Source: Actinomycetes bacterium
GTDB taxonomy: Bacteria; Actinomycetota; Acidimicrobiia; Acidimicrobiales; RAAP-2
DNA length: 64,000 bases
NCBI GenBank assembly: GCA_021845725.1
Contig: JAJZVL010000001.1
Span: 1-64,000 of the forward strand
Direction: 5' to 3'
The notes below the pieces were generated by a model. The model had not been told where the DNA came from. It worked only from the letters and a program-made list of their open reading frames with translations, and did not search any database. The translations under genes were made by a program, and so were the position numbers. Below are positions 1-64,000 of this stretch, one piece after another. Each line of letters begins with the position of its first letter. Position 1 is the stretch's first letter.

Positions 1-1
1 G

Positions 2-265
2 ACCACCACACCCACGACCACCACGACGTCGGGCACACCCACGACCACCACACCCACGACCACGACGTCGGGCACACCCACGACCGCCACACCGACGACC
101 ACGACGTCGGGCACACCCACGACCACCACACCGACCACCACGACGTCGGGCACACCCACGACCACCACACCCACCACCACGACGTCGGGCACACCCACGA
201 CCACCACACCCACCACCACGACGTCGGGCACACCCACGACCACGACGACGTCTGGCACACCGACG
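2..265 (+). repeat. 39-bp in-frame tandem repeats coding a Thr/Pro linker
   Basis: About six imperfect units of 39 bp, each coding approximately TTTTSGTPTTTTP, run into the left edge, so the copy number is unknown. Some units are shortened by one or more codons, as expected of slipped-strand change. The linker probably separates an unseen N-terminal part from the body of the giant protein. Confidence 0.9.
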
Positions 266-3200
266 CCGGCATCCAACTGGACCGTGACAGGGACGACCGC
301 CACCTACCAGGTGCCGGCGGGCGAGGTGCTCGTCGGTGATCTCGGCTACAACGCGACAACCAAGACCATCGAGCTCGTCGCCCCGAGCGGTGCGGCCGAC
401 GGGATCTCGGCGAGCGGTCTGACTGCCGTCGTGGTCAACGGGGGGCCCGGCAACGACCAGCTGGGCATCGCGGGCGGTACCTTCCCGGTGCCCGTCACCG
501 TGAACGGCGAGGGCGGGACCAACACCCTCTTCGGCCCGGCCGGGAGCTCGACCTGGACACTGACCGGCGCCGACTCGGGGACGGTCGCCGGGGTCGCGTT
601 CAGCGGCTTCCAGGACCTCATCGGCGCGGCTGGGTACGCCGCCACGTTCGTCCTCCAGCCCGGTGGATCGGCGAGCTACGTGGACGGTGGCGGATCGGGG
701 ATCCTCGAGGTCAACGGCTCACAGAGCTTCACCGACGAGGCGACCGGGCCCCACTCTGGCACGGTGGTCGTCGGCGGGGTCCCGGTCGGCTACGCGGGGA
801 TGGCGCCGATCACCGTCAGCGGGGCTCCGACAGTGACCATCACAGGCACCGGGACGGACAACCTCACCGTTTCCCAGACCGGGTCGACAGTCACCGTGTC
901 GACCACGACGGTGAGCATCGAGTCGGTGACGTTCTCGACGACGGGCCTCGCCAAGGCCACGATCAACGGCAACGGGAACAAGGAGTCCATCACCTTCACG
1001 ACGGCGCTCGCACTGTCCGGCGCCACCCTCGACGTCAAGGTCGCCAAGATCACAGTCCTCAACGTCGCGATCTCCACCACCGGGACCGTCGATCTCACAG
1101 CGACGGCCACCGACAACGGGAGCTCGACCCTCACAGTCTTCACGCCAGCCAAGCCGAAGGCGTCGATCACGCTCACAGGGGCAACGCTTTCCGCCGGGAC
1201 AATCACCCTGGCTGCCAGCGCCACCTCGACGCCGAAGGCCTCCGGCCACCTGAACGTCGTGGTCGTGACAGCGACAGCCACCGTCTCGGTCGCCAACTCG
1301 ACCATTGAGAGCACGGGGAACGTGACGGTCTCGAGCTCGTCGCACGTCACAGCCACCGCCACCTCGGCCGGGTCCACATACCAGGGTGCCTGGTCAGCCT
1401 CGACGACCTACGCCAAGACAGTCACCGTCACAAAGACAACAGCGATCTACACCTCCCAGGCTGCGACAAACACGGGCCACACACCCAAGGCCACAACGGC
1501 AGGGACATACTGGAAACCTGCATCGGGATCGAAGGACGCCGCCGCCTCGGCCGTGGCCGTCACCTCCGACGCCTCGAGCACGCTCTCGGGCACCACCACC
1601 TTCAACGTCGGGGGTAAGTTCTCCCTCACGTCGACCAACGCGGTGACGATGAACACCATCGGCAATGCCAGTGGATCGGGCGATGGCGCAGGGGTGGCGG
1701 TCGGCGTACTGGTCGAGTCCACCAAGTCCGAGATCACGGCCACCTCGTCGGGGAGCACGGCGGCGAGCCTCACAGTCGAGGCGACAGCCACCAACAACCT
1801 GAAGACGACAGCCAAGGCCAGCGTCGGGGGCGCCACCTCGGACACACAGTCACCTGACGCGACGACCAACCCTCACTCCACCAACCAGAACGCCCCGACA
1901 GTCCCCTCGGGCAATGCCAACACCAGCACAGGCGCCATCTCTGTTGGAGGCGCACTGGCCTTCAGCTACCTGGGGGACACAACGGTGGCCGCCATCGCTC
2001 CGACGACTGGCAGCTTCGGGCTCACCACGACAAAGGCCGCCGGCATCGGCATCCACGCCACAACGTCGAACTCCGTCGCCACGACCGGCAACGGATCCAC
2101 CAACAAGGCCGCGAGCACCGGCGTAGGAGTCGGGATCGCCGTCAACGTGGCCAAGGACACCACCCGGGCCTACCTTGCTGGCACACAGGCTCTGACCACC
2201 TCCGCTGTCGACGTCAGCACGGGGGGGAGCACCCAGCCGAGCGCCGACACGTTCAAAGCGTCGGCCACCTCCGGGCTGGGCGACCCCAAGACAGTCGCCT
2301 TCAAGGGGTCTTTCGCCCTCAACGTGGTCACCGTCGACCACACAGCGTCGATCTCACCCTCGGCATCCATCGCCCTCGGCCGATCCGTCGGCCCGGCGAC
2401 AGTGACGTTGTCGAGCACACACACCACCACCTCGGACACCAAGGCCGTCCCGAAGGAGAAGGTCTTCGACCCCAAGACCGCGGTGGGACCGGACCACCAC
2501 ACGATCACGCTGCCGTACAAGGTCACAACACTGAAGACAGGGACCACCCTCGTCTACTCCAACGGCGGGGGCACCGACATCGGCGGGCTCGCCACAGGCG
2601 GGACCTACTACGCCTTCACAGTCAAGACAGGGACGACCCCACACCCGAGCTTCAAGCTCGCCGCAGGAGCGACGAAGCCGAAGCCGACAACAGCAAAGCC
2701 GACAACCACGGCCCTGTACCTGACAACGACGACAACGACAGGGGACGAGCAGTCGTTGCTCCCTGCAGAGAAGGTCAGTGGCGTGGGCGTGGGGCTTGGG
2801 GTGGCCGTCAACGTCGTGAACGACACCGGCCAGGCGACGATCGGGACAGCGGCGACGCTGACCGGGGCGAAGAACCTCACCCTCGAGGCGACCACCGTGG
2901 ACACCATGGGTACCGAGGCAGCCTCGGGCTCAGAGGGCGGTGTGGCGATCACCCCCGTCGTAGCCGTGTCCATCTCGAACGTCCAGACCCACGCCGACCT
3001 CGGGACGGCACCCTCGGCAAGCTCGCCATTGGTGCTCGCCGGGACCCTGAGCGCCACGGGCACACAGTCGGCCACGGTCACAACCAGCGCGAAGGGCAAC
3101 ACCACGGGCGCCACCGCCGCCATCGGCGCCTCGGTCGCCGTCACGGTCGCGACACACACCGTCACCGCCCAGACCCACCGCAGTGTGACAGCGCACGGTG

Positions 3201-6200
3201 CGGTGGGGTTCACCGCCAACGGTTCCTCGACCACGACCAGCATCGCCCGGGCCGGTGTGGACGGGGCGGATAAGACAACAAAGAGCAGTCCCAACACACA
3301 GGGCAATGCCCAGCTCTCACAAGCCAAAAGCGACGCCTCGAACGACAGTGCCAGCGGCCCGAGCACTACCGCAACCCCCTCTGCCTCCACGGGCTCGGGG
3401 GGGGTGAGCGTGGCCGCCGCCGCCGCGTTCAACATCGTGACAAGCACGAGCGACGCCTCGCTTCCCTCGGGTTCGACGATCACGTCGACCGGTGCGGTCA
3501 CCTTGGCTTCGAGCAACAGCACCCACGCATCGGCGAACGGGGACGGCGAGGCGGCTACGGAGGGCGGGTCCGCGGCCGTCGGTGTGGGCGTGGGTGTCAA
3601 CCTGGCCAAGGTCCACAACACGGCCGATCTCACACCGGGCTCGTCCGTGGTCGCCGACGGACTGTCGCTCAGGGCCGAGACGAGGACAGTCTCGGGCAAC
3701 TCGACAGACTCCTTCGACGCGGAGTCGACGTCGGGGGCAGGCGGGGGCAGCGTCGCCAACGTGTCGGGATCGGTCGCCATCAACATCTTCGCCGTCACAA
3801 CGAGCGCCCGACTGCTGAGCAAGAGCACAGGTTCCACAGCGTCGAGCGCGACGGCCGCGACCGGCACAGTGTCGCTCACCGCCGGTTCATCGGTGGCCGC
3901 CACCGCGCACGCGGATCAGGCGCGCAACACCTTCAACCCGGCAACTGACGTGACCGGGACAACCACGACGACACTGCACCCGTACAAGAACGCCATCTAC
4001 CTCTCGCAGGCGCTCATCAAGGGCACAGGATCCCCGCTGAAGAGCGGGACACCGATCGCATACCACACCGGCGGCGGGAAGCCGATCGGCGGTCTTACGG
4101 ACAGCAACCTGAAGACAACGCCCAAGTACTGCGCCATCGTCCTGAGCGCGACTGCCATTCAGATCGCCAAGTGCACAGCCAAGACAACACCGATCTCGCT
4201 CGAGCCGACACGGGCGACGGGCACCGACCAGATGATCGAGATCCGTACAACACCGGCCCCGAAACTCGGTCTCGGTGCCTCGTTCGCCATGAACCTCGAC
4301 AATCAGACAACCCTGGCGGGCCTGCAGAACGACACCACGCTCACCGGCGGGAGGAACGTCACAGTCATTGCCACCGACACCAACACCGCAACCACCGAAG
4401 CAGACGGTGGCGCCGGTGCCGGCGGCGAGGTCACACTCGCCCCGAGCGTCGCGCTGGTCATCACCAACGTGACCACCGACGCCCTCCTCGGAACGGGGAC
4501 CGGGCTCGACGTCAGCACCAACGGCGGGTCTGTCACGGTGAGGGCGACACAGGCGGCGGCGACGACATCGACCGCCAGGGGCGACGTCGAGGGCGAGAAG
4601 GTGGGAGTCGCCATCTCCCTCCCGATCGCCGTCGTGACCGACCACGTCCGTGCTTCCACGGCGCGGAACATCGACGCGTCGGGCTCCGTCCTCTTCGACG
4701 CCTCGGGGTCGTCGTTCAATGCCGGGACGGCCTACGCCAGTGCCACAGGCGGACCGTCGACAAAGGGCACAGTCAACAGCCAGGTCACAGCCCAGCGGAC
4801 CGCCGGCAACACGGCCGATCAGAAGAACACGGGGTACACGCAGAACGCGTCCAAGACGCCCACCGCAGGGGACAGCAGCACCGGCGGCGCGTCGTTGTCG
4901 GCGGCGGGCGGCGTCGTCGTCCTGATCGTGACAACCACATCGCGCGCCTCGCTCACAGACGTCACCGTGACCTCGGCCACCGGCAGTGTGTCCCTGGAGA
5001 GCTCTGCCAACACCCACTCCGTGGGGACAGGCAGGGGCACATCGGCCACCAAGGCGAAGGTGGGGATCGGTGCCGGCGTCGTCGTGAACGACGTGTCGGT
5101 CTCGAATGAGGCGCTGACCGGCGCCTCCACCATCACGGCTGACGGTCTGACCGTGGAAGCCACCGGCACGACGGTCACCGTGACAAAGACGAAGACGAAG
5201 AAGACGAAGACAACGACCGAGACGGTGAGCTCGACCGCAGTGTCGGGCGCGAGCAACGCGACAAAGGTCGTGGTCGCCGGCGCACTGGCCATCAACATCG
5301 TGAGCGAACGCACGATCGCAGAGGTGACATCCGGGTCGACGGTCGACGCCGGGACGGGGAACGTCACAGTCAAGGCCGTGCAGAAGGAGAGCGACACCGC
5401 CACGGCCACCTCGAAGGCGTCAGGCGGAAAGACAGCCGTCGGCGTCGGGGCCTCCGTCGCCGTCCAGGTGCTCACCCCGACGGTGACCACCGCCGAGATC
5501 GGCACAACAGCAGCCGTGATCGGCGGGTCGAGCGTGGAAGTCACTGCCACATCCACCCGGACGGTGGCCACCACCGTCCACGCCGGCACCTCTGGTGGCA
5601 AGGTCGCGGTGAGCCCGGCGGTCGCCCTGGTCGTCGACGTCGGCGATGCGACCACCGCCAGGATCGGGAGGTCGGCGACGCCGCTCCACCCGACCGGTAC
5701 GGTCACGGTGAAGGCGAGTCACAGCGTCGACCTCACGAAGAGCACCGCGACAGCGACAGCCGCCACTACAAAGGTGGGCGTCGGGGCCGACGTCGTCCTT
5801 CCCCTGGTCGTCGGCTGGACCACCACCGCACAGCTCGACCGCAGCACCACCGCGACCGCAGTCACGGTCTCGGCCTCCTCGACAGCGAAGAGCGCCGCCA
5901 CAGCAAAGGCAAGCGCCAAGGGGAACAAGAGCAGCGGAAAGAGCGCAGACACAACCTCGCACACCACCGTGGCGACAGACCCGAACGCAGGCAAGAAGGG
6001 CGCGACAGGGGTCGGGGCCACAGGCCCGAACGCGAGCACAGCCGCGTCCAAGGGAAGCTCGAGCTCTGGTGGGCAGACCGGCGCGTCCTCGAGCGGGGTC
6101 GGCGTGGCCGCCGCCATCGCCATCGTCTGGCTGACAACCTCGACGACAGCCAGTATCGGCACGAACGTCACCGTCGACGCCACCAACAACCCGGTCACGG

Positions 6201-9200
6201 TCACAGCGCAGGACTTCACTGCCGCCACCGCCAAGGGCACTGGCACCGCCGACCTCACAAAGCTGACGACGACAACGACAGGCCAGTCCTCCCAGACGGC
6301 GATCGGGGCCGCCGTCGGGTTCAACTACCTCAACGTGCGAAACGATGCCTCGATCGGCTCGAAGGCGCACGTGACCGGCGTCGGCGTCAAGGTCTCGGCC
6401 TCGACGCCCAAGACATCGACACACACAACAGCTCCCAAGCAGATCGACGTGATCGCCTGGGGTCTTGCCGCGGCCGGCGGGAAGTCCGATCCCGGCGTCG
6501 CCGGCTCGGTCGGGCTCAACGTCGTCATCTACCACACGAGCGCGACGATCGGCACGGGCGCACAGGTGACATCGGGCGCGGGCGTCACAGTGCTCGCGCT
6601 CGCCCCGTTCGGCCTCCAGGACATCGCCGCCAGCGGGGCGCTGGCCAAGACAGGAAGCGCTGTCGGCGCCGCCATCGCCGTGAACGTGCTCGAGCCGCTC
6701 TCGACGGCTGCATCGATCGACTCGACGACCGCCACACGGACCTCGGTCAACGCCACGACAGGCATCACCGTCTCGGCGACGTCGCGCCTCGTGCCGTTGA
6801 AGATCACATTCGGCTTCCTCCGGCTCACATCGGTGCCGAGCTTCATCCAGACGGTCGCCAAGACAGTCGAGACAGCGTTCCCGCCGGTCTCGTCGATCGC
6901 GATCGCCGGGGGAGCCGGTACGACAAGCAAGGTCGCGCTCGGAGGCTCCTTCATCGTCGACGTGCTCACACTCTCGACCACCGCCTCCATCGGGACAGGG
7001 GCAGAGATCGACCAGCGGACACACGGGACGAGCACCCAGAGCCTGACCGTGGCGGCCAAGGACGACACCGGCCTATGGAACCTCGCAGGCGGCATCGGCC
7101 TCACCGACGGGACAGCCGGAGTGGGGTTCGCGGTGATCGTCGATGTGGTCACAAAGAACGTGGCTGCGACGATGGGCAGCGACGTCACCGCGACACTCGG
7201 AGGCGACGTCGCGGTCGAGGCGTCGTCGACTGAGCAGGCGTTCGAGATCGCGGCCTCGGCCGGTGTCGGGACGTCGAAGGCCGGCGTCGCGGGCTCGATC
7301 ATCGCCGACGTCTACGACCAGGGGAGTGGTACACCCGGCACCGACGCCTCGATCGGGGGGAGCGCGACGGCGGCCACAGGGTCCTCCGTGCACGCCAAGG
7401 GCAACCTCCTGGTGAGCGCGGTGGACAACACGTACAACCCGAACGGCAACCCGGTGTCCTCGACACCCGACAAGTTCGGCCTCTACTCCGGCGCCGTTGC
7501 CTTCGGCGGCAAGGCCGGGGTCGGGGCGTCGGCTGCTGTGCTGGTCCGGACGAGCCGAGTGCACGCCAAGATCGGGACACACGACGACGTCTCAGGACTG
7601 GCAACCGGCAAGAGCACATCGACAGCCGGGGTCAAGGTGAACGCCGCGCAGACAGGCAACGTCTTCCTGCTGGCGGTCGGCGGGGCGGGCGGCACATCGG
7701 CGGGGATCGCAGGGTCCGCCACGATCGACGTCCTGACCGACTCCACGATCGCGTCGATCGGCACAACAACGACGGTCAACGACCCCAACACAGGTGCCGG
7801 GACCACACAGTCCGTGTCGGTCACGGCGACCGACCACACCACACTCCTCGACGTGGCCGGGGAACTGGCCGTCGGGAGCTCGGCCGGGGTGGGTGCCGGC
7901 GTGGACGCGCAGGTCGTGACCAAGGACACCGAGGCCTCGATCGGCGGCAACGACCAGGTGTACGCAACGCGCAACGTCCTCGTGATCGCCACATCCAGCA
8001 TGGACCTGAAGTCGATCGCCGTCGGGGGGACCTTCGGCGGCGACGCAGGCATCACGCTCAACGCCGGTGTGATCGTGATCAACGTGACGACCAAGGCCAC
8101 GATCGGCGCTGACGCCTTCGTGACAGCCGGCGGCAGCGTGGTCGTGTCGGCCACGGACGGCCTGCAGCTCGACGTGATCGCGGGCAGCCTCGCCGGCAGC
8201 AGCACCGCGGCCGTCGGCGCGGCCGCCGCGGTGCCCATCGTGACCAAGCACGTCGAAGCCCTCGTGTGCACAGGTGCAACCGTGAACGCGGCGGGCGGCG
8301 GCGCCGGCTACACAGTGGTGACCGGCACCACCACCTCCACCCCGACAATCCGGTTCGACCCGGGCGGCAAGGCGACGGCTGCAGCTGGCTACCCGGCCAC
8401 AACAGTCGGCAAGACAATCGTCAGGGGCGACGCGGTTGACCTCCCCTTCACACCCGGCACGGTCTACAAGGACGGCGAGAAGGTGATCTACACAAACGGC
8501 GGCGGCAACAACATCACTGGGCTGACAGGCGGCAAAGGAAGCACGCCGGGGCAGACGTACTACATCATCTTCGCCCCCGACGTGTGCGCGCACTGCGTCT
8601 ACCTGCAGACACTGGCCAACGCGCCCCACGGGCCCCCGTTCAGCAAGACAACGGTCATTGCCATCTCGGCACCTGCGCCGGGTATCACCACCGAGTCCCA
8701 GCGCTTCGTCCCGGCCACAGAAGCTGGGGTCGCACGGGACACCTCGCCGAGGTTCAGGCCCTCGGACTACACAGCTTCCACGAACGACTTCGTCCTTCCC
8801 TACAAGGTCAGGACATTCTCGACCACAGCCTCCCATCCCACTCCGGTCGTCTACAGCGATGGGGGCGGCACCCCGATCACAGGGCTCACCGACGGCGGCG
8901 TCTACTACGCGGTGAAGGTCGGCACAGCAAGCACAACACGACCGGAGATCCAGCTCTACGAGCGGCCGGCGACAACAAGGACAACAACATCGCCGCACTA
9001 CGTCCCCCTCACCGGGCTCTCGGCGACAAAGGCGATCACCGCGAAGAGCAACTCGCAGAGCATCGTGAAGCAGGGCACACAGCCCTCCGCCAATGCTCAG
9101 ACAGAGAACCCGGCGACGTCGACCCCCACGACGACGGCGGTTCACGGGGTCGCCGTCAGCGCGACCAACAGCGACAACCTGGCAACCGTCGGCGTGAGCG

Positions 9201-12200
9201 CCGCGATCAGCGGGAGCGCCGGCGTGGCGCTCAGCGGCTCGGTGGCGGTCCTGACGGTCACAACCATCGCCCACATCGGCGACACCGCCAAGATCGACTG
9301 CGCGACAAGCACATGCCGGACGACGACGGGCACGCAGTCGGTGACCGTCAACGCGAGCGACCACTTCCACCAGCTGGGGATCGCCGCCACCCTCGCGGTG
9401 GGCGGGGACGCAGGAGTCGGCGCCGGTGCCGCCGTGCGGGTGGTCAAGCTCACGACCGAGGCCACCGTGGGGTCCGGCACCACGATCCGCGCTGCCCGCA
9501 CAGTCACACTGTCGGCCTCGACCTCCGACTCGGTGGTCTCGGTGGCCGCCGGGGCGGCGGGCGGCACCGTGGGGGTCGCCGGCACCGCCGACGTCACGGT
9601 GCTCACAGACACGACCCAGGCGACGACGGCGACAGCAGTGACCATCCACGCCGGGGGCAGCGTCGGCGTCGCCGCCAAGGACGACACCTCCTTGACGACG
9701 GTGGACGCGTCGCTGGCCGCCGGCTACGTCGGGGTGGGCGCCTCGGTCGGCGTGGTCATCGCCAAGAAGACGACCACCGCCGCAATCGGCAACCACGACG
9801 TCGTGAGCGGCTACAGCGGTGTTCGCGTCGACGCGACAACCACAGAGCACGTCTTCGGCCTGGCGGCCTCGGTAGGCGGTGGCTTCGTCGGCGCGGCGGG
9901 TGGCGTCGGTGTGCACCTCCTCACCACCACGACGACTGCGTCGATCGGCACAACAACGACGATCGACGCGCCGGGAACTGGAAGCTCGACACAGTCGGTG
10001 GTGGTCACAGCGCGAGACGACCTCCACTCGCTCACCATCGCCGGCGGCGCGGCCGGAGGCTTCGTCGGGGTCTCTGGCGGCGTGGACATCGGCGTCGCCG
10101 ATACGTCGGTGGCGGCAGTGGTCGGCAACGGGACCGCCGTCTACGCCCAGAAGAACGTGGACGTGAGCGCCACATCGCTCCAGCACGTCGCCACCTACGC
10201 CCTTGGGCTCGCCGGCGGGGTGGTGGGGGTGACCGGCTCGGTGTCGGTGTGGACCGTCGGGACCGCGCCGTCATCGAAGTTCACAACAGCGAGCGGTGGT
10301 CCGACAAAGGGCACATGGTCTCCGACGGCCACCTACACAAAGGGCGACAGGGTCACCTATCAAGGCACCACCTACGCCGACAAGTCGAGCACACAGATCA
10401 AGGGCACACCGTCGAACCCGAGCCCAAAGACAGACACGGGGCAGTGGCAGACCGCCCAGACAGCCCTCGGCTACTCGGCCAAGAAGCCGCCGCCGACGTG
10501 GAGCTCGACGAAGTCCTACAGCAAGACAACAACGGTCACCTACACAGGCAAGGTCTACGTCGCGAAGAAGACAGTCGGGGCCTCCTCGACGCCGCCGCCC
10601 TCCGATCCGACAGTCTGGAGCGTGGGGAGCAGCGGAGGGACGGGCAACTCGGCCACAGACGCGGGCGCCGTGGCGAACGGCGGCGGGGCGTACCAGGGCA
10701 TCCTCGGGGGGAGCTCTGGGACGACAGACGGCACCTGGTCAGCAACGACGAGCTACCAAGAGGGCGACATCGTCTCCTACGATGCTGCGTCGTACGAAGC
10801 GAAGACGTCGATCACCGGCACATCGTCGAATGCTGCTCCCGCGACAGATCCCAGTCGGTGGGAGCAGATCAGCTCATCGGCTGTGAGAGGCAATCAGCGC
10901 TTGTCGGCGGCTGACGCCACGGCATCGAGCGGAATCACGGGACTGCCGGGAACAGACGCCATCAACAGGGCCCTCTCGGCGACGACAGTGCCGCAGGGCA
11001 CCTCTGCCTATGTCGGCGGGACGATCGTGGTCGGCGGGCACGTCCACGTCACCGCCAACGACAAGCTGACACTGACAGGCGTCGCCGGCACGGCTGCCGG
11101 CGGGCTCGGCGCCCTTGGAGCGTCGATCCTCGTCCTCAACGTCCAGGCGCCGGTCGACGCCGGCGTGGGTCCGGGCGCGAGCATCCAGGCGGGAGCCACG
11201 AGCACAGGCGACGTGGCGGTGAGCGCCCACACGACAGAGACCGTCTTCGGTCTGGCGTTCGCGGGCGAGGCCGGCATCGTGGCGATCGGCGCCCAGGTCG
11301 TCGTGATCAACGACTCGAGCAGCCAGCACGCGCACGTCGACAGCGGCGCCAAGGTCACCCAGGCAGGCGGCGGGCTCACCGTGACAGCAAGTGCCAGGCG
11401 GAAGGTGACAGCTCTCGCGGTCGGCGGCGCGCTTGCCGGCGTGGCCGCCGGCGCCTCGGTCGGCGTCGTGAACGTGAGCGGCGACACCTGCGCCACCGTC
11501 GGAAGCGAGGGGAACGGCACCGGCCACAACCCCTGCACAACCAACGGGTCGGTGACGCTCGGGACAGCCAGTGCCGGTAGGAGCGTGTCGACGCTCGAGG
11601 TGACCGCCTCGGACACACTGCCGGTGACGGCGAAGGTGTACTCGGTCGAGGCGGGGGTGGGAGCGGGGATCGGCGGGGCCGTGGCGGTCGTGACACTGAC
11701 CGGCCGCACCGCGGCGTCCTCGGACGCCAGTGGGCAGGTCGGGAGCGGCGGTGAGACGGTGAAGGCGACCGGTCGCCACCACGTCACCACGACAACGCTC
11801 AGCATCAGCACGGGCGCGGGTCTCGCCCTGGGGCTCACCGTGGCCAAGGCGACCGACGGCCGCGCGACGAAGGCCGAGGTGACGGGCGGCTGGATCTCCA
11901 CCTCCGGACCGCTCGATGTCAGCGCGACAGCCTCCAACACCGCCACGTCGAGCGCGCCTGGCGGGAGTGCGGGCGGGGTGTCGATCGTGGCCATGCTGCC
12001 CTTCGCCATCGTGTCGGGGACAACGACGGCGGCGCTCGACGGCAGCGTGACAGGTGCGTCGTCCGTCGACGTGGCGGCACGGGCGGACAACGTGGCAAAG
12101 GCGACGGCGATCGTCGTCTCGCTGTCGATCGGCGGCGTGAGCGGCGCCTTCGCCGACGCGCAGGTCACCACAGGGGCGTCGATCGACGCCGCGATCGGTT

Positions 12201-15200
12201 CGGCAGCCACCGTGTCCGCACAGACGACGATCACGGTGTCGGCAGCGACCCGCACAACAGGCGACAAGGCGACAGCCGATGCCAAGGGGGGTTCCGGGGG
12301 TCTCGTGCTCTCGGGCTCGGTGATGGTCGCCACAGCCACGATCGGTGGTGCCGTGCGCGCCCAGATGGACGGGCACATCACCAGCGGGACGGCGCTCACC
12401 CTCAGCGCCACCGGCGTGCACGCAGCAAGGGCGACAACCCTCGTCATCTCGGGGAGCTTCGGGTTCTCCGGGGCAGGGGCGCGCGCCGGTGCGGTGATCA
12501 CGAGCGACGCTGTCGTCGAAGCCGGTGGGACAGGCGGATCCATCCACGTGAGCGGCACGGTGACGGACACCGCCACAGGCACGAGCACCGCGACTGCGGT
12601 CTCCGACGTCGGTTCGGCAGGGCTTCTCTCGATCGGCGTGGCGGAGCCGATCGCCACGATCAGCGGCGCGGTCGAGGCCCAGCTCGCGAGCACGATCAAA
12701 GAGGCGGCGCAGGTCACGGTGACGGCCACGGAGCGCAACACAGCCACCGCGACAGCGGTCCCCGTCTCCGTCGGCCTCTTCAGCGGGTCGGGCGCGAAGG
12801 CCACAGCGACCATCTCGGCGACAGCGACCTCGTACGCCTCGGTGTCGGGACGAGTGACGGTCACCGGTACTGGTGCCGTCGACGTGACCGCGCACGACCA
12901 CAACCTTGCGAAGGCGCACACCGACACCGTCAGCGCCGGCGGCATCTCGGTGAGCGCCGTCGATGCGACAGCGACGGATGACGGCGGCGCCTCTGCGTCG
13001 TTCGGCGGGACGCTGGTCAGCGCCGGCCAGCTGAGCCTCGTCGCCGGCGGGAGGGCGACAGCGGGCACAACAAACGTCGCCACAGCGACGATCACACTGC
13101 TGAGCATCGGTCTCGGCGCAGGCGGGGGCACGCACTCGAAGGCCACGGTGGGCGGGACGACCGAAGCCTTCATCGCGTCGAACACCACCATCGATGGCTC
13201 GAACAGCACGGCCGGCACCGCGGTGAGCCTCACAGCCAACGAGAAGGCCACAGCCCGGTCGCACTCGACCGGCGGGGCCGGGGGTGCGGTCGGCGTCGCC
13301 GTCATCGAGTCCAGCGGGACCGCCAGCCCCACCGTCGAGGCCTACCTCGGCAGCACAGTCACGTTCGGCACAGCGACCGCGCGAGCCGGCTCGCTCAGCC
13401 TGTCGGCGACCGGGGCGGTCGGGACCAACGTCGTCGCGTCGAGCGGCACCGGGGGCATCGTGAGCGCCGGCGGCACCACAGCCACATCGACGGTCGCGCC
13501 TCACCTCGATGCGTACCTCGGGACGACAGACCACCTGCTCCTGGACGGCACACTGACGGTGACAGCCCGGCTCACATACGCCGAGGGGCACTCGAAGGCC
13601 ACATCGTACGGCGGGGGCGTGGTGCAGGTGGGCGCCGCCAACGCGCACGCGACATCCAGCCCGACGGTGCACGCCTACGTGACAAGCGGGACCACCGTGG
13701 TGGCCGGCGGGAACGTGATCGTCGACGCAGAGCTCCTGAGCCAGCCGACCACGAAGCTCGGCTGCACAAACCACGGCACGACCACAGTGAACTGCTTCTA
13801 CGCCGGCACACCGACAGTCGACCAGGCCAAAGGCACGATCACCTTCCGGGAGAGCGGGCTCATCACCGGCGACACGGTCGTCTACACGGCTCCAGCAGGT
13901 GGGGCGATCCCAGGGCTCACGAGCGGCGACACCTACACGGTGGTCGTCCTCACAGCCAACACCGTCCAGTTCGGCGACGTCTTCCCGGTCGCGACAGTGA
14001 CAGCCGGCGGCATCCCCAGCGGCAATCCCGGCGGCGCAGGCATCGACCCCTCCCGGGCGATGATCCGGTTCGCCACGCCCGACCACTTCGCGACGGGCGA
14101 CGTGGTGGAGCTGACCGGCACACACGTCGGCGGCCTCACGTTGACACAGCCGTACTACGTGCGGGTGATCGACCCCTACACGATCGAGGTCTACTCGACA
14201 TCCGCCCTCGCCGAGACATCCGGCGTCACCGTCGTCCCGTTCACGCCGTCGAGCACAACGACAAGCTGCACGAAGGTGACATCGTGCACCGGCACGCTTC
14301 GCATCACAGGGAACAAGATCGAAGCCTCGACAGTCCCGAGCTCGCTCGCGAACACAACGCGCGTCACCTACGAGGCCCCCCCACCGCTCACGTTCACCAG
14401 GACACTCGTGGACGTGAAGCCGAACCCCACAACACGCGTCACAGTCACAGTGACAGTGTCAGGGACGAAGGTGAAGAGGAAGGCTCCCGCGCCGACATCG
14501 ACAGCACACGACATCATCGTCGCACCCTTCACCCACGGGACGACACCGTCGACAGTGACCAAGCACCCCGACGGCGTCTTCCGCGGCGAGAAGGTGGTCT
14601 ACGAGACGACGAGCAGCTCTCCTGTCGGCGGCCTCACTCCCGGGGCGGCCTACTACGTCATCCCCGACGGCACATACGCAGTGCAGCTGGCCTCGAGCTA
14701 CACAGACGCCTTCACACACAACAAGCACAAGTGCGGCACGACAACAAAGGCAACATGCTGGACATCGCCGGTCGTGATCACGATCACCGCCCCGAGCGGC
14801 TACACAGGGGTCCAGGAGCTCGTGCCCGCCCCGATCGCAGGCCTCGAGAACGGGCTCACCTACACGATCGCCACACGGACAAAGACAGCGTTCGAGCTGA
14901 AGCTGGGGACGGCAGTCGTCACCCTTTGCAGCGGTGACCCGCACTGCCCGAAGGACGCGGGCGGCGACAATGCCGTGGAGACAAACGTCTACCACGCGGC
15001 AGCCGGTGACCGGTTCTTCGCCGCAGGGGTCGCCCTCACCGCGCCGAGCACGTCGTCGGGTGTGACGTTCACACCGCGCAGCGCGGTCGCAGGCAGCCAG
15101 ATCCACGCGGCCAACTCCTTCACCGCAGGGGAGAAGGTCACCTACAAGGCCCCGACACCGCTCGTCTTCACGAACTCGAGCGTCGACGCCACGACGAGAT

Positions 15201-18200
15201 CCATCGCCGTCCCGACCACAGGGCTCTTCACCGGCGAGAAGGTCGTCTACCAGAGCCTCCAACCGACAACGGCGACAAAGAAGAAGCTCGTGCTGACGAC
15301 GACACCGGGCACATCGCTCAAGGGTCTCACCAACGACGCCACGTACTACCTGATCGTGCAGACCGGGGCGGTCGCACTGTCGGCGAGCTACACAGGGGCC
15401 CTCACGTCTGCGGCGATCCCGATCTCTGCACCTGCCAACACGAACGCCACAGTGACCCAGCAGCTGCTCCCCTCGCCGTTGAGCGGCCTCTTCGCCGGCG
15501 CGACCTACGAGGTGGCGACGCCCACCCCCACAAGCTTCAGCCTCGAGACGACGACAGGCGCCGCCATCACGCCCTGCTCGGGCGACTCCCACTGCCCGGC
15601 CGACACGGGAGGTGACGTCCACGGCGGGGACCAGCTCGTCCCAGCGCAGAAGCCCGTCGACACGGTGCGGCTCGCCTTCTACAAGACAGCCACAGAGAAG
15701 AGCACGACAACCCTCCCGGACGTGCCGAACTTCCTCTACGCGTCCTGCTCGATCACCAGACCCAGCACATGCGTGTCGCTGCGCTCGGTGAACCCCCCAT
15801 CGGGGAACGGCGTGACCTCCGCGGTGGCCAACGGCGGCGGCGGCGGCTTCGTAGCCGTCACCGTGCCGTCCGCGAAGGTCACGAACACCCCGACAGTGCA
15901 GGCGTACGCCGCAGGCGCGAGCATCACGGCGACCGGGGACGTCACAGTCACGAGCACCTCGGACACGCACGACTCGGCGACGACCGACAACGGGTCCGGC
16001 GGGTTCATCTCCGTCGCCAAGGTGACATCGACGATCACAATCGGCCATAACGTCAGCTACGCCTACGTCGGGCACAGACTCACAAGCAGCCTCATCTCGG
16101 GCGACACAGGCACCACAAGCGCCACATACATCACAGGCGAAGGGTCGACCATCACAGCCGGCGGCGCGGTCACCATCCGCTCCAGCACCGCAGACGCCAC
16201 CACAATCAGCGCGACATCGACGAGCGGCGGCCTCGGCGGTGCCTCGATCGCCGACGCGCAGACGACCGTCAAGGACTACGCGGCGTCGGCGATCGGTGCG
16301 GAAGCCAGTGTGACCGGCCAGACCGTGGCGATCGACACGTCGTCGGGCGGCACGCACCACGGGAGCGCGACATCGACGTTCATCGCCTTCGCCGGCGGCG
16401 CGACAGCCTCCGAGCACAACGACGTCACCTCGTACGACAGCGCCTTCGTCGAGGGCAACACCACTACCACGAGTCCCACCCGGGTGACCGGGCACGACGG
16501 CGTCGACGTGCGCGCCTACCACGCGACACTGAGCTCCACAGACAGCTCGACAGGGACCTGCTACTGCCTCTTCGGCGGTGGCGGCTCGCCGCACGGCTCG
16601 ACACTCCAGGCGCACAACACCTCGTCGGGGCACAAGGGCGCAGTGGTGACGACCGCTCCGCGGTTCCTCCAGGGTGTCAACGAGAGCACAACAACACCGG
16701 AGACCCCCCTCTATCACACACTGAGCTCCACAAGGACACGGAAGGAGCAACTGGCGCTGTACGTGGAGGCGAACAGGGGGCCAGGGGTCACGAGCGGCGT
16801 CCATACAACGAACAAGATCTTCTGGTCCTCGGATGTCAACATCTACTCCGGGCCGAGTCCGTACCTGCTCATCAACAAGACAGGGAAGGTGACAAAGGCC
16901 GTCAACGTCACGATCAACTGCACGACGCCCACAACGTCGACGACATGCGCGAAGTACCCGAAGCACGGGACGTCGTTCAACGGCACGGTCGCGGACATCG
17001 TCAACAACGACGTCGGCGACGTCTACATGACAGCCGGAGGCGGGACGATCAAGGGGGGGAAGACAGTCGATACACACCACTGGGGCACGTTCACCATGCG
17101 GCAGAACTTCACATCGGTGACGCTGATCAACACATCGACGACCCCCATGACGGTCGACAACATCTTCGTCTTCACACCGACATCGCAGCCGAAGGTGACC
17201 CTCGACGCAGGAACGGTCACATTCGCCAAGTCCGCGACATCACACGGTTTCACCATCGACCAGACGATCACGCCGACGCTGGTGACGATCCAGGGCAACA
17301 GCGCGGCCGACATCACACTCAATGGCACGATCAACAACCCGGTCGGACAGACCGAGATCGTCGACACCGGCGGGAGCATCCTGGCGACGACCGTCCGCGG
17401 GGAGACCTCGACACACACACACACCTCCTTGATCATCACGAGCCGGCTGACGATCACCGCGGAGACCGGGAGCATCGGCTCGGCGAGCCAAACGCTCGTC
17501 GGCAGCGTGACGAGTGGCTCGGCGAGCCTGACGGCCACGGGCAGTGACTTCACGCCACAGGACGTCGGGCTGCCGATCTCGGGGACAGGGGTCCCCGCCG
17601 GCGCGGTGATCCTGAAGGTCACAAGTACAACCGAGGTCACGATGTCGATGAAGGCCACGGGGACCTACCCGAGCGCGTCGATCGTCATCTCGGGCGACGG
17701 GAATTACGTGAACGTCGACATGGTCCAGTACTCGACAACACCTGCGCTGAAGCTGACACTCACGCCGTCTGCTGGCACAAGCATCAACCTCGACCTGCTC
17801 ACCTGGATCCGCGAGGCGATCATCCCGTCCCCGACGAAGACCGCGCCCTACGTCGTCGAGATGAGCCCGTTCACTGCCGGCAATAGCATCAACGTCCGGC
17901 TCCGGCCGACCGAGAAAGGGACAGGCACGAGGAAGCTCCCGGGGGTGACAGTCCGGAACTCGACCTCCTCGACACTGAACGGTCACAACCCGTACTACGA
18001 CTACTACGAGCCGAATTCAGGCACACGAGGGACATTCCCCATCGGGGTCTTCGGCTCTACACCGAAGAAAGTCCCGAGCACCTACACATTCAGCCTGCTC
18101 GACGCCGGGAAGGCGGTCACTCCGGCCGGCAGAGCCGTGACGCCGGGCAGCATCGACGTGTTCGCCGCCACACCACAGCCCACACCGACACCGACGCCCA

Positions 18201-21200
18201 CGGGCACACCGGCGCCCAACGGGAACCGGATCGACATCGCCGGCACGGTGGAGGTCTGGCACGGGGGCAACGTCAACACCGACACCAACGGCTTCGTCAC
18301 GCTCACCGAGGCGGCAGGCGTCAACGCAGGCGACCTCCGTGCCGGGAGGATCGAGTCCACGGACACAACCGTCACCCTGACGGCGCCGGGGTCGATCTTC
18401 GACGCGCCGCCGACGGCCTCTTCGACCTCGTACCCCGCACCGACACCGGGGGACTCGACACCGGCGACCAACCCCGACGTGATCGGCGTGAAGGTCACAC
18501 TCATCGCCGAGCACGGTTCCATCGGCCAGAACTCGAACTTCTTGGAGATCGACACCTCCGTCGACCGCTTCGGCACCCTGACAGCGCGCGCCCCCGGGGT
18601 GATCCGGATCACCCAGACCGACCCGATCACCCAGACCTTCCCGCTGAGCCTCGTCACCGCGACGCAGAGGACAAGCAACCTCCACGTCGGCCTGGTGACC
18701 ACCTGCTACGGCTCCAGTGAGAGGACCTGCAGCACAATCAGCCTGGCGACCGACCAGGGGTCGATCACCGACGGGCACGACACAGGCAACGGCGGCACCA
18801 CCCCCAACGTGCAGGGCGACACGATCGACCTGCAGGCCCTCGGCGGGAGCATCGGCGGGAAGGTCCGCACAGCCACAACCACGAAGGCGGCGGCCACACG
18901 GACGACAGTCACAGGGACGAACGACCTCAAGGTCTGGTCGGCTGCCGGGTCGGCTTGCCACACGACAGCGACGCTCCTGTACCAGGGCGCCCACTACCAG
19001 AACATCACAACAACAGCGCGAGCGGTGACCGCCAACTGCGACCTCGCCGCCCAGGCGGACACAAGCGTCTACGTCACCCAGACCCAGGGCCCGATGAACG
19101 TGCTCCAGGCCCTTGCCCGCCACGGGAACGTCCGGCTGACCACGACCGCTACGGGGACACTGACCAATCGCATCGGGTCGACACGGATCCTGTGGAACAG
19201 CATCTTCCTCCTCCACTCGGGGAGCACGCTGGTCGTGGAGAACAGCCCTGAGACGGTCCCGCAGGGGATCGTCCGGGCCATCAGCGGAAACGCGACGCTC
19301 CGGTCGGCCAACGACATCGTCACCGACCCGAGCAGCCTGATCCTCGCGACAACCGCGGGGGGGACACCGGGGACCGGGTCGACACCTACAAAGGACCCGA
19401 GCACACCGACCGACAAGACCGGCAACATCACAATCTACGGCGACGTGCACCCGTCGGGCGTCGAGACGACACCGAACCCGACGCCGGGCTACGGCACCGT
19501 GATCGTGCTCCGGGGGACAATCACGCCCGGCAAGGGCAGCGCCGGCACCTTCGGCCTCACCAGGGTCTTCGGCAACACAGAGGCCGACACGATCATCTTC
19601 GACCGGACGCATCTCGGAGGAGAGACTCGCGCCTACGGGAGCGCCACGCCCACCCCCGCCGGCCAATATGCCCCGGCCGGCGACGGCTCCCCGGCAGGCA
19701 AGTGCCCGACGACAGGGCAGAGCAGCTGCAACGACACGTTCATCGTGAACCGGCTCCAGTCCATGGTGGCACAGGAGGCGAGCGGGCTCCACGACACGCT
19801 CACGCTCGACGGCCAGGCAGGCTCGAACACCTACGACATCTTCACCAGCGGCAGCCGGTTCACAACACGTAACTACGTGATCGACGTCCTCGGCACCCAC
19901 GCCCCGACAACAGGGACCGACACCCTGAACGTCTACGGCTACGACTCCTACACAACAACTAGCCAGCGGTTCAACGACACAGGCGTCGAGTCGGGCAGCG
20001 GGACAAGCGCGGTCCAGTACCCGACCAACGACATCTTCCTCCTCCGCGGCATCACAACGATCCCCGGCGAGTCCACAGCCCGCCCGGGCCTCTACACCGA
20101 GACCAACACCCACGCTCCCCAGCCCGCCGGCTTCGTGGCACTCCTGCACGCCACACTCACAAAGGCCGAAGGGATCACACCGGGGACCGGGCAGCCGGGG
20201 ATCGCGGCGAGCTTCGGGGTGGAGCGCATCAACTACGACTCCGCGATGACCGGCGGCCTCCACGTCTACGGCATCGGGGGCAACGACTACTTCGCCGTGG
20301 ACAACAACGCGGCCAACACCTACATCGACGGCGGCCCGGGCAACGACAGGTTCCAGGTGGGCCAGCTCTACGGACTTCGGCGCAACACCGCGGCCACACC
20401 GACTGTGACGGGCTCCACACCGACACATCCGACCTTCAACGGATCGGGCACTCTCGCCGCGGAGAACGTCTTCGACGTGGCCACGGTGGCGACGACGAGA
20501 GGCTGGCTCAGCCGGGGGAACAGCTACCCGCTCGTGATCCAGGGCGGCACCGGGAACGACACGTTCACCGTCTACTCGAACCAGGCGCCTGTCCACCTCG
20601 AGGGGGACACAGGCAACAACCTCTTCATCGTCCGTGGCTTCGCCCTCGCGGAGACGACAAAGACGTACGGCAACATCATTCTTCCCACCGGATGCAGCAC
20701 GATCTCAGCGCCCTACTGCCTCCCGATCCCGCTCACCACCAACGGCTACTCGACCGCGGCGTCGACCGACATCAAGACCGGCGCCGGAAACAACCAGGTC
20801 GAGTACAACATGAACGCGCCGCTGTCGGTCGACGGCGGGACCGGCTTCAACAAGCTCGTGATCCTCGGGACCGAGTTCGCCGACCACATCGTCGTCACCG
20901 CCACCGGTGTCTTCGGCGCCGGCATGTCGGTCTCCTACACGAACATCCAGGTCCTCGAGATCGACGCGCTCCAGGGCAACGACACGATCGACGTGCTGTC
21001 GACGCCGCCGGGTGTGGCGGTCCGGGTGATCGGCACAACGGGGAGCAACCAGATCAACGTTGCAAGCGACGTGATCGGCAACGTCTACTCCCAGGACATC
21101 AACGGCACCAGCTCGACGATCGACAACCAGTTGCTCACGACAAACGAGCTCTACAAGGACCTCACGATTCCCGGCGTCAGCGTGAACGTCGCCCAGGCCA

Positions 21201-24200
21201 CACAGGGCCAGGTCATCGTCACCCAGCATCCGGGCGGCACCGTGGTCCAGGAGACGACAACCACAAAGCCGCAGGCGGCAAGGGTGCCGATCGGCACCAT
21301 CGACACATACACCGTGCGACTGGCGAGCCAGCCCACCTCCGACGTCTACGTCGACGTCACCGCGGAGCCCGGGCTCCTCCAGAACCGCACCGCGACACCC
21401 TCAGGGGACTCGATCCTCGTCGCCACGGGCACGACACCGCCGGCACGCGGCAGCACCGAGACAAGCTCTGGATTCTACATCCACACGATCACAGACGGTG
21501 CGGCAGCCAACCTCCCGCAGCGCTCGCTAGTGCTCATCTTCACCCCGGCGAACTGGGAGATCCCCCAGAAGGTGTGGGTGGGCGCGATCAACAGCGCCAA
21601 GGTCACAGTGACGCGCGTCTACGAGGTGAGCAACTCGGTCCTGAGCACAGATCCGACGTACGCTCACGCTGAGGTCACCATGGTGGCGGTCACCAAGCTC
21701 GGCATCGCGCCCGCGATCGACGTCACGAACCTCGGGAACTCCAACACGCCGAGGACATTCACGACACCGGCCAACTTCACCGACGGGGTGGCCAACGGCA
21801 CGACGGTGTTCACCTCGGCGCGCGCCCACTTCACCCTGAGCGATCTCGGCCAGCCCATCGTCGAGACTGACGGCACCGGCCACATCCCTGCGGGCACCGT
21901 CATCGTCAAGGTCACAAGCGCCACGACCGTCACGCTGTCGGCGGCTGCGACCGCTGCGACAGCCGGCGCCACGATCCACTTCGAGCTCCCGAGCCGGCTC
22001 GACGGCTACGCCTCCTACCGAGACGGCAGCGCGACGTCAGGTTCCACCACGTTCACCTCGAAGACCGCCGGATTCAACGCCACAGACCTCGGCCGACCGA
22101 TCGTGGAGACCGACGGCAAGGGCGCGATCCCGGCCGGGACCACGATCAGCGCGGTCACAGGCCCGGCGACGGTCACGCTCTCGACGGCTGCGGCCGCGAC
22201 GGCGACAACAGTCGCCTTCGCCCTTCCCGCGCGCAACACGAGCAACGTGGTCCTCGAGGGGTCGACGACCACCCAGATCGTGAGCCACTTCGGCGTGACG
22301 CTTGCGAGCAAGCCCACTTCTGACGTGACGGTCGCGCTCACCCCGGGCGACGCCAGGGTGACACTGACGAGCACCGACAGCCGCTTCAGCGTGAAGACGG
22401 TGCCGTACCGGACAGGACCGACAGGCGTAACAGGGCCGACAGGCGGGGTCTACGACGTCACGTTCACCCCGACAGACTGGAACATGCCCGTCGTGGTCGA
22501 GGTGACCGCCTTCCCCCAGTCCGCACCGCTCGACCCGCACGACACCTTCATCACCGCCGCCGTCGTGACAGCAGCGACAACAGGCTACGGGGCGACCACG
22601 ACGCACCCGGCGGTCAACACGACAGCCCACCCGTTCGTCGTCCGGGTGCTCGACGACAACGAGGCAGGCGGCGTCGTCCAGTCGCCCACAACAATGACGG
22701 TCATCAAGTGCGGGACAACCACATGTCTGAGCCCAGGTCCAGGGTCCAGCTACTCGATGCGGCTGACCGAGGCGCCGACACGGACAACCACACCGACATC
22801 CGCGCACAAGACCACAGTCACCGTCGCCCTCGTCACCGACGGCCAGACCGTCGTGACCCCCGAGGCGACACCGACAAAGCGCGTCGCCTACCGGTCGGTC
22901 GGCGGCCCTTCGCTGAAGCGCCTGTTCCAGGGTGATATCGCGATCACAGGTCCGGCGGTCTCCCTCGCGACGGGTTCGCTGCTCGCGAACTTCGAGACCT
23001 CAGGGTTCGCCGCGGGCCAGCTGATCCAGATCACAACGGTGGAGCACACGACCGCGACGTCCCTCGGCCAGTTCACGATCACGGCGGTCACGCCCTCGAC
23101 GATCACCCTCACAAGCTCGGCGGCGGCGACGGCGACGACGTTCACAGGGGTGTCGATCAGCCGGGTCGTGAACGACGGCGTCTTCACCGGCACCGTGGCC
23201 TTCGATGTCGCCAAGGGCACGCTCACTACCGCTGACGGCTCGAGCTGGCTCACAGACGGCTTCGTCGTGGGGACCCTGTTCGAGCTCACAGGGAAGAGCC
23301 CGCTGTACAAGGTCGAGTCGGTCACCTCGACGACAGCGTCACGCCCCACAGACGTCCTCGTGGTGACCCCCGCCACGATCGACCCGACAACGGGCGCAGA
23401 GATGGCAGGGACGCTGCCGTTCACCGGGTCGGGCACGGCCACGGTGTCGCTGCAGTCGTGGGCCGCCTCGATCTCCTTCACGAGCACGAACTGGTACACG
23501 CCGGTCACAATTCCCGTCGTCGCGGACCCGTTCTTCACAGTCCCGGTCACACAGCGCGATCTCCTCCAGTTCCCGAAGGCCCCGCACCTGCTCTCCAACA
23601 TCCAGGGCCCCTTGTCCGTCCAGGGCGGCCCGACCAATGACGTCTACGGCGCGCTCACCGACGCGGTCATGCTCCCGGGCGAGACGAACGCCGCACCCTT
23701 CGGGATCGGCACCCAGCCCACAGAGTCCCAGCAGGTGAACGTCCTCAACATCTTCGACGACGGGTCGGAGCAGGATTCGAGCGGGACGCTTAGCTCGACG
23801 AGCCTGACCGGGTTCGGCATGGGGAAGGGCCTCACATTCGAGAAGGACCCGGCCTACACGAGTGGCGGGCCCACCTTCGGCGAGCCGCCGGTGTTCCCGA
23901 GCGGCATCAGCTTCGGCTCGATCGCCGTCGCCCCGACAGGCCGCGTCTCGACCAACGCGAGCCTCTCGACGGTCCAGGTCGTGAACCTCATGCTCGGCTC
24001 GGGCAACACACACCTCACCGTGACCGGCAGCGTGGTCGACGGTCCCTACTCGCAGACAACAGGGAAGGCCTGCACGAAGGCGAACGGTGAGCCCTGCACG
24101 TTCGTCCAGGGTGGGCTCACGGTGGTCCAGGGCGGCGGCGCCCGCCAGATCGTCGCCAGCTCGACAACACCCACCTTCCTCATCACCACATCGCTCGAGA

Positions 24201-27200
24201 ACGCGTCGACAGTCGTGACAAGGACGATCAGCGAGACCGGCTACGTCTGGGCGACCCACGAGTTCACGAAGGGCCAGGAGCTCCTCTTGACAGGGGTCCC
24301 GGTCGGGACCGTGACCACAGTGAGCGGGACCACGCTGACGTATCGCGGCGTGGTGACCGCGGGGATGACCGGACACGACGTCGCGGCGACCGTCGCGGTG
24401 TTCGCCCCGTCGATCAGCTCGACCGCCGCGGCGTCCGCCCCCTTCACATACACCACAGCGGACTCGATCCGGCGGACCGACCTGCGCTCGTGGACGTCGC
24501 TCGGCTTCGCGGTCGGCCAGGAGATCACGGTCGACGGCGTGCTCGCCGGGACCATCACCGGGTTCGGCGGGATCACCGGGAACGTCCTCGTCTACGCGCC
24601 GTGCGCCACCGCGCTCTGCTCCGTCCCCACCACCGGCACAACGGTCGACGTCTTCGACCCGACCGCCACACAGGTCGCCTACGGCGGCAACCGCATCACA
24701 GTGGTCGGCGGCGGCGGCCCTGGTCCGGGGCTCACACCGCCGATGGCGACGCTGACAGTGATCGAGGCGCTGAAGGCGCCGGCGACATCCACGAACGGCA
24801 CGTCCGCGGTGAGCACGCTCACCCGCAGCACGGGCTCGTGGATCACCACAGGCTTCCTCTACTCCATGGTGCTCACAATCACAGGCACCGCGGGCTGGAG
24901 GGTGACCGCCGTCTCGGCGACCACGCTCACCGTGAGCGGCGCCGCGCTCACATCGAAGACACAACCGGTCGAGATCAGCGCGACCGGCTTCGCCCCCTCG
25001 CCCCTCGTCGTCTACGGGAGCACCACACAGAGCGGCATCTGGTACAGCGGCAACCCGTACACGATGTCCGGGCAGGTCTTCGGGTCGACCCCCTTCCCGA
25101 ACCAGGTGGGCGGCGGATCGACCACATTCATCTTCCCGGTCGCCGACCAGTTCGCCCACGCCGGCAACAACGTGATCAACGCGAGCAAGGACTTCGCGAC
25201 AGTCCCCGAGACACAGGTGCCGAGCGTCGGCCTCGTCCTCTACGGCGGCCCGGGCAACGACACGATCCTCGGCAGCCAGGCCCCAGACTTCATTGCCGGC
25301 GGCTCGGGCAACAACACCATCTACGGCGAGCGGGGCGACAACATCCTCCTCGGGAGCGACGGCGTCAACGTCACAGTCATCACCAGGACCGTCAGCTTCC
25401 CGACGGCCAACCGCAGCGTCTACCCGAACGCCGACCCGCTCATCGCCGGCAGGAACCTCATCTACGGCAACACCCCGACAGGGGAGACCACCACCGACGC
25501 CTACGGCAACTACAACGACATCATCTTCGGAGCCATGGGCGTGGTCACCCAGACAACGCTGACGGCGACGATCGGCAAGCTCCGCACAGCGGAGAAGGTC
25601 AGCGCGACGCTCAGCGCGACAGCCGCGACAGTGAACGGCATCCGGGTCGCGACGCTCACCTGCTTGACGTCGTGCTTCACCCCGACAGAGGTCGGCCTCA
25701 CAGTCGCGACAGCCGCCACAGTCGCCACGGCCGCGAGACACCTCTCGTCGGGGACCGTCATCGTGAAGCTCGCCACAACAGGGAAGGTCGCCATCCTCTC
25801 GCGCAACGCGGCGACCAAGGGGATCACCGTCCCGACGCTTCCGGCCACAGTCGGCCCCGCCTACGGCTACTGCAGGCCGAGCGGGACCAGCTCGAACAGC
25901 GCGTACTGCGCGCCGAGCGGGACGACCGCCTGGGGCACGCCGCGGCTCGAGACGCTCCAGACGACCGGCGACGTCTACGGCATCGCCTCGACCGAGCCGT
26001 ACAACCATGGCAACGACACGATCTACGGCAGCGGCGGCGACAGCGTCATCATCGGCGGCGACGGCACAGACAACATCCAGGGCGGACCTGGGAACAACCT
26101 CATCATCGGCGGGAGCGTCGCCCTCACACGCAAGAACGACACACGCCTCTTCACATACAAGACCCTTCGCTTCCAGACCCTGTCGGGGACACTTCTCTAC
26201 ACAGTCACGAAGACGACAGGCACAGGCAAAGCCCTGACCGACGGCGTGCCGCAGACAGACCCGACCCAGACGGGGACCTGCTTCGGCGCGACAACCCACG
26301 TGAACTGCCACGACTGGTGGGGCGACTTCCTCTCCGCCGGGAAGAGACCGACACCGACAGCGAAGCCGGGGATCGAGCTCTCGGTCCCGCTCGGCGCGGC
26401 GGGCCTCCCCGCCACATACCCGATGACACTGCGGGACTCCACAGTGAAGGGGGCCGACTACATCGCGGGTGGCCCGGGCAGCTCGATGATCTTCGGCGAG
26501 TCCAATACAAACATCATCCAGGCACACGGCTCGATCGACATCACCGACGAGGGCGCGGGCAGCGCCGGCAACGGCTCGGTCACCACAGGGACGGTCTTCG
26601 GCGGCGCTGCGACCTGTACATTCCGGCGCGCTCCCCTGGGGAACCGGGTGGGGGCGTGCCGGAGCTCGACGAACGCGCTCCTCCTCAACCAGTCGGTCGA
26701 CAACTACACAGCCCTGGAGTACACCTCGACCGGCACGTTCACGGTCGCCGTGGCCGGCTCCTTCTGCACGGCGACGACACCCAAGGTGTGTACGGCCGAG
26801 CTCGCCATCACCCGGACCGACACGCAGTCGTGGCGGGACTTCGGCTTCGCAAAGGGCGACACCATCGACGTGAACGGTCTCCCGGTCGGCGTGGTCGTCT
26901 CGCTGAGCGGGACACACACACAGACCATGACGGTCACCGCCGAGGCGGCACCGAGGGGCTGCGCCCCCACAGGGTCGGCCGCGCTGCCCTGCAAGCTCAC
27001 GACGGCGACGGTCGTGGCGACCGACGGCACCGCGTATGTCGAGGGTGGCCGGGGCAACAACACGATCTTCGCCGACGAGGGCCAGAACACGATCATCGGC
27101 GGGAGCTCGGACCTCTTCGGCCTGACGCTGCCGAGCGAGCGGGCGAGCGGCTCCAACCTGATCTTCGGCGGCTCGGGCGCCAACGCCGGGCGGAGCACAC

Positions 27201-30200
27201 CAGGGCTGCTCCCGGACCCGCCGGCCAAGGGCGGCGCGCAGGGCCCGACGTCGAGGAGCGTCGCGGGCACCGCCGGCCTCACCACAGGCGCAGGCAGCGG
27301 GCAGAGCTCGCTCGTCGGCGGCACCAGCGCGATCCTCGGCCCGGTCGCGGGCCGCACCTCGACCCGCGGGTCGACGTTCACCTCGACCGACGTCGCTGCC
27401 GGCTCCCCGACACACCCGATCACCGGGACGCCGAGCGGGACACTCACAGGCACAGCGAAGCCGCAGACCGCCGCCAACGCCGCCTGCCTGAACGGCCGGA
27501 CCGCGACAGGCACGCTCGACGCGGTCAACTGCAACCTGTACCCGAGCAAGAACGCCGTATGGCTGAACGGCGGGCCGCTCGCCGGCGCCCTCGGCCCGGG
27601 CACCTACTTCTTCGCCGTGCTCGTCCCGAGCGGCCAGACGACACCCAACGACACGCTCGGCGACGTGAAGAACCTCTCGTTCCAGACAGGGTCGGGGTCG
27701 GGCGACGCGTGGACGAACCGCGAGTTCACGATCAGCTCGAGCGGCACCGTGACCTACACCGGCACCCACGCCTTCGACGCGGCGAACGGACGCATCCAGG
27801 CCATGCCCTACGCCGACACCACCAACCCCGGCGGCGTCTACATCCTGGCCATCTGCAGGGTGCCGGCGACAGCGACAGCGACCGCCACAGGCGCTCCCGG
27901 GGTCGACCCCGCGAGCTGCAAGTACGACGCCTTCAAGGTGCGGGTGTCCGTCCCGTCCACACCGACGACACCGCCGCCGACAACACACCGGACAACAACA
28001 CCGGGCACACATCCTCACCACACAACAGCGACAACACCGCACACGCCGTCCCCTGGGACAGGTGGCCGCGGCACAACGCCGACAAAGACACGGCCGCGGA
28101 CAACGTCATCGACCGCGATCGCCAACCTCGAGGCCCACGACGCCAACGTGATCGTGGCCAACAACGGCGACGTCGTGACGGCGGTCGGCGCGGGTGGAAC
28201 GGTGGGCAAGGCCCCGGCCGGCGGCACGCTCTCGCCGCTCGGGTTCCTCACCTTCAACTACGACCTCTACGGGAACCCGGGCGCCACCGAGTGGATCGTC
28301 CCGCGGGCGGTCACCCGCCTCGACTACACGCTGGGTGGCCCCGACCTCGCCCACCAGGCCGGCCCCCTCGTCACCGGGAGCGCGGCGACCAACGGCGTGG
28401 GCGACATCGGCGGCCACCCCGAGACCGTCACAGGAGTCAGGCTCCAGAAGGGCTCGGAGATCCACGCGACATCGGGGGCCGCCTTCATCTACGGCGGACC
28501 GGCCGACACAGTGATCTACGGCGGCGGCCAGAACGACACGATCCTGCTCGGCTACGGCGACAACTGGGTCTCGGGAGGCCGGGGCGACCAGTGCATCGTG
28601 GCGAGCGGGCAGTGCCTCGCGAGCAGGAACTCGACGACCTACGGCGAGCCCCTCTACGGCATCTCGAAGCTCGCCGCCGTCACACAGCTCATCGCCACCC
28701 CGGGGAACGTCCAGACGGCGATGATCAACGTGACAGGGTCGCTCAAGTACACCGCCTACATGTGGCCCTACAGCGTGAACCCGACAACGAGCTTCACGAA
28801 CCCGACATGGGCGGACGGCTGCAAGACCAACACCGCCTGCCCGCCGTACTGGGACCGCTACGGCCACAACGTCATCTACGGCGGGTGGGGGTCCGACTCG
28901 ATCCACGGCGGTCCGGGCGACTCGGCGATCTCGGGCGCAGAGGCTCCGACGTACGCCTTCACCGACAACTTCTCGAACACCTGCACGTTCAGCGCGACAG
29001 CCCCGACAGGGGAGCGCTGCACACCGACAGACGTCCACCAGCTGAACAAGGCGGCGATCCGGAGCGACTGGTACCACCCGTACAACCCGGGCAACGTGCT
29101 CGGCTGGACGACGCCGACGACACACCACGGGCCGAACCCGCCTGACGGCAAGTTCAAGATGTTCACAGGCACAGACCCGCGCCGCAAGGTCATGCTCACG
29201 TCGACAGGCGCCCTCTGCAAGTGGGGGACAGGGTACGCAGCACCGACACGGACAAAGGCCGGCTGCCTGCCGTGGATCATGGACTACACGCCCGCCGACC
29301 TCGCGGTCGAGCCGGTCAACACGACCTGGGCGAACGGCACATACGGGCCGACGCCTTGGAGCGGCACAGACGTCATCTTCGGCGACCTCGGCAATGACTG
29401 GATCATGGGCGGCCAGGGCCGCACGCAGGTCTTCGGCGGCTTCGGCAACGACCTCATCGACCTCCGGGCGACACTCACAGTCGACGGCGGTCTGAACGAC
29501 GGCCCCGTGCCGAACCCGATCACCGGCACCTACGGGACGCCGGGGTGGGAGGGTCTCGCCTACGGCGGCGCCGGCCAGGACATCTTCTTCGCCGGGACCG
29601 CAGGCGATCGGCTCATCGACTGGGTCGGCAACCACAACACCTACTACGTGCCGTTCTCGAACTTCGGGATGCCGACGGTGAGCCGGACGCTCCAGCCGTT
29701 CCTGCCTCAGTTCCTCTACGCCCTCTCCAAGAGCGACGGCGCCGACCCGCTCCTCGGTCTGCGATACGGCGGCGCGCCCACACGCAACGGCGAGCCGTTC
29801 GGCGAGCTGGGCCTCGTGCTCCAGCACGACGCCGCCTGGCACACGATGATGGGCCCGCCCTTCGACAAGATGCCAGAGAACCTCGGCGGCGTGGGCACCG
29901 ACGTGCCCAAGACGGCCAACACGCTCCCGATCGGCTCGTCGGGCGTCGACACCGTCTCGGCAACCGCATCGGCAGGCGTGCTCGCCTTCGTGACAGGCAT
30001 GGGCGCCGGCCTGCCCTCGGGCACCGACGCCACAGGGGCGACAGCGGTCCCCTTCGTCGTGCGCGGCCCGGTGGGCGCGACCGTCACGTACAGCTTCCGC
30101 CTGCACCACACGCAGGTCACGGGGACCGGGGTCGTCGGGAAGGGCGGCCTCTTCGGCGCGACGGTGGACCTCGCGACATTCAAGACAGGCGTCGTCACAG

Positions 30201-31921
30201 TCACAGTCGTCATCTCGAGCGCCGGCTCGACGACCACGCTCCACGGGTTCACGACGAAGAGCACCGTGCCGCCCCCGTCGCCGACACTCTCGGCGACGCC
30301 CAGGTACGCCAACAACCAGAACCAGACAACATTCGTCGTCACCGTGAAGGGACAGGCCGGGAGCATCGCCGACATCGTGATCAGCGACAGCGCGACACCG
30401 ACCCCGGCGGTGCTGAACGGCATGGACGTGATCGGCCCGAGCGGCGTGCTGACCATGCCGTTCCAGGTCTCCCTGCTCGCCGAGGGCCCGCTCACCGTCT
30501 CGGTGACCCTCACCAACGGTTCGGGCAACAGCTCGCCCACGACCTGGAAGGTGCTGAAGGACACCGCGCCGCCGCCGCTCACGGTCTCGGCGCCGCCCTA
30601 CGTCAACCTGGCGAACGAGTCGAACTACCAGGTCCTCATCAGCGGCGCCAAGTTCGCGACAGTCTCGATCTCGGCGTCCGACGGGACGACCACGCTCACC
30701 GACTCGGGCTGGCTCAACGGGAGCATGACCTGGCTCACCAGCAAGTGGAACCTCTCCACGCTCCATGACGGGCCCATCACCCTCACGGTCGAAGAGACCG
30801 ACCCCTACGGCAACGTCGTCGTGAGGACGTACCAGGTCACCAAGACAACCAGGCGACCCGGGTCCCCGACCGTGGCGCTCACACCGGCGAGCGACAGTGG
30901 CCCGTCGAGCACCGACTACATCACCAACGTGGCCACGCCGAGCTTCCTCGTCACCCCCGGGGCGACAGCGGTCTCCACGACGGTCTACGTGAACGGCGTC
31001 CCCTACACCGGCCAGGCGCTCGGCACCGGCACCTACACCGTGACGGCGGTCAGCGACAACGTGGCCGGGAACCCCTCCTACGTGGCAGACGCGCCGAAGA
31101 CCCTCGTGATCGACACCAACCCGCCGACGGGGAGCTTCAGCGTGAAGGGGACGACGCTCGGCGGCGTCACCTACACGGACGACCCGGCGCTCTCCCTGTC
31201 GCTCGCCTTCTCCGGGGCTCCGGCGGGCCTCTACCAGATGGCCTTCTCGACCGACGGCGGCGCCACCTTCGGCACGGCGCTCGCCTACGCGACGAGCGGC
31301 GTCGTCAGCCTGCCGGAAGCCACAGGGACCTACACCGTCGCAGTCTCCGTCACCGACCTGGCAGGGAACGCGGCCGTCTTCAGCGCGGTCGTCGACCTGG
31401 TGAGGAGCGCCGCCACGATCTCCTACACGCTCACCGCGCCGACCAACGCCGGCTCCTACGACGTCGGCCAGCAGATCACGCTCACCGCCGCCGCCACCGC
31501 CGCCGACCCGGTCGTGTCGGTGAGCGCCACCTTGGATGGGAAGGCCTGGAGCCTCGGCGCCGCGCTCGACACCGCGACGCTGTCGGCCGGCGACCACACC
31601 CTGGACATCTCCGCCACCGACGCCGCCGGCAACGTCACCACCCAGACGCTGACCCTGGCCGTGCACGCCACCGTGGCCGGCCTGCTCGCCGGGGTCGACT
31701 ACGGCGCCGCCCAGCGGTACATCACGTCGTCGACAGCGCTCACGGTGCTCGAGACAGCCCTCGCCAAGGCCCAGCGCGCGGTCAGCGCCCACGAGACAGC
31801 CGCAGCGATCACCGACCTGAAGCAGTTCGTGGGCGACCTGACCAAGTACAAGAAGGTCATTGCCCCCTCCTACGCCAGCCTGCTCGCCGGCTGGGCCGAC
31901 GACCTGATCGCGCGGCTGTAG
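2..31921 (+). CDS. Giant multidomain surface/adhesin-like protein (5' end outside window)
   Basis: The frame is open from base 2 to the TAG at 31919-31921, so at least 10,639 residues are encoded and the true start lies upstream; GTG 284 is only an internal codon. Order seen: Thr/Pro linker (2-265), a short NGGPGND motif near 435, beta-strand repeats (about 840-13700) of the type GVGVAVNV...AxIGxGAxV, inserted carbohydrate-binding-like modules, a recurring VxYxxGGGxxIxGLT module, RTX-type GGxGND repeats (about 20270-29620), Calx-beta-like segments (21170-23540), a Thr/Pro/His linker (27950-28105), Ig-like domains and a FIMAH-like helical end. Such proteins are usually exported adhesins or matrix proteins; that role is inferred. 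No LPXTG motif or C-terminal membrane anchor is visible. ACA is unusually common among Thr codons. The next intact gene, a cell-wall-bound peptidase, lies about 490 bp downstream. Confidence 0.9.
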   Translation, partial: TTTPTTTTTSGTPTTTTPTTTTSGTPTTATPTTTTSGTPTTTTPTTTTSGTPTTTTPTTTTSGTPTTTTPTTTTSGTPTTTTTSGTPTPASNWTVTGTTATYQVPAGEVLVGDLGYNATTKTIELVAPSGAADGISASGLTAVVVNGGPGNDQLGIAGGTFPVPVTVNGEGGTNTLFGPAGSSTWTLTGADSGTVAGVAFSGFQDLIGAAGYAATFVLQPGGSASYVDGGGSGILEVNGSQSFTDEATGPHSGTVVVGGVPVGYAGMAPITVSGAPTVTITGTGTDNLTVSQTGSTVTVSTTTVSIESVTFSTTGLAKATINGNGNKESITFTTALALSGATLDVKVAKITVLNVAISTTGTVDLTATATDNGSSTLTVFTPAKPKASITLTGATLSAGTITLAASATSTPKASGHLNVVVVTATATVSVANSTIESTGNVTVSSSSHVTATATSAGSTYQGAWSASTTYAKTVTVTKTTAIYTSQAATNTGHTPKATTAGTYWKPASGSKDAAASAVAVTSDASSTLSGTTTFNVGGKFSLTSTNAVTMNTIGNASGSGDGAGVAVGVLVESTKSEITATSSGSTAASLTVEATATNNLKTTAKASVGGATSDTQSPDATTNPHSTNQNAPTVPSGNANTSTGAISVGGALAFSYLGDTTVAAIAPTTGSFGLTTTKAAGIGIHATTSNSVATTGNGSTNKAASTGVGVGIAVNVAKDTTRAYLAGTQALTTSAVDVSTGGSTQPSADTFKASATSGLGDPKTVAFKGSFALNVVTVDHTASISPSASIALGRSVGPATVTLSSTHTTTSDTKAVPKEKVFDPKTAVGPDHHTITLPYKVTTLKTGTTLVYSNGGGTDIGGLATGGTYYAFTVKTGTTPHPSFKLAAGATKPKPTTAKPTTTALYLTTTTTTGDEQSLLPAEKVSGVGVGLGVAVNVVNDTGQATIGTAATLTGAKNLTLEATTVDTMGTEAASGSEGGVAITPVVAVSISNVQTHADLGTAPSASSPLVLAGTLSATGTQSATVTTSAKGNTTGATAAIGASVAVTVATHTVTAQTHRSVTAHGAVGFTANGSSTTTSIARAGVDGADKTTKSSPNTQGNAQLSQAKSDASNDSASGPSTTATPSASTGSGGVSVAAAAAFNIVTSTSDASLPSGSTITSTGAVTLASSNSTHASANGDGEAATEGGSAAVGVGVGVNLAKVHNTADLTPGSSVVADGLSLRAETRTVSGNSTDSFDAESTSGAGGGSVANVSGSVAINIFAVTTSARLLSKSTGSTASSATAATGTVSLTAGSSVAATAHADQARNTFNPATDVTGTTTTTLHPYKNAIYLSQALIKGTGSPLKSGTPIAYHTGGGKPIGGLTDSNLKTTPKYCAIVLSATAIQIAKCTAKTTPISLEPTRATGTDQMIEIRTTPAPKLGLGASFAMNLDNQTTLAGLQNDTTLTGGRNVTVIATDTNTATTEADGGAGAGGEVTLAPSVALVITNVTTDALLGTGTGLDVSTNGGSVTVRATQAAATTSTARGDVEGEKVGVAISLPIAVVTDHVRASTARNIDASGSVLFDASGSSFNAGTAYASATGGPSTKGTVNSQVTAQRTAGNTADQKNTGYTQNASKTPTAGDSSTGGASLSAAGGVVVLIVTTTSRASLTDVTVTSATGSVSLESSANTHSVGTGRGTSATKAKVGIGAGVVVNDVSVSNEALTGASTITADGLTVEATGTTVTVTKTKTKKTKTTTETVSSTAVSGASNATKVVVAGALAINIVSERTIAEVTSGSTVDAGTGNVTVKAVQKESDTATATSKASGGKTAVGVGASVAVQVLTPTVTTAEIGTTAAVIGGSSVEVTATSTRTVATTVHAGTSGGKVAVSPAVALVVDVGDATTARIGRSATPLHPTGTVTVKASHSVDLTKSTATATAATTKVGVGADVVLPLVVGWTTTAQLDRSTTATAVTVSASSTAKSAATAKASAKGNKSSGKSADTTSHTTVATDPNAGKKGATGVGATGPNASTAASKGSSSSGGQTGASSSGVGVAAAIAIVWLTTSTTASIGTNVTVDATNNPVTVTAQDFTAATAKGTGTADLTKLTTTTTGQSSQTAIGAAVGFNYLNVRNDASIGSKAHVTGVGVKVSASTPKTSTHTTAPKQIDVIAWGLAAAGGKSDPGVAGSVGLNVVIYHTSATIGTGAQVTSGAGVTVLALAPFGLQDIAASGALAKTGSAVGAAIAVNVLEPLSTAASIDSTTATRTSVNATTGITVSATSRLVPLKITFGFLRLTSVPSFIQTVAKTVETAFPPVSSIAIAGGAGTTSKVALGGSFIVDVLTLSTTASIGTGAEIDQRTHGTSTQSLTVAAKDDTGLWNLAGGIGLTDGTAGVGFAVIVDVVTKNVAATMGSDVTATLGGDVAVEASSTEQAFEIAASAGVGTSKAGVAGSIIADVYDQGSGTPGTDASIGGSATAATGSSVHAKGNLLVSAVDNTYNPNGNPVSSTPDKFGLYSGAVAFGGKAGVGASAAVLVRTSRVHAKIGTHDDVSGLATGKSTSTAGVKVNAAQTGNVFLLAVGGAGGTSAGIAGSATIDVLTDSTIASIGTTTTVNDPNTGAGTTQSVSVTATDHTTLLDVAGELAVGSSAGVGAGVDAQVVTKDTEASIGGNDQVYATRNVLVIATSSMDLKSIAVGGTFGGDAGITLNAGVIVINVTTKATIGADAFVTAGGSVVVSATDGLQLDVIAGSLAGSSTAAVGAAAAVPIVTKHVEALVCTGATVNAAGGGAGYTVVTGTTTSTPTIRFDPGGKATAAAGYPATTVGKTIVRGDAVDLPFTPGTVYKDGEKVIYTNGGGNNITGLTGGKGSTPGQTYYIIFAPDVCAHCVYLQTLANAPHGPPFSKTTVIAISAPAPGITTESQRFVPATEAGVARDTSPRFRPSDYTASTNDFVLPYKVRTFSTTASHPTPVVYSDGGGTPITGLTDGGVYYAVKVGTASTTRPEIQLYERPATTRTTTSPHYVPLTGLSATKAITAKSNSQSIVKQGTQPSANAQTENPATSTPTTTAVHGVAVSATNSDNLATVGVSAAISGSAGVALSGSVAVLTVTTIAHIGDTAKIDCATSTCRTTTGTQSVTVNASDHFHQLGIAATLAVGGDAGVGAGAAVRVVKLTTEATVGSGTTIRAARTVTLSASTSDSVVSVAAGAAGGTVGVAGTADVTVLTDTTQATTATAVTIHAGGSVGVAAKDDTSLTTVDASLAAGYVGVGASVGVVIAKKTTTAAIGNHDVVSGYSGVRVDATTTEHVFGLAASVGGGFVGAAGGVGVHLLTTTTTASIGTTTTIDAPGTGSSTQSVVVTARDDLHSLTIAGGAAGGFVGVSGGVDIGVADTSVAAVVGNGTAVYAQKNVDVSATSLQHVATYALGLAGGVVGVTGSVSVWTVGTAPSSKFTTASGGPTKGTWSPTATYTKGDRVTYQGTTYADKSSTQIKGTPSNPSPKTDTGQWQTAQTALGYSAKKPPPTWSSTKSYSKTTTVTYTGKVYVAKKTVGASSTPPPSDPTVWSVGSSGGTGNSATDAGAVANGGGAYQGILGGSSGTTDGTWSATTSYQEGDIVSYDAASYEAKTSITGTSSNAAPATDPSRWEQISSSAVRGNQRLSAADATASSGITGLPGTDAINRALSATTVPQGTSAYVGGTIVVGGHVHVTANDKLTLTGVAGTAAGGLGALGASILVLNVQAPVDAGVGPGASIQAGATSTGDVAVSAHTTETVFGLAFAGEAGIVAIGAQVVVINDSSSQHAHVDSGAKVTQAGGGLTVTASARRKVTALAVGGALAGVAAGASVGVVNVSGDTCATVGSEGNGTGHNPCTTNGSVTLGTASAGRSVSTLEVTASDTLPVTAKVYSVEAGVGAGIGGAVAVVTLTGRTAASSDASGQVGSGGETVKATGRHHVTTTTLSISTGAGLALGLTVAKATDGRATKAEVTGGWISTSGPLDVSATASNTATSSAPGGSAGGVSIVAMLPFAIVSGTTTAALDGSVTGASSVDVAARADNVAKATAIVVSLSIGGVSGAFADAQVTTGASIDAAIGSAATVSAQTTITVSAATRTTGDKATADAKGGSGGLVLSGSVMVATATIGGAVRAQMDGHITSGTALTLSATGVHAARATTLVISGSFGFSGAGARAGAVITSDAVVEAGGTGGSIHVSGTVTDTATGTSTATAVSDVGSAGLLSIGVAEPIATISGAVEAQLASTIKEAAQVTVTATERNTATATAVPVSVGLFSGSGAKATATISATATSYASVSGRVTVTGTGAVDVTAHDHNLAKAHTDTVSAGGISVSAVDATATDDGGASASFGGTLVSAGQLSLVAGGRATAGTTNVATATITLLSIGLGAGGGTHSKATVGGTTEAFIASNTTIDGSNSTAGTAVSLTANEKATARSHSTGGAGGAVGVAVIESSGTASPTVEAYLGSTVTFGTATARAGSLSLSATGAVGTNVVASSGTGGIVSAGGTTATSTVAPHLDAYLGTTDHLLLDGTLTVTARLTYAEGHSKATSYGGGVVQVGAANAHATSSPTVHAYVTSGTTVVAGGNVIVDAELLSQPTTKLGCTNHGTTTVNCFYAGTPTVDQAKGTITFRESGLITGDTVVYTAPAGGAIPGLTSGDTYTVVVLTANTVQFGDVFPVATVTAGGIPSGNPGGAGIDPSRAMIRFATPDHFATGDVVELTGTHVGGLTLTQPYYVRVIDPYTIEVYSTSALAETSGVTVVPFTPSSTTTSCTKVTSCTGTLRITGNKIEASTVPSSLANTTRVTYEAPPPLTFTRTLVDVKPNPTTRVTVTVTVSGTKVKRKAPAPTSTAHDIIVAPFTHGTTPSTVTKHPDGVFRGEKVVYETTSSSPVGGLTPGAAYYVIPDGTYAVQLASSYTDAFTHNKHKCGTTTKATCWTSPVVITITAPSGYTGVQELVPAPIAGLENGLTYTIATRTKTAFELKLGTAVVTLCSGDPHCPKDAGGDNAVETNVYHAAAGDRFFAAGVALTAPSTSSGVTFTPRSAVAGSQIHAANSFTAGEKVTYKAPTPLVFTNSSVDATTRSIAVPTTGLFTGEKVVYQSLQPTTATKKKLVLTTTPGTSLKGLTNDATYYLIVQTGAVALSASYTGALTSAAIPISAPANTNATVTQQLLPSPLSGLFAGATYEVATPTPTSFSLETTTGAAITPCSGDSHCPADTGGDVHGGDQLVPAQKPVDTVRLAFYKTATEKSTTTLPDVPNFLYASCSITRPSTCVSLRSVNPPSGNGVTSAVANGGGGGFVAVTVPSAKVTNTPTVQAYAAGASITATGDVTVTSTSDTHDSATTDNGSGGFISVAKVTSTITIGHNVSYAYVGHRLTSSLISGDTGTTSATYITGEGSTITAGGAVTIRSSTADATTISATSTSGGLGGASIADAQTTVKDYAASAIGAEASVTGQTVAIDTSSGGTHHGSATSTFIAFAGGATASEHNDVTSYDSAFVEGNTTTTSPTRVTGHDGVDVRAYHATLSSTDSSTGTCYCLFGGGGSPHGSTLQAHNTSSGHKGAVVTTAPRFLQGVNESTTTPETPLYHTLSSTRTRKEQLALYVEANRGPGVTSGVHTTNKIFWSSDVNIYSGPSPYLLINKTGKVTKAVNVTINCTTPTTSTTCAKYPKHGTSFNGTVADIVNNDVGDVYMTAGGGTIKGGKTVDTHHWGTFTMRQNFTSVTLINTSTTPMTVDNIFVFTPTSQPKVTLDAGTVTFAKSATSHGFTIDQTITPTLVTIQGNSAADITLNGTINNPVGQTEIVDTGGSILATTVRGETSTHTHTSLIITSRLTITAETGSIGSASQTLVGSVTSGSASLTATGSDFTPQDVGLPISGTGVPAGAVILKVTSTTEVTMSMKATGTYPSASIVISGDGNYVNVDMVQYSTTPALKLTLTPSAGTSINLDLLTWIREAIIPSPTKTAPYVVEMSPFTAGNSINVRLRPTEKGTGTRKLPGVTVRNSTSSTLNGHNPYYDYYEPNSGTRGTFPIGVFGSTPKKVPSTYTFSLLDAGKAVTPAGRAVTPGSIDVFAATPQPTPTPTPTGTPAPNGNRIDIAGTVEVWHGGNVNTDTNGFVTLTEAAGVNAGDLRAGRIESTDTTVTLTAPGSIFDAPPTASSTSYPAPTPGDSTPATNPDVIGVKVTLIAEHGSIGQNSNFLEIDTSVDRFGTLTARAPGVIRITQTDPITQTFPLSLVTATQRTSNLHVGLVTTCYGSSERTCSTISLATDQGSITDGHDTGNGGTTPNVQGDTIDLQALGGSIGGKVRTATTTKAAATRTTVTGTNDLKVWSAAGSACHTTATLLYQGAHYQNITTTARAVTANCDLAAQADTSVYVTQTQGPMNVLQALARHGNVRLTTTATGTLTNRIGSTRILWNSIFLLHSGSTLVVENSPETVPQGIVRAISGNATLRSANDIVTDPSSLILATTAGGTPGTGSTPTKDPSTPTDKTGNITIYGDVHPSGVETTPNPTPGYGTVIVLRGTITPGKGSAGTFGLTRVFGNTEADTIIFDRTHLGGETRAYGSATPTPAGQYAPAGDGSPAGKCPTTGQSSCNDTFIVNRLQSMVAQEASGLHDTLTLDGQAGSNTYDIFTSGSRFTTRNYVIDVLGTHAPTTGTDTLNVYGYDSYTTTSQRFNDTGVESGSGTSAVQYPTNDIFLLRGITTIPGESTARPGLYTETNTHAPQPAGFVALLHATLTKAEGITPGTGQPGIAASFGVERINYDSAMTGGLHVYGIGGNDYFAVDNNAANTYIDGGPGNDRFQVGQLYGLRRNTAATPTVTGSTPTHPTFNGSGTLAAENVFDVATVATTRGWLSRGNSYPLVIQGGTGNDTFTVYSNQAPVHLEGDTGNNLFIVRGFALAETTKTYGNIILPTGCSTISAPYCLPIPLTTNGYSTAASTDIKTGAGNNQVEYNMNAPLSVDGGTGFNKLVILGTEFADHIVVTATGVFGAGMSVSYTNIQVLEIDALQGNDTIDVLSTPPGVAVRVIGTTGSNQINVASDVIGNVYSQDINGTSSTIDNQLLTTNELYKDLTIPGVSVNVAQATQGQVIVTQHPGGTVVQETTTTKPQAARVPIGTIDTYTVRLASQPTSDVYVDVTAEPGLLQNRTATPSGDSILVATGTTPPARGSTETSSGFYIHTITDGAAANLPQRSLVLIFTPANWEIPQKVWVGAINSAKVTVTRVYEVSNSVLSTDPTYAHAEVTMVAVTKLGIAPAIDVTNLGNSNTPRTFTTPANFTDGVANGTTVFTSARAHFTLSDLGQPIVETDGTGHIPAGTVIVKVTSATTVTLSAAATAATAGATIHFELPSRLDGYASYRDGSATSGSTTFTSKTAGFNATDLGRPIVETDGKGAIPAGTTISAVTGPATVTLSTAAAATATTVAFALPARNTSNVVLEGSTTTQIVSHFGVTLASKPTSDVTVALTPGDARVTLTSTDSRFSVKTVPYRTGPTGVTGPTGGVYDVTFTPTDWNMPVVVEVTAFPQSAPLDPHDTFITAAVVTAATTGYGATTTHPAVNTTAHPFVVRVLDDNEAGGVVQSPTTMTVIKCGTTTCLSPGPGSSYSMRLTEAPTRTTTPTSAHKTTVTVALVTDGQTVVTPEATPTKRVAYRSVGGPSLKRLFQGDIAITGPAVSLATGSLLANFETSGFAAGQLIQITTVEHTTATSLGQFTITAVTPSTITLTSSAAATATTFTGVSISRVVNDGVFTGTVAFDVAKGTLTTADGSSWLTDGFVVGTLFELTGKSPLYKVESVTSTTASRPTDVLVVTPATIDPTTGAEMAGTLPFTGSGTATVSLQSWAASISFTSTNWYTPVTIPVVADPFFTVPVTQRDLLQFPKAPHLLSNIQGPLSVQGGPTNDVYGALTDAVMLPGETNAAPFGIGTQPTESQQVNVLNIFDDGSEQDSSGTLSSTSLTGFGMGKGLTFEKDPAYTSGGPTFGEPPVFPSGISFGSIAVAPTGRVSTNASLSTVQVVNLMLGSGNTHLTVTGSVVDGPYSQTTGKACTKANGEPCTFVQGGLTVVQGGGARQIVASSTTPTFLITTSLENASTVVTRTISETGYVWATHEFTKGQELLLTGVPVGTVTTVSGTTLTYRGVVTAGMTGHDVAATVAVFAPSISSTAAASAPFTYTTADSIRRTDLRSWTSLGFAVGQEITVDGVLAGTITGFGGITGNVLVYAPCATALCSVPTTGTTVDVFDPTATQVAYGGNRITVVGGGGPGPGLTPPMATLTVIEALKAPATSTNGTSAVSTLTRSTGSWITTGFLYSMVLTITGTAGWRVTAVSATTLTVSGAALTSKTQPVEISATGFAPSPLVVYGSTTQSGIWYSGNPYTMSGQVFGSTPFPNQVGGGSTTFIFPVADQFAHAGNNVINASKDFATVPETQVPSVGLVLYGGPGNDTILGSQAPDFIAGGSGNNTIYGERGDNILLGSDGVNVTVITRTVSFPTANRSVYPNADPLIAGRNLIYGNTPTGETTTDAYGNYNDIIFGAMGVVTQTTLTATIGKLRTAEKVSATLSATAATVNGIRVATLTCLTSCFTPTEVGLTVATAATVATAARHLSSGTVIVKLATTGKVAILSRNAATKGITVPTLPATVGPAYGYCRPSGTSSNSAYCAPSGTTAWGTPRLETLQTTGDVYGIASTEPYNHGNDTIYGSGGDSVIIGGDGTDNIQGGPGNNLIIGGSVALTRKNDTRLFTYKTLRFQTLSGTLLYTVTKTTGTGKALTDGVPQTDPTQTGTCFGATTHVNCHDWWGDFLSAGKRPTPTAKPGIELSVPLGAAGLPATYPMTLRDSTVKGADYIAGGPGSSMIFGESNTNIIQAHGSIDITDEGAGSAGNGSVTTGTVFGGAATCTFRRAPLGNRVGACRSSTNALLLNQSVDNYTALEYTSTGTFTVAVAGSFCTATTPKVCTAELAITRTDTQSWRDFGFAKGDTIDVNGLPVGVVVSLSGTHTQTMTVTAEAAPRGCAPTGSAALPCKLTTATVVATDGTAYVEGGRGNNTIFADEGQNTIIGGSSDLFGLTLPSERASGSNLIFGGSGANAGRSTPGLLPDPPAKGGAQGPTSRSVAGTAGLTTGAGSGQSSLVGGTSAILGPVAGRTSTRGSTFTSTDVAAGSPTHPITGTPSGTLTGTAKPQTAANAACLNGRTATGTLDAVNCNLYPSKNAVWLNGGPLAGALGPGTYFFAVLVPSGQTTPNDTLGDVKNLSFQTGSGSGDAWTNREFTISSSGTVTYTGTHAFDAANGRIQAMPYADTTNPGGVYILAICRVPATATATATGAPGVDPASCKYDAFKVRVSVPSTPTTPPPTTHRTTTPGTHPHHTTATTPHTPSPGTGGRGTTPTKTRPRTTSSTAIANLEAHDANVIVANNGDVVTAVGAGGTVGKAPAGGTLSPLGFLTFNYDLYGNPGATEWIVPRAVTRLDYTLGGPDLAHQAGPLVTGSAATNGVGDIGGHPETVTGVRLQKGSEIHATSGAAFIYGGPADTVIYGGGQNDTILLGYGDNWVSGGRGDQCIVASGQCLASRNSTTYGEPLYGISKLAAVTQLIATPGNVQTAMINVTGSLKYTAYMWPYSVNPTTSFTNPTWADGCKTNTACPPYWDRYGHNVIYGGWGSDSIHGGPGDSAISGAEAPTYAFTDNFSNTCTFSATAPTGERCTPTDVHQLNKAAIRSDWYHPYNPGNVLGWTTPTTHHGPNPPDGKFKMFTGTDPRRKVMLTSTGALCKWGTGYAAPTRTKAGCLPWIMDYTPADLAVEPVNTTWANGTYGPTPWSGTDVIFGDLGNDWIMGGQGRTQVFGGFGNDLIDLRATLTVDGGLNDGPVPNPITGTYGTPGWEGLAYGGAGQDIFFAGTAGDRLIDWVGNHNTYYVPFSNFGMPTVSRTLQPFLPQFLYALSKSDGADPLLGLRYGGAPTRNGEPFGELGLVLQHDAAWHTMMGPPFDKMPENLGGVGTDVPKTANTLPIGSSGVDTVSATASAGVLAFVTGMGAGLPSGTDATGATAVPFVVRGPVGATVTYSFRLHHTQVTGTGVVGKGGLFGATVDLATFKTGVVTVTVVISSAGSTTTLHGFTTKSTVPPPSPTLSATPRYANNQNQTTFVVTVKGQAGSIADIVISDSATPTPAVLNGMDVIGPSGVLTMPFQVSLLAEGPLTVSVTLTNGSGNSSPTTWKVLKDTAPPPLTVSAPPYVNLANESNYQVLISGAKFATVSISASDGTTTLTDSGWLNGSMTWLTSKWNLSTLHDGPITLTVEETDPYGNVVVRTYQVTKTTRRPGSPTVALTPASDSGPSSTDYITNVATPSFLVTPGATAVSTTVYVNGVPYTGQALGTGTYTVTAVSDNVAGNPSYVADAPKTLVIDTNPPTGSFSVKGTTLGGVTYTDDPALSLSLAFSGAPAGLYQMAFSTDGGATFGTALAYATSGVVSLPEATGTYTVAVSVTDLAGNAAVFSAVVDLVRSAATISYTLTAPTNAGSYDVGQQITLTAAATAADPVVSVSATLDGKAWSLGAALDTATLSAGDHTLDISATDAAGNVTTQTLTLAVHATVAGLLAGVDYGAAQRYITSSTALTVLETALAKAQRAVSAHETAAAITDLKQFVGDLTKYKKVIAPSYASLLAGWADDLIARL
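1376..1530 (+). other. CBM5/12-like module, first copy, inside the giant gene
   Basis: The encoded segment starts GAWSASTTYAKTVTV and ends GTYWKPAS, with the W-x-Y-x-V...Y...W spacing of small chitin-binding (ChtBD3, CBM5/12) modules. The GDxVxYxGxxY core is degenerate compared with the three copies near 10.3-10.9 kb. Confidence 0.5.
10312..10872 (+). other. Three CBM5/12-like modules inside the giant gene
   Basis: Three modules of about 47 residues lie at about 10312-10452, 10489-10629 and 10732-10872. Cores are TWSPTATYTKGDRVTYQG, TWSSTKSYSKTTTVTYTG and TWSATTSYQEGDIVSYD, each closing with a Trp (GQW, TVW, SRW). This is the usual layout of family 5/12 carbohydrate-binding modules, which bind chitin or related glycans. 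They sit between blocks of beta-strand repeats and could let the protein hold polysaccharide; binding itself is inferred. Confidence 0.65.
21776..22235 (+). repeat. Duplicated DLGxPIVxTDG module in the giant gene
   Basis: Two adjacent modules of about 72 residues (about 21776-21990 and 22015-22235) share GTTVFTS or GSTTFTS, then DLGxPIVETDGxGxIPAGT and a TVTLS strand. More distant relatives lie near 17500-17700 and 25610-25830. The adjacent pair is clearly a tandem duplication at the protein level. Confidence 0.7.
27950..28105 (+). other. Thr/Pro/His-rich linker inside the giant gene
   Basis: A low-complexity stretch of Thr, Pro and His (for example PTTPPPTTHRTTTPG) separates the RTX-bearing part from a further domain beginning IANLEAHDANVIVANNGD. 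It resembles the linker at the left edge but is His-rich and not a clean tandem repeat. Confidence 0.7.
30040..31918 (+). other. C-terminal Ig-like domains and FIMAH-like helical end
   Basis: From about 30040 the protein has several Ig-like beta domains with phrases such as LAEGPLTVSVTLTNGSGN, LHDGPITLTVEETDPYGN and VSVTDLAGNAAVF, typical of bacterial Ig-like repeats. The last 80 or so residues (from about 31670) are alpha-helical and Ala/Leu-rich, with spaced Tyr and Lys, resembling the FIMAH domain found at the end of large secreted proteins. No sorting motif or hydrophobic tail follows, so attachment is not explained by this end. Confidence 0.6.
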
Positions 31922-31949
31922 GCACGCCGCCCCGGCTTCGCTGGCTGGT

Positions 31950-32123
31950 GCGGCTTGGCTTCCTCGCCACCTGGGGGCGGGCCTCATGGTGATGCTGGCC
32001 GACACCGATGCCGGGTCCTTCAGCATCGCGGCGCAGTCGGGCGCCCGGTGGGCAGACCGCATCGCGCTGCCCGAGATCGTCCTCGTCTCCATCCTCTACG
32101 TGGCCCGAGAGATGACGGTGCGA
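31950..32123 (+). pseudogene. Decayed fragment of an NRAMP-family divalent-metal transporter
   Basis: In the frame of ATG 31986 the sequence reads LGAGLMVMLADTDAGSF, then IAAQSGARW and, after a hydrophobic stretch, YVAREMTVR. This matches the first conserved membrane segments of NRAMP/MntH-type transporters (GPGLMVMLADTDAGS...AAQSGA). The preceding VRLGFLA lies in a different frame (31948-31968), so a frameshift separates the two parts, and nothing recognisable continues after about 32123. The roughly 60 codons are far short of the 400 or so of the family. I read it as a relic of a deleted gene. A short novel ORF is possible but unlikely. Confidence 0.6.
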
Positions 32124-32407
32124 AAGCGCCCTGTTCCTTTCGACGATCGGCGCCCTGCTCTCAGGCGCTGTGCCTGATCGTGATCGCATTGGGGCTGTGC
32201 ATGGTCGCCGCCAGTTTCGGCCTGACGTGACCGCCGCGTTGGGGTCGGGTCGGACGGTCGGGGTCCCAGCTGGGTGAGGGCGAGACCCGACCGGGTGGAG
32301 GCGAGCTTCGAACCTGGAGCAGACTGAGCCTGGAGCAGATCGGCTGCCCAGGGCCGGGGAGGGCGAGGCCCCTTGTCATCTCGCTCCCAGCACGAGGAGA
32401 CAGGGTC

Positions 32408-34822
32408 ATGCGACGTCGGGGCATTCGCAGATGGAGCGTGCTCGCCGCGTTCGCCGTCCTTCTCCTGTCGGGCGCGGGCGTCGTGCAGGCCAACGTGTCG
32501 GCCGCGTCCGCGAGCTCGCTGCAGCCGGGCCTCACCCGAGCGCTGCCATCCTCTCCGGCTCGGGGACCCGGGGCACGGAGGATGGGCGCGGACTACGCGC
32601 TGCAGCATGTAGGGCGCGTCCTGCCGCTGCGTTCGGTCGAGCACCCCTTGCCCGGTCGCGGACCCGATCTCCCGGCATGGTCGGGCGCGACGCCGACCGA
32701 GACGCCGACCGCAGGCGGGACGAAGCACGCCGGTGCGATCGCCCACGGGGCCCCGACGGCGTCGTTGAACTGGGCAGGACAGATCGACACAGCTTCAGGG
32801 CACGCCGGCAGAGGAACGGCGGCTGGGACCGTGTTCAGCGCGGTCTCGGGGTCCTGGCACGTGCCGTCGGTGACGGCGACGGCCGGGGCTGAGAACGTCT
32901 CGACATGGGTCGGCATCGGCGGCGTGGGGACGACAAGGCTGATCCAGACGGGCACGACAGTGACAGTGAGCGGTGGCACGGTGCGCTACTTCGCCTGGGT
33001 CGAGCTCCTCCCCACAGCGCCGGCCTACGTCGACGCCGTGGTCCACCCCGGCGACGCGATGGAGGCGCTCATCGAGGAGCGTGCGGCCGGGGTGTGGACG
33101 ATCGAGATCGAGGACGTGACGCAGGGATGGCGCGCCGAGACAACGACAGTCCGCTACACAGCAGGACCGCAGACAACGGCCGAGTGGATCACGGAGCGCC
33201 CGCTCACAGTCACACGCGGGACGTTCACCACACTGGCGGACTTCGGCTCGACGCGGTTCACGCACTTGCTGGTCACAGGGACGAACCTGACAGCGGCGTC
33301 TCTCTCGAGCGTCTACATGACCAACACAGCGACAGTGGTCATTGCTTATCCGAGCGCACCCACATCGTCGACAACAGGCAATTTCACCGACTACTACGGT
33401 ACGCCGCTGCCGACCGTGACGTCCGTTACCCCGTCGCAGGGAAGCTCGAGCGGTGGGACAAGCGTGACGATCAAGGGCACATACCTCGTGCCGACACTGC
33501 TCGAGTCGGTGAACTTCGGGACATACCCGGCGACGGTGACCGGCGACTCCGGCGGCGTGATCACGGTCACGACGCCAGCCGAGCCGCCCGGCGTCGTCCA
33601 CGTGACGGTCTCGACCACCGACGGGACGAGCGCGGTGACGGACGCGTCGACGTTCGTCGTCGTCGGGCCCGGGACGACCCGCATCTTCGGTGCGACAGCC
33701 GACGCGACGGCGGCCGCCGAGCTCGAGCACCAGTTCCCAGCGACCACAGGCCAGTGCCCGGGCACCACAGGCACACGGCCCGTGGTCCTCGCGACCGCCG
33801 CGGCGTACCCCGACGCGCTCGCGAGCGCGTACCTTGCACGAGATCTCGGGACGGGAACGCTGCTCACCGGCCCTGCTTCCCTATCTCCTGCGGCGCTCGG
33901 CGCGATCGCCGAGGAGGGCATCACGAGGGTGGTCGTGGTGGGCGGCCCACTCGCCGTCACGACAGCGGTGGTGGAACGGCTGACGTCCACTCCGGCCGAC
34001 ACCTGCGGCGGTGTCGCCGCGCTGCCGGGCCCTGTGGATCTCGAGGTGACCCGCGTCGCGGGAGCCACCGCATACGACACCGCAGCGAAGATCGCCGAGA
34101 GCGTGGCGGCGACGCAGGTGGGTGAAGCCTCGTTCCCAGGGGCCTACGCAGGGACGAACAGCTCCGGCGGGGAGGGCAGGTACAACGACACGGCCGGCAC
34201 CGCTTCCGTGGCGCCCTCGAGCGCGACAGCTCCGTCCACCGCGATCGTGGCCGCGGGGAAGGGCTTCCAGGACGCGCAAGCGGCGAGCGCCCTGTCCTAT
34301 GCGGAGCGCTTCCCGATCCTCCTCACCACACCAGTGGTGCTCTCCCCGGAGGTCACGTCGGCGATCGAGGCCCTTGGCATCCGCCAGGTGATCGTGGTCG
34401 GGGGCCCGCTGGCGGTCTCGAACGCCGTGGTGACCTCGCTCGAGGACCTCGGGGTCTCCGTGCTTCGAGTCGCCGGACAGACCTGCTCGGGCACGTCGGT
34501 CGAGCTCGCCGAATTCGAGACTGCGGGGGCAGGCGGCGGTCTCGGATGGACGGGCACTGGGGCGCTCACCGTCGCACGAGGCAATGGCTTCACCGACGCG
34601 CTGGCTGGGGCGGCGGTCGCCGCGGACGGCCCGGCGGCAACGGCGCCCGAGCCGCTCGTCCTGACGGTCGGCCCGACGAGCGTGGGGACAGCTCTGGCCG
34701 GCTTCCTCCACGCAGCGGGGACGACGGGCATCGGCGGTGCGCGGGTGACCCGTTTCACGATCCTGGGCGGCCCGCTCGCCATCACGCAGACAACGATCGC
34801 TGCCATGGGAGCCGATCTCTGA
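32408..34822 (+). CDS. Secreted eqolisin (G1) peptidase with IPT/TIG domain and three cell-wall-binding repeats
   Basis: ATG 32408 has GAGGAG upstream. Residues 1-34 are a signal peptide (MRRRGIRRW, then a hydrophobic run to SAASA). Residues about 118-295 match the peptidase G1 (A4/eqolisin) family: NWAG, WVGIGG, RLIQTG with the catalytic-type Gln at about 180, and TAEWITERP with the Glu at about 259; the family works at very low pH by a Gln/Glu pair. Residues about 335-420 are an IPT/TIG Ig-like domain. Residues about 423-804 hold three cell-wall-binding type 2 repeats, each with a VVVVGGPLAV-like signature, known to attach proteins to wall polymers. The likely result is an acid peptidase held on the envelope, perhaps trimming surface proteins such as the giant upstream protein; that target is a guess. 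Thr codon ACA is frequent here too. Confidence 0.8.
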   Translation: MRRRGIRRWSVLAAFAVLLLSGAGVVQANVSAASASSLQPGLTRALPSSPARGPGARRMGADYALQHVGRVLPLRSVEHPLPGRGPDLPAWSGATPTETPTAGGTKHAGAIAHGAPTASLNWAGQIDTASGHAGRGTAAGTVFSAVSGSWHVPSVTATAGAENVSTWVGIGGVGTTRLIQTGTTVTVSGGTVRYFAWVELLPTAPAYVDAVVHPGDAMEALIEERAAGVWTIEIEDVTQGWRAETTTVRYTAGPQTTAEWITERPLTVTRGTFTTLADFGSTRFTHLLVTGTNLTAASLSSVYMTNTATVVIAYPSAPTSSTTGNFTDYYGTPLPTVTSVTPSQGSSSGGTSVTIKGTYLVPTLLESVNFGTYPATVTGDSGGVITVTTPAEPPGVVHVTVSTTDGTSAVTDASTFVVVGPGTTRIFGATADATAAAELEHQFPATTGQCPGTTGTRPVVLATAAAYPDALASAYLARDLGTGTLLTGPASLSPAALGAIAEEGITRVVVVGGPLAVTTAVVERLTSTPADTCGGVAALPGPVDLEVTRVAGATAYDTAAKIAESVAATQVGEASFPGAYAGTNSSGGEGRYNDTAGTASVAPSSATAPSTAIVAAGKGFQDAQAASALSYAERFPILLTTPVVLSPEVTSAIEALGIRQVIVVGGPLAVSNAVVTSLEDLGVSVLRVAGQTCSGTSVELAEFETAGAGGGLGWTGTGALTVARGNGFTDALAGAAVAADGPAATAPEPLVLTVGPTSVGTALAGFLHAAGTTGIGGARVTRFTILGGPLAITQTTIAAMGADL

Positions 34823-35061
34823 GGTGTAGAGCCGGCCGGCCGCCGCCCACACCCGGCCACGCAGCTGGAACCGGGCAGGCCGTCCGATCGACCACCATCG
34901 CCTGCACACACCTGGCAGCGGACCCAGGAAGCCGCCGGTGGGCGTCGCGCTGGTGGCCTCCTGCGGCGCCGGGCGCATCGGTCATGCGCGGTGGCACCCC
35001 TCCCTAGCGTGTCGCCTGGGTGCGACGTACGATCGGTGAGCAGGGAATTGGATCTGGAGGC

Positions 35062-36393
35062 ATGAAGAGGCGTGCGGACGGTGAGGAGGACGAGTCGCAG
35101 CGCCCCATCGTGACCGCGCTCGGGTCTGCGAAGGCTGGTGGACCGACCGGTGCCGCCAGCCGGGGGGAAGACGGCGAGGGTGAGGCGGCGCCGAGAGCGA
35201 ACGGCGGGGCTCCCGAGCGGGGGATGCCGGACGGGACCACGAACGGCGCCGAGACCGATCGAGTGGGGCGACCGGGAATGCGGCGTGCTCTGGCGTGGGA
35301 TCGCGTCCCCTTGGGCACGATCCTCGCCGCCGTCGGCGTCGTGGCAGGGGTCTACCTCCTCGGCGAGGTCCTCTACCGGCTGCGCGACATCGTCCTGGTC
35401 ATGATCGTGAGCGGGTTCATCGCGCTCCTTCTCGATCCTCTGGTCGTCGCCCTGCAGCGGCACGGCCTGCGCAGGCGTGGCCTGGCTGTGGCGGTCGTCA
35501 CGGTGGTGGCCCTCGTCGTCTTCAGCGCGCTCGGGTTCGCGTTCGGCTATCCGCTCGTGAACGGCCTCACCCACTTCGCCCACGCGCTGCCGAAGTACGT
35601 GAAGGACGCCGAGGAGGGTCACGGCTGGATCGGCCACCTGGTGCTGCGGTTCCACATCGAGTCCTGGGTGGAGAAGAACTCGCCGAAGCTCGTCAGCTTC
35701 GCGGAGAGCTTCTCCAAGCCGGTGATCTCTGCAGGAAAGGGGGCGATCTCCGCCGTCGGCTCGCTCGTCGTGATGTTCGTGATGGTGCTCCTGCTCCTCC
35801 TCGAAGGTCCGAAGATGCGGACGGCCCTCCTCGGCACGCAGGCGCCCTCCTCCGCGGCCCGGTGGCGCCGGCTGGGGGCCGACATCATGAGATCGGTGTC
35901 GGGGTTCATGCTCGGCAACCTGGTGACCTCGTGCATCGGGGGCGTCGTCGTCCTGGTGACGTTCGTCGTCCTCTCGGTGCCCTACGCCCTTCTGTGGGCC
36001 CTGTGGTTCGCACTGGTCGACTTCCTCCCCGAGGTCGGGGGCGCGCTCGCGATCATTCCTGCGGTCCTCTTCGCGTTCACCCACTCGCTCGCCGCGGGGA
36101 TCGTGTCCGCAGTCGTCTTCCTCGTCTACTGGCAGCTCGAGAACCGCGTCATGAACCCGGTGATCATGAGCCGGACGGTCAGGGTCAATCCGTTGCTGGT
36201 CTTCGTCGCGGTGATCGTGGGTGCGGGGATCGGGATCTGGGTGGGGGGCATCTTCGGCGGCTTCGCGACCGGGCTGATCGCGATCCCCGCCGCCGCGGCC
36301 GGGCAGGCCGTCGTCCTCGACGTGCGCAAGGAGCTCCGGGCCGCCAAGGACTTGCCAGCACCCGGCGACGACGGCAGAGGACTGAGCGGGTAG
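35062..36393 (+). CDS. AI-2E family transporter (PerM/YdiK/TqsA-like permease)
   Basis: After a charged, low-complexity N-terminal tail of about 80 residues, the protein has the layout of the AI-2E transporter family: a first membrane pair (TILAAVGVVAGVYLLGEVLY and VLVMIVSGFIALLLDPLVVA), a soluble middle part, then membrane segments with the family-like phrases LWALWFALVDFLPEVGGALA and NRVMNPVIMSRTVRVNPLLV. Family members export autoinducer-2 or act as ion antiporters; the substrate here cannot be told. ATG 35062 follows GGAGG very closely (GGA with 3-nt spacing). GTG 35020 and ATG 35279 are alternatives. ftsH follows after 48 bp on the same strand, so they may be co-transcribed. Confidence 0.85.
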   Translation: MKRRADGEEDESQRPIVTALGSAKAGGPTGAASRGEDGEGEAAPRANGGAPERGMPDGTTNGAETDRVGRPGMRRALAWDRVPLGTILAAVGVVAGVYLLGEVLYRLRDIVLVMIVSGFIALLLDPLVVALQRHGLRRRGLAVAVVTVVALVVFSALGFAFGYPLVNGLTHFAHALPKYVKDAEEGHGWIGHLVLRFHIESWVEKNSPKLVSFAESFSKPVISAGKGAISAVGSLVVMFVMVLLLLLEGPKMRTALLGTQAPSSAARWRRLGADIMRSVSGFMLGNLVTSCIGGVVVLVTFVVLSVPYALLWALWFALVDFLPEVGGALAIIPAVLFAFTHSLAAGIVSAVVFLVYWQLENRVMNPVIMSRTVRVNPLLVFVAVIVGAGIGIWVGGIFGGFATGLIAIPAAAAGQAVVLDVRKELRAAKDLPAPGDDGRGLSG

Positions 36394-36441
36394 CCTCGTA
36401 GTTCCCGACCGCCGATCGGGTGAGGGAGGAGAGAGCGCGGG

Positions 36442-38439
36442 ATGACCAAGCAGGCGACGCCGCCGCCGGCGGGTGACAAACCGACCCCGACCGCTCCTCC
36501 GCCACCGCCGCCCTGGCGGCACTGGCTGTGGCTGATCGCGCTGATCCTGTTCATCGGACTGTTCTTCGTGCTCCCCACCACTCGCAAGACACCCTCGGTG
36601 ACACTGACGTACAGCCAGTTCGTGAAAGACGTCTCCGCGAAGGAGGTGCGCACGGTCACGATCACGTCGAACGGGACGGCATCGGGGGTCTTGAAGAGCG
36701 GCAAGGACTACACGACCGTGATCCCGATGACCCTCGCAGGGCCTCCTTTCCTCGACAAGCTCGAGAGCGAGGGAGTCCAGGTCAAGGCGACAGCGTCGAC
36801 CACCTCCTTCGGGGACGAGGTGCTCAGCTGGGCCATCCTCTTGCTGCCCTTCCTCATCATCGGCTACCTATGGGTCCGGCTCTCCCGCCGCGGTGTTGGT
36901 GGCCTTCAGGGGGCGATGGGGGTCGGCAAGTCCCGGGCCAAGATGTTCGACTCGGACCGCCCCTCCACCACCTTCGCGGATGTCGCCGGGTACACAGGCG
37001 CCAAGCGGGAGATCGCCGAGGTCGTGGAGTTCCTGAGGAGCCCCGAGCGCTACCGGCGTGCGGGCGCCGTCGCGCCGCGCGGCGTGATCATGGTCGGCCC
37101 TCCGGGGACGGGCAAGACGCTGCTCGCTCGAGCGGTCGCGGGTGAAGCGTCCGTGCCGTTCTTCTCGGTGACCGGCTCGAGCTTCGTCGAGATGTTCGTC
37201 GGGGTCGGCGCGGCGCGGGTGAGGGATCTGTTCACCGAGGCCCGCAAGCGGGCGCCCGCCATCATCTTCGTCGACGAGATCGACGCGATCGGCCAGCGCC
37301 GGAGCGGCGCGGGGACGGTCGTCTCCAACGACGAGCGCGAGCAGACGCTGAACCAGTTGCTCGCCGAGATGGACGGGTTCGACCCCTCCGAGGGCATCGT
37401 GGTCTTGGCGGCGACCAACCGCCCCGAGGTGCTCGACCCCGCGCTGCTGCGGCCAGGGCGCTTCGATCGCCAGGTCACCATCCCCCTGCCGACCCTGTCG
37501 GAGCGTGTGGCGATCCTCCGGGTGCACGCTCGGGACAAGCGGCTGGCCCCGAGCGTTGATCTCGACGTGGTGGCACGAGGGACCCCCGGCTTCTCGGGCG
37601 CGGACCTTGCGAACCTGATCAACGAGGCGGCCATTGTCGCGGTCCGCCACAACCGCGAGGTGCTGGAGGCCTCGGACTTCGACGAAGCGCGCGATCGGCT
37701 GCTCCTCGGGCGCAGGGAGGGCTCGAACGTGCTCCTGCCCGAGGAGAAGCACTCGGTCGCGGTGCACGAGGCCGGCCACGCGCTCGTCGCCGCGTACTGC
37801 CCGAAGGCTGACCCGGTGAGCAAGGTGACCATCCTGCCGGCCGGCCAGGCGCTCGGGGTGACCCAGCAGCTGCCACTGGTCGAGCGCCACCTCTACGGAG
37901 AGGACTACCTCTACGACGCGCTCGCGGTGCGCCTCGGTGGGCGGGCCGCAGAGCTCGTGGAGCTGGGCCAGGGCTCGACGGGCGCGGCGAACGACCTCGC
38001 GTCAGCGACCGACCTCGCGATCAAGATGGTGCGTGAGTTCGGGCTGTCCAAGGAGCTGGGTCCCATCGGCTACCCCGAAGGCGGGTCGGTCTTCCTGGGC
38101 GGTGGCGGCCCCGGGCTGTCGAGCCGGCCCTTCGCAGAAGAGACCCAGGCCAAGATCGACGAGCAGGTGGCTTTGCTCCTCTCCCAAGCCGAGCAACGGG
38201 CGGTCGACATCCTGCGCCAGCACCGCGCTCAGCTCCGCCAGCTCGCCGACCTGTTGCTCGCAGACGAGACGGTGGACGGTTCCGAGGTCTACAGGATTGC
38301 CGGGGTTGCCCAACCGTCGACGCCGGAGAGCGCGCCGGGGCTGGAGCCCGTGAAGGTGCCTGCAGGCAAGGGGTCGGTCGCGCCGGCGGAGGCGCCGGCA
38401 GCGACCTCGATGGTGGTCGACAGGGACCTGCGCACGTAG
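36442..38439 (+). CDS. ftsH: ATP-dependent zinc metalloprotease FtsH (copy 1)
   Basis: A membrane-bound AAA+ protease of 665 residues that degrades damaged or regulatory membrane and soluble proteins. Seen: a Pro-rich N-terminus, TM1 at about 28-45, an extracytoplasmic domain to about 126, TM2 at about 128-146, Walker A GPPGTGKT at 219-226, Walker B IIFVDEID near 274-281, the second region of homology [19 protein letters not shown], zinc motif HEAGH at 442-446 and the third ligand Asp in GAANDL (about 518). Length and order are normal for FtsH. GGGAGGAG precedes the ATG. A second, more divergent FtsH is encoded at 60185-62110; this copy has no DosR-type box nearby and is probably the general housekeeping one. 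Confidence 0.95.
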
Positions 38440-38507
38440 GAGATCACCGGGCACCGGCCCTGGCACCGTTGCCTGCGATCCTCTCCGCCGAGCGCAAGGA
38501 TGTCGCG

Positions 38508-39575
38508 GTGCTCTCGGTTCCGCGCCGATGGTCCGACCTCGACCCCGCCTGGATGAGCGCCGCCCTCAGCCGGCGGTACCCCGGGATCGTGATCCAAGAC
38601 CTCGAGGTCGGCGCCATGGAGGAGGGCACGAACGCCACGGCGCGCGTGGCGCTGTCGCTCGCCGAGGGCGACGGCCCGCCTTCGGTGTTCGTGAAAGGGC
38701 CTGGGAGGCCCCTGCACCGCATGGCACTGCTCGCCCTCGGGGCGCTTTCGACCGAGGCACGCTTGGCGGATGCCGGTGCGAGCTTCCCTCTCGAACACCC
38801 CGCCTTCCTCGCGGGTGGCGTGGACTGGCGCCGTGCTGCCTGTGTGGTGGTGACCCAGGACGTGGTGGCCGCTGGAGGGGCGCCCTGTGACGCTCGGACG
38901 CCGCTCTCCGTCGACGCCGTCCGCAATGGGCTCCAGGGACTCGCCGCGCTGCACGCGTCGTACTGGGAGAGGCCGATGCCCGCGGCGCTCGGGTACTTGG
39001 GGTATTGGCGCCTTGGGCCGATCCTGCGCGCGATCTCGGTCGCCAGCCTTTCGCGAGGCCTTCGGCTGGCCACCGAGCACCTGGAGGGGGAGTGGTGCCT
39101 GCCCCGAGACGTCGGCGCGGGGAGGCTCTCCCGCCAGTTCCGGCGCAGCGCCGCGATCACGGCCTCGTGGCCCCGTACGGTCCTGCACGGCGATCCCCAC
39201 CTGGGCAATGCCTACATCGCAGCCGACGGGCGCACCGGCTTCTTCGACTGGCAGCTCACGCGTCTCGGCCATTGGTCCCACGACGTGGGCTACTTCCTTG
39301 TAAGCGCGCTCGGGGTCGAGGACCGGCGCCGCCACGAGCGCGAGCTGCTCGCCGCCTATCTCGACGCCCTCGGCCGCGCTGGGGTGCGGCCACCGTCGGG
39401 GGCTTCGGCGTGGGAGCGGTACCGCGGGACGCCGGCGTTCGGTCTCGCGACGTGGCTACACACCCTCTCCTTCGGCTCGCTCCAGAGGACTGACGTGTGC
39501 ATGGCGATCATTCGCAGGTTCGCCGCCGCCTACGAGGACCTCGAGACGGGCGGAGCCGACGTCGCCGTGCCCTGA
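38508..39575 (+). CDS. Aminoglycoside-phosphotransferase-fold kinase (APH/CHK-like)
   Basis: The protein has the kinase-like fold of the APH family: the catalytic loop HGDPHLGN (near residue 237) and the metal-binding FFDWQ motif about 15 residues later. An N-terminal lobe holds VFVKGPG, whose Lys is the likely ATP-contacting residue, and an ExR-type helix follows. The spacing resembles the ecdysteroid-kinase-like/CHK subgroup, which phosphorylates small hydroxylated molecules; I cannot name the substrate. GTG 38508 is chosen because AAGGA stands 7 nt upstream; TTG 38469 in the same frame has no such site. ftsH ends 68 bp upstream and pdxH starts 75 bp downstream on the same strand, with no obvious functional link. 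Confidence 0.75.
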   Translation: MLSVPRRWSDLDPAWMSAALSRRYPGIVIQDLEVGAMEEGTNATARVALSLAEGDGPPSVFVKGPGRPLHRMALLALGALSTEARLADAGASFPLEHPAFLAGGVDWRRAACVVVTQDVVAAGGAPCDARTPLSVDAVRNGLQGLAALHASYWERPMPAALGYLGYWRLGPILRAISVASLSRGLRLATEHLEGEWCLPRDVGAGRLSRQFRRSAAITASWPRTVLHGDPHLGNAYIAADGRTGFFDWQLTRLGHWSHDVGYFLVSALGVEDRRRHERELLAAYLDALGRAGVRPPSGASAWERYRGTPAFGLATWLHTLSFGSLQRTDVCMAIIRRFAAAYEDLETGGADVAVP

Positions 39576-39650
39576 GCCGCTCCTGGTGCCCGCACCGCCA
39601 AGCGGCCTGGCTCACCGCTCGGGCCTCTCCGGTGGTGGATACTGGCCGGC

Positions 39651-40232
39651 ATGGACGTCACTGATCTCGACCGCGACCCGCTGCGCCAGCTCGACGAGTG
39701 GTTCGAGGCGGCGCGTGCCGCCGGGGACCCGATGCCTGAGGCGATGTGCCTTGCGACGGCCAGTCGTGACGGCGAGCCCTCGGCACGCTACGTCCTCATG
39801 CGCGGGAGGGACGAGGGCGTGGTGTTCTTCACCGACTACGGCAGCGAGAAGGCCAGGGACATCGAGCAGAACCCGAAGGCAGCGGTGGTGCTCCACTGGT
39901 ACGTCCCGGTGCACCGGCAGGTGCGGATCAGCGGGACGGTCCTCAAGACCACCGCAGAGGAGTCGGACCGCTACTGGCTGAGCCGTCCCGCGGCGTCCCG
40001 GCGGAGTGCGGTCGCCTCCTACCAGAGCTCGGTCGTCGCGACGAGAGACGAGCTCGAGGCGGCGGTGGCAGCACTCGGGGACTCGGAGCCGGAACGGCCG
40101 GGACGGTGGGGCGGCTATCGCATCATCCCTGCCGTGGTCGAATTCTGGGAGGAGCAGCCGTTCCGCCTGCACGACCGCATCCGATTCCTGCGCGAGGGGG
40201 TCGGCTGGCGCGTCGAGCGTCTGGCACCATGA
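39651..40232 (+). CDS. pdxH: Pyridoxamine/pyridoxine 5'-phosphate oxidase
   Basis: An FMN enzyme that oxidises pyridoxamine or pyridoxine 5'-phosphate to pyridoxal phosphate, the last step of vitamin B6 making and salvage. The 193 residues match the family through its length: DPLRQLDEWF, PEAMCLATASRDGEPSARYV, VVFFTDYGSEKARDIEQNP, HRQVRISG, ESDRYWLSRP, SYQSSVV and the C-terminal GRWGGYRI, EFW and RLHDRIRF motifs that hold substrate and flavin. The start ATG lacks a strong ribosome site. It is convergent with the reductoisomerase-like gene, with 38 bp between the stops. Confidence 0.93.
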   Translation: MDVTDLDRDPLRQLDEWFEAARAAGDPMPEAMCLATASRDGEPSARYVLMRGRDEGVVFFTDYGSEKARDIEQNPKAAVVLHWYVPVHRQVRISGTVLKTTAEESDRYWLSRPAASRRSAVASYQSSVVATRDELEAAVAALGDSEPERPGRWGGYRIIPAVVEFWEEQPFRLHDRIRFLREGVGWRVERLAP

Positions 40233-40270
40233 CGAGAGCACGGCTGTGCCGTACGTGCATCAGCGCTGCG

Positions 40271-41272
40271 TCAGGACCGGGCCGCGCCGCTCCGCCCCGA
40301 CGCGCGCACCTCTGCCTCGGCGCGTGAGAGCGGGTCGTCGCCCGCGATCATGGCGTCGATCAGTGCCTTGGTGGGAGACCCCGCAGCCAGCTCTTCTTGG
40401 AAGCGTCGAGCGAACGCACCGCTCGAGATGTCCTCGAGCGTCTCGGTGAATCGCCGTCGCAGTGCCTCCTGGTCGACGTCGGCCAGCCGGAGGAAGCCCC
40501 CGAAGGCCGCCGAATGGCCATGGAGACGCACGCCGGGGAAGAACCCGCGCTCGGCGAAGGCGTCCCAGGTGGCGCCCATCTCCCCGGACAGGTACAGCTC
40601 GAGGACGAGCGCGTCGGGAGGAAGGCCTCGTGCAGCACCGACCTCGAACGCCGAGAGCACCGCCGCGCCGAGCAGCGGCCCCACGGTCTGCTCGACGTAG
40701 AGGTCGAGCACCGCCTCGTCGGCCGCGGAGACGTGCAGGGCTCCCGAGCGCAGCGTGCCGAAGCCCGACGCGAGCGCGAGCAGGCGACGCTGGGCGTCAC
40801 CCGTTGCATCCTGCTCGACGGACACGTAGCTGTAGAAGCCCTTCCCCTGGGTGTAGAGGGCTCGGATCCGTGCTCCGATCATGCGTGGGGCGAGCAGGAC
40901 CACGTCGACGTCGTCAGGGGGCTTCACGAGATCGAAGGCGAGCGGGTACCCCGACGAGAAGCACAGGAGGGCGCCGGGCGCAGGCCGCACCGAATTGGCG
41001 GGGGCGAGCATGTCGGTCAGGACCTCGTCGGGCAGTGCGAACCACAGCACGTCGTAGCGCGCCAGCGCGTCCGCGATGTCCAGCACCTCGAAGCCGTCCT
41101 CGCGGGCCTGTCGGCCATCGGCGTCTTGGCGGCTGGCGACCACGACCTCGAGACCGCTGTCGCGCAGGTTCAGGGCCGCCGGGCGCCCGAGGTTCCCGTA
41201 CCCGACGACGGCGATCCGCCGACCCTCGAGGGCGCTCGGGTCTGCGTCGCTCTCGTGGTACCAGGTGGCCAT
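40271..41272 (-). CDS. Divergent ketol-acid reductoisomerase-like protein
   Basis: The N-terminal domain is a Rossmann fold with GYGNLGRPAALNLRDSGLEV (about residues 20-39), typical of IlvC, the NADPH enzyme of branched-chain amino acid synthesis. The C-terminal knotted domain keeps an acidic pair in DLYVEQ, equivalent to the first metal-binding Asp/Glu pair, but the second pair appears as ELYLSGE, not the usual ExxxE. Normal class I enzymes are about 330 residues, similar to this 333. No ilvB, ilvN or other pathway gene is near. It may be a real but atypical IlvC, or a relative acting on another keto-acid. ATG 41272 has GGAGAAGG upstream; the longer open frame to 41368 is not needed. Confidence 0.75.
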   Translation of the reverse strand: MATWYHESDADPSALEGRRIAVVGYGNLGRPAALNLRDSGLEVVVASRQDADGRQAREDGFEVLDIADALARYDVLWFALPDEVLTDMLAPANSVRPAPGALLCFSSGYPLAFDLVKPPDDVDVVLLAPRMIGARIRALYTQGKGFYSYVSVEQDATGDAQRRLLALASGFGTLRSGALHVSAADEAVLDLYVEQTVGPLLGAAVLSAFEVGAARGLPPDALVLELYLSGEMGATWDAFAERGFFPGVRLHGHSAAFGGFLRLADVDQEALRRRFTETLEDISSGAFARRFQEELAAGSPTKALIDAMIAGDDPLSRAEAEVRASGRSGAARS

Positions 41273-41398
41273 GGGGCCCTTCTCCTTCCAGCTCGGACTT
41301 CCGCCGTTGGCCCGTTGGCTCGACTGGGCATCGGATCGCCCCGGCGTACCGGGGGGATCGGTCCTCATGCTACGGCGGGAGGAAGCCCGCAGCCTCGG

Positions 41399-41692
41399 TC
41401 AGCGCCGGGCGCGCGGGAGCTGGAACCTGGCGACCGAGAACCCGAAGAGGACCGGGATGTCCACGGCGAAGATGAAGAGCGACAGGGTGAGCAGGACGAG
41501 CATCCCCCCGCGCGTCCCGTCGTAGACGAAGACGTACTCGAGGATTCCGGCGATGACCGCGTAGGCGAGGAGCGCCCACTTCGCCACGACGAAGAAGGTG
41601 TCCCAGGCAAAGTCGCGAAGACCGGCGACGGGACTGACCGGGGAGCAGGACTGATGGGAGCCGCACAGCGGGAGCCCGAGGGCGGTGATCAC
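41399..41692 (-). CDS. Small membrane protein of unknown function
   Basis: About 97 residues with two hydrophobic segments: FFVVAKWALLAYAVIAGILE and, after EYVFVYDGTRGG, a second run MLVLLTLSLFIFAVDIPVLF. A basic tail (ARFQLPRARR) follows. I do not recognise the family. GTG 41692 is chosen because the frame upstream of it would overlap the divergent phosphatase gene and is Arg/Pro-rich; no clear ribosome site is seen. The stop is 126 bp before the start of the reductoisomerase-like gene on the same strand, so they could share a transcript. Confidence 0.55.
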   Translation of the reverse strand: MITALGLPLCGSHQSCSPVSPVAGLRDFAWDTFFVVAKWALLAYAVIAGILEYVFVYDGTRGGMLVLLTLSLFIFAVDIPVLFGFSVARFQLPRARR

Positions 41693-41769
41693 TGGCGCGA
41701 GGCGCGGCCTGGGCGCCGCCGCGCCCCCGACGCTTCGGCGCCTCTGCCGGCTCGCGTAGCGTGACGCGG

Positions 41770-42285
41770 ATGGAGGTGTTGCTGGTCCGGCATGCACATG
41801 CCGGCGCGAAGGACCGTTGGAGTGGCGACGACCGGCTTCGCCCACTCAGTGCGCGCGGGCGGGGCGAGGCCCTCGCCCTGGTCGAGCTGCTCGCGCCCTA
41901 CCGGCCCCGGCAGGTGCTCTCCAGCCCGCTCCTGCGTTGCGTGCAGACGGTACAGCCCCTCGCGGCGCACCTCGGCCTGCCGGTCGAGACCTCCGAGGCT
42001 CTCGGGCCGCGGGCAGATCGAGATGCTGCGCGCCTGGTGCGGTCCCTCGCTTCGGGGACCCGTGCCGTCGTGGTCTGCACGCACGGAGAGACGATCGAAG
42101 CGCTCCAGAGGCGGCTGGCACGCCCCGGACACCTCGCCTTCGGGCCGGGGAGCGAGCACGAGAAGGGCTCGGTGTGGGTGCTCGGCGGGAGCGGCGGCCG
42201 ATTCGCCGACGCCATCTACCTGCGGCCGGGACAGGGTCCGAGGAGGGTCCTGAACGCGCAGCGATCGCCGCACGCAGAGTCCTGA
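41770..42285 (+). CDS. SixA-like histidine phosphatase
   Basis: A small member of the histidine phosphatase (phosphoglycerate-mutase-like) superfamily. The catalytic RHAHAG motif is at about residues 8-13, an Arg lies in LSSPLLRCVQT, and the second His is in VVVCTHGETIEAL. The length of about 171 residues fits the SixA group, whose members remove phosphate from protein His or from small molecules; the substrate here is unknown. GTG 41761 is an alternative start three codons upstream, and neither has a strong ribosome site. It is divergent from the small membrane protein and convergent with the acyl-CoA synthetase gene. Confidence 0.8.
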   Translation: MEVLLVRHAHAGAKDRWSGDDRLRPLSARGRGEALALVELLAPYRPRQVLSSPLLRCVQTVQPLAAHLGLPVETSEALGPRADRDAARLVRSLASGTRAVVVCTHGETIEALQRRLARPGHLAFGPGSEHEKGSVWVLGGSGGRFADAIYLRPGQGPRRVLNAQRSPHAES

Positions 42286-42362
42286 GGACGCGCAAGGTTT
42301 GAGGTCGAGAGGACGTCGGTAGAATTGATCAGCCTGGTCCGATGGCCAGGTGCCAGCCAATG

Positions 42363-42403
42363 ACGAGGCCCCTGGTAACCCCCCTCCGCCCCAGGGGCTT
42401 CGT
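42363..42403. terminator. Likely bidirectional terminator hairpin between convergent genes
   Basis: ACGAGGCCCCTGG (42363-42375) pairs with CCAGGGGCTTCGT (42391-42403) over 13 positions with one G-T type mismatch and a 15-nt loop. It sits in the 151-bp gap between the stops of the phosphatase gene and the acyl-CoA synthetase gene. There is no U-tract, as is common in high-GC actinobacteria. Confidence 0.55.
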
Positions 42404-42436
42404 CGCGCTGGGCGCCCGAGCGGTGCGCCAGGGCCG

Positions 42437-44185
42437 TCAGGACCTCAGCTCCGGGAAGTCCTCCTCGCGCCACTCTGCGGCACGCGAGGGGTGCGACTCC
42501 TCGCGTGCGCGCAGCTCGACTCGCCGGATCTTGCCGGAGATGGTCTTCGGCAGCTCGAAGAACTCGATGCGACGGACCCGCTGGTAGGGAGCGAGGCGGG
42601 CGCGGGCGAAACGCAGGATGTCGAGCGCGGTCTCGCGGGAAGCCTCGGCACCTGGCGCGAGCGCGAGGTAGGCCTTCGGGACGCTCAGGCGGACTTCGTC
42701 GGGAGAAGGGACCACGGCTGCCTCTGCCACGGCCGGATGCTCGATGAGGACGCTCTCGATCTCGAACGGGCTGATCTTGTAATCGGAGGACTTGAACACG
42801 TCGTCGGTCCGTCCGACGAACGTGAGGTAGCCGTCCTCGTCGCGCGTCGCGACGTCACCGCTGTGGTAGTAGCTGCCGCCGAGCCCGCCGTCGCGGTCGT
42901 CGAGGTACCCCGCCATGAGGTTGACCGGCTCGGCGGCGAGATCGAGGCAGAGCTCGCCTTCCCCGGGTCCCTCGACCGGCGCGCCCGTCGTGACGTCGAC
43001 GAGCACGACCGGCACCCCGGGCAGCGGGCGCCCCATCGAGCCCGGTTTGACCGCCGCGCCCGGCGGGTTCCCCACGGAGCAGGTGGTCTCCGTCTGCCCG
43101 TAGCCGTCACGGATGGTGAGCCCCCACTTCTGGCGAACCTGGGCGATGACCTCGGGGTTCAGCGGCTCTCCGGCGGCGACGAGCTCCCGCAGTGTGCCCG
43201 GACCGCCGGAGAGGTCCGACTTGATGAGCATGCGCCAGACAGTGGGCGGCGCGCAGAACGTGGTGACCCGCTCTTGTCGAAGGCGGGCCAGCAACGCGTC
43301 AGGGTCGAAGCGTGCGTAGTCGAGCACGAGCACCGTGGCCTCCGCCGCCCAGGGCCCGAAGAAGCACGACCACGCGTGCTTGGCCCATCCTGGTGACGAG
43401 ATGTTGCAGTGCACGTCGCCTGGCCGGGTTCCGAGCCAGTACATCGTCGAGAGGTGGCCGACCGGGTAGGAGATCTGCGTGTGCTCGACGAGCTTCGGCC
43501 GGCTCGTGGTGCCTGAGGTGAAGTAGAGGAGCAGGGGGTCGAGCACCCTGCTGCCAGGGTGCTCGATCACCGTGGCCTCGAGCGCGTAGGCCTCCTCGAG
43601 GTCCTGCCATCCAGGCGCCCGTCCGACCGAGATCCGGCCGTAATCGCCCGCCACGTCGTCGAACTTCGGCGCGTCGGCGGGCGCGCACACGACGAAGCGC
43701 GCCTTCGAGCGCACCACGCGGTCCTCCAGCTCCGACGGCCCGAGCGCGGTGGTGGTCGGGACGAGGACGCCCCCGAGCTTCATGGCGCCGAGCATCGTCT
43801 CCCACAGCGCGACCTGGTTGCCGAGCATCAGGAGGATCGGGTCGCCGGCGCGCACCCCCTTGCCTCGAAGCCACGAGGCCACCTGGTCCGAACGCGTGGC
43901 CAGCTCGTCGAACGTGCGGGCTCGGCGCGTCCCGTCCTCGCTCGCGATCACCAATCCCGGGCGTGGATTGCCGCGCGCGATCGGGTCGAACCAGTCGTGC
44001 GCCCAGTTGAACACGGGTCCGACGTCGGGGAACGAGAATGGCGTCCGCTCGGGATCGCTCGCGGCCCTGAGCTCGATGAGCTGGTCGCGCGCGGCCCGGT
44101 ACGCAGCCGTGGCAGGCCGTTCCTCCGCTGAGGACGAGCCGGGAGCGAAGGTGGGAGGCGGGATCTCAGAAGAAGTCGGCTCCAT
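42437..44185 (-). CDS. AMP-forming acyl-CoA synthetase (acetyl/medium-chain type)
   Basis: An adenylate-forming ligase that joins a carboxylic acid to CoA through an acyl-AMP. Motifs in order: the AMP/phosphate loop YFTSGTTSRPKLVEH, GYGQTET (A5), YHSGDVATRDEDGYLTFVGR (A7-A8 hinge) and the C-terminal catalytic Lys in PKTISGKIRR. The 582 residues and the W-rich region around SPGWAKHAWSCFFGPW resemble the ACSM/acetyl-CoA-synthetase-like group; acid chain length cannot be fixed. ATG 44185 has a strong AGGAGGGG about 8 nt upstream; ATG 44191 is too close to it. It is divergent from ackA (144-bp gap), suggesting shared control of acetate or short-acid activation. Its C-terminal Lys is of the kind acetylated by Pat-type enzymes. 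Confidence 0.88.
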   Translation of the reverse strand: MEPTSSEIPPPTFAPGSSSAEERPATAAYRAARDQLIELRAASDPERTPFSFPDVGPVFNWAHDWFDPIARGNPRPGLVIASEDGTRRARTFDELATRSDQVASWLRGKGVRAGDPILLMLGNQVALWETMLGAMKLGGVLVPTTTALGPSELEDRVVRSKARFVVCAPADAPKFDDVAGDYGRISVGRAPGWQDLEEAYALEATVIEHPGSRVLDPLLLYFTSGTTSRPKLVEHTQISYPVGHLSTMYWLGTRPGDVHCNISSPGWAKHAWSCFFGPWAAEATVLVLDYARFDPDALLARLRQERVTTFCAPPTVWRMLIKSDLSGGPGTLRELVAAGEPLNPEVIAQVRQKWGLTIRDGYGQTETTCSVGNPPGAAVKPGSMGRPLPGVPVVLVDVTTGAPVEGPGEGELCLDLAAEPVNLMAGYLDDRDGGLGGSYYHSGDVATRDEDGYLTFVGRTDDVFKSSDYKISPFEIESVLIEHPAVAEAAVVPSPDEVRLSVPKAYLALAPGAEASRETALDILRFARARLAPYQRVRRIEFFELPKTISGKIRRVELRAREESHPSRAAEWREEDFPELRS

Positions 44186-44329
44186 GCACATCTCCCCTCC
44201 TCTTGGCCCTGCCCGGTCCTGCAGCACGACGCGGTCGACCTGCGTTGGCGCGCCCGTCGGTGCGACGCTAGCAAGCCGCCTCGCGCGCGTGCGCGGCGTG
44301 CCCGCGCGGGTTCTGGCAAGGTGTGAAAA

Positions 44330-45502
44330 ATGCACGTGCTCGTCGTGAACGCTGGGTCCAGCAGCCTGAAGCTCTCTCTCCTCGGAGAGAGCGACGAGCT
44401 CGTCGCCGCCGACGAGCTCCACCGCCAAGGCGGTCTCGCGGGGGACCGTGCCCTCGGAGACGCGCTCGAACGGTTTCTGGACGCTTCGCCGACGGCCGAC
44501 GCCGTCGGGCATCGCATCGTCCACGGCGGCGAGGAATTCGTCGAGCCGCTCGTCATCGACGCGGAGTCCGACCGAGAGCTCGGGCGCCTGGCGGACCTGG
44601 CGCCGTTGCACAATCCGCCGGCGCTCGCAGCCGTCCACGAGCTTCGCCGGCGCCGGCCGGGGCTCGTGCAGGTCGCCTGCTTCGACACGAGCTTCCACGC
44701 GACCCTCCCTGCGAAGGCGTCGGCCTACGCGCTGCCGCGGCGCTGGCGTGAAGAGCTCGGGATCCGGCGCTTCGGCTTCCACGGTCTCAGCCACGCGTGG
44801 GCGAGCGTGCGAGGTGCCGAGCTGCTCGGCCGCCCGCTGTCCTCGACGCGCCTGGTCACCGCGCACGTCGGCGCGGGGGCGTCTCTCGCCGCGGTGGACG
44901 CGGGGAGGTCGGTCGACACCACGATGGGCTTCACTCCGCTGGCGGGCCTGGTGATGGCGACGAGACCCGGAGACGTGGACCCCGGCGCTGTGCTCTGGGC
45001 GCTGCGCCACGGGATCCGCCTCGACGAGGCCGAGCAGGACCTCGAACGCCGCTCCGGCCTCCTCGGCCTCTCGGGACGATCGGGGGACCTGCGCCAGGTG
45101 ATCGAGTGGGCCGACGCAGGCGACGCAGCGTGCGGCGCCGCGTACGAGGCGTACGTCTACCGTCTGCAGCGAGAGATCGGGTCGATGGTCGTGGCGCTCG
45201 GAGGGCTCGACGCGCTGGTGTTCACGGGCGGGGCGGGGGAAGGATCCAGGAGACTGCGCGTCGACGTCTGTGCCGGCCTCGGGGTGTTCGGCATCGTGCT
45301 GGGCTCCTCGGACCCGGCGCCGCCGCCGACAGCCGAGGCTGCATCCCGACGAGCCGACGCTGTCGTGGACCGGGTGGAGTCGCCCCCGGGGTCATCGCCA
45401 GCCGTCGTGGTCGTGAGAGCGCGCGAAGACATCGTGATCGCGCGTTCGGTGCGACGCGTGCTCGGTGTGCCACCGGTGCCCGGCCCGGCAGGTGGTCCGT
45501 GA
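44330..45502 (+). CDS. ackA: Acetate kinase
   Basis: Interconverts acetate plus ATP and acetyl phosphate plus ADP. The 390-residue protein shows VLVVNAGSSSLKLSL at the N-terminus, GHRIVHGG (substrate Arg), FDTSFHATLP (catalytic Asp), GFHGLSH (His), MATRPGDVDP (second Arg) and near the end REDIVIAR with the metal-site Glu. The usual HLGNGAS loop reads HVGAGAS, so an Asn of the nucleotide pocket is replaced. ATG 44330 follows AAGGTG. No pta lies in view; partners could be a phosphoketolase or a distant pta. The last 346 bases overlap the 3' end of the convergent MFS gene. Confidence 0.9.
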   Translation: MHVLVVNAGSSSLKLSLLGESDELVAADELHRQGGLAGDRALGDALERFLDASPTADAVGHRIVHGGEEFVEPLVIDAESDRELGRLADLAPLHNPPALAAVHELRRRRPGLVQVACFDTSFHATLPAKASAYALPRRWREELGIRRFGFHGLSHAWASVRGAELLGRPLSSTRLVTAHVGAGASLAAVDAGRSVDTTMGFTPLAGLVMATRPGDVDPGAVLWALRHGIRLDEAEQDLERRSGLLGLSGRSGDLRQVIEWADAGDAACGAAYEAYVYRLQREIGSMVVALGGLDALVFTGGAGEGSRRLRVDVCAGLGVFGIVLGSSDPAPPPTAEAASRRADAVVDRVESPPGSSPAVVVVRAREDIVIARSVRRVLGVPPVPGPAGGP

Positions 45503-47040
45503 GAGCCCGAGGGTGCGGCGCGGTTGGGCAGGAGAGCCAGGACGGCGAGCGCCGCGAGGCCGACGGCGAACGCAGCGACGGTCACGGCCAGGTCGAGGCC
45601 GTCGGTGAACGCCAGGCGGGCCTGTGCCGCGAGCGCTGCGCCGAGCGTCCCGCCGACACGCGTGGCGACCTCCATCGCCCCACCGAGCGAGCCTTCGATG
45701 AGCGAGCGGATGCCGGGCGGGGCGTGCGCGTGCGAGAGGACCGGCATGAGCGTGTCCTGGTAGTGGGTATTGAGCATGCTCCCGAGGACCGCGACCCCGA
45801 GCGCGCCGCCGACCTGCAGCGAAGCGCTGTTGGTCGCAGACCCGACTCCCGCCTTCTCGATCGGCACCGAGCCCATCACGGACTCGGTGCAGGGCGCGAA
45901 CGCGAGCCCGACGCCGATGCCGATCACCACGAAGGCAGGGAGTGCCTGCGCGTACCCCCCGTGGACCGTCGTGAACGACAGCATCCCGAGACCGGTCGCC
46001 ACGAGGCCCATCCCGGTGAACACCACGGGCTTCGTGCCGAACTTCCGGTCGAGCCGGATCGACAGCGGAGCGGCCACGAGGAGCAGCAGCGCGATCGGCG
46101 CGATGCGCAGCCCCGTTCCGAACGCGCTGTAGCCGAGGGAGAACTGGAGGAATTGGGTGAGGAGGAAGAGCCCGCCCATCAAGGCGAAGATCACCAGCCC
46201 CATCGCAATGATCGCGGCGGTGAACCGTCGCGACCTGAAGAGCGACAGCTCCAGCATCGGATGGCCGGAGCGCCGTTCCCACACCACGAACCCGCCCAGC
46301 ACTGCTGCGCCTGCGCCGAGGGCGGCGAGCACGCGCGGCGAGGTCCACGTCGCCGAGGGTGCGTCGATGATGCCCCATAGGAGGAGCCCCATGCCCCCGG
46401 TCGAGAGGATCGCGCCCACCACGTCGGATTGCTTTGCACCCGGGTCGCGCGAGTTGGGCACCAGCCACAGCATGAAGACGAGGCCCAGCGCACAGATCGG
46501 GACGTTGACGAGGAACACCGACCCCCACCAGTAGTGGGCCAGGAGCCACCCGCCTGCGACCGGGCCGACGGCGACGCCGAGGCCCGTCGTCCCCGACCAG
46601 ATCCCGATCGCCTGGGCGCGTTCGCGCGCGTCGGTGAACACATTGGTGAGCACCGACAGCGTGGACGGCATGATCGCTGCCGCGCCGACGCCCTGGATGC
46701 CGCGCGCAGCGATCAGATGGGCGGGGCTGCCAGAGAAGGCAGAGGCTGCAGATCCCGCGCCGAAGACGGTGATCCCGGCGACGAGCATCCACTTTCGCCC
46801 GAGGCGGTCACCCATGCTGCCGAAGACGAGGAGCAGGCCGGCGAAGACGATCGCATAGACGTCGACGACCCACTGCAAGTCGCTCGACGACGCGCGCAAG
46901 GAGCGGATGATGTCGGGGATCGCCACGTTGAGGATCGTGGTGTCGATGCTGACGACCAGGAGGCTGACGCAGAGGATCGCGAGCACTGCCCGACGGTGCG
47001 TGGCCCGGTGTGGGCGAGGAACGAGCGGTTCACCGGCCAT
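45157..47040 (-). CDS. MFS drug-efflux transporter, DHA2 (EmrB/QacA) type
   Basis: A proton-driven exporter with the 14-helix layout of the DHA2 family. Seen are VVSIDTTILNVAIPDI (TM1), the motif A loop GSMGDRLGRKWML, ARGIQGVGAAAIMPSTLSVL, motif C-like GVAVGPVAGGWL and further helices to LALLPN. After the last helix, about 120 residues of Ser/Thr/Pro/Ala-rich sequence run on because no stop is met, and this tail is encoded opposite the 3' end of ackA. The marR-type gene stops 38 bp upstream of its ATG, so the two form an operon and the regulator probably represses it. Substrate unknown. Confidence 0.87.
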   Translation of the reverse strand: MAGEPLVPRPHRATHRRAVLAILCVSLLVVSIDTTILNVAIPDIIRSLRASSSDLQWVVDVYAIVFAGLLLVFGSMGDRLGRKWMLVAGITVFGAGSAASAFSGSPAHLIAARGIQGVGAAAIMPSTLSVLTNVFTDARERAQAIGIWSGTTGLGVAVGPVAGGWLLAHYWWGSVFLVNVPICALGLVFMLWLVPNSRDPGAKQSDVVGAILSTGGMGLLLWGIIDAPSATWTSPRVLAALGAGAAVLGGFVVWERRSGHPMLELSLFRSRRFTAAIIAMGLVIFALMGGLFLLTQFLQFSLGYSAFGTGLRIAPIALLLLVAAPLSIRLDRKFGTKPVVFTGMGLVATGLGMLSFTTVHGGYAQALPAFVVIGIGVGLAFAPCTESVMGSVPIEKAGVGSATNSASLQVGGALGVAVLGSMLNTHYQDTLMPVLSHAHAPPGIRSLIEGSLGGAMEVATRVGGTLGAALAAQARLAFTDGLDLAVTVAAFAVGLAALAVLALLPNRAAPSGSHGPPAGPGTGGTPSTRRTERAITMSSRALTTTTAGDDPGGDSTRSTTASARRDAASAVGGGAGSEEPSTMPNTPRPAQTSTRSLLDPSPAPPVNTSASSPPSATTIDPISRCRR

Positions 47041-47078
47041 GCCTGGCCCCAGGTGTCCAGGCCTCGGTCATCGGGGGC

Positions 47079-47600
47079 TCAGGCGGTGAGGCCGTGGACA
47101 GGCTCGCCGTCCGAGGCGTCGCCGACGCCGCCGGCGGCCGAAGAGATGTCCGCGAGCACCCGAGCAGCGTGCCTGCGGTCTTCCTCGCTGATGCTGGCCA
47201 GCACTCGGGTCCACTCGTGCATGCTGCGCGTGCGGACCGCTTCGAGGAGCCCCAGACCCTCGTCCGTCAGCCGGATCTGCAGCTCCCTGCGGTCGCGGCC
47301 CCGGCGATGGCGGACGATCAGATGGCGTTCTGCGAGCGTGTCGCACAGTCGCGTGGCCGTCGAAGGGGCGATCGACAGCGCGTCCGCCAGGTCGACGAGC
47401 CTCGACTCTCCGAGCCGCTGGAGCTGGTCGAGGAGGCGCAGCTGGGTGGCGGTGATCCCGCCGCCGAGGTCACCCAACGCGCGCTCGTTGATCGAACGGA
47501 GCACCGACTGCGCCGAGCCGACGGCTTCGACGAGCTCGACCACCCCGCCTCCGGCGTCGGGGGAGAAGGGCTTCTCGGGAGCGTCCGGCGGCGCCATCAT
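47079..47600 (-). CDS. MarR-family transcriptional regulator
   Basis: About 173 residues with the winged-helix DNA-binding domain of MarR repressors: ITATQLRLLDQLQRLGESRL, then VDLADALSIAPSTATRLCDTL as the recognition part and RHRRGRDRRELQIRLTDEGL as the wing. Dimer helices flank it. ATG 47600 is chosen because GGAG lies 7 nt upstream; the longer frame to 47792 is Arg-rich shadow sequence. It is first in an operon with the MFS efflux gene, the classical arrangement in which the regulator senses a small molecule and derepresses the pump. The divergent promoter region is shared with the MTB12-like lipoprotein gene. Confidence 0.88.
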   Translation of the reverse strand: MMAPPDAPEKPFSPDAGGGVVELVEAVGSAQSVLRSINERALGDLGGGITATQLRLLDQLQRLGESRLVDLADALSIAPSTATRLCDTLAERHLIVRHRRGRDRRELQIRLTDEGLGLLEAVRTRSMHEWTRVLASISEEDRRHAARVLADISSAAGGVGDASDGEPVHGLTA

Positions 47601-47821
47601 CCGAGAGCTCCACGATGCCGTGCGCGAACCACTGTGCCCCCTCCGCTCACGAAGTGCCGGAATACCGCGCGGTGACTGTGCGAAAAGGCTACCTGAAACC
47701 CCCGTCGGGCGCTCGGATCGTGCTCGTGCCCGCGCGCATCGACCCGTCCTCCTCGCAGCTGCGTGATCTCCAGCTCCTGGGCCATATGGCACATGCTTGC
47801 CGAGTTCGGCCCTGCGAACGA

Positions 47822-47836
47822 AGGACCTTCGTCCCT
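47822..47836 (+). promoter_or_regulatory. DosR/DevR-type box, distal, upstream of lipoprotein gene
   Basis: AGGACCTTCGTCCCT, followed by AA, matches the mycobacterial DosR consensus (GGGACTWWAGTCCC core) in both half-sites. Its start is 40 bp, about four helical turns, from the start of the proximal box. Confidence 0.7.
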
Positions 47837-47861
47837 AATTGTGCCGTGCCGGGGAGGCATT

Positions 47862-47876
47862 GGGACCATCGGCCCT
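47862..47876 (+). promoter_or_regulatory. DosR/DevR-type box, proximal, upstream of lipoprotein gene
   Basis: GGGACCATCGGCCCT ends 48 bp before the lipoprotein ATG, a position suited to activating a promoter just downstream. Confidence 0.72.
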
Positions 47877-47924
47877 GGGCGGCAGGCGTCTCGCCGGTCA
47901 GCCTCTAGGTGGAGGTGAGAGCCC

Positions 47925-48485
47925 ATGACGGAGGCGGCCGCCGTTGCGAGAGGCCTCGCGGGCGGGCGACGGGACCTGGCGTCGGCGCGTGGGCGCGCGC
48001 GCTCGAAGCTGGGCCTCGCGCTCGTGGGGGTCGCGCTGGTCAGCGCGGCCTGCGGCTCGAGCCCCGCCCAGGTCAGCCCTGCGCAGGCAGACCATGCGAT
48101 CGGTCACGCCTTCTCCACCCTGTTCGACTTCTCGAACCACAGCGTGACGGCCAAGACCGCGGTCGTCCAGGACGGCAGCACGTTGCACACCGCCATCTCC
48201 GAGGCGCTGGCGTCATCCCTGGCCAAGCAGGCTGCCGGCGCGAAGGTCTCGGCGGTGCGACTGCTTTCGAAGACGAGCTGCACGCAGGCGGTGCTCCCCT
48301 CGCCGTGCGCGAAGGTCACCTACAACCTCCTCGGCCCCTCGGGCACGCCGCTGTTCGCGACCCCGTCGATCGGCTACGCCGTGGAGGTCAGCGGCCACTG
48401 GCTGGTCGCCAAGTCGACGATCTGCGGGCTGCTGGACCTGTTCTACTCGGTCTCCGGGCACCACGGGCAGCCGCCGGGGTGCTGA
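47925..48485 (+). CDS. MTB12-like secreted lipoprotein
   Basis: A 186-residue protein with a basic N-terminus, a hydrophobic run LGLALVGVALVSAAC and a lipobox Cys at about residue 43, so it should be lipid-anchored outside the membrane. The mature part (AVVQDGSTLHTAISEAL, AKVSAVRLLS, KVTYNLLGPSGTPLF, GYAVEVSGHWLVAKSTICGLL) resembles the C-terminal domain of mycobacterial low-molecular-weight antigen MTB12, whose function is unknown. GGAGGTGAG stands ahead of ATG 47925. Two DosR-type boxes lie 48 and 88 bp upstream, so it is probably induced with the dormancy genes further right. It is convergent with livF, with 30 bp between. Confidence 0.8.
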   Translation: MTEAAAVARGLAGGRRDLASARGRARSKLGLALVGVALVSAACGSSPAQVSPAQADHAIGHAFSTLFDFSNHSVTAKTAVVQDGSTLHTAISEALASSLAKQAAGAKVSAVRLLSKTSCTQAVLPSPCAKVTYNLLGPSGTPLFATPSIGYAVEVSGHWLVAKSTICGLLDLFYSVSGHHGQPPGC

Positions 48486-48515
48486 CGACCTGAGGTACGG
48501 CCAGGACCGGGCCGC

Positions 48516-49271
48516 CTATGCCGACCATTGGGGGTGCGCGGGCAAGAGCCGCTCGATCGCAGGTCCTACGTCGGCCACGGCGCCCTCCGCGGCCACCCTG
48601 CCCCTCACGAGCACGACCGCACGGTCGGAGATCGACAGGACCCGGTCGACGTGCTGCTCGATGACGAGGAGGGACGTCCCGGTGTTGCGGATCATCCGCA
48701 GCATGTCGAACACCTCGTCGACGATCGCCGGCGCAAGGCCGAACGACAGCTCGTCGACGACGAGCAGACGCTGGGGTGCGACGAGCACCTTGGCGAGGCT
48801 CAGCATCCGCTGCTCGCCGCCCGACAGCGTGCCCGCCAGCTGGTGACGGTGGGCGGCGAGCTGGCTGAACGTCCCGAATGCCCGGTCCAGGGCATCGCTC
48901 GTCCGCCGGGTCCCGAGGGCGCGTGCGGCGAGGACGAGGTTCTCCTCGACGGTGAGCGAGGCGAACACCGAGCGGCCTTCGGGGGCGTGGGCGAGCCCGG
49001 CTCGGGCGATGCGCCACGCAGGCCAGCGGGTGACGTCGTGCCCCGCGAAGCGGACGCTTCCCGCCTTGGCCCGCACGAGGCCCGAGACCACCCGCGCGAC
49101 GGTGGACTTTCCGGCACCGTTCGAGCCGACCAAGGCCACTGCGGTGCGCTCGGGGACGCTGAACGAGACGCCGAACAGCGCGCGGTAGGGGCCGTAGGAG
49201 GCCTCCACGTCTCGCAGCTCGAGGAGCGCGGGGACGTCGTCGTGGGGCGCCTGGGGGCGCTCGTCGGTCAC
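48516..49271 (-). CDS. livF: Branched-chain amino acid-type ABC transporter ATP-binding protein (LivF-like)
   Basis: An ATPase of 251 residues with Walker A GSNGAGKST, signature LSGGEQRMLSLAKVLV, Walker B LLVVDELSFGLAP and the H-loop His in VIEQHV. The phrase LAHAPEGRSVFASLTVEENL is typical of LivF. It powers import with the LivG-like partner, whose stop overlaps this GTG start by 4 bp (49268-49271), indicating coupled translation. Last gene of the four-gene operon. The ligand may be a branched-chain amino acid, an amide or urea; sequence alone does not decide. Confidence 0.9.
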   Translation of the reverse strand: MTDERPQAPHDDVPALLELRDVEASYGPYRALFGVSFSVPERTAVALVGSNGAGKSTVARVVSGLVRAKAGSVRFAGHDVTRWPAWRIARAGLAHAPEGRSVFASLTVEENLVLAARALGTRRTSDALDRAFGTFSQLAAHRHQLAGTLSGGEQRMLSLAKVLVAPQRLLVVDELSFGLAPAIVDEVFDMLRMIRNTGTSLLVIEQHVDRVLSISDRAVVLVRGRVAAEGAVADVGPAIERLLPAHPQWSA

Positions 49272-50032
49272 CGTCCCACCCCGAGGTACGCGCGGCGTAC
49301 CGCGGTGTCGGCCAGGACGGCCTCGACCGTCCCGTCCGCGATGACCCGACCCACGTCGAAGACGACGAGCCGCTCCACCAGCGTGCTGACCAGGTCGAGG
49401 TCGTGCTCGACGACGACGACGGCGACGTCCCGCCTGCGCCCGAGCCGGCTGAGCACCGACACGAGGGTAGCTCGCTCGGCGTCGTCGAGCCCTGACGACG
49501 GTTCGTCGAGCAGGAGCAGCTTGGGCGGCCCCACGAGAGCTCGGGCCAGCTCGACCAAGCGGCTTTTTCCGAGGCTCAGGGACTCAACCGGCGCGTCGGC
49601 GACGTCGGCGAGCCCCACGAGATCGAGCAAGTCGGCGGCCTCGCTCTTCTCGCGGGGGGTTGGACGGCCCATGCCGAGCACGTCCTTCCACAATGCGCCC
49701 TGTCTGCCACGCGCCCGTTCGGTCACGAGGAGGTGCTCACGAGGCGTCATCCCGCTGAACAGCTCGAGGCGTTGGAAGGTCCGGCCGATCCCGAGAAGAC
49801 TGCGCCGGAAGACCGGCAGCCGGTCGATGCGCGTTCCCTCGAACGAGACCGAACCCGCGTCGGGCTGGAGAACCCCGAGGATGCAGTCGAAGAGGGTCGT
49901 TTTCCCGGCTCCGTTCGGGCCGATCACCCCGACGGTCTCGCCGGCGTCCAAGCGCAAGGACACCTCCGAGAGGGCAGCGACACGGCCGAAGCGCTTGGTG
50001 AGGCCGGCCGTCTGCAGCAGTGCCGTGACCAT
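49268..50032 (-). CDS. livG: Branched-chain amino acid-type ABC transporter ATP-binding protein (LivG-like)
   Basis: Second ATPase of the importer, 254 residues: Walker A GPNGAGKTT, Q-loop region GIGRTFQRLELFSGMT, signature LSLGKSRLVELARAL (LSLGK in place of the common LSxGQ), Walker B LLLLDEPSSGLDD and the H-loop in VVEHDLDLV. The ATG directly abuts the stop of the fused permease gene. The Lys and Ser in the signature are unusual, but overall conservation argues for function. Confidence 0.9.
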   Translation of the reverse strand: MVTALLQTAGLTKRFGRVAALSEVSLRLDAGETVGVIGPNGAGKTTLFDCILGVLQPDAGSVSFEGTRIDRLPVFRRSLLGIGRTFQRLELFSGMTPREHLLVTERARGRQGALWKDVLGMGRPTPREKSEAADLLDLVGLADVADAPVESLSLGKSRLVELARALVGPPKLLLLDEPSSGLDDAERATLVSVLSRLGRRRDVAVVVVEHDLDLVSTLVERLVVFDVGRVIADGTVEAVLADTAVRRAYLGVGR

Positions 50033-52060
50033 CTAGGAGTGGCTCCGCGGGGCCGCGTGCATGTCCACGCTCTCGGCGCGCCCAGTCTCGGAGCCCACCG
50101 GCGCACCCGGAGCGCCCGGCTCGGCGGGGGGGCGCAGCGTGGGAGCCTGGAGATACCGCGCCAGCTGCTCCGCGCGATCGAGCACCCAGGCCTTGGCGTA
50201 GGCCACCACGCCCTCGGAGTGGCGGACGTAGGTGAGCGCCGCCAATGCGAACACGAGGGCGAGCAGTGAGCTGTACCGGCTGGGGAGCGTGCTGGTGAGC
50301 TGCATGAGCACCGCGTAGAGGATGCCGGCCTCGATGGCCCCTGCCACCGAGTACACGCCGACAGCAGCGACCGCCACGACGTAGATGAGCGAGAACTCGT
50401 AGTTGAAGTCGTTGACCGACACCGACTGCTCCAGGGACGCGTAGAGCGCGCCACCGATCCCGGCGATCGCCGCAGAAAGGGTGAAGGCGACCACTCGCAA
50501 GCGCCGCACGTCGATCCCGACCGCAGCCGACCCCCTCTCCGACCCCCGGAGCGCAGCCAGCTCCTGTCCGGTCGTGCCCCATTGCACGAGCTTCACCGCG
50601 CCCGCCAGCACGACCAAGAACACCGTGGACAGCCAGAAGAAGGCGCCGTTCCCGGCGAAGCTGATGGGGCCGAGCACGGGTCGGGGCACTGTGAGACCGG
50701 TCGCGCCGTTGCCCGCCCACGGATAGAGGAACAAGACATTTGTCGCCAGGAGGGCGAACGACAGCGTGAGGAGCCCCACGGCGATGCCCCCGAGCCGCAG
50801 CGCCGGCAGTGCGACCACGGCGCCGAGCACGGCGGACAGGACCCCAGCGAGCAGGATCGCGCCCAGGACGGGCATCGAGTGCATGGCGAGCTGGCCCGCG
50901 GTGAAGGCTCCTGCGCCGGCGAACGCGGCCTGGCCCAGGGAGATCTGGCCGCCCATGCCCGTGAGCAGCGTGATGGAAAGGAAGATGATCGACAGCACGA
51001 TGCCGAACGTGAAGACGAACTCCCAGTTCCCCGGCACGAGGACCAGGATCGTTGCCACGAGCATGCCCACGACTAGGGCGGTGAACGCGCGGCTGCCGAC
51101 GGCCACCTCGGTCATGCGCGCCGGCGCCCGGAACGCGACGGCCGGCGGGTCGCAGCTGGCGAGGGGATCGCGTGCCTCGGGCTGGCGGAGAGTCTTTCGG
51201 GCGACGAGGGCGATCGCCAGCACCACGAAAGGGAACGCCGGGCGAAGCCCTGACGACAGGATCGTCCCCGAAGGGAGATAGCCGGCCAGGAGCTGCTGGG
51301 CGATGCCGAGCCCGATCGCTCCGATCAGGGTGATCGGCAGGCTCGTGAAGCTGCCGATGGCCGCGGCGGCGATCGCGGCGACCAAGAGCGCGGTGAAGTT
51401 CGACGCGCTGACCGTGGAGTAGAGGGGCGCGAGCAGCACGCCGGCCAGCCCCGCGAGGAGGCTCGAGAGCACCCAGGCCGTCGCGCTCGTGCGGTCGGCG
51501 CGCACACCGGAGAGCTCGGCCATTCGGGGGCTCTCCACCACGGCCCGCATGCGCAGACCGAGCCCGCTCGACCGCAGCACCAGTCCGAACGCCGCGATGA
51601 CCGCGATGCTGATCACCGTGGTCGACAGCTCCTCCCCACTCACCGGGGTGCTGGCGAGGTGGAAGTAGACCTTCCAGGGCTGGAGCACGAGAGAGGACGG
51701 GAGCCGTGTCGCGGTCCCGATGATCATCTGCGTCACGGCCGGGATCGCGATGAGGAGCCCGAGTGCCGGGACGAGCTTCACCAGCGGGCCTGCGGTCCGG
51801 GTGTAGCGGAACAGGAGCCGCTCCATGGCGAGCCCGATGGCAGGGCTGGCGAGCAGGACGGACACCACGAAGGCTGCCCATCCCGGCCATCCGTCGCGCA
51901 GCGCGATCGAGAAGATCACCGCGGAGACGTACGCCTGAGCGCCGAACGCCAGGTTGAACACGCCCGACGCCCGGTAGGTGAGCACCAGCCCGACCGCCAT
52001 GAGCGCGTAGGCGAACCCGTAGGGGATGCCCGGGAGCAGGTAGGAAAGGAAGAGCGACAT
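50033..52060 (-). CDS. Fused LivH-LivM permease of ABC importer
   Basis: One 675-residue polypeptide carries both permease halves that are usually separate genes. The first half (about 1-290) is LivH-like: GIPYGFAYALMAVGLVLTYR, GVFNLAFGA and GLRMRAVVESPRMAELSGVR. The second (about 325-620) is LivM-like: SITLLTGMGGQISLGQAAFA, ALPALRLGGIAVGLLTLSF and AALRGSERGSAAVGIDVRRL. A cytoplasmic linker of about 30 residues joins them. It forms the membrane channel for the LivF/LivG ATPases. The ATG is 24 bp after the stop of the substrate-binding gene and the stop touches the livG start. The C-terminal tail is Pro/Gly-rich. Confidence 0.9.
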   Translation of the reverse strand: MSLFLSYLLPGIPYGFAYALMAVGLVLTYRASGVFNLAFGAQAYVSAVIFSIALRDGWPGWAAFVVSVLLASPAIGLAMERLLFRYTRTAGPLVKLVPALGLLIAIPAVTQMIIGTATRLPSSLVLQPWKVYFHLASTPVSGEELSTTVISIAVIAAFGLVLRSSGLGLRMRAVVESPRMAELSGVRADRTSATAWVLSSLLAGLAGVLLAPLYSTVSASNFTALLVAAIAAAAIGSFTSLPITLIGAIGLGIAQQLLAGYLPSGTILSSGLRPAFPFVVLAIALVARKTLRQPEARDPLASCDPPAVAFRAPARMTEVAVGSRAFTALVVGMLVATILVLVPGNWEFVFTFGIVLSIIFLSITLLTGMGGQISLGQAAFAGAGAFTAGQLAMHSMPVLGAILLAGVLSAVLGAVVALPALRLGGIAVGLLTLSFALLATNVLFLYPWAGNGATGLTVPRPVLGPISFAGNGAFFWLSTVFLVVLAGAVKLVQWGTTGQELAALRGSERGSAAVGIDVRRLRVVAFTLSAAIAGIGGALYASLEQSVSVNDFNYEFSLIYVVAVAAVGVYSVAGAIEAGILYAVLMQLTSTLPSRYSSLLALVFALAALTYVRHSEGVVAYAKAWVLDRAEQLARYLQAPTLRPPAEPGAPGAPVGSETGRAESVDMHAAPRSHS

Positions 52061-52084
52061 GGCGCCGGCCCCGTCTGGCTCCGG

Positions 52085-53506
52085 TCAGCCCGGCGGCACG
52101 CCGGCCGGCACGGGGTTGAGCAGGCTGATCGGCTTTGTCACCGGCGGTGCGGGGGTCTTGAAGCAGCTGAACACGCTCTTCGGGGTGCCGTAGACGGGGA
52201 CGAAGGTCTCCCCCCTCGCCTGGACGAACGCGGAGCAGTTCAGCGGGCCGGAGCTCTTGTGCGCCGTGCGCCAGTCGACCGGGGCGAGGATTGTGCCGGC
52301 GGTGAACGACGTGATCGTGTTGATGGCGTGCACCAGGCGCCTCCGGGTGAGGTGCCGGCCCACCATGCGCAGCCCCTGTACGAACAGTGCGGCGCTGGTC
52401 CATCCCGCGAGCGCCGTCTCCGAGGGCATGGTGTGGGGGAAGTGCTTCTTCAGCATCTTCTCGAAGAGGTCCATGCCCCGGTACACGCCCGGATGGAGCT
52501 TGGTCACCTCGAACGGGACGTTGGGCTCCATGAAGTACACGCCTTGCATCGCCGAGGCGTACTGGCGGATCGCGCTCTCGTCGTAGCCTGTCGCCCACAG
52601 CTGGGTCACGCCCGTCATCCCTGTCGCTCGCATCGTGTTGGAGAGCAGCACGTCACCCCCGAGGTCCATGCAGGAGACGACCATGTCGACCTTGTCCTGC
52701 TTCATCCGGGTCACGTCCGCGTGCAGGTCCGAGGCGGGGGCAGGGATGGAGAGGTCCTCGTAGGCGACAGGGACGTGGTACCTGCGCAGCCCGTTCACCA
52801 TGCCCCGGCAGCCTTCCTCCGACTGGGCGATGTCGTAGGCGAGCACCGCGACCGCACGGGCGTGATGCTGCTGCGCGATGAACGCGGGCTGGACGACGGT
52901 AGCGGACGGGCTGAAGTTGACGTAGGAGCCTGTGTTGCCGAAGAGGCTCGGCCCATCCATCCACTGGGGGTTCACGTTCAGCCCGAAGGTCGGGACCCCG
53001 TTGGCGGCGAGGAACTTGCCGCCCGTGAACGACGCCGTCGCCACCGGCAGGACCGCGAAGACGTGGTCCTCGTCGACCAGCGTGCGGGCTTGGCTCGCGT
53101 CGATCGACGGGCTCGACTGGTCGTCGAGCGTGGTGGCGAGATCGATGCGGCGACCGGCAACTCCGCCCTTCGCGTTCACCATGTCGAGATAGGCGCGCGC
53201 CCCTGTCACGATCGGGGCGAAGAGCGCGGGGAGGGGCCCGGTCTCCGACACCAAGGCTCCCACCACGACGCGCTTCGGGTACACCCCTGTCGTCTGCCCT
53301 GCCGCCGCGTCGGGCGGCGCCGTGACGCACGCCGCCAGCACCGCCGCGAGCAGCGTGACGGCGAGCATCGCCATCATGCGAGCCCGTCCCCGCCGGGCTG
53401 CGCTGCCGGGGCGCCGCCCGGGTGCCGAGTGCGCCGCCCCTCCTCCCGGGGGCGTGCCTCGATCCGTCGCGTGCGATGCGTGGCTACCCACGACTCCATG
53501 CTGCAT
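52085..53506 (-). CDS. ABC transporter substrate-binding lipoprotein (Leu/Ile/Val-binding type)
   Basis: Extracytoplasmic ligand-binding protein of the type I periplasmic-binding fold used by amino-acid or amide importers. A basic n-region (RRPGSAARRGRAR), a hydrophobic run MMAMLAVTLLAAVLAAC and the lipobox Cys show lipid anchoring. The mature protein begins a KRVVVGALVSETGPLPALFA motif, with GARAYLDMVNAKGGVAGRRI, LVDEDHVFAVLP and a Cys-containing C-terminus. First gene of the importer operon. ATG 53506 is preferred because it keeps the positive n-region; ATG 53377 would begin inside the signal and give no basic residues. The ligand is unknown. Confidence 0.85.
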   Translation of the reverse strand: MQHGVVGSHASHATDRGTPPGGGAAHSAPGRRPGSAARRGRARMMAMLAVTLLAAVLAACVTAPPDAAAGQTTGVYPKRVVVGALVSETGPLPALFAPIVTGARAYLDMVNAKGGVAGRRIDLATTLDDQSSPSIDASQARTLVDEDHVFAVLPVATASFTGGKFLAANGVPTFGLNVNPQWMDGPSLFGNTGSYVNFSPSATVVQPAFIAQQHHARAVAVLAYDIAQSEEGCRGMVNGLRRYHVPVAYEDLSIPAPASDLHADVTRMKQDKVDMVVSCMDLGGDVLLSNTMRATGMTGVTQLWATGYDESAIRQYASAMQGVYFMEPNVPFEVTKLHPGVYRGMDLFEKMLKKHFPHTMPSETALAGWTSAALFVQGLRMVGRHLTRRRLVHAINTITSFTAGTILAPVDWRTAHKSSGPLNCSAFVQARGETFVPVYGTPKSVFSCFKTPAPPVTKPISLLNPVPAGVPPG

Positions 53507-53730
53507 CAGGGGCGCCCCGGAAGGACAGTGACGAAGGTCCTGCTCTTCTGGCTGTCCCACGCTGGCTTGGACCTCGACGCGCCCGTCGAGCTCAGCCCAG
53601 CCGGTCGAGCTCGGCCTTCAGCCGGCGCAGGCCGCGACCATCGCAGGCACCGCCGCCGACGTCGTGGACGCACGCTGCACGACGGGGTGAGGCGAGCCCG
53701 GCACGCGGTGTGGCGACCGTGCTCGTGAGA

Positions 53731-54246
53731 TCAGTGGGAGCGTCGCTCGAACATCCCTCGGACGTAGGCAGCCTGCCCCACATGCTGGAGGTCGTCGGCC
53801 AGCACGCTCACGAGCCGCACGCCCAAGGTGACAGGCGGGTCCCAGCGCGTGTCGACCACGCGGTCGAGGTCCGAGTCGATGAGCCCGCGGACGTACTCGG
53901 TCGTGGTGGCGTGCACGGTGTCGTGGTAGCCGAGGAGGAGGACCGGTTCGGCGGCGACCAGCCCTGCCTCGCCGGGGTCCTGGCCGTAGCCGGTCGCGAG
54001 CCGGTCGAACGGCAGCGAGAACCTGGTGTCCCAGCCCTCAGCGGTCCAGCGCTGCTCGGTCCCGGCGACGTCGGCGACGTGGTCGTCCTGGACTCTCGTG
54101 AGGTGCCAGACGAGCCAGCCGATCGGGTTCGCCTGCGGGTCGGGCCGGTAGACGAGCGCCTCGATCGCCAGGCCGTCCACGACGCCGTGGACGGCGTCGT
54201 GGACCCTGGCGAAGCCGTCGACGAGCAACTGCGCACCGGAGGTCAT
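53731..54246 (-). CDS. DinB-family (DUF664-like) protein, putative thiol-dependent enzyme
   Basis: About 171 residues with the four-helix DinB/YfiT fold of actinobacterial proteins, some of which are mycothiol- or bacillithiol-dependent enzymes. Three spaced His regions suit the metal site: VWHLTRVQDDHVAD, GYHDTVHATT and ADDLQHVGQAAYVRGM. The start MTSGAQLLVDGFARVH at 54246 follows AAGGGAG. A longer start at 54372 would translate three 18-bp repeats as GKGAPH units. It is divergent from hsp20 across a 313-bp region with an inverted repeat. Substrate unknown. Confidence 0.78.
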   Translation of the reverse strand: MTSGAQLLVDGFARVHDAVHGVVDGLAIEALVYRPDPQANPIGWLVWHLTRVQDDHVADVAGTEQRWTAEGWDTRFSLPFDRLATGYGQDPGEAGLVAAEPVLLLGYHDTVHATTTEYVRGLIDSDLDRVVDTRWDPPVTLGVRLVSVLADDLQHVGQAAYVRGMFERRSH

Positions 54247-54255
54247 CGTCCGTTC

Positions 54256-54309
54256 CGCTCCCTTCCCGCGGGGCGCTCCCTTCCCGTGGGGCGCTCCCTT
54301 CCCGTGGGG
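54256..54309. repeat. Three 18-bp tandem repeats upstream of the dinB-type gene
   Basis: Units at 54256-54273, 54274-54291 and 54292-54309; the last two are identical (CGCTCCCTTCCCGTGGGG) and the first differs by one base. On the minus strand each carries GGGAAGGGAG, a ribosome-site-like sequence, just ahead of the ATG at 54246. Confidence 0.9.
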
Positions 54310-54393
54310 CAAGTCTGGTCGATAACCCCGGTGTGCGCTGGGTCCACGTGCCCGTTTCGTGCGCTCGGCCAAAGGGTACGGCGTCGCCCGGTG

Positions 54394-54407
54394 AGGACTT
54401 TGGACTC
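54394..54407 (+). promoter_or_regulatory. Weak DosR-like box upstream of hsp20
   Basis: AGGACTTTGGACTC matches GGGACTTTNGTCCC at 11 of 14 positions, counting the N as a match. It overlaps the left arm of the inverted repeat at 54402-54412. Single and imperfect, so less sure than the paired boxes. Confidence 0.4.
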
Positions 54408-54446
54408 TTCGACCGCACTGGTGCTCGGTCCACGATCGAAGAGTCC
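54402..54446. promoter_or_regulatory. Perfect 11-bp inverted repeat, possible operator or hairpin
   Basis: GGACTCTTCGA (54402-54412) and TCGAAGAGTCC (54436-54446) are exact reverse complements separated by 23 bp. It lies between the divergent dinB-type gene and hsp20, about 110 bp before the hsp20 start. No U-tract follows, so an operator is likelier than a terminator. Confidence 0.6.
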
Positions 54447-54559
54447 CGCGACGGCAGGGACGTGTCAGGCGCGGGACGGGTCACGACATGGACATGAGCG
54501 AGCGCAGGGCGTTATGAGAGAAAGCGCGGTGCGCGACGAGCAGAAGGGAGGAGTGCATC

Positions 54560-54994
54560 ATGGCGATTGTGCGTCGAGAGCGTCAGCTGCCCGACTGGCT
54601 GGGCTTCACACTGCCCGACTGGTGGCGCCGGACGTTCGATCTCGAGCCGGAGCGGGGCGGATGGCTGCGCATGGAGGAGTACGAGGAGGACGGCGCCCTC
54701 GTGTTGCGGACGGAGGCACCTGGGATCGACCCCGAGAAGGACGTCGAGATCACCATCGGGGATGGCGTGCTGCGGATCCAAGCCCACCGGGAGCAGAAGG
54801 AGGAGCAGAAGGGCAAGAAGGGCTTCCGCTCGGAGTTCCGCTACGGCGAGCTCACCCGCACGATGCAGCTTCCAGAGGGTGTCTCGGGGGACGACGTGAA
54901 GGCCAGCTACAAAGATGGCATCCTCGAGGTGCGCATCCCGATCCCCTCCCAGAAGGAAGTGGAAGTGAAGAAAGTCCCAGTCACGAAGGCGTAG
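54560..54994 (+). CDS. Hsp20 / alpha-crystallin small heat-shock protein
   Basis: A 144-residue ATP-independent holdase that binds unfolding proteins. The alpha-crystallin domain covers about residues 38-135: LVLRTEAPGIDPEKDVEITI, GVLRIQAHRE, FRSEFRYGELTRTMQLPEGV, and the closing strand KASYKDGILEVRIP with the family GxLxV-type motif. The C-terminus has VKKVPVTKA in place of a classical IxI. GGAGG stands 8 nt before ATG 54560. In mycobacteria a small Hsp (HspX/Acr) is a main product of the DosR regulon; the neighbours here make the same role likely. Confidence 0.93.
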   Translation: MAIVRRERQLPDWLGFTLPDWWRRTFDLEPERGGWLRMEEYEEDGALVLRTEAPGIDPEKDVEITIGDGVLRIQAHREQKEEQKGKKGFRSEFRYGELTRTMQLPEGVSGDDVKASYKDGILEVRIPIPSQKEVEVKKVPVTKA

Positions 54995-55002
54995 AGGGCA
55001 CC

Positions 55003-55635
55003 TTGGGCAGGGACGCGCGGCTGGCCGCGGGGGTGCCGGACGGGTACCCCCGCGGCGCAGAGCGGGACGCGAAGATCGGCAATGGGGAGGTGGTGCACGT
55101 CCGTCCCATCCGCGCCGAGGACGCGGCGATGCTGGTCGCGTTCCACGCGTCGCTGTCGCCCGAGTCGGTGTACTTACGGTTCTTCAATTTCCACGCCGAG
55201 CTCACCGCGCACGAGGTGCGGCACTTCACCGAGGTCGACTACAAGGACAGGTTCGCGCTGATCGTGCTCGCTGGGGACCGGATGGTGGCGGTCGGCCGGT
55301 ACGACCGGCTGGGTGGGACCAACGTGGCGGAGGTCGCCTTCCTGGTGCACGACGACTACCAGGACCTCGGAATCGGGACGCTGCTCGCGGACGAGCTCGC
55401 CCGAGTCGCCAGGACGCACGGGATCGGGGTGTTCCAGGCGGAGACGCTCTCGCACAATGCGTCCATGCTCGAGATGTTCCGCCGCATCGGCTTCCCGGTC
55501 GAGACCCACTACGAAGACGGGGTGGTCAGGGTGCGTTTCTCGATCGAGCCCGTTCCCGCGTACCGCGAGGCGCTCGCCCGGCGCGAGCGTTCCCGGCTCG
55601 CCGGGATCGGCGAGGAGACCAAAGGGTCGTGCTGA
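55003..55635 (+). CDS. GNAT-family acetyltransferase (Pat-like)
   Basis: An acetyl-CoA-dependent N-acetyltransferase domain. Conserved parts: VVHVRPIRAEDAAMLVAFHA, SLSPESVYLRFF, EVDYKDRFALIVLAGDRMV, the acetyl-CoA loop DDYQDLGIGTLLADELARVA and LSHNASMLEMFRRIGF. The SPESVYLRFF phrase is typical of the GNAT domain of Pat-type protein acetyltransferases, which modify acyl-CoA synthetases and other proteins. No cyclic-nucleotide domain is fused. TTG 55003 with GAGGG upstream, 8 bp after hsp20, is the preferred start; GTG 55033 is possible. It overlaps the HDAC-family gene, suggesting coupled expression of an acetylation/deacetylation pair. Confidence 0.82.
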   Translation: MGRDARLAAGVPDGYPRGAERDAKIGNGEVVHVRPIRAEDAAMLVAFHASLSPESVYLRFFNFHAELTAHEVRHFTEVDYKDRFALIVLAGDRMVAVGRYDRLGGTNVAEVAFLVHDDYQDLGIGTLLADELARVARTHGIGVFQAETLSHNASMLEMFRRIGFPVETHYEDGVVRVRFSIEPVPAYREALARRERSRLAGIGEETKGSC

Positions 55636-56720
55636 TCCTCGCGGGCCCAGTCGGCGAGAGAGAGCACGACGGCGGCTCGCATCCCGAGCGTCCGGCGCGG
55701 ATCAGGGCTGCCCTCGACGGTGTCTCGGACCTGCACCTCGGGAGCGATCTCGTCACCGTCGCTGCGCGCGCCGCGGCGCGAGACGACCTCCTTCGGGTCC
55801 ACGATGGCGAGTACCTCGACGAGCTCGAGTCCTTCTCGCGTCGTGGGGGCGGGGCGCTCGATGCGGACACCTACGTCACCGACACCTCGTGGGACGCAGC
55901 GGTGCGCGCCGCCGGTGCGGGGCTCGTCGCGATCGAGGCACTCGAGTCCAGCCGCGAGGGCGTTGCGTTCGTCGCCGTCCGGCCCCCCGGTCATCACGCC
56001 CAGCCTGACCGCGGGATGGGCTTCTGCCTCCTCAACAACGTGGCGGTGGCCGCAGCTGCCCTGGTCGCGAAGGGGGCGCGGGTGCTCATCGTCGACTGGG
56101 ACGTCCACCACGGCAACGGCACGCAGGAGATCTTCTGGGACGAGCCGAACGTGCTCTACGTGTCGACCCACCAGTGGCCGCTGTACCCAGGGACCGGCCG
56201 GCCCGAAGAAGTCGGCGGGCTGGACGCGATCGGGGCCACGCTCAACGTGCCGGTGCCGCCGGGCGCGACCGGCGATGTGCTGCTCCAGGCGATGGACGAG
56301 GTCGCTGCACCGGCGGTCGAAGCATTCGGACCCGAATGGGTGCTCGTGTCCTGCGGGTTCGACGCCCACCGGGCCGACCCCCTCGCGGAGCTCGTGCTCA
56401 CGAGCGGCGACTTCGCCGCCCTCGCGCGCCGTGCGGGAGCGTACGCTCCGTCACCGGGCCGCCTGGTGCTCTTCTTGGAGGGCGGCTACGACCTCCAGGC
56501 GCTGCGCCTGTCGACCGCGGCCACGCTGGGCGCGCTCGTCGCCGACCTGTCGCCGCCCGAGCCACCGACGTTCGGCGGCCCCGGCTCGGAAGCTGTGCGC
56601 AGCGCGGCGCTCTTCCGCCGCCGCGCGATGGAGGAGCTCTCTGACCGGCTCCTCGCCGTGGACTCCCTCGATGCGCCGGTCACAGAGCGCCCTCGCTGGA
56701 GGCTCGGGGGATCGCGGTGA
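55629..56720 (+). CDS. Histone-deacetylase-superfamily (AcuC/HDAC-like) deacetylase
   Basis: A zinc hydrolase of 363 residues that removes acetyl groups from lysine or polyamines. Catalytic His pair in RPPGHHAQ (about 122-123), zinc ligands in DWDVHHGNG (Asp 158, His 160) and GFDAH (Asp 245), the active-site Tyr in EGGYD, and the glycine loop GMGFCLLNNVAVAA. Class II-like bacterial HDACs and AcuC share these features. GTG 55629 overlaps the GNAT stop by 7 bp and its own stop overlaps the Usp start by 4 bp, so the three genes are translationally linked. Confidence 0.9.
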   Translation: MLILAGPVGEREHDGGSHPERPARIRAALDGVSDLHLGSDLVTVAARAAARDDLLRVHDGEYLDELESFSRRGGGALDADTYVTDTSWDAAVRAAGAGLVAIEALESSREGVAFVAVRPPGHHAQPDRGMGFCLLNNVAVAAAALVAKGARVLIVDWDVHHGNGTQEIFWDEPNVLYVSTHQWPLYPGTGRPEEVGGLDAIGATLNVPVPPGATGDVLLQAMDEVAAPAVEAFGPEWVLVSCGFDAHRADPLAELVLTSGDFAALARRAGAYAPSPGRLVLFLEGGYDLQALRLSTAATLGALVADLSPPEPPTFGGPGSEAVRSAALFRRRAMEELSDRLLAVDSLDAPVTERPRWRLGGSR

Positions 56721-57133
56721 GAGCACCGGCGCGCATCGCGGTCGGCTACGACGGGTCTCCAGGCTCCGAGGCAGCGTTGCGCTGGGCGGCCGCGCTGGCT
56801 CGCGCGCTCGGGGCGGGGGTGAAGGTGGTCCATGCGGTCGGCCTCCTCGAGCATGCAGGTCTTGCTGCGCTGTCCGTGCACGAGGAGCGGGCACGCGCGA
56901 TCGTCGCTGGCGCAGGGATGGAGTCGAGCCGCCTCGAGTGGTGCGTCCTCGAGGGTGACCCGGGCTCGGTGCTCTGCCGCGTCGCCGAGGGCCCCGACCC
57001 CGCAGAGCTGCTCGTCGTGGGCACGCGTCGCAGCAGCGTGCCAGCGGGGCTCCTCGGCAGTACCAGCCTTGGCCTGGTGGCATGCGCGCCCGTCCCGGTC
57101 GTCGTGGTCCCACCCGCAGGACAGGTGGGCTGA
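56717..57133 (+). CDS. Universal stress protein (UspA family), copy 1
   Basis: A single Usp domain of 138 residues: IAVGYDGSPGSEAALRWAAA at the N-terminus, and near the end the nucleotide-binding pattern VVGTRRSSVPAGLLGSTSLG, followed by the strand APVPVVVVPP. ATP-binding Usps in mycobacteria are abundant in the DosR response and slow growth. GTG 56717 overlaps the deacetylase stop. The gene ends 6 bp before the convergent stop of the second Usp gene. Confidence 0.88.
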   Translation: MRAPARIAVGYDGSPGSEAALRWAAALARALGAGVKVVHAVGLLEHAGLAALSVHEERARAIVAGAGMESSRLEWCVLEGDPGSVLCRVAEGPDPAELLVVGTRRSSVPAGLLGSTSLGLVACAPVPVVVVPPAGQVG

Positions 57134-57139
57134 GCGAGG

Positions 57140-57589
57140 TCAGTGCGCCGGCTTCGGCTCGCGTCGGTAGACGAGGACCGGGCAGTGCGCATGGGCAACG
57201 CAGCGCTCGCTCACCGATCCGATGATCATGCCGGTCAGCTGGCCGTGCCCGCGGCAGCCGACCACGAGGAGCGCTGCGGTCTCCGAGGCGTCCACGAGCA
57301 CCTGCGCGGGTGGACCCTCGACGGCCTGGGTCTCGACGGAGAGCGAGGGGTGCCGCTCGCGCAGCGTCGCAGCCGCGTCGTCGAGGATGCGCTGGGCATC
57401 GCCCGAAGGGTTGTAGTCCACGGGCATCGGGATGGACCATCCGTAGCTGGTCGGCCATTCCCACGCGGCGACCAGCGTGATGGGCACGCCCGTCGCCGCG
57501 GCGTAGTCGCCGGCCCAGCCAACTGCTCCCAAGGAGGATGTGGACCCGTCCACCCCCACGATCACGCGCGATGCGACTTCGTCGGCCAT
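57140..57589 (-). CDS. Universal stress protein (UspA family), copy 2
   Basis: A single Usp domain of about 149 residues: VIVGVDGSTSSLGAVGWAGD, ITLVAAWEWP, LVVGCRGHGQLTGMIIGSVS and CPVLVYRRE. The G-x2-G-x9-G-S motif for ATP is complete, more canonical than in copy 1. ATG 57589 starts MADEVASRVIVGVDG; the longer frame to 57670 overlaps the kinase gene end and is not needed. It lies 77 bp downstream of the DevS-like kinase gene on the same strand and may share its transcript. Confidence 0.88.
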   Translation of the reverse strand: MADEVASRVIVGVDGSTSSLGAVGWAGDYAAATGVPITLVAAWEWPTSYGWSIPMPVDYNPSGDAQRILDDAAATLRERHPSLSVETQAVEGPPAQVLVDASETAALLVVGCRGHGQLTGMIIGSVSERCVAHAHCPVLVYRREPKPAH

Positions 57590-57666
57590 GTCCCGGCACT
57601 CTACGTCGTGCGCCCGAGCGGAGCGCCCGAGAATCGAAGCGGGCGAGCCCGGTGGCTCGCCCGCGG

Positions 57667-58809
57667 TCATACCGGCACGCGCCAGACGAGCTTCGTGCCA
57701 CCATTCTCTGGCGAGCTGAGGACGAGCTCGCCCCCGCGCTTCTCTGCACGCCGACGCAGGTTGGCAAGCCCGAGGCCCCCCGCAGAGGTGACGGTGCTCG
57801 ACGCTCCAGTGAATCCGCGTCCGTTGTCGACGACCTCGAGCTCGAGCGCCGAGCTGTCGACGCTGAGGCGCAGGGACGTGCGCGAGGCCTCGGCATGCCT
57901 TCCAACGTTCGTGAGCGATTCGCGGATCGTGAGGAGGAGGTCCTCGATGATCCCCTCGGGGACCTTCGCCTCGAGCGGGCCGTCGAAGGAGACGGCGACG
58001 TCGAAGCCGACGACCGGACGGAGCTCGTGGACGAGGGAGAGCACGCTCGCGCGCACGCCGGGGCTGGCCGCGCTTGTGCGGGAGAGCTCGAAGATCGACG
58101 AACGGATCTGCCGGATGGTGTCGTCGAGGTCGCCGATCGCGCGGTGGACCCGGTCGAGCACCTCCCCTTGGAGGGGGGGACGAGCGATCCCCTGCAAGGA
58201 GAGGCCGATCGCGAAGAGCCGCTGGATGACGGCGTCGTGGAGGTCTCTCGCGATGCGGTCGCGGTCCTCGAGCACGGCGAGCTGCTGGACTCGCTCGTGG
58301 AGTCGCGCCCGCTCGACAGCAAGGCCCACCGCCTGCGCGAGGGCGAGCACGACCGCCTCGTCGTCGTCACTGAACTCGTCCGACCCGGTCTTCTCGGTGA
58401 GGTAGAGGTTCCCGAAGACCTTGCCGTGAGCACCGACGGGGACGCCGAGGAACGAGCGCATCTGTGGATGCCCGGGTGGGAAGCCGACACTGGCAGGGTG
58501 GGCGGCGATGTTCTTCAGCCGTAGGGGATCGGGCTCTTCGATGAGGATCCCGAGCACGCCTCGACCAGTCGGCGGGGCCCCGATCGCGTGCTCCTCCTCG
58601 TCGCTCATCCCGACGGTGAGGAACTCCGCGAGGCCGGTGCCTTGCTCGTCGAGGACGCCGAGCGCGCCGAAGCGGGCGCCGGTCATCTCGCACGCCTCTT
58701 GGAGGAAGTGCCGAAGGAGGAGGGGGATGCTGAGGTCAGCCTCGAGCAGGAGGATCGCGTCCAAGAGCCGCCGTAGCCGTCCGACGTCGTGGATCCTGCG
58801 GTGCGGCAT
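57667..58809 (-). CDS. DevS/DosT-like GAF sensor histidine kinase
   Basis: Sensor of a two-component system, 380 residues, with no membrane segment. One GAF domain (about 25-170) closely follows the heme GAF-A of mycobacterial DosS/DosT: HPASVGFPPGHPQMRSFLGV, then VFGNLYLTEK and FSDDDEAVVLALAQA. His 114 and Tyr 136 stand 22 residues apart, the same spacing as the proximal His149 and distal Tyr171 of DosS. A HisKA_3 dimer domain with RIARDLHDAVIQRLF (His 191) and a HATPase domain (ESLTNVGRHA, DNGRGF, GGLGLANLRRRAEKRGG) follow. DosS has two GAFs, this has one. Its partner is probably the DevR-like regulator encoded 0.6 kb away on the same strand. Confidence 0.9.
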   Translation of the reverse strand: MPHRRIHDVGRLRRLLDAILLLEADLSIPLLLRHFLQEACEMTGARFGALGVLDEQGTGLAEFLTVGMSDEEEHAIGAPPTGRGVLGILIEEPDPLRLKNIAAHPASVGFPPGHPQMRSFLGVPVGAHGKVFGNLYLTEKTGSDEFSDDDEAVVLALAQAVGLAVERARLHERVQQLAVLEDRDRIARDLHDAVIQRLFAIGLSLQGIARPPLQGEVLDRVHRAIGDLDDTIRQIRSSIFELSRTSAASPGVRASVLSLVHELRPVVGFDVAVSFDGPLEAKVPEGIIEDLLLTIRESLTNVGRHAEASRTSLRLSVDSSALELEVVDNGRGFTGASSTVTSAGGLGLANLRRRAEKRGGELVLSSPENGGTKLVWRVPV

Positions 58810-58840
58810 GGCGTACTCTACGTCCCTCTTGTTTCTTGGC

Positions 58841-58900
58841 CGGACGGTCCCGCCTCTACCCGGACGGTCCCGCCTCTACCCGCACGATCCTGCCTCTACC
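58841..58900. repeat. Three 20-bp direct repeats upstream of the sensor kinase gene
   Basis: CGGACGGTCCCGCCTCTACC occurs twice exactly (58841-58860, 58861-58880) and once with three changes (58881-58900). The array starts 31 bp before the kinase ATG on the minus strand. Twenty bp is close to two helical turns, so a protein could bind each unit on the same face. On the minus strand each exact unit includes GGGACCGTCC, reminiscent of a DosR half-site pair with the spacer lost. Confidence 0.85.
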
Positions 58901-59049
58901 CCGGCTGGCGCTCCGAGTATCGTGCCCGTCGCGCGTAGGCTCCGCGAGCCTTCAAGTGACCGAGGACCCTGTTGGCCCTGCGGCTGCGCTCGAAGAGTGG
59001 AGGTGGTACCGCCACTCCGGCGCATCGGTCGCCGGGAAGCGGAGAGGCG

Positions 59050-59460
59050 ATGAACGAGAGACTTCCGACGATGCCCATGTCCATGTACAGCGAGCTGCTG
59101 GCCGTGTCCCTGGCGATCGACGAGGAGGCCGCCGGCGAGCACCTCACGAGCTCTGCGAGCGAGGAGTGGCTGATGGAGGAGCTCCTCCTCGCTCGCCGCC
59201 ATCGTCAGCAGGCTGGCCGCTCGGGGCGCGCAGACACCTCGTCACGTGTCGCCGCTGAGCTCGAGTACGACCGTGCGCTGGTCAGGCTCTGCCGGGTGCA
59301 TGCGATCGACAGCGGCCCAGAGCGCTTCACCCGTCCGCTGCGGGAGCGCCGGCGGCTGGAAGAGGCACTCGAGGCCCTGGGTGTGGACGTGACCGGCGCG
59401 GTGCTGCGCGGCGACCGGCGGCACACGGCGGTCGGTCACGAACCGCCCGAAGGCTCCTGA
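59050..59460 (+). CDS. Hypothetical protein between kinase and regulator genes
   Basis: About 136 residues beginning MNERLPTMPMSMYSELLAVS, with acidic and Ala/Leu-rich helical stretches (EEWLMEELLLARRHRQ, ELEYDRALVRLCRVHAID) and a basic end. I recognise no family, and no signal or membrane segment is present. GGAGAGG precedes ATG 59050 closely. The last 25 bp overlap the convergent end of the DevR-like gene. Helical composition and a plausible ribosome site favour a real gene; its position opposite the kinase promoter suits co-regulation. Confidence 0.5.
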   Translation: MNERLPTMPMSMYSELLAVSLAIDEEAAGEHLTSSASEEWLMEELLLARRHRQQAGRSGRADTSSRVAAELEYDRALVRLCRVHAIDSGPERFTRPLRERRRLEEALEALGVDVTGAVLRGDRRHTAVGHEPPEGS

Positions 59461-60110
59461 CGGTCGAGCGAGGCGCGGCGCTCCGCCAGCTTCGCGGCGA
59501 ACACCGCGGCTTCGGTCCGGCGAGCCATCCCGAGCTTGGCGAGCAGGTTCGAGACGTAGTTCTTGACGGTCTTCTCGGCGAGGAAGAGCTCCTCGCCGAT
59601 CTGCCGATTGGTCCGGCCTTCGGCGATCCGGTCGAGGATCCGGCGCTCCTGGGGCGTGAGCGACGCGAGCCGCTCGTCCTCCTGCGGCCCGCGACGCAGC
59701 CGCTCGAGGACCCGTTCGGTGAGCTTGGGGTCGAGGAGGGTTCCGCCCGCGCCGACCCTGCGGATGTCGGCGACGAGGTCGGACCCACCGACCTGCTTCA
59801 AGACGTACCCGGCAGCCCCGGCCATGATCGCGGCGAGGAGCGCCTCGTCGTCGGCGTAGGAGGTGAGCATCAGGCACGCCACGTCCGGGTGGTCCGAGCG
59901 GATCTGGCGGCAGACCTCTATCCCGCTGCCGTCGGGGAGGCGGACGTCGAGGATCGCGACGTCAGGCTTCGAGAGCGGGAGGCGGACCAGCGCCTCGGCG
60001 ACCGTTCCCGCCTCGCCTGCGACGACGATGTCCTCCTCGGACTCCATCAGCGAGCGCAGCCCTGCACGGACGACCTCGTGGTCGTCGAGCAGGAAGACAC
60101 GCAAGGCCAT
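59436..60110 (-). CDS. DevR/DosR-like NarL-family response regulator
   Basis: A 224-residue regulator. Receiver domain (1-120): VFLLDDHEVVRAG with the acidic pair at 9-10, phospho-acceptor Asp 55 in VAILDVRLPDGSG, switch Thr 83 and Lys 105. LuxR-type DNA-binding domain (150-210): LTPQERRILDRIAEGRTNRQ, then FLAEKTVKNYVSNLLAKLGM and RRTEAAVFA. Lys 180, Lys 183 and Asn 184 line up with the DNA-contacting Lys179, Lys182 and Asn183 of M. tuberculosis DosR, which supports recognition of the same box. ATG 60110 is preferred to 60155. It lies 74 bp after ftsH2 on the same strand, so the boxes before ftsH2 could give autoregulation. Confidence 0.92.
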   Translation of the reverse strand: MALRVFLLDDHEVVRAGLRSLMESEEDIVVAGEAGTVAEALVRLPLSKPDVAILDVRLPDGSGIEVCRQIRSDHPDVACLMLTSYADDEALLAAIMAGAAGYVLKQVGGSDLVADIRRVGAGGTLLDPKLTERVLERLRRGPQEDERLASLTPQERRILDRIAEGRTNRQIGEELFLAEKTVKNYVSNLLAKLGMARRTEAAVFAAKLAERRASLDRQEPSGGS

Positions 60111-60184
60111 GGGAAGAGTCTGCCACGTGCGCGCCGCGACCGTTCGGGGTGCCACCTCCGGTCGACAGCAGCTGGCTCGCTGCC

Positions 60185-62110
60185 TCAGGCCGCCCCGGGC
60201 AGCCTTTCATGCTCCGGCGCGCGCCGTCCGGCGATCGCGACCAGCATCGTGGTGTCGAGCGTCTCGTCTTCGAGGAGGCGATCCGCGACGCGCTCGAGCG
60301 TGTCGCGTCCCGAGGTCAGCAGGTCGCGTGCCGACGTGAGCGCCTCTTCGAGAAGGGCCTGGACCGATGCGTGCACTCGCTCGGCGAGCACGCCGATGTG
60401 GGTCTCCTCGGGCAGGACGAACCCCGGACCCATCGAGCCCATCCCATACTCGGTCACCATCCGGCGCGCGAGGTCGGTCGCGGCTCGGAAGTCCTGCGCG
60501 GCGCCCTGGGTGAAGTCGTCGCCGAGGAGCAGCTCTTCGGCGGCACGTCCGGCCATCGCGACGGCGAGCTGCGCGGTCGCCTGGCGGCGGCTGAGGAACA
60601 TGTCGTCTTGGCCGGGGAACCACGTCACCCCACCCGCCTGCCCTCTCGGGACGATCGAGACCGAGATGGGGTCGGCGGCGTGCTCGAGCCACAGACCGAC
60701 GAGGGCGTGGCCCGCCTCATGCCACGCGGTGATGCGGCGGTCTGCGGCGGCGACCACGGCGGACTTGCGCGCCGGGCCGAGGGTGACCGTCGCGAGCGCC
60801 TCTTCGAGCTCGCTGCTGGAGATCGAGTCCTTGCCGGCACGCACCGCGAGCAGGGCAGCCGTGTTCACGAGGTTGGCGAGATCGGCGCCACTGAAGCCCG
60901 CCGTCCTGCGGCTGAGCACGTCGGGGTCGACGTCGGGAGCGACGTGCCGGCGGTGCAGGTAGAGGTCGAGGATGTGCGTCCTGCCCCGCCGATCCGGGTT
61001 CGGCACCGCGATCTGGCGGTCGAAGCGCCCGGGGCGCAGGAGTGCGTGGTCGAGGATGTCGGGGCGGTTCGTGGCGGCGAGCACGATGACCGACGTGGAG
61101 GTCGCGAACCCGTCCATTTCGACGAGCAGCTGATTGAGCGTGCTCTCGCGTTCCTCGTTCCCCGGGACCGAATGGCTGCTGCGCGCGCGTCCGATCGCGT
61201 CGAGCTCGTCGATGAAGACGATCGCGGAGCCCGCCTCACGGGCCCGGTCGAACAGGGCACGCACGCGTGCAGCCCCCACCCCGACGTAGCTCTCGACGAA
61301 CTCCGAGGCCCCGATCGCGAAGAACGGCACGCCCGCCTCGCCGGCGACCGCACGGGCGAGGAGCGTCTTGCCCGTGCCAGGAGGTCCTACGAGGAGGAAG
61401 CCCCGCGGCAGATCTGCCCCTGCGGACTGGTACTTCTCGGGGTCCCTCAGGTAGTCCACGAGCTCGGTGAGCGACTCCACGGCCTCGTCGAGCCCGGCCA
61501 CGTCGCTGAAGCGCGTCGGGGGCACCTCGACCTGCTCCCCGTGGCCCTTGGCGAACCCGGCTGGGCTTGCCGCGGACTGCGAGCTGCCGAACATCCCAGG
61601 CCGCTGGCCCGCTCCCGTGCGCCGGCGCCGGGCTGCGAGCGCGAGCCAGGCAACCACGAGGAGCGAGGCCGTACCGAGCATCGCGAGGCTCACGTCCGCG
61701 GATCCTGAGCTGGTGGTGGCCACGGCTGAAAGAGTCACGCGGTCTGCAAGCAGCTGTTCGGTGAGGCGGGCGCCGTATCCTCCGGGGTACGCGCTGGTGT
61801 AGGCACGCGCGTGACCCCGGGTGCTGAACGTGCCGGTGACCGTGTCGAGGCGCGCGGTGCGCACGTCGCCGCGCCGGGCGAGCGAGAGCAGCTCGCTCAG
61901 GGGGAGTGTGGCCGCTGACGGCTGCTCGTGCCGGGCGGTCTGCTCGGGCGAGGCAGCCGCCGTGGTCGGCAGGCCGATCACGACGCTGCCTGCTGCGACC
62001 AAGCCCAGGCCGAAGAGTGCGAGCGTGCAGAACGCGCGCGTCACCCTTCTTCGGCTCCGGCCTGGCGCGGTGGTCCGGCGGCTGCCGGCAGTCGTGCTCC
62101 TCGTGCTCAC
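60185..62110 (-). CDS. ftsH: FtsH-like ATP-dependent zinc metalloprotease (copy 2)
   Basis: A second FtsH, about 641 residues. A basic N-terminus is followed by TM1 (AFCTLALFGLGLVAAGSVVI), an extracytoplasmic domain of about 90 residues unlike that of copy 1, TM2 (AMLGTASLLVVAWLALAA), then Walker A GPPGTGKT, Walker [30 protein letters not shown], zinc motif HEAGH and third ligand Asp in GAAQDF. All catalytic residues are intact. GTG 62110 has a strong GGAGGAGGTGGAG upstream; GTG 62128 lies within that site. Two DosR-type boxes lie between it and the divergent sigma gene, so it is probably a stress-specific membrane protease. Confidence 0.92.
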   Translation of the reverse strand: MSTRSTTAGSRRTTAPGRSRRRVTRAFCTLALFGLGLVAAGSVVIGLPTTAAASPEQTARHEQPSAATLPLSELLSLARRGDVRTARLDTVTGTFSTRGHARAYTSAYPGGYGARLTEQLLADRVTLSAVATTSSGSADVSLAMLGTASLLVVAWLALAARRRRTGAGQRPGMFGSSQSAASPAGFAKGHGEQVEVPPTRFSDVAGLDEAVESLTELVDYLRDPEKYQSAGADLPRGFLLVGPPGTGKTLLARAVAGEAGVPFFAIGASEFVESYVGVGAARVRALFDRAREAGSAIVFIDELDAIGRARSSHSVPGNEERESTLNQLLVEMDGFATSTSVIVLAATNRPDILDHALLRPGRFDRQIAVPNPDRRGRTHILDLYLHRRHVAPDVDPDVLSRRTAGFSGADLANLVNTAALLAVRAGKDSISSSELEEALATVTLGPARKSAVVAAADRRITAWHEAGHALVGLWLEHAADPISVSIVPRGQAGGVTWFPGQDDMFLSRRQATAQLAVAMAGRAAEELLLGDDFTQGAAQDFRAATDLARRMVTEYGMGSMGPGFVLPEETHIGVLAERVHASVQALLEEALTSARDLLTSGRDTLERVADRLLEDETLDTTMLVAIAGRRAPEHERLPGAA

Positions 62111-62158
62111 CTGCTCCACCTCCTCCACCAGCGTCCCTCGTCCAGGCGTCCCCAGGGG

Positions 62159-62173
62159 AGGGCCGAACGTCCC
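62159..62173 (-). promoter_or_regulatory. DosR/DevR-type box on the ftsH2 side
   Basis: On the minus strand GGGACGTTCGGCCCT, 48 bp before the ftsH2 GTG at 62110, the same distance as the box before the lipoprotein ATG at 47925. Confidence 0.72.
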
Positions 62174-62199
62174 TTGTCGACCGGGGCCTGACCTTCGAA

Positions 62200-62214
62200 G
62201 GGACTTCGGGCCCT
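62200..62214 (+). promoter_or_regulatory. DosR/DevR-type box on the sigma-factor side
   Basis: GGGACTTCGGGCCCT, followed by AG, lies 87 bp before the sigma gene ATG and 41 bp from its partner box, about four helical turns. Confidence 0.72.
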
Positions 62215-62250
62215 AGTCATTGGCCAGGCGCTGGGTTAGGTCTGGCTCTC

Positions 62251-62276
62251 ACCGGTCTTGGTGACCGGTCTTGGTG
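62251..62276. repeat. 13-bp tandem direct repeat upstream of the sigma gene
   Basis: ACCGGTCTTGGTG occurs twice in a row (62251-62263, 62264-62276), followed by ACCA. It ends 25 bp before the sigma ATG, so it lies in the core promoter or 5' leader and can fold with nearby CACC/GGTG sequences. Confidence 0.85.
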
Positions 62277-62301
62277 ACCAGCCCGAGAACGGAGCACGAC
62301 G

Positions 62302-63243
62302 ATGTTGGAGCACGATCGCAGAGAGCTCGCCGACCAGCCGCGCCAGGGCGATCTCGATCTCATGCGGCTATACCTCGACGAGCTGGGATGGCATGCGTTG
62401 CTCACGCGTGCCGACGAGGTCCGCCTCGCCCAGGCCATCGAAGAGGGCGAACGGGCGGCGCGCGAGCTCGAAGGTCCACGTCGGCCGAGGGGGCGCCGGA
62501 AGCGTGCCCTCGAGGACGCGGTCGACGCAGGGCGGCGTGCCCGCGCGCAGTTCGTCGGGTCGAACCTGCGGCTGGTCGTGTCGATCGCGAAGCGCTACCA
62601 GCACCGCGGCGTCGAGCTGGCCGACCTCGTCCAGGAAGGGAACATCGGCCTCCTGCACGCGATCGAGCGCTTCGACTGGCGACGCGGCTACAAGTTCTCG
62701 ACCTATGCCACCTGGTGGATCCGTAAGGGTGTCGCGCAGGCGGTGGGGGACTTCTCCTCCCCGGTGCGCCTGCCGCGCCACCGGCGCGACCAGGCCCGGG
62801 CGCTGTCGGACACCTCAGAGCGTCTCGAGCGGACACTCGGCCACTTGCCGGGCGTCCAGGAGCTCGCCGAAGAGACCGGGATCCGCATGGCAGACGTCGT
62901 CGCCATCCGAAGGGCGGCCGCTCCCGTGGTGTCCATGTCCGCGCCGATCGACGAGGATGGCAACGAGCTCGGCGACCTCGTCGCAGACCCCTCGGCTGAG
63001 GTCGGTGATCTCGCGGTGACTGCGCTGCTGCCCCGGGAGATCGAGGGGCTGCTCGGGCAGCTCTCCGCGTCGGCCGCGACCGTGATCAGGCTGCGCTATG
63101 GCATCGGCTCGCCGGACGGGCCACGTACCGCGACCGAGGTGGGCGCCGCGCTGTCGATCTCTCCCGAGCGCGTCCGCCAGATCGAGATGCGCGCCCTCGC
63201 GACGCTGCGGCACCGTCTCCAGCGCGCGTCGTGGGCGTCGTGA
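62302..63243 (+). CDS. Group 2 (SigA/SigB-like) RNA polymerase sigma factor
   Basis: A sigma-70 family protein of 313 residues. Region 1.2: DLMRLYLDELGWHALLTRAD. Region 2: NLRLVVSIAKRYQHRGVELA, DLVQEGNIGLLHAIERFDW and, for the -10 element, YKFSTYATWWIRKGVAQAV. Region 3: LPGVQELAEETGI. Region 4: IRLRYGIGSPDGPRTATEVG, then the -35 helix SISPERVRQIEMRALATLR. It lacks the long acidic region 1.1 of a primary sigma and is short, so it is an alternative, non-essential type. A DosR-type box and a 13-bp repeat lie upstream. No anti-sigma gene is visible. Confidence 0.9.
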   Translation: MLEHDRRELADQPRQGDLDLMRLYLDELGWHALLTRADEVRLAQAIEEGERAARELEGPRRPRGRRKRALEDAVDAGRRARAQFVGSNLRLVVSIAKRYQHRGVELADLVQEGNIGLLHAIERFDWRRGYKFSTYATWWIRKGVAQAVGDFSSPVRLPRHRRDQARALSDTSERLERTLGHLPGVQELAEETGIRMADVVAIRRAAAPVVSMSAPIDEDGNELGDLVADPSAEVGDLAVTALLPREIEGLLGQLSASAATVIRLRYGIGSPDGPRTATEVGAALSISPERVRQIEMRALATLRHRLQRASWAS

Positions 63244-63282
63244 TGCCGTGCACGGGTGCTCGGCCCGCATGCGCGCGGAGTC

Positions 63283-63297
63283 GGGACCTTCGTCCCT
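63283..63297 (+). promoter_or_regulatory. DosR/DevR-type box, distal, upstream of the last gene
   Basis: GGGACCTTCGTCCCT has fully symmetric half-sites (GGGAC, GTCCC) and is the best match in the window. Its start is 22 bp, about two helical turns, from the next box. Confidence 0.75.
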
Positions 63298-63304
63298 GAG
63301 CAGA

Positions 63305-63319
63305 GGGACCTCGGACCCT
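63305..63319 (+). promoter_or_regulatory. DosR/DevR-type box, proximal, upstream of the last gene
   Basis: GGGACCTCGGACCCT ends 94 bp before ATG 63414. The second half-site is less exact than the first. Confidence 0.65.
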
Positions 63320-63413
63320 GCCAGCGGCGGCCGCACGAGCGCACGATCTCTCCAGGCGCTCCAAGAGGGGCGTCAGGAGACCCGAAGTGAGTCATGAACA
63401 AGGAGCGCACATC

Positions 63414-64000
63414 ATGAGACGCAAGACCTTCGATCTGATGCTCACGGCGGGCGGCGCAGCGCTGACGGTGATCCTCATCGCAGCAGGTGCGCTGCTGCTG
63501 TGGGGCAACAGCTTCAGCGAAAGCGAAGTGCACAACCAGCTCGCCATGCAGCAGGTCTATTTCCCGACCAAGGCGCAGCTCGCCCACCCGACAGGCACCG
63601 AGGTGCGCAAGACAATGATCCCGTACCTCTCGCCGTACGCGGGGCAGCAGGTGCTGACCGGACCGCAGGCACAGACGTACGCGACACATTTCATCCGCAT
63701 CCACCTCTCGGAGATGCCCTTCGGCGGCGTCTACTCGAAGGTGAGCATGGCCTCACGGGCGCACCCGACGACAGCGAAGCTCGCCGGTCTGGTGCAGACC
63801 GTCTTCCAGGGCACGACCCTGCGGGCGATGCTGCTCGAAGCGTACGGCTTCTCGATCTTCGGTGAGCTCGCCTTCGACGGAGCGCTCGCAGCCTTCGCTG
63901 CGGCCGGAGCGCTGATCATCCTCACCGGCTTGGGTCTGTGGCACATCCGTCGGGTGCCCGCCGAAGAGGAGTTCCCGAAGACGCTCGGGAGCGTGAGCAC
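63414..64000 (+). CDS. Two-TM membrane protein of unknown function (3' end outside window)
   Basis: ATG 63414 follows AAGGAG. The frame is open to the right edge, about 195 residues so far. An N-terminal segment MRRKTFDLMLTAGGAALTVI runs into a hydrophobic stretch ending GALLLWGNSF, then an external domain (HNQLAMQQVYFPTKAQL, MIPYLSPYAGQQVLTG, EMPFGGVYSKVSMAS, VFQGTTLRAMLLEAYGF), then a second membrane segment AAGALIILTGLGLWHIRR. It resembles an uncharacterised actinobacterial membrane-protein family; function unknown. Two DosR-type boxes lie upstream, and it is 170 bp after the sigma gene on the same strand. Confidence 0.8.
   Translation, partial: MRRKTFDLMLTAGGAALTVILIAAGALLLWGNSFSESEVHNQLAMQQVYFPTKAQLAHPTGTEVRKTMIPYLSPYAGQQVLTGPQAQTYATHFIRIHLSEMPFGGVYSKVSMASRAHPTTAKLAGLVQTVFQGTTLRAMLLEAYGFSIFGELAFDGALAAFAAAGALIILTGLGLWHIRRVPAEEEFPKTLGSVS

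Follow-up and report, generated by a model that had tools for sequence, protein, structure and literature searches.

The gene at positions 32408-34822 of the window, the whole 64,000-nucleotide stretch of DNA that was analysed, encodes a protein that probably works as an acid endopeptidase at the cell surface, tethered to the wall. This reading draws on the domain content, on a predicted structure and on analogy with characterised enzymes and anchors. The glutamic peptidases described so far are mainly acid enzymes secreted in free form. Within one actinobacterial genus a G1 peptidase is found joined to wall-binding repeats again and again, and once, in another genus, the order is reversed; this suggests acid proteolysis that is fixed to the surface. 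None of the modules is new, and there are characterised G1 enzymes from bacteria; it is the combination of the modules that is unusual.

Coding sequence and domain organization

The open reading frame is present as it had been described in an earlier note on this DNA, and lies on the + strand. The features of the gene are as follows.

32408-34822, + strand: whole coding sequence, ATG start, 804 amino acids plus stop (read from the sequence)
32408-32491, + strand: residues 1-28, probable signal peptide for Sec export (RRRGIRRW, then a hydrophobic core, and VQA followed by NV; by eye)
32492-32749, + strand: linker or possible prosegment, residues 29-114, of low confidence in the model
32654-32680, + strand: short recurring motif GRGPDLPAW, residues 83-91
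32750-33403, + strand: G1 (eqolisin, Peptidase_A4) domain, residues 115-332 (Pfam, alignment and model)
32945-32947, + strand: putative catalytic Gln180, codon CAG (alignment)
33194-33196, + strand: putative catalytic Glu263, codon GAG (alignment)
33410-33655, + strand: IPT/TIG domain (Pfam and model)
33680-33970, + strand: CWB2 repeat 1 (Pfam)
34052-34429, + strand: CWB2 repeat 2 (Pfam)
34466-34681, + strand: CWB2 repeat 3; the match covers profile positions 1-50 of 73 and the sequence runs on to the C-terminus

On inspection by eye the N-terminus has n, h and c regions of the typical kind followed by the VQA site, and the protein would be exported through Sec. Pfam assigns Peptidase_A4 (PF01828) to residues 136-301 (E 1.3e-23; 83.9 bits, the cut-off being 22.3), TIG (PF01833) to residues 335-416 (E 1.1e-9) and CWB2 (PF04122) to three stretches (E 1.3e-21). 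All three scores are well over the curated cut-offs, so that the domain assignment is not due to chance. The G1 class, the TIG domain and the three CWB2 repeats that the earlier note had read from the sequence are all borne out by these matches, and its further suggestion, that the envelope holds an acid-type protease in this way, is probable from the domain content.

The segment between the signal peptide and the peptidase domain contains a recurring motif. Of 21 proteins of the genus, 18 have the pattern (G/R/S)(P/S)D(L/P/A/M/G), often with a W after it, 21-60 residues N-terminal of the peptidase domain; shuffled sequences gave a mean count of 1.6 and a maximum of 6, a comparison that is indicative only, the pattern having been picked post hoc and the sequences being related. 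The motif, GRGPDLPAW in the window protein, may mark a prosegment. Residues 29 to about 114 would probably be cleaved off at low pH, as in other G1 zymogens.

The window gene was compared with two orthologues (L075 and L076) by the Nei-Gojobori method. The dN/dS values are 0.17-0.22 for the G1 domain, 0.24-0.31 for CWB2, 0.21-0.43 for TIG and 0.37-0.47 for residues 1-114. The G1 domain is under purifying selection and is the most constrained part of the protein.

Catalytic residues and predicted structure

In a phmmer alignment to scytalidoglutamic peptidase (SGP, 1s2b), Q180 falls on SGP Q53 and E263 on SGP E136, the two residues that form the catalytic dyad of that enzyme (PMC6154417). A profile alignment to aspergilloglutamic peptidase (AGP) places E263 on AGP E219, the final Glu of AEWIVE. 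Aspergilloglutamic (3e-23) and scytalidoglutamic peptidase (2e-18) are the sole PDB molecules matched by the G1-domain profile at E<0.01. The Gln that the earlier note had placed at about 180 therefore stands as an active-site residue, while its Glu at about 259 has to be moved: the catalytic Glu would be E263, the last residue of TAEWITE. E259 was rejected as the catalytic residue, since it aligns with the non-catalytic SGP E132 and homologues have Asp, Gln or Ala in this position.

The conservation of these positions was assessed in 39 homologues gathered by the Pfam model alone, with the TAEWITE motif not used as a pattern. Position 180 is Q in 37 of them, with one A and one gap, and position 263 is E in 38, the single A belonging to a degenerate copy. 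Position 259 is more variable (E 32, D 4, Q 2, A 1). The only row that has lost both catalytic residues is this degenerate paralogue, L054. The tryptophans W167 and W197 are likewise retained. SGP D43 is replaced by G171 in the window protein, and Gly is found here in 21 of the 39 homologues. The D43A mutation reduces SGP activity to about 20%, and G43 has been recorded and judged an acceptable natural variant (PMC6154417). A highly divergent, separate G1 branch, near-identical in two species of the genus (L055 8187-9431 and L056 7982-9226), keeps the Gln and the catalytic Glu; its position 259 is Gln, and Val stands in place of W197.

The AlphaFold2 model, built on a 53-row alignment, has pLDDT mostly of 84-98 over residues 140-420. 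The predicted G1 domain superposes on SGP (2ifw) with Z 23.8 and 2.3 Å over 194 residues, which corresponds to the double seven-stranded beta-sandwich fold. The predicted TIG domain resembles plexin IPT domains (Z 14.7). In the model Q180 is located within the strand 179-188 and E263 at the end of the strand 257-263, so the active-site geometry expected in the earlier note does not appear to be lost at the level of the fold. The G1 domain would cut peptide bonds by means of Q180 and E263, most likely around pH 2-5, which is the activity range of the bacterial G1 enzyme pepG1 (PMC3009609).

The CWB2 region is poor in the full-length model, and a model of this region only, built from 8 sequences, has pLDDT 52 and pTM 0.36. 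A Foldseek search with the whole model lists C. difficile Cwp6 at E 7.5e-6, yet with an rmsd of 15.7 Å over 412 columns. A profile of the CWB2 region matches C. difficile Cwp8, Cwp6 and SlpA HMW and no others at E<0.01 (E 2.5e-11 to 5e-7). Since this part of the structure is poorly modelled, we infer an intertwined CWB2 trimer from the sequence.

G1 peptidases and CWB2 fusions in the genus and beyond

A second gene of the G1-TIG-CWB2x3 type lies on contig C112 of the genome of the window. G1 genes were found in all 13 genomes of the genus that were examined, and the fusion of G1 with CWB2 in ten of these (G000, G001 with a degenerate head, G004 and G006-G012). The head of the G010 protein (C12b) is below the Pfam reporting threshold and was found by a six-frame search (E 9.5e-23); its dyad is intact. 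The CWB2 part, with three full repeats, has 56-61% identity across the paralogues. The reversed order, CWB2x3 followed by He_PIG and G1, occurs in another genus of the family (G018:C3, L063 7082-10195). On the G1-domain tree the CWB2 label needs at least 3 changes, and well-supported branches force two of these, which points to more than one round of recombination between anchor and head. In the literature searched, no description was found of a G1 peptidase joined to a Cwp-type anchor or of the recurrence of this fusion, and no paper linking a glutamic peptidase with Acidimicrobi*; such absence is weak evidence.

Further G1 proteins of the genus carry TIG arrays, fn3 or regions that have no Pfam name. 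The C-terminal 200-300 residues of L043, L045, L047, L049, L050 and L060 are partly or wholly of the last kind, and repeats like YWLVGADGGVYAFGDAPFLG, seen in L045, close some of these G1 proteins. Proteins from Bacillota, Microbacterium and Alicyclobacillus usually stop at most about ten residues past the G1 domain, and in the wider order the G1 reading frames are mostly about 300 residues long. The G1-CWB2 paralogue L054 (2869-5079, G001:C33) has lost the catalytic Gln and Glu and a core Trp but keeps the fold and the anchor. Judged from these substitutions, it is probably a non-enzymatic surface head.

Six open reading frames with CWB2 matches were found in the genome of the window, two of them being the eqolisins. 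The other four comprise one SpoIID, one PQQ-type beta-propeller and two with no Pfam head. These four are L155, L156, L157 and L158, on contigs C3, C125, C9 and C57 of this genome.

The window belongs to an actinobacterium that is uncultured, and the named relatives come from MAGs labelled Actinomycetes, Acidimicrobiaceae or Acidimicrobiales. Elsewhere the search found the family in acidophile-rich lineages, namely Alicyclobacillus, Sulfobacillus and Thermoplasmata. The MAGs presumably derive from acid surroundings as well. The earlier note had supposed that the enzyme might act when the surroundings turn acid. There is no sign of such a switch, and the acidophile-rich homes of the family make steady acid surroundings the better fit.

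Gene neighbourhood

Two features are found upstream of the eqolisin gene.

284-31921, same strand as the eqolisin gene: giant open reading frame, 10545 amino acids, no CWB2 match
31938-32230, + strand: pieces of a decayed gene for an Nramp-type transporter, lying between the giant and eqolisin genes

In L075 (YF2.bin99), from the one other species in which both genes were seen and with a 92% identical G1 domain, the 3' end of the giant gene is followed by an intact 449-residue Nramp gene (3219-4568) and then by the eqolisin gene, so that the giant gene and the eqolisin gene are linked within about 1.7 kb. The 3' part of the L075 giant gene has 96% identity to that of the window, and an internal segment (window 30041-30813) is absent from it. 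On the G004 contig the 3' end of an Nramp gene, present at the contig end, leads into the eqolisin orthologue. Downstream, the genes of an AI-2E-type transporter and FtsH are common to the window and G004; the L075 sequence diverges here. The direct adjacency of the giant and eqolisin genes in the window exists because the intervening Nramp gene has decayed or been lost.

Probes from the giant protein gave no match in the congeners: none for the C-terminal 599 residues in the 8 genomes scanned and none for an inner segment of 1000 residues in 12, with G004 included in both sets. The probed congeners include a genome with an 84%-identical eqolisin orthologue. The eqolisin is thus widespread in genomes that gave no match to the giant gene, and the direct contact of the two genes is a by-product of gene loss.

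A simple scan found no sigma-70-type promoter between 31700 and 35100. One weak terminator-like site, 32117-32130, is located inside the Nramp remnant. The repeats detected in the region are confined to matches within the CWB2-coding stretch and to short pairs due to chance.

The earlier note had proposed that the eqolisin might trim or shed the giant protein. In its favour, the eqolisin gene is the next intact gene on the same strand, and the two genes are linked in L075 too. However, G1 genes are present in 13 of 13 genomes of the genus, the congener probes found no giant counterpart, the G004 orthologue adjoins Nramp, and the giant protein itself has no CWB2. The proposal has become very improbable. 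Linkage to the giant gene was rejected as functional evidence on account of the congener probes and of the Nramp gene that separates the two in L075. The case shows how guesses from neighbouring genes can fail when adjacency has arisen from gene loss.

Possible function

In the preferred reading, a wall-tethered acid endopeptidase, the TIG domain would be a rigid spacer, and the enzyme would be fixed on a wall polymer by its three CWB2 repeats. Proteins would then be cut at or just outside the surface, by an enzyme that does not diffuse away. The anchoring role is proposed because C. difficile needs all three repeats: its Cwp proteins are anchored to PSII by three non-redundant CWB2 repeats (PMC5842191). 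It is also conceivable that the protein is secreted and not wall-fixed, its repeats serving self-association or the binding of substrate or mineral. The CWB2 model is weak and binding has been proven for the clostridial PSII only, which leaves some room for this; yet three full repeats are conserved (56-61%), the number required for binding in C. difficile (PMC5842191), and we consider it improbable. Harder still to believe is that the G1 fold has turned into a binding head without catalytic function. The paralogue L054 offers a precedent, and G171 stands in place of D43, but the window protein and its orthologues retain all catalytic and core positions under purifying selection.

For the wall-tethered endopeptidase the likeliest use is the digestion of environmental or dead-cell protein by a heterotrophic acidophile, a role to which we would give a little under an even chance. 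The next candidate is upkeep of the cell's own coat, in which the enzyme, as an acid counterpart of C. difficile Cwp84 and Cwp13, would mature or clear other CWB2-anchored proteins. The layout shared with Cwp84, in which a protease head is combined with a middle domain and three CWB2 repeats (PMC5842191), and the four further CWB2 proteins with other heads in the same genome are consistent with this. However, several G1 copies of genus-mates are carried on unrelated appendages (TIG arrays, fn3), so that broad digestion fits better, and the housekeeping role appears rather unlikely. It is a speculative extension that the genus runs a Cwp-like surface system adapted to acid life, in which wall-fixed G1 peptidases are dedicated to processing the cell's own coat proteins. 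Equally speculative is its corollary that heads and anchors are swapped freely among the paralogues and that a dyad peptidase fills the place held in clostridia by the papain-type Cwp84.

Comparison with known systems

The window protein shares with pepG1 of Alicyclobacillus sp. DSM 15716 (MEROPS G1) the Gln/Glu pair and a G1 domain that has no cysteines (PMC3009609). Relatives of the pepG1 type from Alicyclobacillus and other Bacillota end shortly after this domain, while the window protein goes on into TIG and three CWB2 repeats. With the fungal eqolisins, scytalidoglutamic and aspergilloglutamic peptidase, it shares the fold, as predicted by the model (Z 23.8 and 18.1), and the catalytic pair. 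Over the aligned region it is 22-26% identical to them, and it differs in lacking disulphides, in having G171 for D43, and in its surface appendage.

A similar layout is found in Cwp84 and Cwp13 of C. difficile, which likewise consist of a protease head, a middle domain and three CWB2 repeats (PMC5842191). In those proteins the head is a papain-type cysteine protease, the middle domain is lectin-like and the organism lives in the gut at neutral pH, whereas the window protein has a glutamic protease head and an IPT/TIG middle domain. The clostridial Cwp set combines one anchor with many heads (PMC5842191), and the arrangement here is similar, a Cwp-like surface set in an actinobacterium. It offers a clear test case for convergence on the Cwp84 layout by an unrelated catalytic class.
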